In this document: in pieces, positions 1 through 36,368 of the stretch
Layout: every line of letters begins with the position of its first letter
Numbering within the stretch: the first letter of the stretch is position 1
DNA from: an uncultured Balneolaceae bacterium
GTDB taxonomy: Bacteria; Bacteroidota; Rhodothermia; Balneolales; Balneolaceae
Direction: 5' to 3'
DNA: 36,368 bases
Assembly: GCA_938091655.1 (NCBI GenBank)
Contig: CALKOA010000020.1
Location: forward strand, 1 to 36,368
Notes under the pieces: generated by a model
Databases searched by the model: none
Seen by the model: the letters and a program-made list of their open reading frames with translations, nothing else
Told to the model about the DNA's origin: nothing
Program-made: the position numbers and the translations under genes

Positions 1-390
1 ATAATGGACAATCGCTTGATCTGACAATACAGAAAATCCATGTGCAAATCCCTCAGGAATATACAACTGTTTGTGATTCTTTTCGGATAAAACTACCGAG
101 TAATACTGTCCAAAAGTGGAGGAATTTTTTCGCAAATCAACGGCTACATCTAAAATACGACCGCTAATACATTGTACAAGTTTGGCTTGGGGGCGTTCCT
201 TTTGATAGTGTAGCCCTCTGATCGTACCCTGATAAGATCTAGAAATATTATCCTGGACAAACGCATCAACCAGTCCTAAATCAGCCGCCCATGTACCTCG
301 AAAGGTTTCTTTAAAATAACCGCGATCATCTGAAAAAGCGTTTAATTCTAGAAGCTTAACACCCGGTAATGAAGTTTCATGAATTTGCAT
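1..390 (-). CDS. rfbC: dTDP-4-dehydrorhamnose 3,5-epimerase, C-terminus cut by window edge
   Basis: Epimerises dTDP-4-dehydro-6-deoxyglucose at C3 and C5, the third step of dTDP-L-rhamnose synthesis for surface polysaccharide. The first 130 residues are in the window and the frame is open to base 1. They show the RmlC cupin pattern: DDRGYF at 21-26, FVQDNIS at 45-51, RGLHYQ at 58-63 with the presumed catalytic His61, and PEGFAHGF at 112-119. The family is usually about 180 residues, so roughly 50 are missing. The ATG at 388-390 is 11 bases after the rfbD stop, so it closes the rfbA-rfbD-rfbC run. Identification rests on these motifs and on the neighbours. Confidence 0.95.
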   Translation of the reverse strand, partial: MQIHETSLPGVKLLELNAFSDDRGYFKETFRGTWAADLGLVDAFVQDNISRSYQGTIRGLHYQKERPQAKLVQCISGRILDVAVDLRKNSSTFGQYYSVVLSEKNHKQLYIPEGFAHGFSVLSDQAIVHY

Positions 391-401
391 ATACCTTCTT
401 A

Positions 402-1265
402 TTACTCATCATTTAAAGCAGATACTAAGGTTTTACAACCAATTTCCCAAGAATGGATCGGCATCCCCAAATCGTTCAGTCTCTTAGTGGCAAGTTTAGA
501 AAAATGAGGGCGTTTGGCCACTGTTGGAAACGCAGAACTGTCAACTGCCTCGATAGGAACGTCCACCTGGGCATCCTCCATAATTTTCTTAGCAAAATCA
601 TACCAGCTAATACATCCATCACTTCCCAAGTGAAATAAGCCAGATTGCTTATGATGAATTAAGAACAGGCTTTGCTCCACCACATCTGGCACAAAACTAG
701 GCACCCCAAATTGATCATTAACCACCCTCAGTTGTCCCATGGTCTTAGCTCTATTGATAATAGCCTTAACAAAATTATTTCCGTCCAATCCACATAACCA
801 TGAAACACGAAGTACTAAGGCTGTAGGCAGTGCTTTAAATACAGCCTGCTCGCCTTCGAATTTAGTGGCCCCATATCTGTTGATAGGATCTGTTGGTGCA
901 TCCTCCGGATACCCTTCTTCAAATATCTCCCTATCGGTGAGCTTCCCCGAGAAAACGTAATCTGTGGAGTAGTGCACCATTTGAATGCCTCTCGCAGCAC
1001 AAGCTTCGGCCAACAATTTAGGCCCTAACACATTCCCCAGATACGCTTCCTCGGTCTGTGTTTCTGCTTTATCGACTTGTGTGTAGGCAGCCGTATTGAC
1101 ACATACATCGGGTTCATGCGTATCGAGAGCCTTAGCAATGCTCTCGGCATCACATATATCTAGCCCTCCTCTATCAAGGGCTACAAAATCATTAGAACGT
1201 TCCTTTAGACTCCTTTGCCACCCATTACCAAGTTGTCCACCAGAACCCGTTACCAGAAACTTCAT
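402..1265 (-). CDS. rfbD: dTDP-4-dehydrorhamnose reductase
   Basis: NAD(P)H-dependent reduction of dTDP-4-dehydro-L-rhamnose to dTDP-L-rhamnose, the last step of the pathway, in the cytoplasm. The 287-residue product has the extended short-chain dehydrogenase layout: nucleotide-binding GSGGQLG at 7-13, NTAAYTQVDKAE at 57-68, STDYVFSG at 100-107, and the catalytic YxxxK as YGATK at 131-135. Length fits the RmlD family. Its ATG shares one base with the stop of rfbA (TAATG), so the two are probably translationally coupled. rfbC follows after 11 bases. rfbB, the 4,6-dehydratase, is not in the window. Confidence 0.96.
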   Translation of the reverse strand: MKFLVTGSGGQLGNGWQRSLKERSNDFVALDRGGLDICDAESIAKALDTHEPDVCVNTAAYTQVDKAETQTEEAYLGNVLGPKLLAEACAARGIQMVHYSTDYVFSGKLTDREIFEEGYPEDAPTDPINRYGATKFEGEQAVFKALPTALVLRVSWLCGLDGNNFVKAIINRAKTMGQLRVVNDQFGVPSFVPDVVEQSLFLIHHKQSGLFHLGSDGCISWYDFAKKIMEDAQVDVPIEAVDSSAFPTVAKRPHFSKLATKRLNDLGMPIHSWEIGCKTLVSALNDE

Positions 1266-1969
1266 TATTCCATCGTCAATTGATTAGCTAACCGATAGGA
1301 GTCTGGAGTACCAGCGTCCGTCCACCAACCTTCCAATAACGCACTACTCATCTGATTTTGACGGATATAGTAGTTGTTTACATCGGTTATTTCTAACTCT
1401 CCTCTCCTCGATGGCTTCAAATCTCGAATGGCTGAAAATACTCTAGAATCATAAAAATAGACCCCTGTAACGGCAAAGGATGTAGGTGGATTTTCTGGTT
1501 TTTCTTGGATTTCTATGACCTTATCACCATCTAATAAGGCGACTCCATATCGTTGTGGATCCGGTACCTGTTTCAACAAAATCATAGCGCCGTTACCTGT
1601 ATATGTGCGAGCAGCCGCAGTGAGATCGTCTTCAAAAATGTTATCCCCCAGAATGACCACAATAGGATCCTGTCCGGCAAAGTTCTCCGCTAATCCCAAA
1701 GCCTGTGCAATACCTCCTGCTTGATCCTGAACCTTGTAGGTAAACCGGCAATTATACTCGGCACCAGACCCCAATAAATTCACCACATCACCCATATGTT
1801 CGGTGCCGGTGACAATCAAAATATCCTGTATACCAAGACCCGTGAGTTTTTCAATTGGATGTAAGATCATAGGTTTATTGCCAACTGGTAACAGATGTTT
1901 GTTAGTTACCTTGGTTAAAGGATATAAACGAGATCCTGTCCCCCCTGCAAGTATAACGCCTTTAAGCAT
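1265..1969 (-). CDS. rfbA: Glucose-1-phosphate thymidylyltransferase, short form
   Basis: Makes dTDP-glucose from dTTP and glucose-1-phosphate, the committed step of dTDP-rhamnose synthesis. The sugar-nucleotidyltransferase signature GGTGSRLYPLT is at 9-19, the metal-binding GDN at 108-110, and EKP and GWWTDAGTP lie near the C-terminus. At 234 residues it lacks the roughly 50-residue C-terminal tail of the classical RmlA (about 290 residues), so it belongs to the short class. dTDP specificity is inferred from the adjacent rfbD and rfbC. The start is six bases after the stop of the E2 gene, so it appears to be transcribed with the pdh genes. Confidence 0.93.
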   Translation of the reverse strand: MLKGVILAGGTGSRLYPLTKVTNKHLLPVGNKPMILHPIEKLTGLGIQDILIVTGTEHMGDVVNLLGSGAEYNCRFTYKVQDQAGGIAQALGLAENFAGQDPIVVILGDNIFEDDLTAAARTYTGNGAMILLKQVPDPQRYGVALLDGDKVIEIQEKPENPPTSFAVTGVYFYDSRVFSAIRDLKPSRRGELEITDVNNYYIRQNQMSSALLEGWWTDAGTPDSYRLANQLTME

Positions 1970-1975
1970 AGAAAT

Positions 1976-3238
1976 TTAGAGTAACATCGAAAGTGGATTC
2001 TCGATAAGTGAACGAAGTGTATTCAAGAATTCAGCAGCTTTAGCCCCATCTACAATTCGGTGATCACTGGATAAGGTAACTTTCATTCGTTTACCTGGCA
2101 CAACCGCACCATTTTCCACAACAGGAACGTCTCGGATAGCACCTACGGCAAGAATACATGCATTTGGAGGATTAATGATTGCGGTGAATTCTTCTATTCC
2201 AAACATACCTAAGTTACTGATAGTAAATGTACTTCCCTCCATTTGCTCTGGTGCTAATTTTCGGTCTCTTGCCAAGCCTGCTAATTCACGGGTTTCTGAA
2301 GAAATCTGAACGAGTCCTTTTTGATCTACGTGTCTAAGTACTGGTGTCATTAGACCTTCATCAATGGCAACTGCTATTGCGATATGTACATCACCATGCT
2401 CAATTATCGAATCGCCCATCCAAGAACTATTGATGGCTTGGTGTCTTGAAAGAGCCACAGCTGAGGCCTTTACCACGATATCATTAAAGCTAATTTTAAT
2501 GTCCAACTTATCCTTGAGCTGCGTTCTTGCTTCAATAGCAGCTTTCATATCAATATCTATGGTCTCATAAAAATGCGGATTGGTAAATTTACTTTCTGAG
2601 AGTCGTTTTGCAATGACTTTACGCATTTGGGAGACTTTGACCTCTTGTGAGGCTAATGAAGAGAAACTCTTAGCTGTTGATGAAGCCATTGGCGCAGGAG
2701 CTCCAGGTCGGGTAAGTGTACTTGAAGTTGCGCTTTGTGCCGTTTCAACATCCTTCTTAACGATTCTTCCCTCAGGGCCAGAACCAGAGATGCTGTTTAA
2801 ATCCACTCCTTTATCTGCGGCAATTTTTTTTGCTAAAGGGCTTGCTTTAATTCGGCCGTCCCCTTGTGATGGGGCTACAACGGCTGTTGGAGCAGCCATT
2901 GCTTCTTCGGCTTTCGTGACTTTATCATCTTCAGCCACAGGAGACGAGTTAGTCGGCGCCGAACTAGAATCATTATCTAACAAAGAAGAAATATCTTCTC
3001 CAACTTCACCAACGATAGCAATAAGTCCGCCCAACGGTACCGCATCTCCTTCACCCGGTACAATCTTCAGAATAGTACCAGCATCAAATACTTCAACGTC
3101 CATAGTTGCTTTATCGGTCTCTACCTCGGCGATGATATCCCCAGCTGATACCGAATCACCTTCATTAACATTCCATTTAGCGATTACCCCTTCTTCCATG
3201 GTATCGCTGAGTTTGGGCATTTCAATCTTAATGGCCAT
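1976..3238 (-). CDS. pdhC: Pyruvate dehydrogenase E2, dihydrolipoamide acetyltransferase
   Basis: Core subunit of the pyruvate dehydrogenase complex. It carries the acetyl group on lipoate and passes it to CoA. The 420 residues hold a single N-terminal lipoyl domain (about 1-80, lipoylated Lys43 in ETDKATM), a flexible Ala/Ser/Pro linker, a peripheral-subunit-binding domain at 129-165 (RIKASPLAKK, then GSGPEGRIVKKDV), a second linker, and the catalytic domain from about 200. Catalytic His393 lies in SDHRIVDG, and the chain ends in the family-typical LL. It follows pdhB by 25 bases. The E3 gene (lpd) is not in the window. A 2-oxo-acid or branched-chain dehydrogenase is less likely given the E1alpha type. 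Confidence 0.95.
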   Translation of the reverse strand: MAIKIEMPKLSDTMEEGVIAKWNVNEGDSVSAGDIIAEVETDKATMDVEVFDAGTILKIVPGEGDAVPLGGLIAIVGEVGEDISSLLDNDSSSAPTNSSPVAEDDKVTKAEEAMAAPTAVVAPSQGDGRIKASPLAKKIAADKGVDLNSISGSGPEGRIVKKDVETAQSATSSTLTRPGAPAPMASSTAKSFSSLASQEVKVSQMRKVIAKRLSESKFTNPHFYETIDIDMKAAIEARTQLKDKLDIKISFNDIVVKASAVALSRHQAINSSWMGDSIIEHGDVHIAIAVAIDEGLMTPVLRHVDQKGLVQISSETRELAGLARDRKLAPEQMEGSTFTISNLGMFGIEEFTAIINPPNACILAVGAIRDVPVVENGAVVPGKRMKVTLSSDHRIVDGAKAAEFLNTLRSLIENPLSMLL

Positions 3239-3263
3239 AGCTTAATTTTTTGCAGTGTTTATA

Positions 3264-4241
3264 TTAGTAGCTTACCTGTTTAACGGCGTCAATAATTTGT
3301 TTTGGACTTGGCAACCATGCATCGAATAATGGTTTCGAAAATGGAGCGTTGACATCTGGTAAACAAACTCGCAGTACCGGTGCATCCAAATAATCAAATG
3401 CTTCTCGTTGAATTAAGAATCCAATTTCAGCAGCAAATCCAGCAAAGGGATGTGCTTCATCAATGACAATGCATCGATTGGTTTTTTTAACTGACTTCAG
3501 TATTAACTCTAAATCTAGTGGTTTGACCGTTCTTGGGTCAATGATTTCACACTCAATTCCATCTTTAGCTAATTCATTTGCAGCTTGAACCGCTAAGTGA
3601 TACATCTTTCCATGTGCAACGAGAGTAACATCTGAACCTTCTCGTTTAATCTTTCCTTTTCCAATAGGGATGATGAAATCTTCTTCATCAGAAACTTCTC
3701 CCTTTAATCCGTACATTTGCTCAGATTCCATAAAAAGAACAGGATTTTCGTCTCTAATGGCTGATTTCATCAATCCTTTTGCGTCATTAGGCTCTGAAAC
3801 ATAGATAACTTTTAGTCCAGGAAAATGGGCATACATAGAATCATAGGCCACCGAGTGAGTCGCTCCTAATTGTCCAGCCGAGGCATTTGGGCCACGAAAA
3901 ACAATGGGACAATCGGCTTGGCCACCCGTCATGTATTTTACCTTAGTTGCATGGTTTATTATCTGATCTGCAGCAAGTACCGCAAAGTTAAAGGTCATAA
4001 ATTCAACGATTGGTCTAAGACCATTCATGGCGGCCCCTACCCCAAGCCCAGCAAAACCCAATTCCGAAATGGGAGTATCAATGACTCGGCGATACCCGTA
4101 TTTATCCAACAGGCCTTCCGTTACTTTATATGCTCCATTATATTCAGCTACTTCTTCACCCATTACAAAGACTCGCTCATCACGAGACATTTCTTCATCT
4201 ATTGCGTGCTTAAGTGCTTCTCTAAATTGTAAAACTGCCAT
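3264..4241 (-). CDS. pdhB: Pyruvate dehydrogenase E1 component, beta subunit
   Basis: Beta half of the thiamine-diphosphate-dependent E1 heterotetramer that decarboxylates pyruvate and acetylates lipoyl-E2. The 325 residues begin with the family pattern FREALKHAIDEEMSRD and VFVMGEEVAEYNGAYKVTEG, followed by RVIDTPISELGFAGLGVGAA and, near the middle, FRGPNASAG and HSVAYDSMYAHFPGLKV. The C-terminal transketolase-like domain holds IIDPRTVKPLD. Length and motifs are ordinary for the family. It lies 11 bases after pdhA and 25 before pdhC, and stoichiometric expression from one transcript is expected. Confidence 0.96.
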   Translation of the reverse strand: MAVLQFREALKHAIDEEMSRDERVFVMGEEVAEYNGAYKVTEGLLDKYGYRRVIDTPISELGFAGLGVGAAMNGLRPIVEFMTFNFAVLAADQIINHATKVKYMTGGQADCPIVFRGPNASAGQLGATHSVAYDSMYAHFPGLKVIYVSEPNDAKGLMKSAIRDENPVLFMESEQMYGLKGEVSDEEDFIIPIGKGKIKREGSDVTLVAHGKMYHLAVQAANELAKDGIECEIIDPRTVKPLDLELILKSVKKTNRCIVIDEAHPFAGFAAEIGFLIQREAFDYLDAPVLRVCLPDVNAPFSKPLFDAWLPSPKQIIDAVKQVSY

Positions 4242-4252
4242 CGTAATATTCT

Positions 4253-5353
4253 TTAAACGTGAAAATAAGGATTGTCTTCGACAAACATGTCGGTATATAA
4301 TTCCGACTGGTCTGGGAATGGAGACTCATCGGCAAAGGTAACTGCTGCCAATACTTCGTCTTCGATACTCTCTTCTATTGAGCTAATCTCGGCCTCATTA
4401 CACACTTTTTCAGCAACTAAATAGGATTTAAGTCGCTCAATAGGATCTATATTTTGGTATTCCTCTAATTCTTCTTTGGTTCTATATTTTTGAGGGTCCG
4501 ACATCGAATGGCCACGATATCGATAGGTACGAATTTCAACAAACCAAGGCTCTGAATGTTCACGTACATCATCTGCAATTTCTTTCATTTTTTCGTACAC
4601 AGAAAAAACATCCATTCCATTGATCACGGCTGATTTCTTACCATAGCCTTTCGCCCGGTCAACAATTTCCGCAACAGTATGTCGTTTTGCGGCTGTTCCC
4701 ATAGAATATCCATTATTCTCCACCACAAATATAGTGGGGAGCTTCCATAACTGAGCCAAATTCATGGTTTCATGCAATGCACCTTGATCGACAGCCCCAT
4801 CGCCAAAGAAACAGGCTGAGATTCGTCCATTAGCATTGTATTTGTTTGCAAAGGCAAGTCCACTTGCGATGGGTATGTGACCACCAACGATTCCATAACC
4901 ACCCCAAAAATGTTCCTTAACGTTGGCAAAGTGCATTGAGCCTCCTTTTCCTCCAGAGCAACCAGTGGCTTTACCAAACAATTCTGCCATCCCTTCATTC
5001 GCACTAATTCCACGACACAAGCCCCATCCATGATCTCTATAGGCAGTTATGATATCATCATCGTTATTGAATGCAAACACTGTCCCAGTCGATATAGCTT
5101 CTTGACCTATGTATAGGTGTAAAAAGCCACCAAATTTACCTTTTTGATATTGTTGCATTGCCCGCTCCTCAAATCGTCGCTGCAGATACATTTGATGGTA
5201 CATATCTTTGAGCTGTTGGGCCGTTAAACCAAGGCTTTTATGCTTTTTTCTGGTTGCTGCAGGTAAATCGACCCCTTTTTGGACTCCACCTTTCTCAGGG
5301 CTTTCCATACCTGTAGGAGCAAATCGGATATCAGATGTTGCTTTTTTCGCCAT
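4253..5353 (-). CDS. pdhA: Pyruvate dehydrogenase E1 component, alpha subunit
   Basis: Alpha half of E1, holding the thiamine-diphosphate-binding fold. Of 366 residues, about the first 40 are a basic, low-complexity extension. Then come LHLYIGQEAISTG (78-90), YRDHGWGL (105-112), the TPP motif starting GDGAVDQGALHE (184-195) and ending ENNGYSMGT, and the loop RYRGHSMSDP (278-287), which in mitochondrial E1alpha carries phosphorylation sites. It is the first gene of the pdh-rfb run. No Shine-Dalgarno sequence precedes the ATG. The gap upstream is long enough for a leader and its own promoter. Confidence 0.96.
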   Translation of the reverse strand: MAKKATSDIRFAPTGMESPEKGGVQKGVDLPAATRKKHKSLGLTAQQLKDMYHQMYLQRRFEERAMQQYQKGKFGGFLHLYIGQEAISTGTVFAFNNDDDIITAYRDHGWGLCRGISANEGMAELFGKATGCSGGKGGSMHFANVKEHFWGGYGIVGGHIPIASGLAFANKYNANGRISACFFGDGAVDQGALHETMNLAQLWKLPTIFVVENNGYSMGTAAKRHTVAEIVDRAKGYGKKSAVINGMDVFSVYEKMKEIADDVREHSEPWFVEIRTYRYRGHSMSDPQKYRTKEELEEYQNIDPIERLKSYLVAEKVCNEAEISSIEESIEDEVLAAVTFADESPFPDQSELYTDMFVEDNPYFHV

Positions 5354-5399
5354 GCTATTGTGTTTTACAGTAATAAGTAGATGCTTAAGTTTCTGATGC

Positions 5400-5424
5400 G
5401 CGCTTTGCCTAATCCTAAAGGCGC
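5400..5424 (-). other. Imperfect hairpin in the pdhA 5' leader
   Basis: GCGCTTT at 5400-5406 pairs with AAAGGCGC at 5417-5424, with one bulged G and a 10-base loop, about 47-71 bases before the pdhA ATG. It has no T-run after it, so it is not an ordinary terminator. It could be a leader structure or chance. Confidence 0.25.
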
Positions 5425-5622
5425 AATATTAATCATATCTATTTGGTTATGTACCATTTACTAGATCATTGAATTTTTCTGGTTTATCATTCAATTGTAC
5501 ACTATCAATGGGTCATTCAAGTAATCACGATTATTATAGTCTTATAATATACCGAATTTTCTTCAAATTATGCTCCAGTAATAAAGTACTACTGTTCATC
5601 CGAATTAATTACGCTTAAGAAG

Positions 5623-5638
5623 CAGACCTATGGGTCTG
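5623..5638 (-). terminator. Weak terminator-like hairpin after alaS
   Basis: CAGACC and GGTCTG form a perfect 6-bp stem around a TATG loop (CATA on the transcript strand), 50 bases beyond the alaS stop. On the minus strand it is followed by CTTCTTAAG rather than a clean T-run, so intrinsic termination is uncertain. Confidence 0.35.
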
Positions 5639-5687
5639 AGCAATGGAACACCTCAACAAACCCCATAGACAGGACCAAATGACCAGC

Positions 5688-8375
5688 TTAGTCAGTAAGC
5701 ATACTCTTTGCAGCCGTTATTGCTTCAGGTATCGCTTCTGGCTTTGATCCTCCAGCCGTTGCTAAACTAGGCTGACCACCGCCACCGCCGCCAATTATTC
5801 GTCCTAATTTCCCAACAATAGCCCCTGCTTTTAATCCTGTTTGAATAAGATCCTCGGTAACAGTCGCCAGTATAAACACTTTACCAGAATCTTCGTCATG
5901 CGTAAATACAGTGCTAACTGTCATATTAGGTGATTCATTCAATATACTGTATCCCATGTTTTTAATAGTATCCATATCAAAGGATTCTATATGACCACAA
6001 ATCCATTTAATACCGTTATCCAATTGTTCTGCTGTGTTCAAAAGAGTCTGTTGACTGGTAGTAGCTTTAGCCTGAATCAAGGCTTCAACTTTGCGCTCTA
6101 ACTCTTTTTTATCGGCTTGCAACCGCTCAATAGATTCCGCAAGTTCATTGGAAGTACCCAATAGAGTGGCTACAGTTTGTAACTTACTTTCTTGCTCTAC
6201 TACCCACTGCTCAGCCCCAAAAGCCGTTAGTGCCTCTATTCTACGAATACCTGCTGCTACTGAACTTTCATGCACTATTTTGAAAAACCCAATTTCCCCA
6301 GTATTCTGAACATGTGTTCCACCACATAGTTCCATCGAATAATTAGAATCAAAGCTGATTACGCGAACCTTATCACCATATTTTTCACCAAAAAGCATTC
6401 TAGCTCCCCGCTCTTTTGCCTGTTCAATAGGAATTTCTCTATCCTCTTCTAATGGTATACTCGCTCTTATTTTCTCATTAACTAGCGCTTGAACATCTAA
6501 GAGCTGCTGCTTTGTCATAGCTTCAAAATGAGTAAAATCGAAGCGAAGATAGTCCTGATTAACTAAGGAACCTTTCTGAGCCACATGCGGACCTAAGACC
6601 TTAATGAGCGCTGCTTGCAATAAGTGAGTAGCAGAATGATTAGCGCAAGTATACTCTCGAGACACTCTATTCACTGTGGCTTCTACTGGTTGATCAAGGG
6701 CAGGAAGTTGTTGCACAATCAAAACTGACCCAAAAGGACTTTTTTGAACATCAATAACCGCGTACTCTTGATCGGCTTCATTGTTTTGATTCGCTGGTTT
6801 CAGAAATTGTTTCAATACTCCTTTATCACTTACTTGACCGCCTCCTTCGGCATAAAAGGGATTCTTTTCAAGCAATAAGTGAAAAGTATCTTCCACTTCG
6901 CGATAAGCCAGAATACTGGTTGAAATACTTAGCTGATCATAGCCTACAAATTCCGAGTACGTTTCTTTCCCCGCAACCCAGCTCCACTGCCCTTTCTCGT
7001 TATGATCCACTGAAAAAGCTCCCGCCGCTCTAGCCCTAGTCTTTTGCTCATTCATTCGCTCATCAAAGCCGGCTACATCGACCCGTAATCCCTTCTCTCT
7101 TGCCATCAATTGGGTTAAATCAATAGGGAATCCATAGGTGTCATGCAGTTTAAATGCATCTTCTCCAGTAAGTACTTCGCTATGCTCTGTCATTTGTTCA
7201 AATAGTGCGATACCCTGCCCTAAGGTTCTAATAAAACTTTTTTCTTCAGAGTGTACCACTTTTTCTACATAGGCTTGTTGTGCTATAAGCTCAGGGAAGA
7301 CTTCTGAAAATTGCTGCCCCAATACCTGTACCAATTCAAACAGAAAGGGTTCTTTAATACCTAACCGATCCCATGCATATCGTATGGCTCGCCTCAATAT
7401 CCTACGTACCACATACCCCCTTCCATCATTCGAAGGAGATGCCCCATCGGCCACACTAAATGCTACTGCACGAATATGATCGGCAATCACACGAACAGCA
7501 ATATCGGTATATTCATCATCTCCATAACTTATGCCTGCACGATTGGAAATAGCCTGAATGAGTGGACTAAATACGTCTGAATCATAGTTCGAGGTTTTGG
7601 CTTGCATAACCGCACAAATTCGCTCAAAACCCATACCAGTGTCCACATGTTTGGCAGGAAGGGTTTGTAACTCGCCTGACTTTAACCTGTTAAATTGTAT
7701 AAAAACGAGGTTCCAAATCTCCATAACTCTTGGATCATCTTTGTTCACCAAGCTAGCCCCATCCACCTCTGCGCGCTCCTGCTCTGATCGTAAATCAATA
7801 TGAATTTCAGAACAAGGTCCGCAAGGCCCTGTCTCACCCATTTCCCAAAAGTTATCCTTTTTTCCGCATTTAAGTATATGCGCATGATCAATATTGGTTT
7901 GACTTTTCCACAAATCAATGGCCTCTTGATCAACATCTAAACCATCTTCTTGATCTCCACCAAAAACAGTTGCATACAACCGAGTAGGGTCCAACTCCCA
8001 CCGTTCTACCAGCAGCTCCCAAGCCCACGCAATAGCCTCTTCCTTGAAATAATCTCCAAATGACCAATTACCCAACATCTCAAACAACGTATGATGATAG
8101 GTGTCGTGCCCTACCTCTTCTAAATCATTATGCTTACCACTTACTCGGATACATTTCTGCGTATTAGCTGCTCTCACCCATTCTTTGCCCTCAAAAGACA
8201 AGGTTTTTTGCTCCCCTAAAAAAAGGGGCTTAAATTGATTCATCCCTGCATTTGTAAACAACAAAGTTGGGTCATCCGCTGGAACAACAGGTGAACTAGA
8301 TACTATAGCGTGATTTTTAGCGCCAAAAAAATCTAAAAATTCTTGCCGTATTTGAGAGGACGTCTTAAAAGCCAT
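5688..8375 (-). CDS. alaS: Alanine--tRNA ligase
   Basis: Charges tRNA-Ala with alanine and edits mischarged Ser and Gly. The 895-residue protein is full length for the family. It has the class II aminoacylation domain (SSSPVVPADDPTLLFTNAGM near residues 25-44, FEMLGNWSFGDYFK, GRGYVVRRILRRAIRYA), an editing domain with the zinc motifs NHSATHLL and CGGTH, and a C-terminal DHHA1 domain with IGGGGGGQPSLATAGG. It is transcribed away from the DUF502 gene across 133 bases (175 to that gene's chosen ATG) and followed by the 334-bp gap. It appears monocistronic, and nothing looks broken. Confidence 0.98.
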   Translation of the reverse strand: MAFKTSSQIRQEFLDFFGAKNHAIVSSSPVVPADDPTLLFTNAGMNQFKPLFLGEQKTLSFEGKEWVRAANTQKCIRVSGKHNDLEEVGHDTYHHTLFEMLGNWSFGDYFKEEAIAWAWELLVERWELDPTRLYATVFGGDQEDGLDVDQEAIDLWKSQTNIDHAHILKCGKKDNFWEMGETGPCGPCSEIHIDLRSEQERAEVDGASLVNKDDPRVMEIWNLVFIQFNRLKSGELQTLPAKHVDTGMGFERICAVMQAKTSNYDSDVFSPLIQAISNRAGISYGDDEYTDIAVRVIADHIRAVAFSVADGASPSNDGRGYVVRRILRRAIRYAWDRLGIKEPFLFELVQVLGQQFSEVFPELIAQQAYVEKVVHSEEKSFIRTLGQGIALFEQMTEHSEVLTGEDAFKLHDTYGFPIDLTQLMAREKGLRVDVAGFDERMNEQKTRARAAGAFSVDHNEKGQWSWVAGKETYSEFVGYDQLSISTSILAYREVEDTFHLLLEKNPFYAEGGGQVSDKGVLKQFLKPANQNNEADQEYAVIDVQKSPFGSVLIVQQLPALDQPVEATVNRVSREYTCANHSATHLLQAALIKVLGPHVAQKGSLVNQDYLRFDFTHFEAMTKQQLLDVQALVNEKIRASIPLEEDREIPIEQAKERGARMLFGEKYGDKVRVISFDSNYSMELCGGTHVQNTGEIGFFKIVHESSVAAGIRRIEALTAFGAEQWVVEQESKLQTVATLLGTSNELAESIERLQADKKELERKVEALIQAKATTSQQTLLNTAEQLDNGIKWICGHIESFDMDTIKNMGYSILNESPNMTVSTVFTHDEDSGKVFILATVTEDLIQTGLKAGAIVGKLGRIIGGGGGGQPSLATAGGSKPEAIPEAITAAKSMLTD

Positions 8376-8503
8376 TCGATTTATGTGTGAGTTAGGTCTG
8401 GATCATTTATACAATTTCATTCATACAAATACCAAGCTTATTACAGCAAGAAGATAGAAAAAATACCTATCAGACACATAGCTGAATCCCTGCTTAATTC
8501 GCC

Positions 8504-8511
8504 TACATTTG
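8504..8511 (+). promoter_or_regulatory. Candidate -7 element (TACATTTG) for the DUF502 gene
   Basis: TACATTTG matches TAnnTTTG, the Bacteroidota primary sigma -7 element, 39 bases before the chosen ATG at 8551. No clear TTTG -33 element lies 19-23 bases upstream, so support is partial. Confidence 0.35.
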
Positions 8512-8550
8512 GCTATATTAACCCTATACCCACAATCAAGCCCACACTCT

Positions 8551-9117
8551 ATGAAATCTCTGTTTAATTATTTTTTTCGAGGCCTACTTGTAGTTTTTCC
8601 ATTAGGTGCTACCTTTTTTGTTACCGGCGTCTCCATTGAATGGCTCAACTCACTCAGCTCTAGTTGGATACCCGGGGATTGGGCTCAATCCATTCCAGGC
8701 CTAGGACTACTGCTCTCATTTGCCATTATTGTAGCCATAGGGCTGATTTTCTCTATCACCCTGACCAAACCTATTATCCAGTTCGTCGAAAAAATACTGA
8801 CAAAAACACCCATCATCAGTATCATATATCATTCCCTCAAAGATTTAACCGAAGCTTTTGTGGGCGAAAAGAAAAAATTCGACCGGCCTGTACTCGTTCA
8901 ACTAAGTGTCGACGGTCCCTACCGGATCGGATTCATTACCCAGGAACATTTCAGAGTCGACTCCTTTGAATTAACAGCCGTTTACTGTCCTCATTCCTAC
9001 AACTTTTCCGGAAATCTCTTTCTGGTTGATGCAACAAGAGTCTTCCCCATGGACATGGATCCTTCACAAGCCATGCGGCTTATTGTTTCAGGCGGAGTGA
9101 GCCAAACTGGGAAATAA
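8551..9117 (+). CDS. DUF502 family inner-membrane protein
   Basis: A 188-residue protein of the DUF502 family, whose function is not established. It begins MKSLFNYFFRG and has two hydrophobic membrane segments, about residues 8-32 (LLVVFPLGATFFVTGVSIEWL) and 45-70 (GLGLLLSFAIIVAIGLIFS). Family hallmarks follow: TPIISIIYHSLKDLTEAFVGEKKKFDRPVLV and, near the end, GYRIGFIT-like and MRLIVSGGV patterns (here PYRIGFIT). A frame extension to a TTG at 8509 exists, but the ATG at 8551 is preferred because a promoter-like TACATTTG overlaps that TTG and the protein then begins as family members do. Its stop is four bases from that of the converging ferredoxin-NADP reductase gene. Confidence 0.9.
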   Translation: MKSLFNYFFRGLLVVFPLGATFFVTGVSIEWLNSLSSSWIPGDWAQSIPGLGLLLSFAIIVAIGLIFSITLTKPIIQFVEKILTKTPIISIIYHSLKDLTEAFVGEKKKFDRPVLVQLSVDGPYRIGFITQEHFRVDSFELTAVYCPHSYNFSGNLFLVDATRVFPMDMDPSQAMRLIVSGGVSQTGK

Positions 9118-9121
9118 TACT

Positions 9122-10075
9122 CTAATATACTTCCTCAAAAGTCCTTTCGGATGGTTTGACCTGAGTTTTTAGCTCTTCCCAAGTCCATTCCTTTGGATCT
9201 TTGTCCGCTAAATCACCACGCAGACTCAGGTAATCTAAGAAACCTTGCTTTGCTAATTGTTCGTAAATGCCGGTTTGCATTCCCTTCATTCCGCATAAGT
9301 AGACCAAGGTGTTATTCGAACCTAAAATAGGCGACAATAACTCAGAATAATCCTCTATAGCTGTTTGAACGTATTTTTTTGATCCATTTTGACGTCGATC
9401 TTCTCGAGAAATCATGGTTAGATAATGGACATTCGGATGTGCATCGGCTAAGCCTTCGAAATATTCTTTGTAAAGCAAGTCGGTTCGGTATGGGCATCCA
9501 AATACTAGCACAATTTGCCCTTTATGCCCAGCTTCAATTAACTCCATGATCATACCTCTAAAGGGAGCCACACCAGTGCCTGTTGCAAAAAATACAAAAT
9601 TGAATTCATCTGCATTTTCCGGTAACAAATAACGTTTTCCACTGGGACCCGTTATCTGTAGAGAGTCACCAGGCTTCAAATTAGATAAATAATTTGAGCA
9701 AACCCCGGTATAAAACACCCCGTCTACCTCCTCATTTGCTCTTTTAACAGTGGTAGAAACAAGGTGAGCTTGACCCTGCTCTCCTTTTGATGGCGAAGAA
9801 ACCGAATACAACCTTAGTTTATGTGGCTTACCTTTTTCGTTTTCTCCGGGCGGTAGTATGCCTATAGACTGACCTGATCTAAAAACTCCCTCTAGGCCTG
9901 AGTCTGAAAGATCAATGGTGATATGTCGAATAACATTAGGGCTAGAATCGTCCGTACAAATATAATTCTCAGCAATGGTTGCCGTAGTTGGGTTTTTCGG
10001 GGTAAATAGATTAATCTCTACTTCGGGTAGGATAATTTCTGGCGTAGCATTGCCTAGCGTTGTGTTGTCTGACAT
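9122..10075 (-). CDS. Plant-type ferredoxin--NADP+ reductase
   Basis: FAD enzyme that moves electrons between NADP(H) and ferredoxin or flavodoxin. The 317 residues show the plant/cyanobacterial FNR set: FAD-binding RLYSVSS at 88-94 (plant form RLYSIAS), GVCSNYL at 124-130, the NADP-binding GTGVAPFRG at 166-174, LVFGCPYRTDLLY, YLCGMKGMQ around 259-267, and the C-terminal Tyr in EEVY that stacks on the flavin. The ATG at 10073-10075 is chosen. A 49-residue upstream extension is non-conserved and would overlap the divergent oxidase gene. No ferredoxin gene lies nearby, so the partner is unknown. A BoxA-like or other oxygenase reductase is a less likely alternative. Confidence 0.9.
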   Translation of the reverse strand: MSDNTTLGNATPEIILPEVEINLFTPKNPTTATIAENYICTDDSSPNVIRHITIDLSDSGLEGVFRSGQSIGILPPGENEKGKPHKLRLYSVSSPSKGEQGQAHLVSTTVKRANEEVDGVFYTGVCSNYLSNLKPGDSLQITGPSGKRYLLPENADEFNFVFFATGTGVAPFRGMIMELIEAGHKGQIVLVFGCPYRTDLLYKEYFEGLADAHPNVHYLTMISREDRRQNGSKKYVQTAIEDYSELLSPILGSNNTLVYLCGMKGMQTGIYEQLAKQGFLDYLSLRGDLADKDPKEWTWEELKTQVKPSERTFEEVY

Positions 10076-10139
10076 AATATTGTCTGAAATAGTAACTTCG
10101 ATGTTAATGAGTGATGAATAAAATAAGGTAATTTTAGGT

Positions 10140-11369
10140 ATGAGTTTAAAAAAAATTGCTATTGTTGGAGCCGGAGTAACTGGACTAACGACAGCAATAC
10201 TTCTTCGTTTGTCGGGATACAAGGTAGAGGTGTTTTCTCGTGAACACCCCGTAATTGACTATAAAAACCCATTTTTTGCCAGTTCTTTCCCCGCAGCTTC
10301 TATACTTCCCCATTCCATTAAAAGCCCTATTTCAAAAAAACTTTTTCTACGCTCAACCCAATTTTATCATCAGTTATTTGAGCATAATTTCCCAGGTATT
10401 CAACGCCAAATTCACTACGAAGTTTTTTCTGAAGCACTCAAGAATAATCCGACTTATTTACCGTGGCTTCCAGGCTATACTGAGATACCTGTGACTGGGC
10501 GTTATTTCATTCCTCATCTTCCCAATAATCCTATATCACGAGCATGGAAATCCTCCATTTTTTTCGTTGACTGGCCTATTTATTGGAAGTCTTTACTAAG
10601 TACGTTTACCACTCTTGAAATTCCTCTAGTCATTGAATCCATTGACTTTTCACAGATAGATTCTCAGTTCCCCACCAATGACTATTCATTAGCTATACTT
10701 GCTTGTGGTTCCGGTTTCGAAGAAATACAGAATAAACCTCTTAGTTTACTTAAAGGTCACTTAGTAGAAATTTCTAAAGGGCCAACTCTACGTAATCCAG
10801 AGGGAGAGCTATTCTCATACAATTATACCCCGCCAACTAAGGTATACAGAACATTGAATGGAAAAGCCCAAGATATCTACAGTTACCCACGAAGCGGTTC
10901 GATGATTCTTGGCGGAAGTCGAATTACTGGTCATTTGATTGATGGGGAGTGGATAGGTGATGGCCTACTCACAAACTACAATTTTATAGAAAGCAAACTA
11001 GAATGGCCATATGCCGCTATTTTTGAACTAAACAAAATTCTTATTGAACATAGCACAAATGCGACTATAGATGCTTCCCAAATTAAGTCCCAGTTACTTG
11101 GATACCGTTACTTAGGACCTAATTCATCACTTTGCTTAAAAGTGGATATCGGAAGGAATCTGCCTCATATACATGCTTATGGATTAGGTGGGGCTGGGGT
11201 TACGCTTTCATGGGGCTTAGCCAATGAGATCGTAACAAAGACAAATGAACTGTTGGGAAAGCCATCCATCAACAGTACCCATACCCTTTCACCGTCTATA
11301 CAGCATGACAGTAGCATTGTTAAACCTGAAACGATTGCAAGCTACTTAGCGAAGCTAAACTCTGTTTAA
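10140..11369 (+). CDS. D-amino-acid-oxidase-like FAD-dependent oxidoreductase
   Basis: Probably oxidises an amino acid or amine with FAD; the substrate is not known. In 409 residues there is an N-terminal dinucleotide-binding VGAGVTGLTTA (9-19), SYPRSGSMILGG (248-259), GYRYLGP (321-327, with Arg323 at the place of the substrate-carboxylate Arg), and a segment at 344-361 (IHAYGLGGAGVTLSWGLA) that fits the D-amino-acid oxidase signature H-A-Y-G-x-G-G-x-G-x5-G-x-A exactly. The C-terminal 40 residues are variable, and no SKL-like ending is expected in bacteria. It is divergent from the ferredoxin-NADP reductase across 64 bases. D-aspartate oxidase or glycine oxidase activity are alternatives. Confidence 0.88.
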   Translation: MSLKKIAIVGAGVTGLTTAILLRLSGYKVEVFSREHPVIDYKNPFFASSFPAASILPHSIKSPISKKLFLRSTQFYHQLFEHNFPGIQRQIHYEVFSEALKNNPTYLPWLPGYTEIPVTGRYFIPHLPNNPISRAWKSSIFFVDWPIYWKSLLSTFTTLEIPLVIESIDFSQIDSQFPTNDYSLAILACGSGFEEIQNKPLSLLKGHLVEISKGPTLRNPEGELFSYNYTPPTKVYRTLNGKAQDIYSYPRSGSMILGGSRITGHLIDGEWIGDGLLTNYNFIESKLEWPYAAIFELNKILIEHSTNATIDASQIKSQLLGYRYLGPNSSLCLKVDIGRNLPHIHAYGLGGAGVTLSWGLANEIVTKTNELLGKPSINSTHTLSPSIQHDSSIVKPETIASYLAKLNSV

Positions 11370-11439
11370 ACAAAATGAAAGGCGTCTAGTTGAGAATGCT
11401 AAATGATGATATTATAAGTCTAATACCAGGGCTTTATCA

Positions 11440-11877
11440 TTAAATTTTGCAGAGCACTTTTGCTCGGTAGTTAATCCAATGACCTGTAATTAGAAATACA
11501 CTTCCAACCAAAGTAACACCAGCCTCAACGTACTCACCAAGTTGACTATTAAAAAACCAAGCCAAGAAAATAATAAGCGTGCCAGAAATCAAATAAAAAC
11601 TCACCCACCTATTTGCATGTAGTCGTTTAAGGGATAAAACCACGGTTGGCGCAATTGCTAAAAAGAATACCAAATGAGTAAATTCATGTACATGCTCTAA
11701 GGCAGGCCATAATGGTATTAATGAGACGAAAACTGGGACCAACAAACAGTGTATTGCGCAGACCGACGAAAGCCCCATGCCGAGTCTATCCCAAAAGCCT
11801 TCTTTTTGCCCCCTCTCAACAGAAGAGGACTCATCCATTGAATGATCAGTCGTTACCTGCGATGTTTCATCTACCAT
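11440..11877 (-). CDS. MerC-domain membrane protein
   Basis: A 145-residue protein of the MerC mercury-transport-like family. After a polar 30-residue N-terminus it has FWDRLGMGLSSVCAIHCLLVP with the CxxHC metal-binding motif in the first membrane helix, then three further hydrophobic segments (VSLIPLWPAL, HLVFFLAIAPTVVLSL, FYLISGTLIIFLAWFF) and a last one (AGVTLVGSVFLITGHWINY). True MerC takes up Hg(II), but no merR, merA or merT is present, so a mercury role is not supported; another metal is possible. It follows the Bax-inhibitor gene with no intervening base (stop at 11878-11880, start at 11875-11877). Confidence 0.88.
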   Translation of the reverse strand: MVDETSQVTTDHSMDESSSVERGQKEGFWDRLGMGLSSVCAIHCLLVPVFVSLIPLWPALEHVHEFTHLVFFLAIAPTVVLSLKRLHANRWVSFYLISGTLIIFLAWFFNSQLGEYVEAGVTLVGSVFLITGHWINYRAKVLCKI

Positions 11878-12576
11878 TTATCGCCTGTTGCCCAAAATTC
11901 TGAGCATAAAAATGAACATGTTTATAAAATCTAAATACAAAGTTAGTGCCCCTAAAATAGCCACCTTTCTACCCACTTCTGACTCCACAATTACTTGAGC
12001 GGCAAGTTGCTTAATTTTCTGGGTATCGTAGGCTGTGAGTCCAACAAAGATGAGAACCCCGATATAACTAATTAGCCAATAGAGTCCAGAACTCTGCAAG
12101 AAAATATTAACCACACTTGCTAAAATAAGCCCAATCAGAGCCATGAAAAGGAGATTTCCCCAGCTTGAAAGATCTTGCTTGGTGGTATAGCCATATACGC
12201 TCATTGCCCCAAACATACCCGCGGTTATGAAAAATGTGGAAGCAACAGAAGCCCCAGTATAGGCTATTAACAGCACGGAAAGTGTCATTCCATTGAGTAC
12301 TGAGTATAAAAGAAACAATCCTATAGCCATATTGGATGACATTCTTTGAAGGCCTGATGAAATCCAAAATACTAAGGCTAGTTCAGCCAAAATTAACCCA
12401 ATGAAACCAAAAGAAGAGCTGAATATTAGTTCTAACAAAAACTCAGATTGGGTGGTACGATAGGCTACAAAGCCCGTCAGAGTTAATGCAAAAGTCATCC
12501 ATAAATAGACCTTTTGCATAAAATCAGCTTCGACTGTTGATATACTTTCTATATAAGTTCTTGACTGCATATCCAT
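11878..12576 (-). CDS. Bax inhibitor-1/YccA family membrane protein
   Basis: A 232-residue protein of the BI-1/LFG/YetJ family, whose members are proposed calcium-leak channels or modulators of membrane protease FtsH. Seven hydrophobic segments are seen, starting at YLWMTFALTLTGFVAYRT, and the family loop YDTQKIKQLA sits between the sixth and seventh. The C-terminus is LYLDFINMFIFMLRILG. Two ATG codons lie at 12574-12576 and 12568-12570, and either is possible. The MerC-domain gene follows with no gap, so the two are co-expressed. A near-palindrome sits 35 bases upstream. Confidence 0.93.
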   Translation of the reverse strand: MDMQSRTYIESISTVEADFMQKVYLWMTFALTLTGFVAYRTTQSEFLLELIFSSSFGFIGLILAELALVFWISSGLQRMSSNMAIGLFLLYSVLNGMTLSVLLIAYTGASVASTFFITAGMFGAMSVYGYTTKQDLSSWGNLLFMALIGLILASVVNIFLQSSGLYWLISYIGVLIFVGLTAYDTQKIKQLAAQVIVESEVGRKVAILGALTLYLDFINMFIFMLRILGNRR

Positions 12577-12610
12577 AACTAATGATTTAGATAAATGAGT
12601 TTAATAGAAT

Positions 12611-12627
12611 ATGCCCTAATTAGGCAT
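12611..12627. promoter_or_regulatory. Near-palindrome upstream of the Bax-inhibitor gene
   Basis: The 10-bp palindrome CCTAATTAGG, flanked by ATGc and CAT, lies between the end of the DUF5916 gene and the Bax-inhibitor start. It could be an operator or a weak hairpin end for the upstream gene. There is no long T-run on either side. Confidence 0.3.
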
Positions 12628-12690
12628 CTATCTAAATATACGAACAAAGACTCATCTTCTTCGCTAAAAAATGTTATAACAACGCTGTAA

Positions 12691-15450
12691 TTACACTCCA
12701 AACCAATAACTAAGCTTTATTAGAAAAATATTGGTGGGCTTGTGATCGAACATATCACCAAAATCCCTAGAAATATCCATTAGTCCATTTCTTATAACAC
12801 CATCCCTTTGTTGTTGCCAAACAAAGAACAATGTAGACCCTGGGCTATATTCCCATCGAAAGACTGCATTACCTTGGAGGGCTGTGTAGGTAAAATCAGG
12901 TCGATAAAATCTAAAGGTTGTGGGTTGTTCATCCCCAATACTAACCTCGTACAAGCCTGCTCCCAAATCGTTTAGCTCTCCCTCATCTACACCATAAAAG
13001 TCAAAGTCAAAGGTTCTTTCTTTTTTTAATTCACCAAAGCCAGAAAAACGCGCTGACTGCACATACGGCCTTATATACGTTTCTAAGGTCATTCTTGGAG
13101 AGAATGTCCAATTCAAGCGGATGTTAGCGGTTAAGTTTGAGCTTTTATTTGTAGCAAAAATATATCGATACCCGTAGGTCTGGTCAGCATCAGGGTCTAT
13201 CGCTCTCCTCTCGACAGTAGTCACATATTGATCTTGATCCAACTCATAGCTTAACTCTGGCCCAAAAACAAACTGAATATTGGATCGGGGCCGCCAATTA
13301 AAATCCATCCAATAGTAACTATCGTATTCTTCGGCTACATCACGACGCTGATATTGCCCTAACTGTACGCTCCACACTTTCGACTGATTGGTAGTAAGAT
13401 TAGCATTAATCCCTACATCATTATTGTACCCCATAATCGGCCCACCACGGCTTAAACGATCATTAATACGCCCATAATTTGCATTGGCATTTATATTTAA
13501 CGACCATTGATTATCAAAAATCCAATATAAACCAATATTGGAAAATTGATTCCCAACATCTCCGTCAAAATTCCAACCTATCAGATAGTAGTTCCAAGCT
13601 TGAAAATAACGCCCAATACTTGGTGCGACCTCAGCATATTGTACAGCGGCTGCCAATGATTTATAATCAGCGCGATTCTGAAATCCAATTTCATTCGTTT
13701 CATACCCCGGCGTCACTATGGAGTAAGTAAGTGACCCGGTCCAGTGTTCCCCCGATGCTTTTTTCAGGCTCCATTCACCTGCAAAGCCATCTAAATAGGT
13801 GGCTGTTTCGTCCACTGAAAATGAACTACCATCTACCCTCTGATAGTACCTTGCCGGGGATTGTTGCAACGCTGTTATGTACGAATCATCTCCATTTACC
13901 CTACTGTAAGAAACAGTTCCACTAGCTATCCATTGCCTATTCTTCCAAGAGTGCTCCCAATCAGTACCCACTAAATAAGCTGAATTTACCATAAACTTTT
14001 CAAAGTAAGTATTTTTAACAGAACGGTTTACACTACTCACAAAGCCCCCAACTATCGTATTTCCTTCGTTAAAATCTTTCTTCACTCTAGATACAAAAAA
14101 GTTTGCAAGGGGTTCGATTGGATAAATGCCTCTTGTCTGCTCCGAGCCATCTTGCAAGCGAACCATATAGGAGGCTTCTTCTCTTCTGGTTACCGCATCT
14201 AAGACTCCAATAGACCAACCGTTCCGTGTTTTTCCGCTTAATTTCACGGCACCCGCAATTCGGGTTTGGTTAGGTCTATCCTGATATACTTGATCGATTT
14301 CATCATTTTTATAGATAGAATAACTGTTATACGCATTAAAGCCTCCTATCGAACCCGATGGTGCGCGACCAATCCTCCTCGAATAAAAAGTAATAGGGTT
14401 GCCAGCTGTAAAATCAGTTTGCGTTTGACCGAAACGAAAGATATCACCACCTTCTAAAAAAAACAGCCTACGTTCAGGAAAGTATATCTCAAATGCCGAC
14501 AAATTTATGGTAGCCGGATCTGCTTCAACTTGCCCAAAATCTGGATTTATTGTAGCTGTCAAGGTAAGATCAGATGTGATACCATACTTGATATCGCCAC
14601 CAAAACTCTGGCTAATATTGTTAACATCATAATACGGATCACCAGTCACTTTCTGTTCTTTAATGTTTGTAACAGATGCATAAGGTGTTATCTCTAATCG
14701 ACTGAAAGACTTAAGTTTAGATACACCATATAGTGAACCAAACCTAGACACCATCCCGCCCTCAGAACGCGAAATAGGTGCCCAAAAATTGATTTCTGAG
14801 TTTCGAGCTATACGGCGTTGAAAGTTTATCCCCCATAGTTGGTTCACCTTTTTTGCATCGTACCTGATTTGAGATAGAGGTATTTTTATTTCTACTGACC
14901 AACCATTTGATAGTATGACTGCCTCTGCTTCCCATACCGCATCCCAAAGAATATCTTCCTGAGTATCATCGTAATACAAAACATCTTTTTGGACACCGCG
15001 AGGATTAACCGCAAAAGTAAAGGCCGTCCTTTTATCATTGTAACTATCAATGTTTACATAAATCCAATCTGAGGAAAAGGAACCATCCCTTCTAAATATG
15101 GGAGCAATGATAGAATCCGGATCCTGCTCAAAGGCCATAACTCCAACCCATAGATATTGATCATCATAAGCTACTGAAACCTCTGTAGGCTGAGTAGGAA
15201 CACCACCATCTACTGGTGTGAACTGAGTAAAATCGGTTGCCTTATCACTTGATTTCCAAATTTCCTCGTCTAGCAAACCATCTAATTTTATGGTACTGGT
15301 TTCGCTCAAGCGAGTTGCGTTCAATGTAGACTGGCCAAACACTGCCGCAGTCGATATGAAAAGAATCGCACACACTATACCGGCAAGAGGTTTACTTATA
15401 TATGATCGGTGATTTCGTCGGCACTTCTGTCCATTTTTCAATATAAACAT
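12691..15450 (-). CDS. DUF5916 outer-membrane protein with CBM9-like domain
   Basis: A 919-residue secreted protein. After a basic N-terminus comes a signal peptide (LAGIVCAILFISTAAVFGQ, about residues 22-40). A carbohydrate-binding-family-9-like domain covers about 48-235 (KLDGLLDEEIW, YDDQYLWVGVMAFE, NPRGVQKDV, WSVEIKIPLSQIRYD). The rest is a DUF5916 region: NPDFGQVEADPATINLSAFE, FFLEGGDIFRFG and YSRRIGR, then repeated aromatic-rich beta strands ending in LIKLSYWFGV, as expected for an outer-membrane barrel. Its function in the family is not established. It is divergent from a glycoside hydrolase, which fits but does not prove a role in polysaccharide handling. Confidence 0.9.
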   Translation of the reverse strand: MFILKNGQKCRRNHRSYISKPLAGIVCAILFISTAAVFGQSTLNATRLSETSTIKLDGLLDEEIWKSSDKATDFTQFTPVDGGVPTQPTEVSVAYDDQYLWVGVMAFEQDPDSIIAPIFRRDGSFSSDWIYVNIDSYNDKRTAFTFAVNPRGVQKDVLYYDDTQEDILWDAVWEAEAVILSNGWSVEIKIPLSQIRYDAKKVNQLWGINFQRRIARNSEINFWAPISRSEGGMVSRFGSLYGVSKLKSFSRLEITPYASVTNIKEQKVTGDPYYDVNNISQSFGGDIKYGITSDLTLTATINPDFGQVEADPATINLSAFEIYFPERRLFFLEGGDIFRFGQTQTDFTAGNPITFYSRRIGRAPSGSIGGFNAYNSYSIYKNDEIDQVYQDRPNQTRIAGAVKLSGKTRNGWSIGVLDAVTRREEASYMVRLQDGSEQTRGIYPIEPLANFFVSRVKKDFNEGNTIVGGFVSSVNRSVKNTYFEKFMVNSAYLVGTDWEHSWKNRQWIASGTVSYSRVNGDDSYITALQQSPARYYQRVDGSSFSVDETATYLDGFAGEWSLKKASGEHWTGSLTYSIVTPGYETNEIGFQNRADYKSLAAAVQYAEVAPSIGRYFQAWNYYLIGWNFDGDVGNQFSNIGLYWIFDNQWSLNINANANYGRINDRLSRGGPIMGYNNDVGINANLTTNQSKVWSVQLGQYQRRDVAEEYDSYYWMDFNWRPRSNIQFVFGPELSYELDQDQYVTTVERRAIDPDADQTYGYRYIFATNKSSNLTANIRLNWTFSPRMTLETYIRPYVQSARFSGFGELKKERTFDFDFYGVDEGELNDLGAGLYEVSIGDEQPTTFRFYRPDFTYTALQGNAVFRWEYSPGSTLFFVWQQQRDGVIRNGLMDISRDFGDMFDHKPTNIFLIKLSYWFGV

Positions 15451-15770
15451 GATAGAGAAAGTAGTTAGATTTTTTAAGAAGATGAGTTGCCCAATAGGAA
15501 TAGACTGAATTATGGATTAGTACGTTTTGAATAAAGGATTGTTACAAATTAAGACATAGAAAGTAGCCCTGATTATTTCCGATTTAAGCTTGTTTCATAG
15601 ATAAGGAGTCTATTTACATTTTTTTGTTACATTACTTTTTAAAATGGACTAATTTTGGTCTTGTGAAATATGGATACGTTAGATGCTTACTGTAACCACA
15701 CCCTTGGTAACACTACATAAAAATACTCTTCAATCACAAACCACTACTCTTATCAAGCTATTTTACGATC
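15451..15770. other. 320-bp divergent gap between DUF5916 and GH16 genes
   Basis: AT-rich, without a credible small gene. It must hold the promoters of both divergent genes. One TAnnTTTG element with an upstream TTTG is visible on the plus strand (15623-15657). No matching element is seen on the minus strand, and no riboswitch-like fold or tRNA was recognised. Confidence 0.6.
15623..15657 (+). promoter_or_regulatory. Candidate promoter of the GH16 lipoprotein gene
   Basis: TTTG at 15623-15626 and TAATTTTG (TAnnTTTG) at 15650-15657 are 23 bases apart. Both match the Bacteroidota primary sigma elements, though the spacer is slightly long. The predicted leader would be about 105 bases. Confidence 0.4.
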
Positions 15771-16595
15771 ATGAAAAAAATTTTACCACTCCTATTCCTA
15801 GGTATCCTTATAAGCACTATTCATTGTACTCCAAAAACAGAAGAGGATAGTACTAGTGTAGACAAGCTAATTTGGAGTGATGAATTTGATGGCGATTTCA
15901 TCGATACAACAAAATGGAAATTTGAAACTGGTGATCACGGCTGGGGAAATAATGAATGGCAAGATTATCAACCTCAAGGATCTGATAATGTTGAAGTTAA
16001 TGATGGTACTCTTCGAATTACCGCTCGCAAAACAGGACCAGGGCAACGAGTGGGTGACTACACCTCAGCGCGCATTAATAGTAGAGAATCATTTTTATAT
16101 GGAAGAATTGAAATTCGAGCTAAAATGCCTGAATATAAAGGTCCTGGCCTCTGGCCTGCGCTCTGGATGCTGGGCGAAAATATATCTGAGCTTGGCTGGC
16201 CTCTCTGTGGTGAAATTGATTTAATGGAATACATAAGTTCTAAACCTGATTCGGTGCTTATGACCATTCATTCGGAGGCTAATAACCACATGAATGGCAC
16301 GCAACTTAGCTCTGGATTCGTACCCCTCACCAACATAGAAGAAGAATTTAATATTTTTGGGCTGCTTTGGGAGGAAGATCGTCTCATATTCTATGTGAAC
16401 GGTCCAGAAAATGTACTACTTACCATTAACAGGCCAGAAGAGTACAACCAAGAAAATTGGCCCTTCGATAAACCCCACTATTTCTTGATGAATATTGCTG
16501 TAGGAGGTAATTTAGGCGGACTTGAAGGCGTGGATGACTCCATATTCCCAGCAACCATGGAAGTAGATTATGTCCGGGTATACGCCTTAGACTAA
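15771..16595 (+). CDS. Glycoside hydrolase family 16 lipoprotein (laminarinase-like)
   Basis: Endo-acting beta-glucanase of family GH16, probably cutting beta-1,3-glucan such as laminarin. The 274 residues start with a lipoprotein signal (MKKILPLLFLGILISTIHC, lipidated Cys19), followed by an acidic linker. The catalytic domain opens with LIWSDEFDGD and KWKFETG. It has WPALWMLGEN and the active-site motif GEIDLMEY, with nucleophile Glu148, Asp150 and acid/base Glu153. MNIAVGGNLGG and VDYVRVY close the fold. The extra Met in the ExDxxE motif is the laminarinase type; agarase or carrageenase are less likely. No SusC/SusD pair or regulator is nearby. Confidence 0.93.
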   Translation: MKKILPLLFLGILISTIHCTPKTEEDSTSVDKLIWSDEFDGDFIDTTKWKFETGDHGWGNNEWQDYQPQGSDNVEVNDGTLRITARKTGPGQRVGDYTSARINSRESFLYGRIEIRAKMPEYKGPGLWPALWMLGENISELGWPLCGEIDLMEYISSKPDSVLMTIHSEANNHMNGTQLSSGFVPLTNIEEEFNIFGLLWEEDRLIFYVNGPENVLLTINRPEEYNQENWPFDKPHYFLMNIAVGGNLGGLEGVDDSIFPATMEVDYVRVYALD

Positions 16596-16622
16596 CACTA
16601 GGCTGGTAACTATTTCAAGGGC

Positions 16623-16904
16623 TTACTTTGCTGGCATCAGGTGTACGATGGTAGCTCCCCATGAAGACCGGTCTTTGGCCATTTCGAATGAAATCACACG
16701 TGGGTCTCGTTCTAAAATAGCATGGACTCCCCTTCTTAATACACCCTTACCCTTCCCATGTATTATTCGTATTTCTACGATATTTCTTTTAATACACTCG
16801 GTGATGTATTCAGGAATTAGGCTGTTTATCTCGTTGGGTTTAAACGCATGCAAATCCAAAATTCCATCTATTGGGTATTCTTGAACTTCATACTTATCTG
16901 ACAT
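16623..16904 (-). CDS. Smr-domain protein
   Basis: A 93-residue stand-alone Smr domain, the fold found at the C-terminus of MutS2 and in some endonucleases. The two hallmarks are LDLHAF at 16-21 and IIHGKGKGVLR at 47-57. Activity (nicking or RNA cleavage) cannot be told from sequence. It follows the Dabb gene by 11 bases, so the two share a transcript. It converges on the GH16 gene with 27 bases between stops. Confidence 0.93.
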   Translation of the reverse strand: MSDKYEVQEYPIDGILDLHAFKPNEINSLIPEYITECIKRNIVEIRIIHGKGKGVLRRGVHAILERDPRVISFEMAKDRSSWGATIVHLMPAK

Positions 16905-16915
16905 ATCAATAATAA

Positions 16916-17221
16916 TTACGAAATAGCGTCAACCACTCTTCGCTCACTAACAATATTTTTAGCGAATGAAAGTACTTTTTGATGTTCTGGATGATTGGCA
17001 TAGCGCTTTAAGGCTTCTTTGTCTGCATGCATAGACAACAAGCAGAGATCGCAGACTTGCTCCCCTTCCCCTTCAGCATTTACAAAAACCTGTAGATGAT
17101 CAATGTCAGAAATGAGCTCCGGCAACCGCTCTAATTGATCTTTGAATTCTTGAATTAATCGACTTTTAGGAACTCCTTGAAATTCCTCTTTAATTTTCCA
17201 AAGGACGATATGTTGTAACAT
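16916..17221 (-). CDS. Dabb (stress-responsive A/B barrel) family protein
   Basis: A 101-residue single-domain protein of the ferredoxin-like dimeric alpha/beta barrel type. It begins MLQHIVLWKIKEEF, holds LPELISDIDHLQVFVNAEGEGE, and ends HPEHQKVLSFAKNIVSERRVVDA, matching the family pattern with the HP..H motif. The family includes stress-induced proteins of unknown role and a few enzymes such as olivetolic acid cyclase, so no reaction is assigned. It is the first gene of a two-gene unit with the Smr protein and is divergent from folE across 188 bases. Confidence 0.92.
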   Translation of the reverse strand: MLQHIVLWKIKEEFQGVPKSRLIQEFKDQLERLPELISDIDHLQVFVNAEGEGEQVCDLCLLSMHADKEALKRYANHPEHQKVLSFAKNIVSERRVVDAIS

Positions 17222-17317
17222 GTTATATTGATTAGGTGAGTATATATGATTGCATTAAACAGGGTCTAAACCTAAGTCACCCATTATTGAGCTAATAAAG
17301 ACCAAAGAAGCTGGTTA

Positions 17318-17354
17318 TTTTCGAAACGAATTTCACTAAATAAACGTATCTTTG
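17318..17354 (+). promoter_or_regulatory. Candidate folE promoter
   Basis: TATCTTTG at 17347-17354 is a perfect TAnnTTTG -7 element, 55 bases before the folE ATG. The -33 position holds only TTTTCG (17318-17323), a partial match, 23 bases upstream. Confidence 0.5.
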
Positions 17355-17409
17355 CTAATCAATGCATTCTTAGCGTTTGCACTCAAATTACTGAAATTCT
17401 CCAACTATT

Positions 17410-18096
17410 ATGAAAGAACCGATCGATACCCTAGATCAACACGAAGAATTTGACCAAATGGGAGAAGCTCATGCCGGAAGCTCAGAGCTAACCCCTATAA
17501 AATCCGATGCCTTTGAGCTAAGTGATGATGAAAAAATCGAACATATAGAGCATCATTTCGCAAAAATAATGGATATCCTTGGTTTGGATTTAACTGACGA
17601 TAGCCTCAAGGGAACTCCACGAAGAGTTGCCAAAATGTATGTTAAAGAAGTATTCAATGGCTTAAACCCGGCCAACAGACCAGAAGCGAGAACATTTAAC
17701 AATAATTATGATTACTCAGATGTAGTTATTGAAAAAAACATACAAGTGAACTCATTTTGTGAGCATCACTTTCTTCCCTTTATAGGCAAAGCGCATGTTG
17801 CCTACATATCTAAAGGAAAGGTTATTGGTCTTTCAAAAATCAATCGTTTGGTAGATTATTACTCTCGAAGGCCGCAGGTTCAGGAACGATTAACCCTGCA
17901 GATTGCAGATGCGATTTCAGATGCAATGAACACCGAAGATGTGGCTGTCTATATTGACAGTAAGCATTTATGTGTTTCAATGAGAGGCATTAAAGATCAT
18001 GCAAGTAGTACGATAACTTCGGAGTTTAGGGGTGCATTTAGAGATAAAGATACGCAACAAAAATTCATTGACTTTATTCGTACCCCCTCTGAATAA
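17410..18096 (+). CDS. folE: GTP cyclohydrolase I
   Basis: Converts GTP to 7,8-dihydroneopterin triphosphate, the first step of folate and a shared step to queuosine. The 228 residues include an acidic, poorly conserved 40-residue N-terminus, then TPRRVAKMY (69-77), the zinc site in SFCEHHFLPF (Cys117, His120) and Cys188 in KHLCVSMRG, and GKVIGLSKINRLVDYYSRRPQVQERLT-type residues for the active site. All ligands are present, so this is the zinc type IA enzyme. It is the first gene of folE-cysS-yidD-hisI with 21 bases to cysS. Confidence 0.97.
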   Translation: MKEPIDTLDQHEEFDQMGEAHAGSSELTPIKSDAFELSDDEKIEHIEHHFAKIMDILGLDLTDDSLKGTPRRVAKMYVKEVFNGLNPANRPEARTFNNNYDYSDVVIEKNIQVNSFCEHHFLPFIGKAHVAYISKGKVIGLSKINRLVDYYSRRPQVQERLTLQIADAISDAMNTEDVAVYIDSKHLCVSMRGIKDHASSTITSEFRGAFRDKDTQQKFIDFIRTPSE

Positions 18097-18117
18097 ATAT
18101 CTAAGTATGGTAGTAGT

Positions 18118-19608
18118 ATGAGTTCGTCAGAATTACATGTTTACAATACATTAAGCAGAAAAAAAGAACTTTTTGAGCCCTTACATACACCCCATGTCGG
18201 CATGTATGTCTGCGGACCAACGGTATACGGTGACGCTCATTTAGGTCATGCCAAAAGCTATGTTTCTTTCGATGTCGTTCGTCGATATCTTCGCTACTTA
18301 GGATATAAAGTGCGATACGTTCAGAATATTACCGATGTTGGCCATTTGGTGGGAGACGGAGACGAGGGTGAGGATAAGATTTCTAAAAGAGCTCGCATTG
18401 AACAGCTTGATCCGATGGAAATAGCCGAGACCTATACCTACACGTATTTTCGAGATATGGATGCACTTTCCATTCAGCGTCCGGACATCTCCCCTAGAGC
18501 TACAGGTCATATTCCAGAGCAAATTGCAATGATTCAGAATTTAATCGATAAAGGTCATGCTTACACTTCTAATGGTAATGTGTACTTTGATGCACTCTCA
18601 GCCCCGAACTATGGCCAATTGAGTGGTCGGAACATCGAGGATGCAACGAGTGGTACACGGGTTCAAGCTGCCTCAGATAAACGTAATCCTGCAGATTTTG
18701 CCTTATGGAAAAAAGCCGATGACCAACATTTAATGAAATGGCCTTCCCCATGGGGCGTGGGCTATCCAGGTTGGCATATCGAATGTTCTGCTATGAGTAT
18801 AAAATATCTTGGCGCTCACTTCGATATTCACGGTGGCGGTCTTGAAAATCAATTTCCTCATCACGAATGCGAGATTGCTCAATCAGAATGTTCGACTGGG
18901 GAATCCTTTGCAAAGTATTGGCTCCACAATAACATGGTTACTTTGGACGGGCAAAAAATGGGAAAGTCTCTGGGTAACGCTATAAGTTTAGATGAGTTTT
19001 TCAAGGGATCACATCCATTACTTGAGCGCTCTTGGAGTCCACAAGTTATCCGCTTTTTCTTACTTCAAAGCCATTATCGTAGCACTACAGATTTTTCAGA
19101 AAAAGCATTGGAAGCATCAGAAACCGGTTTTCAGTCACTCAGAGCAAACCTGCAGAGTATCATGGCGCATACGCAACAGCAATATAACGATCAAACTGAG
19201 GGTGAATCACACGAAGCTCTCCCTACTCTTCAAGCTGCTTTCGAATCCGCAATGAATGACGATTTTAACACAGCGCAAGCTATTGCCGCCCTATTTGATC
19301 ACACTAAGAAAATAAAAAAGAATATTGCAAACGGTCTCCCACCATCGGATCTAAATACTTTACAGAATTGGCTTAATATTGCATTAACCGATATACTTGG
19401 ACTAGAGTATAGTGAAACCAACGAGACTGAAAGTAGCTTTAAAGAAAATATCAGTGAAGATTTACTTCACTTGTTAATTGATCTTAGGACCAAAGCCAGA
19501 ATGGAAAGAAACTTTGAACTATCAGACATAATTCGGAATAGGCTTAAAGAACTCGATATTGAACTAGAGGATAGTAAAGAAGGAACTCGGTACACTTTGC
19601 CCAAATGA
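18118..19608 (+). CDS. cysS: Cysteine--tRNA ligase
   Basis: Charges tRNA-Cys. The 496-residue class I synthetase has the zinc ligands Cys32 ([15 protein letters not shown]), Cys223 (HIECSAMS), and His248 in FPHHECE. The HIGH-type motif is HLGH at 41-44. The signature loop is KMGKSLGN at 280-287, a common variant of KMSKS. The C-terminal helical anticodon domain holds [13 protein letters not shown], as usual. It lies 21 bases after folE and 10 before yidD. Confidence 0.98.
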
Positions 19609-19618
19609 ATTTGCCAAA

Positions 19619-19900
19619 ATGAAATTGTTCCAACAAGTCATCTCTGGCCTTTTGGTTGGGTTAGTACGCTTCTATCAACTAGCTATTTCTCCTTATCTGG
19701 GGCGTAGTTGCCGTTATTCTCCCACTTGTTCCCAATATACAATTGAGGCTTTAAAAGAGTGGGGACCTTGGAAGGGCAGTTGGCTTGGAATAAAGAGAAT
19801 TTCGAGTTGCCATCCTTGGGGAGGACATGGATATGATCCTGTACCCCTATCAAAGAAAACAGAAAAATTAAATACACTATCAATAGATGAGAGTGAGTAA
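19619..19900 (+). CDS. yidD: Membrane protein insertion efficiency factor YidD
   Basis: Small peripheral inner-membrane protein that assists YidC-dependent insertion of membrane proteins. The 93 residues hold an amphipathic N-terminus, [14 protein letters not shown], the cysteine-rich core [17 protein letters not shown], and [12 protein letters not shown]. An 18-residue polar tail follows the domain. In many genomes yidD sits with rpmH, rnpA and yidC; here it is instead 10 bases after cysS. Confidence 0.96.
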
Positions 19901-19954
19901 AATATATTGCACTCATTCACAATTAGATAATTTTTACATCTGAACATAGCTAAC

Positions 19955-20437
19955 ATGACCAATATTACGTTTAAACAAAGAATTTCGATCGAACAAGTAG
20001 AAGAAGCACACGATTTTACTCCAAAATTTGATCCTCAAGGTTTAATTCCAGTAGTAACTACAGACTACCTTTCAGGAGAATTACTCATGCATGGGTATAT
20101 GAACGAAGAAGCCCTTAGAAAGACTATCGAATTAGGGGAGGCAGTGTACTACTCCAGAAGTAGAAAAACACTTTGGCACAAAGGCGCTACCTCAGGCTTA
20201 ACCCAAGTAGTTAAAGAATTACGTATAGATGATGATCAAGATTGTGTTTGGCTCCGAGTAGAAGTTCAAGGAAATGGCGCAAGTTGCCATGTAGGTTATC
20301 GCTCTTGCTTTTATAGAAGCGTACCCACTAAAGATGAATTTACGCAAACGGATGGGCGGCTTGTGTACGAAGAGGATGAAAAAGTATTTGACCCCAAAGA
20401 AGTCTACGGTGACGCACCTAACCCCACCATTCTTTAA
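19955..20437 (+). CDS. hisI: Phosphoribosyl-AMP cyclohydrolase, stand-alone
   Basis: Opens the purine ring of phosphoribosyl-AMP in histidine synthesis (third step). The 160 residues hold [41 protein letters not shown] (magnesium/zinc site) and [15 protein letters not shown] with the zinc cysteines. No HisE phosphohydrolase domain follows, so this is the single-domain form. No other his gene is in the window. It starts 54 bases after yidD. Its last codons and stop are duplicated in tandem just downstream. Confidence 0.96.
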
Positions 20438-20457
20438 CCTCTACCATTCTTTAACCT
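20426..20457 (+). repeat. Tandem direct repeat covering the hisI stop codon
   Basis: ACCATTCTTTAACCT occurs at 20426-20440 and again at 20443-20457, a 17-base period. The first copy encodes the last residues of HisI and its TAA. The second copy is non-coding. It looks like a recent slippage or tandem duplication. Confidence 0.9.
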
Positions 20458-20525
20458 AAAACCAGAGCTAAGGTAGCATTAAGGCCGTAATTAGCACCAT
20501 CCACTCTAAAATATAAGGAAGGGTA

Positions 20526-23387
20526 TTAATGGGCTGCTAGCCAGTGATCCCCTATTCCCCACTCAACTTTTAAAGGAACGAGTAACTCAATTGCTTGTTC
20601 CATTTTTTCAACGATCGTTGTAGGGACCCAATCCTTCTCATCTTCGTGAAGTTCAAATATCAATTCATCATGTACTTGTAAGAGCATCCTACTTTTACAA
20701 TTCTCCTCCCGCATCCATTGATCAATAGATAACATAGCCACCTTTATGATATCAGCAGCGGTCCCTTGTATTGGCATATTAATAGCTGCTCTTTCTGCAA
20801 ATGCTCGTGCATTCCAATTTCCAGATTCTATATCCGGAAGATACCGTCTTCTACCCATGAGTGTTTTTACGTACCCATGCGCCTTTACAAATTCCTTAGC
20901 GGTTTCTATATATGCAGATATGTTAGGAAATCTCCCAAAATAAGCCTCTATCATCTCTTTCGCTTCGCCATTGGATATTCCAAGATTTTGGGCTAAACCG
21001 AAAGCACTTAATCCATAAGGAATCCCAAAATTGACTTCCTTTGCTTTTCTACGATGATCGGAGGTTACTTGATCAAGGCTATCTAATGAAAAAATTTCTT
21101 TAGCTGTACGAGCATGTATGTCTTCGCCACTCTTAAAAGCTTGAATCATATCTTGATCTTCAGAAATATGTGCAATAATGCGAAGCTCCACCTGTGAATA
21201 ATCCGCAGAAAGTATCGTATACCCTTCTTCAGCTATGAACGCTTTTCTAATTTCACGACTTCGTGTAGTGCGTATAGGTATGTTCTGTAAATTTGGATTT
21301 GATGATGCTAACCGACCAGTTGCTGCGACACATTGATTATAATTGGTGTGTAGTCGATGGCTAATTGGTGAAAGCAAAGAAGGTAGTGCGTCGGCGTAGG
21401 TAGATTGCAATTTAGTTAAAGATCGGTACTCAAGTACCTGCTCTGGCACTTTGTGCACATGGGCTAGCTTAGATAATACCGTTTCATTGGTTGAATATTT
21501 TCCTGTTTTTGTTTTTTTACCTGCTGGTAAACCTAATTTATCGAATAGAATATTCCCTAATTGAGCGGGTGAGTTAAGATTAAACTCCTCCCCACATTGG
21601 TCAAAAATGGCCGACTTCAAGCGTAGCATATCTTCACTAAGAGCCGCTGAAAAGTCTTTAAGCAATTGTGTGTCCAAGGCAATCCCGGTAGCTTCCATAC
21701 GAGCTAATACCCGGCTTAAAGGAAAATCTAAATTAAAAGCTACTTCATGTAACCCGTCTTTAACTAGTTTTTCAGAAAAAATAGTGTATAATCGAAACGT
21801 GATATCGGCATCTTCACACGCATAAGGCACCAGCGCCTCCATAGGAACGTCCGCCATTGTTAACTGCCCTTTACCCTTGCCAATAAGCTCCGCTATAGGA
21901 ATGGGCTCGTAATGTAAATAGCGCAAAGAAAGCTCATCCATTTTTAAGCGTTGATCGGAATCAATTAAATAGGCCGCTATCATGGTGTCGAAGATATGGC
22001 CACCTAGTTCAATACCGTGTCGCTGCAACACCGTATAATCAAATTTATAATTATGCGCGATGACAAGAAGCTCAGAAGACCCTAATATTTGCTTTAATGC
22101 TAAATTCCATTCCGGATTATATGGTATATAAACGGCTTTATGTGATTCTTGAGTCATTGCTATACCCACTAAATTGGCCAATAATGGGTCCGCGCTATCG
22201 GTCTCTGTATCAACAACTATAGGTCGATTAAGGTCAATGGACTCTAAATAAGCTAATAGTTCTACTTCGTTATCAAGCAAACGATATTCAACCTCATTTG
22301 CATTGTAGGATGCCGCTTTTTTGCTCGCTGCAAAGAGATCTAAGTCCGTTTCAGTTGGTGAGTTTTCACTATTCGAAAGTGATGCTTTATTTTGACTCCC
22401 CGCCTCGTTGGAATTAGATTGCTCGTTACTTACCGATGTGTTAGAAGTTTTTTGGACATAAGATTGATCATCGCTTGAAGAGGCAGAACCTACCGCCGAA
22501 GTGTCACCTGAGGCAAATTCCTCATATTTTCGTGTCAAGCTTCTAAAACCCATCCTAGAAAAAAACACCGCTAAGTTAGACCAATCAGGGTCGGCCCTAA
22601 CCAAATCAGTCCACGATTGTACTTCAGGCACATCCGTTTTTATGGTAACCATTTTTCGAGCATGACGAGCTTGATCAGCAAATTCAATTAAACTTTCTCT
22701 TTGCCTTTTTGCTGAAATAGTCGACGCTTGATCCAATAAATTGTCCAGCGATTCAAATTGCTCTATCAACTTTGGGGCCCCTTTTTTTCCAATCCCAGGC
22801 ACTCCAGGAATATTATCGGATGCATCACCCAGAAGGGATAATACGTCTATAACTTGATTGGGATAGACTCCAAAATACTCCTTCACTCCGTCTTCATCGA
22901 CACGATCAAAGCCCCCATTTTTGTTATTGGGCTTAAGCATGCACACATAATGATTAACCAGTTGCATGAAATCCTTATCAGGTGTAACTAAAAACACTTC
23001 AGCTTCACCAGCCTCTATTGAATAGGCAAGCGTTCCAATGATATCATCCGCTTCATATCCATCCTTCTCAATATTAGGAATATTCCAATACCCGAGCATT
23101 TCTTTGATGAGAGGGATACCTACTCGTAATTCCTCCGGTTGAGGTGGACGTTGCGCCTTATACCGCTCATCCCAATCGTGCCGGAATGTAGGAGCATGTG
23201 TATCCCATGCAACCGCAAGATGACTGGGCTCATATTCCTCAATTAATTTATCCACCGTATTAGCAAACCCCATAATAGATCCGGTGGATATACCTTCATT
23301 ATTAACCAGATTAGCTCGTATAAATGCAAAGTGCGATCGGTAAGCCAAGGCCATACCGTCAATTAATAAGACTTTTTTATCTGCCAT
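20526..23387 (-). CDS. polA: DNA polymerase I
   Basis: Fills gaps, removes RNA primers and repairs DNA. The 953 residues comprise a 5'-nuclease domain (about 1-290; YEADDIIGTL, GDASDNIPGVPGIGKK), a 70-residue linker rich in Ser, Asn and Gln (292-362), a 3'-5' proofreading domain that keeps the DTET metal ligands at 393-396 and a later CEDAD motif, and the polymerase domain (ADYSQVELRI, RRKAKEVNFGIPYG, LLQVHDELIFEL). All three activities therefore look intact. It starts 8 bases after the tkt stop and is probably co-transcribed with it. Confidence 0.98.
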   Translation of the reverse strand: MADKKVLLIDGMALAYRSHFAFIRANLVNNEGISTGSIMGFANTVDKLIEEYEPSHLAVAWDTHAPTFRHDWDERYKAQRPPQPEELRVGIPLIKEMLGYWNIPNIEKDGYEADDIIGTLAYSIEAGEAEVFLVTPDKDFMQLVNHYVCMLKPNNKNGGFDRVDEDGVKEYFGVYPNQVIDVLSLLGDASDNIPGVPGIGKKGAPKLIEQFESLDNLLDQASTISAKRQRESLIEFADQARHARKMVTIKTDVPEVQSWTDLVRADPDWSNLAVFFSRMGFRSLTRKYEEFASGDTSAVGSASSSDDQSYVQKTSNTSVSNEQSNSNEAGSQNKASLSNSENSPTETDLDLFAASKKAASYNANEVEYRLLDNEVELLAYLESIDLNRPIVVDTETDSADPLLANLVGIAMTQESHKAVYIPYNPEWNLALKQILGSSELLVIAHNYKFDYTVLQRHGIELGGHIFDTMIAAYLIDSDQRLKMDELSLRYLHYEPIPIAELIGKGKGQLTMADVPMEALVPYACEDADITFRLYTIFSEKLVKDGLHEVAFNLDFPLSRVLARMEATGIALDTQLLKDFSAALSEDMLRLKSAIFDQCGEEFNLNSPAQLGNILFDKLGLPAGKKTKTGKYSTNETVLSKLAHVHKVPEQVLEYRSLTKLQSTYADALPSLLSPISHRLHTNYNQCVAATGRLASSNPNLQNIPIRTTRSREIRKAFIAEEGYTILSADYSQVELRIIAHISEDQDMIQAFKSGEDIHARTAKEIFSLDSLDQVTSDHRRKAKEVNFGIPYGLSAFGLAQNLGISNGEAKEMIEAYFGRFPNISAYIETAKEFVKAHGYVKTLMGRRRYLPDIESGNWNARAFAERAAINMPIQGTAADIIKVAMLSIDQWMREENCKSRMLLQVHDELIFELHEDEKDWVPTTIVEKMEQAIELLVPLKVEWGIGDHWLAAH

Positions 23388-23395
23388 GAAATGGA

Positions 23396-25393
23396 TTAGG
23401 ACTGCTCGGTGAAATAGGCTACGATTGAATTCGTAGTAATATTGAAATGTTCATATAACTCCTCAAATGGGGCCGATTCTCCAAAGCTATCTATTCCTAT
23501 GGCTTTACCTTCCAGACCGAGATATTTTTGCCAGCCAAAGGTCGACCCTGCTTCAATAGATACTCGTTTGGTCAAATCAGTTGGTAATACTGAATTCTTA
23601 TATTCGATAGGTTGAGCATCAAATAGCTCCCAACTAGGCATACTCACTACCCGCACGCTCTTTCCTCTAGTGGCCAATTCAGCCTGTGCTTGCATAGCCA
23701 GCTGAACTTCTGATCCTGTAGCCATAATAACGCCCTCAGCTTTGCCATTTCCAGCCTCAGATAGCACATATCCCCCCTTGGCAACTAATGCGGCCGCATT
23801 TTCGGTATTCCTAGAATACGTAGGCACATTTTGGCGGGTTAACACCAAGACACTGGGGCCCGTTTTATGCTCTAAGGCTACTTTCCAGGCATGAGAGACC
23901 TCGTTAGCATCCGCCGGACGAAGTACTAAAACGTTGGGCATAGCACGTAAACTAGCTAGATGTTCCACGGGTTGATGGGTAGGCCCATCCTCTCCCAATC
24001 CGATACTATCATGCGTCATTACAAATATAGATGGTAGCTTCATTAAGGCAGCTAAACGTAGAGCTGGTCGTAAATAATCCGTAAATACAAAAAATGTTGC
24101 TCCAAATGCATGTAACCCACCATGTAACATCATCCCATTGACTGCGGCTGCCATTCCAAATTCACGAACTCCAAAATGTATCGTTCGCCCTTTGTGATTG
24201 TATTGGGTAAATGAACCTGAGCCTACAATATCGGTCTTTGTACTTGGACCTAAATCGGCTGAACCACCTATTAAATTGGGGATGGTATCTTTGAGTGCGT
24301 TAATCACCTTTCCTGAACTAGCTCGAGTAGCCATTCCCTTAGGATCAGACTCAAATACAGGTAATACATCCGCTAAATCTTGAAGATATGTTTGGTTTGT
24401 CCAAGCCATAAATTTAGCGTGTAAGTCTGGATCATCCTTTTCTAATTTAGTCAATTTTTTGTTCCAATCCGCTTCTAGTGCTGTTCCTAACTCAGCTCTT
24501 GCCTGAAACGTATCATACACTTGCTGCTCGACATGGAAATGGGAATCTGGATCCAACCCGTATCCTATCTTGGTTATTCGAATTTCTTCTTCACCAAGTG
24601 GGGCGCCGTGAGAGGATTCTTTACCCTCTTTGTTCGGAGAACCGTAGCCAATTTTAGACGTACAAATAATTAATGAAGGTTGTTCGGTATTAGCCTTGGC
24701 TTGTGAAATTGCCTGTTCAATTTGATCATGGTCATGACCATTTACTTTAATAACTTGCCAGTTATACGCTAAAAAGCGTTCAACTACATCCTCAGTGAAT
24801 GCCAGGTCGGTTTCACCTTCAATGGATATGGAGTTAGAATCATATAAATAGATTAATTTTTCTAAGGCTAAATGACCAGCCAAAGATGCAGCCTCATGTG
24901 ATACCCCTTCCATTAAATCACCGTCACTAACTATTGCATAGGTATAGTGATCAATCAACTTCTGAGAATTTGTATTAAATTGCGCAGCTAAATGTCGCTC
25001 TGCCATAGCCATTCCAACACCAGTAGCGAAACCCTGCCCCAAAGGCCCAGTAGTCATTTCAACTCCAGGGGTCATTCCAAACTCAGGATGCCCTGGAGTT
25101 TTAGACCCCATTTGTCGAAAATTTTTAAGTTCGTCTAAGCTCAATTCATAACCAGAAAGATGTAACAGACTATAGAGTAACATAGATCCGTGACCAGCTG
25201 AAAGTATAAATCTATCGCGATCGAACCATTGCGGATTTTTTGGATTGTGCTTTAAAAATTTAGTCCATAGAACTGTAGCCACATCCGCCATTCCCATTGG
25301 CATTCCTGGGTGTCCTGAGTTCGCCTTCTGGACGGCATCCATAGATAGAGTACGGATGGTATGAGCACATAGTAAATCATTCACATTATTCAT
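23396..25393 (-). CDS. tkt: Transketolase
   Basis: Thiamine-diphosphate enzyme of the pentose phosphate pathway that moves two-carbon units between sugar phosphates. The full-length 665 residues hold [27 protein letters not shown] at the start (substrate His), [25 protein letters not shown], the TPP motif [30 protein letters not shown], and the C-terminal [19 protein letters not shown]. It lies downstream of a likely promoter at 25451-25482 and is followed by polA after 8 bases. Confidence 0.98.
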
Positions 25394-25450
25394 AAGAGAG
25401 CGTAGCTAGTAGTTTTAATTAGTAAAAAATGATAAAAAGTGGAATAAACT

Positions 25451-25482
25451 CAAAAATATCAACTCTGGTAGAGTTAGAACAA
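25451..25482 (-). promoter_or_regulatory. Candidate tkt-polA promoter
   Basis: Read on the minus strand, TTG (25480-25482) is followed after 21 bases by TATTTTTG (25451-25458), a full TAnnTTTG element with typical spacing. It lies between the upstream gene's terminator and the tkt ATG, leaving a leader of about 50 bases. Confidence 0.6.
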
Positions 25483-25519
25483 TTGGCCACAAGTTAGTTA
25501 ATGTGAGAATGAGTTTAAA

Positions 25520-25549
25520 TAAAAAAAGCCCCGCTTTTAACGGGGCTTT
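25520..25549 (-). terminator. Rho-independent terminator of the TPR-protein gene
   Basis: A 9-bp perfect stem (AAAGCCCCG at 25525-25533, CGGGGCTTT at 25541-25549) with a 7-base loop. On the minus strand it ends in a run of seven T. It lies 21 bases beyond the stop of the TPR gene. It separates that gene from tkt. Confidence 0.95.
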
Positions 25550-25570
25550 AAATAACTTAAAACTTAGGTT

Positions 25571-26581
25571 TTATGGGCGTGTACTTTCGCACTTAAGTTC
25601 GAATTCCATCTTGTATTCTGAGGGCTGTTTGAAAGATCCATAACTCGCACTCTCATAGGCTGAGCATGCTTCTCCCTTATTACTCAGCATTTGATTCGCC
25701 AGACCTAATTCAAAAAAGATTTTAGCTTTATCCGTATTTCCACCAGTCTCAAGATCTAATGCTTGCGCGGAGTACCTAACTGCGTCGTTGTAACGGGTTA
25801 GTTTGTTAGAAGCCTCTGCCAATCGATAGTAACTGTCTGCTGATTCTGAAAAATAATCTAACGAGGATTGCAATAACATAATAGCTTGAGTTGGATTACC
25901 TGCTTCAATGGCCTTAGCACCTCTAAATAATAAATCACCATGAGCAGATTGATTAGCCAGACGCTCTACTTCTGTATCGTTAATGCGAATAGCAGTAGCT
26001 ATCGCTTGATCGTACCAACTCATGATACCGTCCACATCTTCAGGACTGTTTTTCTTGTGTACTAATGCCTTCTGGTAATATGCTTTTGCATAGTTCGGAT
26101 TAATCCTAATCGCCTCATCTAAGGCTACTTCGGATTCCACAAACATCTCACGCTTAAATAACATGATCCCTTTTTGGTAATTTAACTGAGCCAAGACACT
26201 GGTAGATTTGCGCTGAACATCTGTGTCCCCAGAGCTGACACCAATTTCCTCGGATTGGATAAATAGAGCAATAGCGGCATCTAATTTTTCCAAACTAGGA
26301 CCACCTCTAAACTCATTAAACGCATCTACCGCTATGGTGAAATACAGCTTGGGAATTTGTTTTTCAGAACGGTTTTTGATGTCCTCACCTTCTTCACCTA
26401 ATTGAGAAGCAATTTCAATGGCTTCCGTATACTTGTCAATGGCTGCTGAATAGTCTTTGCCTTGAGCCAATTCCCTGGCTTCATTGTAAGCCGTGATGGC
26501 TGCGGTTTGATCTTGTGCTACTAGTGTTACGCTAGCAATTAGTACAATACTTAAAAAAGAAAAGAGAGATTTCATAGTCAT
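25571..26581 (-). CDS. Secreted TPR-repeat protein
   Basis: A 336-residue exported protein of unknown partner. The signal peptide is MTMKSLFSFLSIVLIASVTLVAQ, with cleavage expected near AQ-DQ. The remainder is tetratricopeptide-like: ITAYNEARELAQGKDYSAAIDKYTEAIEIA, then a unit at about 150-180 (LFKREMFVESEVALDEAIRINPNYAKAYYQKALVHKK) and units near 225-300. The start at 26581 (ATGACTATG) or 26575 is chosen. A longer frame to 26614 would begin inside the promoter element. It has its own promoter and a strong terminator, so it is monocistronic. TPR domains usually serve protein-protein contact. Confidence 0.85.
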   Translation of the reverse strand: MTMKSLFSFLSIVLIASVTLVAQDQTAAITAYNEARELAQGKDYSAAIDKYTEAIEIASQLGEEGEDIKNRSEKQIPKLYFTIAVDAFNEFRGGPSLEKLDAAIALFIQSEEIGVSSGDTDVQRKSTSVLAQLNYQKGIMLFKREMFVESEVALDEAIRINPNYAKAYYQKALVHKKNSPEDVDGIMSWYDQAIATAIRINDTEVERLANQSAHGDLLFRGAKAIEAGNPTQAIMLLQSSLDYFSESADSYYRLAEASNKLTRYNDAVRYSAQALDLETGGNTDKAKIFFELGLANQMLSNKGEACSAYESASYGSFKQPSEYKMEFELKCESTRP

Positions 26582-26611
26582 GATGTGGAGTGTTTCAATT
26601 CTATTTCTAGA

Positions 26612-26639
26612 CAAACTTAAAGTTACACAATTTATTCAA
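26612..26639 (-). promoter_or_regulatory. Candidate promoter of the TPR-protein gene
   Basis: On the minus strand, TTG at 26637-26639 and TAAGTTTG at 26612-26619 are 17 bases apart. The -7 element is a full TAnnTTTG match and overlaps the upstream in-frame ATG at 26614, which argues against that start. Confidence 0.5.
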
Positions 26640-26739
26640 TTAAGGAAAAATAGATGTCAATGGTTCCCTGTTTCATTGACAAAGTAGATACCAAACAAAA
26701 ATCTAACGCTATTTATTGTTGTACTAAACCAAGAAATCT

Positions 26740-27441
26740 TTAAAAGTAAAAATTGGGCATCGGTTCTTCGCTTTCATACATTGCACGTATTTTAGCAACT
26801 CCATCTTCGATAGAGTCTGTCAAAAAGAACAGTTCTCTATCTTTCTCAGAAATGGTACCGTGAGTGATCATCGTTTCTTCAATCCAAGAAACTAATCCAC
26901 TCCAGTAGTCTACGCCAATCAAAATAATGGGTATGATTGACACTTTTTGTGTTTGAACCAACGTTAGGCTTTCGAATAGTTCATCCATGGTTCCAAAACC
27001 TCCCGGAAATACAATTAATGCCTGAGAGTACTTAATGAACATGACTTTTCTGACGAAGAAATAATCGAAATTTAGAGCAAACTCTTTTTGTACGTACTGG
27101 TTTATCCCCTGTTCGTGGGGCAATTCAATTCCAAGCCCAACTGATTTTCCGCCACTTTCCTGTGCCCCTTTATTAGCTGCTTCCATTATCCCTGGCCCTG
27201 CACCTGTGATGACACCGAAGCCCATTTTGGTCAATAGCTTAGCACATTCGGAAGCCTTTTCATAGTATGGGTCATCAACAGCAGTCCTAGCGGAACCAAA
27301 AATACTAACACAGGGACCAATTCTAAACAGGGTATCGTATCCATCAACCAGTTCACCCATTATTTTAAAGATACTCCAAACCTCGCGATCGTATCCGTTT
27401 TTGTATGAATTGGGAATTAATAACGGCTTTTGTTCTTCCAT
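26740..27441 (-). CDS. LOG-family protein (TIGR00730-type Rossmann fold)
   Basis: A 233-residue protein of the lysine-decarboxylase-like/LOG family. Characterised members are nucleotide 5'-monophosphate phosphoribohydrolases, including cytokinin-activating enzymes in plants and actinobacteria. Sequence hallmarks are VSIFGSARTAVDDPYYEKA, GAGPGIMEAANKGAQESGG and the phosphate-binding PGGFGTMDELFE. The old annotation as lysine decarboxylase should not be carried over. It lies 92 bases after the DUF5683 gene, with no strong promoter or terminator recognised between them. Confidence 0.92.
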   Translation of the reverse strand: MEEQKPLLIPNSYKNGYDREVWSIFKIMGELVDGYDTLFRIGPCVSIFGSARTAVDDPYYEKASECAKLLTKMGFGVITGAGPGIMEAANKGAQESGGKSVGLGIELPHEQGINQYVQKEFALNFDYFFVRKVMFIKYSQALIVFPGGFGTMDELFESLTLVQTQKVSIIPIILIGVDYWSGLVSWIEETMITHGTISEKDRELFFLTDSIEDGVAKIRAMYESEEPMPNFYF

Positions 27442-27533
27442 GCGAAAAAAATGTTTAGTTTATACTTATTGGTCTTTTGATGTCTACTCAATTAATGGTT
27501 TAATGGCATAATAAACGCATTATACATCTACCG

Positions 27534-28301
27534 TTATTTAAAATCGAGTTGAAATCCGAACATCGGAACAGCCTTTCCAGTAGGGTTGGTCTCAATTCCA
27601 AACCCACTATCTTGGAGATGGTACACATCAAATGATGGGCGTAGACTTAAATCATCCGAAACATCAAAAGTTGATAAATGCGCATACACATAGGCATCTA
27701 CAGCATTTAACGCGTATGCCAATCCTATGGTTACATACATAAAATCTCTTCGATTGCGCAAAAAGTTACGGTTGCTTTTCAATTGGCTTGTATTCGCCCC
27801 GATTAGCCTCTCAGGAGTCGGACCAAATCGAAAATCATCATTATCGGTAACCGCATTATAGTAGGCGGCTTGGTAATCATGATACTGTTTGGTCAAGAAC
27901 ACACTATAGTAGCTTAACCCACCAATTAGACCATAAATTAAGGGGATTTTCCAACTTTGATCGTTATGATATTGACCTAGCCCGGGGAGGATTAGCGACT
28001 TTCGCAGTATTTCTTTTGGATAGGAAAGTCTGTCAATTTGTTTGTCTGTAATTGCTAGAATGGTAGAGTTTGGGCGCACAGTATCTACCGTACTTGCTGT
28101 ATTTTCAAGAGATATTGGTAGCGGATCTAAGGTGTCAGATAAAACAGATAAAATTGCCCTTGAATGTGATGAAAGATAAAATATTTGCTGCCCATCATTA
28201 GCCCTACTAAACTGCCCTAATGTCACTTCATGATAAAGTAATAGCCAAAATAAGCAACCCAAGCCAATTCTTGCCAACAAAAAAAGCCTAACGTTACCCA
28301 T
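27534..28301 (-). CDS. DUF5683 domain protein
   Basis: A 255-residue exported protein of unknown function. It has an N-terminal signal or anchor (LFLLARIGLGCLFWLLLYHEV), a non-conserved stretch, then the DUF5683 region: KSLILPGLGQYHNDQSWK, LIYGLIGGLSYYSVFLTKQY, and DFMYVTIGLAYALNAVDAYVYAHL, with hydrophobic segments. It starts 7 bases after the parB stop. In Bacteroidota-like genomes DUF5683 genes commonly follow parAB, so the position supports the call. Whether it has any part in chromosome segregation is unknown. Confidence 0.85.
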   Translation of the reverse strand: MGNVRLFLLARIGLGCLFWLLLYHEVTLGQFSRANDGQQIFYLSSHSRAILSVLSDTLDPLPISLENTASTVDTVRPNSTILAITDKQIDRLSYPKEILRKSLILPGLGQYHNDQSWKIPLIYGLIGGLSYYSVFLTKQYHDYQAAYYNAVTDNDDFRFGPTPERLIGANTSQLKSNRNFLRNRRDFMYVTIGLAYALNAVDAYVYAHLSTFDVSDDLSLRPSFDVYHLQDSGFGIETNPTGKAVPMFGFQLDFK

Positions 28302-28308
28302 TTGTCTA

Positions 28309-29337
28309 CTATTCTGAGGATGAAAGGAGTACTAATATTCGTTCTAAATCGTCATCAGTAAAGTATTTTATGCGAATTTCCCCACCTTCTGAGAAGGTTT
28401 TCATCTGCACTTTTGTGCCAAGCGCACTTCGTAATTTTGATTCTATATCTCTGATAACGGCACTATTTTTTGTTTCCGTTTTTCCTGAAGGCTTCATCGT
28501 TTCTGAGTTGGGTTGAACTCCAGAAGTGTTTGCTTTGACTCGAATATGATCTTCTAGTCGACGAACTGACCACTGTTCTCGGATTACCTTGTCAAGTATG
28601 GAATGTTGTTCTTCGGTTGAATCAACTCCGAGTAAGGCTCGTGCATGTCCTCCACTAATTCTATTAGCAGCTAAAGCTAGCTGAATGAAGTCGGGTAAAT
28701 TCAACAACCGAAGCATATTTGTGACCGTTGTCCGATTTTTACCAACTTTATTTGCCACCTCAGATTGGGTATAATTAAATTCTTCGAGCAGTCGTTGATA
28801 CGCAACCGCTACCTCGAGTGGGTTTAAGTCCTCGCGCTGGATGTTTTCAATAAGAGCATAGGCCATACTTTGTTCATCATCAGCATGTCGTACATAGGCG
28901 GGGATGCTAGAGGCTCCTGATAACTTAGAAGCTCTGAGCCGCCGCTCACCACTTATCAACTCATAACGTTTATCACCTAAATATCGAACGGTAATTGGCT
29001 GTATTAGTCCATGTTGTTGGATAGATTCAGCTAATTCTTCTAGTCGTTCTTGGTCAAACTCTTTTCTTGGCTGGAAGGGATTCGCACGGATGTGGTCAGG
29101 TTCAAGAAATAGTACTACATCTACCTGACCATGTTGAGCTTCTGTATTGGAGGTAAATTCTTCACTTTTGGATGGCTCGCTATCCGTAAATTGTCTAGAA
29201 TTTCGCTCATCCGCAGTTTGCTTTAGGTTTTCTTGCTTATCAGATTCCGTTAAGATTGGATTTTTCTTAGTATGCTGATCTTCCATATCTGGAAAAAAAG
29301 CTCCAAGTCCCCTTCCCAGTACTTTCTTATTCGCCAT
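28309..29337 (-). CDS. parB: Chromosome-partitioning protein ParB
   Basis: Centromere-binding CTP-dependent clamp. The 342 residues start with GRGLGAFFPD, typical for chromosomal ParB, then a polar variable stretch to about 75. The N-terminal domain holds IRANPFQPRKEF, ELAESIQQHGLIQPITV and the CTP-binding GERRLRAS. The helix-turn-helix follows: YTQSEVANKVGKNRTTVTNMLRLL, then SGGHARALLG. A linker and a C-terminal dimerisation region end the chain. It lies 6 bases after parA. No parS site of the TGTTTCACGTGAAACA type was found in the window. Confidence 0.96.
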   Translation of the reverse strand: MANKKVLGRGLGAFFPDMEDQHTKKNPILTESDKQENLKQTADERNSRQFTDSEPSKSEEFTSNTEAQHGQVDVVLFLEPDHIRANPFQPRKEFDQERLEELAESIQQHGLIQPITVRYLGDKRYELISGERRLRASKLSGASSIPAYVRHADDEQSMAYALIENIQREDLNPLEVAVAYQRLLEEFNYTQSEVANKVGKNRTTVTNMLRLLNLPDFIQLALAANRISGGHARALLGVDSTEEQHSILDKVIREQWSVRRLEDHIRVKANTSGVQPNSETMKPSGKTETKNSAVIRDIESKLRSALGTKVQMKTFSEGGEIRIKYFTDDDLERILVLLSSSE

Positions 29338-29343
29338 GTCCTT

Positions 29344-30141
29344 TTATTTAGTTAATACAGGACTATTCTTAAATAGTTTTCTGTTCCTCTTTATAATCTC
29401 CCCTGCTAAAGCTAGATAATTTTTTGCCCCCACAGAAGTTGAATCATACAGTAGAGCGGGCTTACCAAAAGAAGGAGCTTCTGCCAAGCGGACATTCCTC
29501 GCAATGACGGTCTTAAATACCCGATCATCAAAATATCGCTTCACTTCATCTGCCACCTGGTTAGATAATCTTGTTCTGGTGTCGTACATAGTCAATACCA
29601 CTCCTTCAATATCCAAACTAGGATTTAAGTGTTGACGCACAATTTTAATGGTGTTGAGAAGTTGTCCTAAACCTTCTAATGCAAAATATTCACATTGTAC
29701 GGGGATAACGATGGAATCAGACGCGGTTAATGCATTAATGGTCAAAAGTCCTAAGGAAGGAGGGCAATCTATAATGATGAAATCATACTTATCCCGTAAC
29801 TCAGAAATGGCCTTTGTTAAGATTCGTTCACGTTGTTCGCGATCGATCATTTCTATTTCTGCTCCCACTAAATTGATGTGGGCTGGCACTAGGTCTAAAA
29901 AGTCTAATTCTGTTTGTCGGATGGTATCGCTAATTTCAGCACTACCTATCATGACTTCATAAATAGAGTTAGTCACCGTCGAGGTATCAATCCCTAACCC
30001 ACTAGTGGTATTGCTCTGTGGATCAATATCTATAATTAAGGTAGGATGTTCAATAGCCGCTAAACTGGCAGCTAAATTTATGGATGAGGTGGTTTTACCT
30101 ACCCCTCCTTTTTGATTTGCAATAGAAATTACTTTACCCAT
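29344..30141 (-). CDS. parA: Chromosome-partitioning ATPase ParA/Soj
   Basis: Walker-type ATPase that moves ParB-bound origins. The 265 residues have the deviant Walker A KGGVGKTT at 10-17 with no N-terminal helix-turn-helix (chromosomal Soj type). They also have [25 protein letters not shown] (Walker B) and [15 protein letters not shown]. It is the first gene of parA-parB-DUF5683. The 132-bp gap upstream holds DnaA-box-like sites beside a promoter element. Confidence 0.97.
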
Positions 30142-30204
30142 TGACGACTTAAACCATTAAAACTTTGAAATAAAATTCAATATAAAAGTACCTCTGAACC
30201 GAAC

Positions 30205-30212
30205 CAAAAATA
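30205..30212 (-). promoter_or_regulatory. Candidate -7 element (TATTTTTG) of the parA operon
   Basis: On the minus strand TATTTTTG matches TAnnTTTG, 63 bases before the parA ATG. The -33 region lacks TTTG and instead coincides with a DnaA box, so the promoter may depend on an activator. Confidence 0.45.
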
Positions 30213-30213
30213 C

Positions 30214-30254
30214 TTATTAACAGTGGGGCCGTAAGTTATCCACATTGTGGCTTA
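30214..30254. promoter_or_regulatory. DnaA-box cluster upstream of parA
   Basis: A perfect consensus box TTATCCACA at 30236-30244 is flanked by TTATTAACA at 30214-30222 (one mismatch, 22 bases away, two helical turns) and by an inverted TGTGGCTTA at 30246-30254 (two mismatches). The last two form the palindromic core CCACATTGTGG. The sites lie directly upstream of the parA -7 element. Origin or regulatory function is inference. Confidence 0.45.
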
Positions 30255-30273
30255 ATGAAGGTAAAAATGATGA

Positions 30274-30903
30274 TTAAGGGGTATTTCCCGTTAGTAAAAT
30301 TTTTCTACTTTGACCGGTATAGCCTGTTTTATCATTTACAAGTCGTAATTTGCTGTTTTGTTGACTAGTTGAATTTATTTCAGAGGATTGGCTAAGATTA
30401 AAGTCTGTAGTACCAGCAAACCGAATTATATGATTGTGGTCAACCCAAGGGGTAATCTCATTAGCTGTTTCATTTGCATCATTTCCAATACCTGACTCTT
30501 TAGCCGTCGTTAATGGTGCATTTGATTGTTGAACCTCATTTGGTGTATTCAAGGAACCCGTATTTTCTGGTTGGTTTGTCGGCATCCAAGTGTTCCAAGC
30601 AATTATTGCTGTTGCCATAACTAAAAAGCTAGCAGCTACTTTAAAACCGTGTAGAGGAATCCAATTCCACCTTTTACTTGATGCGTTTATAGATGCTTCA
30701 GCTTTTGCCAATATAGCCTCTTTTACACGTTCTGGGCTTTCAAACGAGGGGTATGCATTGGTTTTCTCCCACGTTTTTTTCAGACTTTCTACTTCGATAA
30801 GTAAATCTTGATTCAACCGAATTCTTTTTTCAAATGAAATTTTTTCAGACGGGTCCATCTCATCCATTAAGAACCGAATAATCTCTGCTTGATTAACTTG
30901 CAT
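30274..30903 (-). CDS. Probable anti-sigma factor, single-pass membrane protein
   Basis: Unrecognised by strong family motif; the role is inferred from position. With the ATG at 30901-30903 it has 209 residues: a cytoplasmic part of about 85 (QAEIIRFLMDEMDPSEKISF, LLIEVESLKKTW, resembling anti-sigma N-termini), one membrane helix (FKVAASFLVMATAIIAW), and a periplasmic low-complexity tail rich in Asn, Thr, Gln and Ser. There is no cysteine, so no zinc-type anti-sigma motif. It overlaps the 3' end of the sigma gene by 11 bases. A longer start at 30933 would overlap by 41. Confidence 0.75.
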   Translation of the reverse strand: MQVNQAEIIRFLMDEMDPSEKISFEKRIRLNQDLLIEVESLKKTWEKTNAYPSFESPERVKEAILAKAEASINASSKRWNWIPLHGFKVAASFLVMATAIIAWNTWMPTNQPENTGSLNTPNEVQQSNAPLTTAKESGIGNDANETANEITPWVDHNHIIRFAGTTDFNLSQSSEINSTSQQNSKLRLVNDKTGYTGQSRKILLTGNTP

Positions 30904-31531
30904 GGTTTTTTTCTGATTGTTGTTCTTCTTCAAAATATTTTCTCAGATTTGTGAGTGCATATCTCATACGCCCTAAAGCTGTGTTAATTGAAACACCGGT
31001 TATTTCAGCTATCTCTTTAAACGATAATTCTTCGTAGTGACGTAACATAACTACGGCTCTTTGTTCTTCTGGTAATCTACTTATATGCTTATACATTCGT
31101 TTTTTATCCTCATGCTGAATGTATACTTGTGACGCATCCAAAGCTCCTTCATCGGCAACTCTGTGGAAGAAATCTGTATTTTCTTCCCCATCACTACTAT
31201 TTGAAATATGCACGAACTTTTTGGCCCTTCTCAAATAATCAATAGTTGCATTATGGGCTATGCGCATAACCCAAGCAATCCATTTGCCTTCTTCGTTATA
31301 GTTTTTTTCCATTTTCATAATCACCTTAGTGAAGGTATCCTGAAAAAGATCACTCGCCGTTTCAGTGTTAAGTACCATACTGTAGATATAGGAGTAAATT
31401 TTAGACTCATATCTGTTAAAGAGAGTTTTAAACGCCTCCATATCATGCTCACGGCGATACAAATAGACCAACTCTTTATCTGATAAAGAGGAGCGATTAG
31501 GGGTGGATTGGGTGGATTTATGTATGTTCAT
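30893..31531 (-). CDS. ECF-type RNA polymerase sigma factor
   Basis: A 212-residue extracytoplasmic-function sigma factor. Region 2 is FKTLFNRYESKIYSYIYSM and ASDLFQDTFTKVIMKM, with WVMRIAHNATIDYLRR. Region 4 is LPEEQRAVVMLRHYEELSFKEIAEITGVSINTALGRMRYALTNLR. The ATG at 31529-31531 is chosen; a frame extension to a GTG at 31588 would begin inside the uvrC stop region and adds residues not seen in the family. It follows uvrC by 56 bases and overlaps its likely anti-sigma gene. Confidence 0.94.
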   Translation of the reverse strand: MNIHKSTQSTPNRSSLSDKELVYLYRREHDMEAFKTLFNRYESKIYSYIYSMVLNTETASDLFQDTFTKVIMKMEKNYNEEGKWIAWVMRIAHNATIDYLRRAKKFVHISNSSDGEENTDFFHRVADEGALDASQVYIQHEDKKRMYKHISRLPEEQRAVVMLRHYEELSFKEIAEITGVSINTALGRMRYALTNLRKYFEEEQQSEKNHAS

Positions 31532-31566
31532 ACATTTAAAATGATACGATTCGGTACAAAATAGTA

Positions 31567-31582
31567 TCACATGTGCATGTGA
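31567..31582. promoter_or_regulatory. 16-bp inverted repeat between uvrC and sigma gene
   Basis: TCACAT and ATGTGA surround GTGC, a perfect 6-bp inverted repeat, 35 bases before the sigma ATG and just beyond the uvrC stop. It could be an operator, for example autoregulation, or a small hairpin. No T-run follows. Confidence 0.35.
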
Positions 31583-31587
31583 GATCA

Positions 31588-33432
31588 CTAATGGTCATTA
31601 TTGCTAGTGAAATATTCAAGTACTTTATTAGCCTTCGTAGTTCCAATTTCTCGAGCTAACGTATGAGCCTCTAGTTTTCGTATGTTAGAAATTGAACCGT
31701 ATTTTTTTAAAAGTTGTTTTGCTGTTTTTTCACCTACTCCATTAATATTAGTTAACTCACTTCCTATGGTGTTGTTGCTCCTTACGTTACGGTGAAAGGT
31801 TATGGCAAATCGATGCGCTTCGTCCCTAACCTGTTGCAAAAGTTTAAGTGCTGGGGACGTTTTTGGGATCATTATAGCATCTTTCTGACCAGGTATAAAT
31901 ACCTCCTCTAACCTTTTTGCCAGACCAATTATCTCGCATTCACCATAAAACCCTATTTCTTTTAACGCCTTTACCGCTGCACTCAATTGGCCCTTCCCTC
32001 CATCTACCACAATTAAATCGGGGATGTGCTCTCCATTTTTTTGTACGCTCGTATATTGCCTTGTTAAGATTTCCGCCATAGATGCAAAATCATCCGGTCC
32101 AATAACTGTTTTGATATGGAAATGTTTGTATTGAGTTTTTCTTGGTTTAGCATCTACAAAAGACACCATAGAGGCGACTGGGTATGCCCCTTGAAAATTG
32201 GAATTATCAAAACAGTGAATGGTGCGCGGCAATCGGCTGAGACTTAAAAAATGATGCAAATCTGAAATAGCAGCAGGAATTCGGTTCCTTTCTCTCTTTT
32301 CCAACGCTAATGCACGATCATTAAGATGTAATTTTGCGTTGGTAACCGCCATCTTGATTAGTTTAGCTTTGTCTCCACGCTCAGGAATTTTAAACGGTAC
32401 TTTTTTAGATTTATGCTCATGTAAATACCCGTGTAGTACTTCTTCATCAACTAAATCATGGCTCAAATATACTTCGTCAGGTAAGGTTATATGATGATCA
32501 GAGGTGTAATAGTCTTCAATGAAACTTTGGAGTAATTCCGAATGAGAGTATCCTTGGGCAGGTTTTATGAAACGATGGAATTTACCTATTAATTTACCCT
32601 CGCGGATTTTCAAAAGCACCCCACATGCTTCATTAATTTCGTTGTTTTTTTCTACCACAAATAAATCTCTGTCTTGCTCAGTCTCCGTCACCATTTTCAT
32701 TCGCTCACTATACCTAGTAACAGCCTGTAAACTATCACGTAAGTACGCTGCTTGCTCAAATGCCATAGCTTGAGCTGCTATTTCCATTTCTTCTTTAAGT
32801 TCTCGAATAAGTAAACTGGTTTTACCGTTAATCAGCTTTGTGACCTTTTCGATGGTAGCTTGATATGTTAGTAGAGACCATTGAGCTGAACAGCTACCAA
32901 GGTAATCATCAAAACAGCTGTGCCATTTAGGCGTATTTTTTGTTTTGTCAAGGGTTTTGATGGATACGGCACAGGTGCATAAACCAAAAGCTTTTCGGAT
33001 GACTTCAAGCATTCTCTTCATCCCGTTAACGCTATCGTATGGCCCATAATACAGGCTGCCATCTTTAATCACCGTTCTTGTGGGAAATACTCTTGGACGA
33101 TCCTCATTGGTAATACATATATAGGGATAGGTTTTATCATCCCGTAGAAGCACATTGTATCGTGGCTGATTTTGCTTTATTAAATTATTTTCCAGGATTA
33201 ATGCTTCCGCTTCTGAATCGGTAACAATAACTTCTAAATCGGTGATTTTCCGAACCATGGTCTGAATTCGACCAGATTGTATGCTACGCTCCTGAAAGTA
33301 CGAACGTACTCTATTTCTTAGCTTCTTAGCTTTACCCACGTAAAGTACACTACCTTTCGCATCCCTATATATATAGACGCCCGGTTCTAGGGGAAGATTA
33401 GCAATTTTTTCTTTTATGGTATTGGATTCCAT
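31588..33432 (-). CDS. uvrC: Excinuclease ABC subunit C
   Basis: Nuclease subunit of UvrABC nucleotide-excision repair, making both incisions. The 614 residues contain the GIY-YIG domain (EPGVYIYRDAKGSVLYVGKAKKLRNRVRSYF-type start, residues 16-46), a cysteine group GLCTCAV, HSCFDDYLGSCS matching the iron-sulfur ligands, a UVR domain (MEIAAQAMAFEQAAYLRD), the RNase-H-like endonuclease (HCFDNSNFQGAYPVASMV, DLIVVDGGKGQLSAA) and C-terminal helix-hairpin-helix repeats (INGVGEKTAKQLLKKYGS). Full length. The sigma gene lies downstream. Confidence 0.98.
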   Translation of the reverse strand: MESNTIKEKIANLPLEPGVYIYRDAKGSVLYVGKAKKLRNRVRSYFQERSIQSGRIQTMVRKITDLEVIVTDSEAEALILENNLIKQNQPRYNVLLRDDKTYPYICITNEDRPRVFPTRTVIKDGSLYYGPYDSVNGMKRMLEVIRKAFGLCTCAVSIKTLDKTKNTPKWHSCFDDYLGSCSAQWSLLTYQATIEKVTKLINGKTSLLIRELKEEMEIAAQAMAFEQAAYLRDSLQAVTRYSERMKMVTETEQDRDLFVVEKNNEINEACGVLLKIREGKLIGKFHRFIKPAQGYSHSELLQSFIEDYYTSDHHITLPDEVYLSHDLVDEEVLHGYLHEHKSKKVPFKIPERGDKAKLIKMAVTNAKLHLNDRALALEKRERNRIPAAISDLHHFLSLSRLPRTIHCFDNSNFQGAYPVASMVSFVDAKPRKTQYKHFHIKTVIGPDDFASMAEILTRQYTSVQKNGEHIPDLIVVDGGKGQLSAAVKALKEIGFYGECEIIGLAKRLEEVFIPGQKDAIMIPKTSPALKLLQQVRDEAHRFAITFHRNVRSNNTIGSELTNINGVGEKTAKQLLKKYGSISNIRKLEAHTLAREIGTTKANKVLEYFTSNNDH

Positions 33433-33514
33433 AGTGGGAACTTAAGGAATTTGTTCTATTTTCGAGCTAATCTCTTACTATCTTTACCAATATTTTGAAG
33501 CAAGCAAGTATTCC

Positions 33515-33865
33515 ATGATTTCAAAAAAGCAACACGGGTTAATGTATTCGGTGCAACAACCTGCTAAGAAGCCTGTTGTACGATGGTTTATTGCCTTTTT
33601 AGTATCCATTCAATTTTCCCTAATCTGGCCTATTTATCCTTTAGTTGGATACATCGAGCCTATCATGCTTGGAATGCCTTTTTCGATTGTTTGGGTCTTG
33701 TTTTGCCTTTTGCTCAGCTTTTCTGGGCTACTGACTTACTTTCTGTGGGAAGAGCATGGTCAGAAACAGCAAGGTCATGATGTACTAGGTAAGGTTGAGA
33801 AAAGTAAATTATTGCCAAAAGATATGTCACCTAATGAATCCTTTTCAGAAAGGGTGAAATCATGA
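33515..33865 (+). CDS. DUF3311 small subunit of a sodium:solute symporter
   Basis: A 116-residue protein with two membrane helices (VRWFIAFLVSIQFSLIWPIY and GMPFSIVWVLFCLLLSFSGLLTYFLW) and a polar C-terminal tail. Such DUF3311 proteins are encoded next to sodium:solute symporters and are thought to be accessory subunits. Its stop overlaps the symporter start by four bases (ATGA at 33862-33865), the classic sign of translational coupling. An alternative ATG is at 33542. It is divergent from uvrC across 82 bases. Confidence 0.85.
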   Translation: MISKKQHGLMYSVQQPAKKPVVRWFIAFLVSIQFSLIWPIYPLVGYIEPIMLGMPFSIVWVLFCLLLSFSGLLTYFLWEEHGQKQQGHDVLGKVEKSKLLPKDMSPNESFSERVKS

Positions 33866-35340
33866 GTGATACCTGGATTATAGTGGGAATATCTATAAGC
33901 TACCTTCTTCTTAGCTTAGTAATGGGTATCGTTCCTGGTTTGAAAGTGAGTAAGAGTTCAGAAGGCTATGTTGCGGGTGACCGTTCTATGAATCTACTAC
34001 TCCTTTATTTTGTGTTAGGTGCTTCCATATTTTCTTCTTTTGCATTTTTGGGTGGACCAGGTTGGGCCTACTCTAGAGGAGTTGCTGCACTTTATATTAT
34101 TGCTTACGGAACTTTAGGAATGGTTCCTCTCTATTTTTTTGGACCAAGAGCTCGCAGGATGGGTGTTAAGTATGGGTATCTAACCCAAGCGGAACTACTT
34201 TCTGAACGCTATCAGAGTCCATTTCTATCTGTACTTTTAGCCATTTTAACGGTAGTAGTACTTATCCCCTACTTAACCCTTCAGATGAAAGGAGCTGGAC
34301 TAGTACTCAATACTATAAGTGATGGTGCAATACCGTACTGGCTAGGCGCCGCAATGGCCTATGGGGTAGTCCTATTGTATGTTTTTTTTAGTGGTGTTAT
34401 GGGAGTTGGCTGGACTAATACCTTCCAAGGTATTTTCATGTTAAGTATTGCTTGGTTTCTAGGTTTATACTTACCCAAAGAACTGCACGGTGGAATTGGG
34501 CCTATGTTTCAAGCAATTCAACAAGAGGGATTAGGCAATATGTTACAAGCTCCAGGATTACAGAGTGACGGAAGCTCATGGTCTTGGGCTGGATTTAGCT
34601 CTGCAGTTATGATATCGGCTATTGGATTTTCAATGTGGCCGCATTTTTTTATGAAAACATTTGCAGCGAAAGATGACCGAACAATGAAACTTACCGTTGT
34701 TTTGTACCCCACCTTCCAGCTATTCCTATTACCCATTTTATTCATAGGTTTTTCAGCTATCCTTAGCTTTCCAGGTATAGAACCAGCAGACACTATTTTA
34801 CCCTATGTACTCAGAAACATGGAACTCCCAGTTGTATTAGTTGGCTTAGTATGTGCGGGGACCCTAGCTGCCTCAATGAGTTCAGGAGATGCAATACTGC
34901 ATGCGGCAGGTGCTGTTTTTGTGAGAGATGGACTGCGTAAATTTCCACAACTTAGGACAGCGATGGACCAAAAGAATGTAGAACGAAAGGTAATACAATG
35001 GAGCATATTACTTATAAGTATCTTGGCATATTATTTTGCGGTTATCTCTTCTACCGATATAGTGAGTTTATTGTTAGGAGCTTATGGTGGCGTTGCTCAA
35101 CTTTTCCCATTGGTTTTTGCCATGTTTTATTGGCCATCTGCTACACGATTAGGAGCACTTACAGCACTAATAACTGGTATATTTGTTACACTTGTTTTTC
35201 TTTTCTGGCCTGAGTTGAAGCCTTGGGATATTCATGAAGGTATTTATGGACTCATTGCTAACATTTTCAGCTTAATAACGATAAGCTTGCTAACTCAAAA
35301 AACAGATTCTAGCATTGTTGAGAAATTTACCCATGCCTAA
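33862..35340 (+). CDS. Sodium:solute symporter family protein
   Basis: A 492-residue member of the SSS family (sodium-coupled uptake of small solutes), with about 13 hydrophobic segments. The start is DTWIIVGISISYLLLSLVMGIV; conserved features are YVAGDRSMNLLLLYFVLGAS with SSFAFLGGPGWAYSRG (the substrate and sodium region), MSSGDAILHAAGAVFVRDG and the end SLLLGAYGGVAQLFP. Substrate cannot be assigned. It forms a unit with the DUF3311 gene and precedes the pseudouridine synthase gene by 15 bases. Confidence 0.92.
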   Translation: MSDTWIIVGISISYLLLSLVMGIVPGLKVSKSSEGYVAGDRSMNLLLLYFVLGASIFSSFAFLGGPGWAYSRGVAALYIIAYGTLGMVPLYFFGPRARRMGVKYGYLTQAELLSERYQSPFLSVLLAILTVVVLIPYLTLQMKGAGLVLNTISDGAIPYWLGAAMAYGVVLLYVFFSGVMGVGWTNTFQGIFMLSIAWFLGLYLPKELHGGIGPMFQAIQQEGLGNMLQAPGLQSDGSSWSWAGFSSAVMISAIGFSMWPHFFMKTFAAKDDRTMKLTVVLYPTFQLFLLPILFIGFSAILSFPGIEPADTILPYVLRNMELPVVLVGLVCAGTLAASMSSGDAILHAAGAVFVRDGLRKFPQLRTAMDQKNVERKVIQWSILLISILAYYFAVISSTDIVSLLLGAYGGVAQLFPLVFAMFYWPSATRLGALTALITGIFVTLVFLFWPELKPWDIHEGIYGLIANIFSLITISLLTQKTDSSIVEKFTHA

Positions 35341-35355
35341 TCCATACATTATTTT

Positions 35356-36093
35356 ATGAAGCCAAAACGACCTGTTCCGTCCAAATACAAACGTACCAGT
35401 AAAAAATGGACAGGCACCACACCGAGTATTGAAATCGTTTATGAAGACAATCATTTACTGGTCATAGACAAGCCAGCAGGGTTACTATCGCAAGCTGACA
35501 AAACCAAAAATGTCGATCTAACCGAATTATGTAAACGCTATTTGAAAAAAGCCTACAACAAACCAGGTAATGTATATTTAGGCTTAACTCACCGTCTTGA
35601 CCAGCCTGTAAGCGGGCTAATGGTTCTCACCAAAACATCTAAGGCCGCTTCGCGTATTTCCCAGCTTATCCGTGAACATCAACTTAAAAAAACCTATTGG
35701 GCTATTGTGCATGGACGAACTCCATTGGAAGCCACCTATGAACATTTTCTTAAAAAAGATTCAAAAACCAATAAAACCAAAGCTTTTAGTTCTAAAAAAT
35801 CTGGTGCGAAACCTGCTATTTTAAGTTACACTACCCTAAAACAAAGTGCCCATTATAGTCTTATCGAAATCGATTTAGTGACAGGGAAACCGCATCAAAT
35901 TCGAGTTCAGCTAAGTAAAATGGGCTTTCCACTCTGGGGCGACTATAAATATGGGGAAGAGGAAACCGGCCCTGGTAAATCACTTGCACTCAGGGCTTAT
36001 GCTTTAGCCTTTGAACATCCAGTAAAAAAAGAATTAATGAATATAAACGCTGATATACCTCGTCAACAACCTTGGAATTTGTTTGACTATTGA
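35356..36093 (+). CDS. RluA-family pseudouridine synthase
   Basis: Isomerises uridine to pseudouridine in rRNA or tRNA; the target is not known. The 245 residues begin with a basic stretch, then IEIVYEDNHLLVIDKPAGLL (near 25-44), the catalytic motif HRLDQPVSGLMVLTKTS (Asp of HRLD), and LVTGKPHQIRVQLSKMGFPLWGDYKYG near the end, all typical of RluA/RluD. There is no S4 RNA-binding domain, as in the short RluA class. It follows the symporter gene by 15 bases. Confidence 0.94.
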   Translation: MKPKRPVPSKYKRTSKKWTGTTPSIEIVYEDNHLLVIDKPAGLLSQADKTKNVDLTELCKRYLKKAYNKPGNVYLGLTHRLDQPVSGLMVLTKTSKAASRISQLIREHQLKKTYWAIVHGRTPLEATYEHFLKKDSKTNKTKAFSSKKSGAKPAILSYTTLKQSAHYSLIEIDLVTGKPHQIRVQLSKMGFPLWGDYKYGEEETGPGKSLALRAYALAFEHPVKKELMNINADIPRQQPWNLFDY

Positions 36094-36126
36094 ATCGAAG
36101 CAAAGATTGAGATAACGCCTCGCTTT

Positions 36127-36368
36127 ATGTTTATTCCCTCTAAAACCGCGTTCAATGTGTATTCGAAGTTCACTACACTTAGAAAACACCCTTCAATTGC
36201 TCCACTCTTTCCACCCATCATTCATTCCTACTACGATCAAACTGAAGTTAAATTGAATCGACTTGGTCGCTTAATTTCACCACAATTCAAAAGGAAAAAG
36301 GTTGCCGCATGTGAGTTTCAAGATAATAAAGCCTTTAAGAATCCATGGAATGCAACCTGGATTTCCAA
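36127..36368 (+). CDS. Unrecognised protein, N-terminal 80 residues
   Basis: An ATG at 36127, 33 bases after the pseudouridine synthase stop, opens a frame that stays open to the window end. It reads MFIPSKTAFNVYSKF, then a proline-rich PSIAPLFPPIIHSYY, a basic FKRKKVA and NPWNATWIS. No signal peptide, membrane helix or known motif is seen. The other strand is broken by stops here. The gene could be a continuation of the same operon, but it is unidentified. Confidence 0.5.
   Translation, partial: MFIPSKTAFNVYSKFTTLRKHPSIAPLFPPIIHSYYDQTEVKLNRLGRLISPQFKRKKVAACEFQDNKAFKNPWNATWIS

Follow-up and report, generated by a model that had tools for sequence, protein, structure and literature searches.

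A promoter unit conserved upstream of parAB in the Balneolaceae and its probable control by DnaA

In the Balneolaceae, parAB appears to be preceded by a family-conserved promoter at which DnaA binds beside RNA polymerase, most likely activating the operon, a reading to which we assign a probability of about 0.6. The element would be a sigma-A-type promoter with a -33 TTTG, a 20-bp spacer and a -7 TATATT, a DnaA box being fixed 5 bp upstream of the -33 element and a strong second box standing 22 bp, that is, two helical turns, further up. This strong upstream box is shared by the genus of the DNA studied here and seven other genera. DnaA on the two boxes would most likely contact RNA polymerase and activate parAB, and the output of the segregation machinery would then follow the level or nucleotide state of DnaA and, through it, replication initiation. 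If so, one protein may time both the start of replication and chromosome segregation. DnaA control of chromosome partitioning, as proposed in the initial annotation of this DNA, is the reading that the sequence evidence favours, with the promoter-proximal box kept upstream of parA in 84 of 92 genomes.

The window, that is, the whole stretch of 36,368 nucleotides that was analysed, is contig C20 of a 2.05-Mb Balneolaceae MAG in 149 contigs. Its minus strand carries, in this order, uvrC, an ECF sigma factor gene, an anti-sigma-like gene, a 132-bp gap, parA and, 6 bp downstream, parB (Table 1). The window ParA has its nearest named relatives among records of Balneolaceae, Gracilimonas, Balneola and Fodinibius/Aliifodinibius, and on this ground the group of 92 genomes used below is referred to as Balneolaceae. 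A single DnaA match was found in the same genome (TIGR00362, 529.5 bits, cut-off 343.9), and its domain IV reads GGRDHSTVIHA, which we take to be the usual DnaA box-recognition signature.

Table 1. Coordinates of the parAB promoter features in the window and of the candidate origins
Feature	Position	Strand	Remarks
parA (chromosomal ParA ATPase)	29344..30141	-	first gene of putative controlled operon
parB (ParB/Spo0J family)	28309..29337	-	TIGR00180 185.2 bits, cut-off 58.45
Box 1, perfect DnaA box	30236..30244	-	TGTGGATAA on minus, TTATCCACA on plus
Box 1, extended form TGTGGATAACTT	30233-30244		same at three TGTGGATAA boxes upstream of dnaA, same genome
Box 2, DnaA-like box	30214..30222	-	TGTTAATAA on minus = TTATTAACA; 5 bp upstream of -33 TTTG
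Likely -33 TTTG, inside TATTTTTG	30205..30208	-	20 bp upstream of TATATT in 75/75 strict-core loci
TATTTTTG	30205-30212	-	
Promoter spacer, 20 bp, length fixed	30185..30204	-	
Likely -7 TATATTGA	30177..30184	-	TATATT at 30179-30184
Candidate origin L335	G011:C1 ~954,910-955,800		
Candidate origin L334	G049:C1 ~320,150-320,522		
Candidate origin L342	G000:C45 ~46,980-47,378		

Box 1 holds the sole exact copy of TTATCCACA within the window (30236-30244, plus strand), and box 2 starts 22 bp from the start of box 1, which lies further upstream of parA. The pair had been described as a perfect box with a one-mismatch partner. Both TTATCCACA and TTATTAACA are indeed present, but the latter has two mismatches to TTATCCACA and a single one to the degenerate TTATNCACA; this is why it was missing from a one-mismatch scan for TTATCCACA. 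An inverted near-box (TTAAGCCACA, minus strand), proposed as a third member of the cluster, had to be dropped, as it was not conserved even within the genus and was absent from loci L005-L008.

The initial annotation took TATTTTTG for the -7 element of parA and saw the boxes in place of a -33 element. We read its TTTG as the likely -33 element, since TATATT sits exactly 20 bp downstream in 75/75 strict-core loci. The earlier promoter call was thus off by one element, and with the assignment shifted, the boxes no longer lie within the promoter but immediately upstream of -33. TTTG-N20-TATATT resembles the Bacteroidota promoter form (TTTG / TAnnTTTG) and is probably the working parAB promoter. 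The TTTG end of TAnnTTTG is incomplete in most members of the family, the window having TATATTGA, and TATATT lies 29-48 nt from the parA ATG in 78/82 loci. In Flavobacterium psychrophilum, TAnnTTTG boxes were mapped at -12 to -5, according to the available part of the paper (PMC9723704). With the same geometry, the parA start would lie near 30172, which would put box 2 at -50 to -42 (centre about -46) and box 1 at -72 to -64 (centre about -68).

Taken alone, the window was rejected as a source of significance. Box matches with at most one mismatch numbered 9 in the window against 11.0 expected from its shuffles, and the 2.05-Mb genome held 20 exact boxes against 34 matches to the reversed pattern. 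Single-genome counts do not exceed chance. What exceeds chance is the conservation of the boxes at parA.

We assessed this conservation in 92 Balneolaceae genomes, of which 88 provided 89 parA loci for upstream comparison. A subset of 85 loci omits G057, G071, G072 and G080, which escaped the start-codon search but are included in the 89-locus and genome-wide counts. No ParA match at E <= 1e-60 was found in G002, G007 and G060, and G085 gave a fragment plus paralogues. Searched genome-wide, TGTKNATAA-N5-TTTG-N20-TANNTT had exactly one match in each of 84/92 genomes, and the reversed unit had none in all 92. Since the genomes with the unit were identical in the locus and genome-wide searches, the single match per genome is the parA promoter. 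Relatives lacking the boxes upstream of parA had been named as what would speak against the initial annotation; box 2 is there in these 84 genomes. At the locus level, the unit (TGTKNATAA, 5 bp, T[TC]TG, 20 bp, TATATT) was present upstream of parA in 84/89 loci. Chance matches in AT-rich DNA, which single-genome counts at or below expectation might have suggested, are refuted by this recurrence at one place against a reversed control of 0/92, and we give them practically no weight.

Eight genomes were without the unit, namely, G002, G007, G060 and G085, which gave no ParA match at the cut-off or only a fragment, G018 and G023, in which CTTG replaces TTTG, a one-base difference at -33, and G089 and G090, which are both genomes of genus g20. 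Also without it is a second copy of ParA in G082, which is a 71% complete MAG with 4% contamination. In loci L178 (G090) and L179 (G089), whose genomes measure ~1.5 Mb, the region upstream of parA is different, with an inverted TTATTCACA followed by TGTGGAAAG, TTTGA and TATATT.

A stricter core that leaves out the -7 element, TGTKNATAASTNNTTTTG, gave 88 matches in 78/92 genomes, 78 of them at parA, against 12 for the reversed control. Gathered by this core alone, 75/75 loci (85 examined) had TATATT at exactly 20 bp. In four g4 genomes (G031:C1:1101553, G032:C2:212056, G035:C2:892785 and G038:C7:22565), the core without -7 is also present, as TGTGGATAACTGGTTTTG, at ~90 bp from where the dnaA match starts; these four dnaA-side matches did not recur when the full unit was searched. 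In E. coli, the DnaA box consensus is TTWTNCACA. This pattern was found within 150 bp upstream of parA in 68/85 Balneolaceae loci, where base shuffles predicted 2.2.

In genus-weighted columns, box 2, -33 and -7 reach 2.0 bits at most positions, partly because the gathering regular expression fixes those letters, while the 20-bp spacer carries 0 to 1.4 bits and the flanks mostly 0-0.5 bits. Position 5 of box 2, which is free in the pattern, takes all four bases (T63 A12 G8 C1), like the N of TTWTNCACA. At position 6, where the pattern allows C or A, 61 of the 84 loci have C and 23 have A, the window being among the latter and hence off the E. coli consensus. Box 2 reads TTATTCACA in 41 loci, TTATTAACA in 22, TTATACACA in 12, TTATGCACA in 8 and TTATCAACA in 1. 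It was never TTATCCACA in the 84 loci, though TTATCCACA is common upstream of dnaA.

Box 1 is more variable among genera. In g1, g2, g4, g5, g6, g8, g11 and g21, 34/34 loci have a direct TGTGGATAA or TGTGGAAAA, beginning exactly 22 bp upstream of box 2. Genus g12 has an inverted box instead (typically TT[AT]TCCAC followed by C, G or A), which starts 15 bp upstream of box 2 in 21/27 loci, and like inverted boxes occupy the same -15 place in g18 (TTTTCCACA or ATATTCACA, 3/3 loci) and g14 (CTATTCACA, 1/1 locus). The sole g9 locus has an inverted TTATCCACC at -25, and g3 has a weak TGTTGATA at -23 in 5/10 loci; in g7, g10, g13, g15-g17 and g19, box 1 is weak or missing. Overall, 42/84 loci have a match of at least 8/9 to TTATCCACA, in one or the other orientation, within 45 bp upstream of box 2, as compared with 1.5% of shuffles.

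Other sequences were noticed around the unit. Several genera (L030-L052) have CCTCGCTT immediately ahead of TATATT and its mirror, AAGC[AG][AG]G, right in front of the parA ATG. The two may form an inverted repeat for another regulator, which is not evident in the genus of the window. In L032, L037, L039, L051 and others, a G+C-rich hairpin accompanied by a run of T (GGCAGCC...GGTTGCCTTTTT) was seen by eye directly before box 1 and looks like the terminator of the preceding gene.

General scans for promoter signals were made in relatives. In 252 tandem intergenic regions of two relatives, the cleaner of two sets, TTG-N20-TAnnTT occurred 15 times in sense and 0 times in antisense orientation, a signal of small numbers and one of several gaps and motifs tried. 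The neighbouring gaps were balanced (N21 7/7, N19 6/6), and N18 (11/4) and N25 (14/4) were also sense-leaning. The version restricted to TATATT gave 2 versus 0, numbers too small to be of use. A set of 531 looser upstream regions gave no maximum at 20 bp, the combination of TATATT and TTTG being found 0 versus 0 times at 20 bp and 5 versus 2 times at 21 bp (sense versus antisense). An exhaustive two-block search found no dominant pair.

Outside the family, we looked at 65 named parA upstream regions and 20 from the same order or class, which make 81 distinct loci and not 85, because four loci stand in both lists. The 65 were what remained of 80 named loci, sorted by title and place after viewing, when 15 Balneolaceae, all repeats of family loci, were set apart; their upstream sequence matches none of the 85 family loci, and L217, L218, L220 and L224 among them were not placeable at family level. 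The unit was absent from all 81 distinct outside regions, and a looser form (N4-6, N19-21) found nothing in the 65. TTWTNCACA within 150 bp was found in 3/65 (1.3 expected) and 0/20 (0.2 expected). Two loci near the family, L318, from the same order, and L220, have kept TTTTTG and TATATT, 19 bp apart, with no preceding box; the box would then have been added to a promoter that existed before it.

In many phyla, parAB lies near oriC. The boxes might accordingly mark oriC, as the initial annotation had considered, or an origin-like element. Such is the case on the secondary replicons of Deinococcus radiodurans, where, in the part of the paper available, DnaA binds upstream of parAB and the sequences act as origins (PMC7671480). 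In the Balneolaceae, this claim did not survive comparison with relatives. The likely origin is an AT-rich gap with DnaA boxes between dtd and a DinB-like gene, both names being read from sequence, at 955 kb in G011 and 320 kb in G049, two relatives with a single contig each. From this dtd-upstream candidate, parA is 1.30 Mb away in G011 and 1.33 Mb in G049 (contigs taken as circular), and 1.46 Mb in G031 (one contig). For third-codon-position skew, each genome was sampled with twenty 20-kb stretches; the sign changes from negative to positive at 0.875-1.05 Mb in G011 and 0.185-0.37 Mb in G049, with single stretches deviating elsewhere, e.g., at 2.975 Mb in G011. In 10-kb bins, the cumulative GC-skew minimum of G011 is at 950-960 kb, in a tie with the bin at 990-1000 kb, and that of G049 is at 270-280 kb, nearly tied with 310-320 kb. 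The candidate origin is at or within about 40 kb of this minimum in both genomes, and parA ~1.3 Mb from it.

Upstream of dtd, which was found in 10/12 genomes searched, 10/10 loci have an inverted box at -361 to -395, and 9/10 have a direct box at -293 to -325. The parS pattern, found in 5/6 genomes and not in G049, agrees with this location, its distance to dtd being about 25 kb in G011, 21 kb in G031 and 18 kb in G050; from parA it is about 1.3 Mb away in G011 and 1.44 Mb in G031, on one contig. In the genome of the window, parA (C20), parS (C35), dtd (C45) and dnaA (C129) are on four separate contigs, and the likely oriC contains TTATTAACA and TTATCAACA. The region upstream of parA has two boxes, the multi-box AT-rich region lying upstream of dtd instead, and no iterons were seen by eye in the 132-bp gap. 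An origin at parA is thus hardly credible.

We rejected dnaA as a marker of oriC, its distance to dtd being about 0.35 Mb in G011 and 0.45 Mb in G049. Of the 31 dnaA upstream loci (L029, L053-L082), 30 were read, and most of these have a conserved DnaA-box array at about -350, -339, -187 and -89, counted from the start of the DnaA model match and shifted about 21 bp in the genome of the window. This array probably serves dnaA autoregulation.

If the parA boxes are not an origin, which protein binds them, and with what effect? We infer that DnaA is the binder, an identity indirectly supported by the extended form TGTGGATAACTT, which box 1 has in common with all three TGTGGATAA sites upstream of dnaA. 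The DnaA-box likeness would be coincidental if another DNA-binding protein, or RNA polymerase itself through an upstream or extended -33 element, read TGTKNATAA. Such a reader would suit a box 2 that is never TTATCCACA, is off consensus at position 6 in 23/84 loci and is fused to -33. Against it, position 5 varies freely, as it does in DnaA boxes, and box 1 is perfect here and found nearby in opposite orientation in other genera; the same box variants also recur at the likely oriC. Moreover, the strict core is otherwise rare, with 10 further matches in 92 genomes, and hence is not a general promoter part. Altogether, we find a reader other than DnaA improbable. Further protein sites, besides DnaA boxes, are carried by datA and DARS. 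A titration or reactivation site of this kind, present at parA by happenstance, would agree with the distance from oriC in relatives, but the region has only two boxes, and promoter elements at fixed spacing are part of the conserved unit, so that we give this reading very little credit.

As for the sign of the effect, activation is favoured because the site is directly upstream of -33 and not over it, the distance is fixed, and box 1 stands two turns away, in eight genera on the same face of the helix. Repression ranks next: DnaA on the same boxes would repress or buffer parAB by hindering RNA polymerase at -33, box 2 ending 5 bp from it. There are precedents, in the parts of the sources available, in E. 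coli, where DnaA-ATP represses dnaA and, at high level, nrdAB (PMC8203912), and in Bacillus subtilis, where DnaA appears to repress several operons (PMC4447404). A repressor abutting -33 could also be held in place, and the weak or missing box 1 of g3, g7, g10, g13, g15-g17 and g19 counts against our best reading, as do the A at position 6 of box 2 in 23/84 loci, the lack of the unit in g20 and the small numbers behind the general -33/-7 signal. Yet the boxes cover neither -33 nor -7, and a base-exact distance to -33 in 84 genomes is less needed by a repressor site, which makes repression unlikely, though the most serious of the alternatives.

Activation of parAB by DnaA, and with it a role in the cell cycle, is therefore the reading that we retain. 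A narrower version, which we put forward tentatively and at less than even odds, makes parAB the only target of a promoter dedicated to activation by DnaA, with a weak-class proximal box that would read the level or nucleotide state of DnaA. On the signal of the initiator, the segregation proteins would be produced from a gene >1 Mb from the origin, and the promoter would act as a transcriptional timer that couples segregation to initiation in trans.

Among titles and abstract openings of the top-listed papers of an incomplete collection, there was no report of DnaA control of a parAB promoter. The terms parA, parB and soj do not occur, by term counts in the text available, in a review of DnaA as a transcription factor (PMC8203912), and the available part of a study of Burkholderia DnaA boxes near parABS (PMC7364216) deals with origin methylation and holds nothing on the parAB promoter. 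The nearest report that we found concerns D. radiodurans, whose cisII and cisMP upstream of parAB are bound by DnaA as origins (PMC7671480). As described in the part available, those sites are origin- or parS-like, with iterons and non-canonical boxes, and lie on secondary replicons, whereas the Balneolaceae have two boxes at fixed promoter places, far from the likely origin in relatives. For an initiator acting on a parAB promoter, one precedent was found, that is, RctB of Vibrio cholerae chromosome II, which modestly enhances parAB2 transcription (PMC3141006, in part). There, as proposed here, a replication initiator acts on the cognate parAB operon. However, RctB is not DnaA and acts via rctA beside oriCII, whereas the Balneolaceae motif is a DnaA box and the operon lies >1 Mb from the likely origin in relatives. 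The promoter region of E. coli nrdAB also has DnaA boxes, and DnaA can activate or repress it depending on nucleotide state and level (available part of PMC8203912), but the gene is a different one and has three boxes.

The ParA family includes MipZ. In Caulobacter crescentus, DnaA directly activates mipZ, which encodes a spatial regulator of division, as well as gcrA, ftsZ and hdaA, two of these targets having a single box (PMC3193534, in the part available). The Balneolaceae promoter would be alike in having one or few boxes and in DnaA as a direct activator. It differs in that the target is parA itself, in another phylum, with a fixed distance between box and -33, and is known from its sequence. 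With one site and one operon, kept once per genome through the family, and with cultured relatives such as Fodinibius salsisoli, it would make a clean model.

In B. subtilis, initiation and segregation are linked by Soj/ParA acting on DnaA. In Caulobacter, the link is made by DnaA at parS, according to the available part of the report (PMC6399470). Known links between the two processes thus run mostly via proteins or via DnaA at parS, and the promoter unit of the Balneolaceae, if bound by DnaA, would be a direct wire between them.
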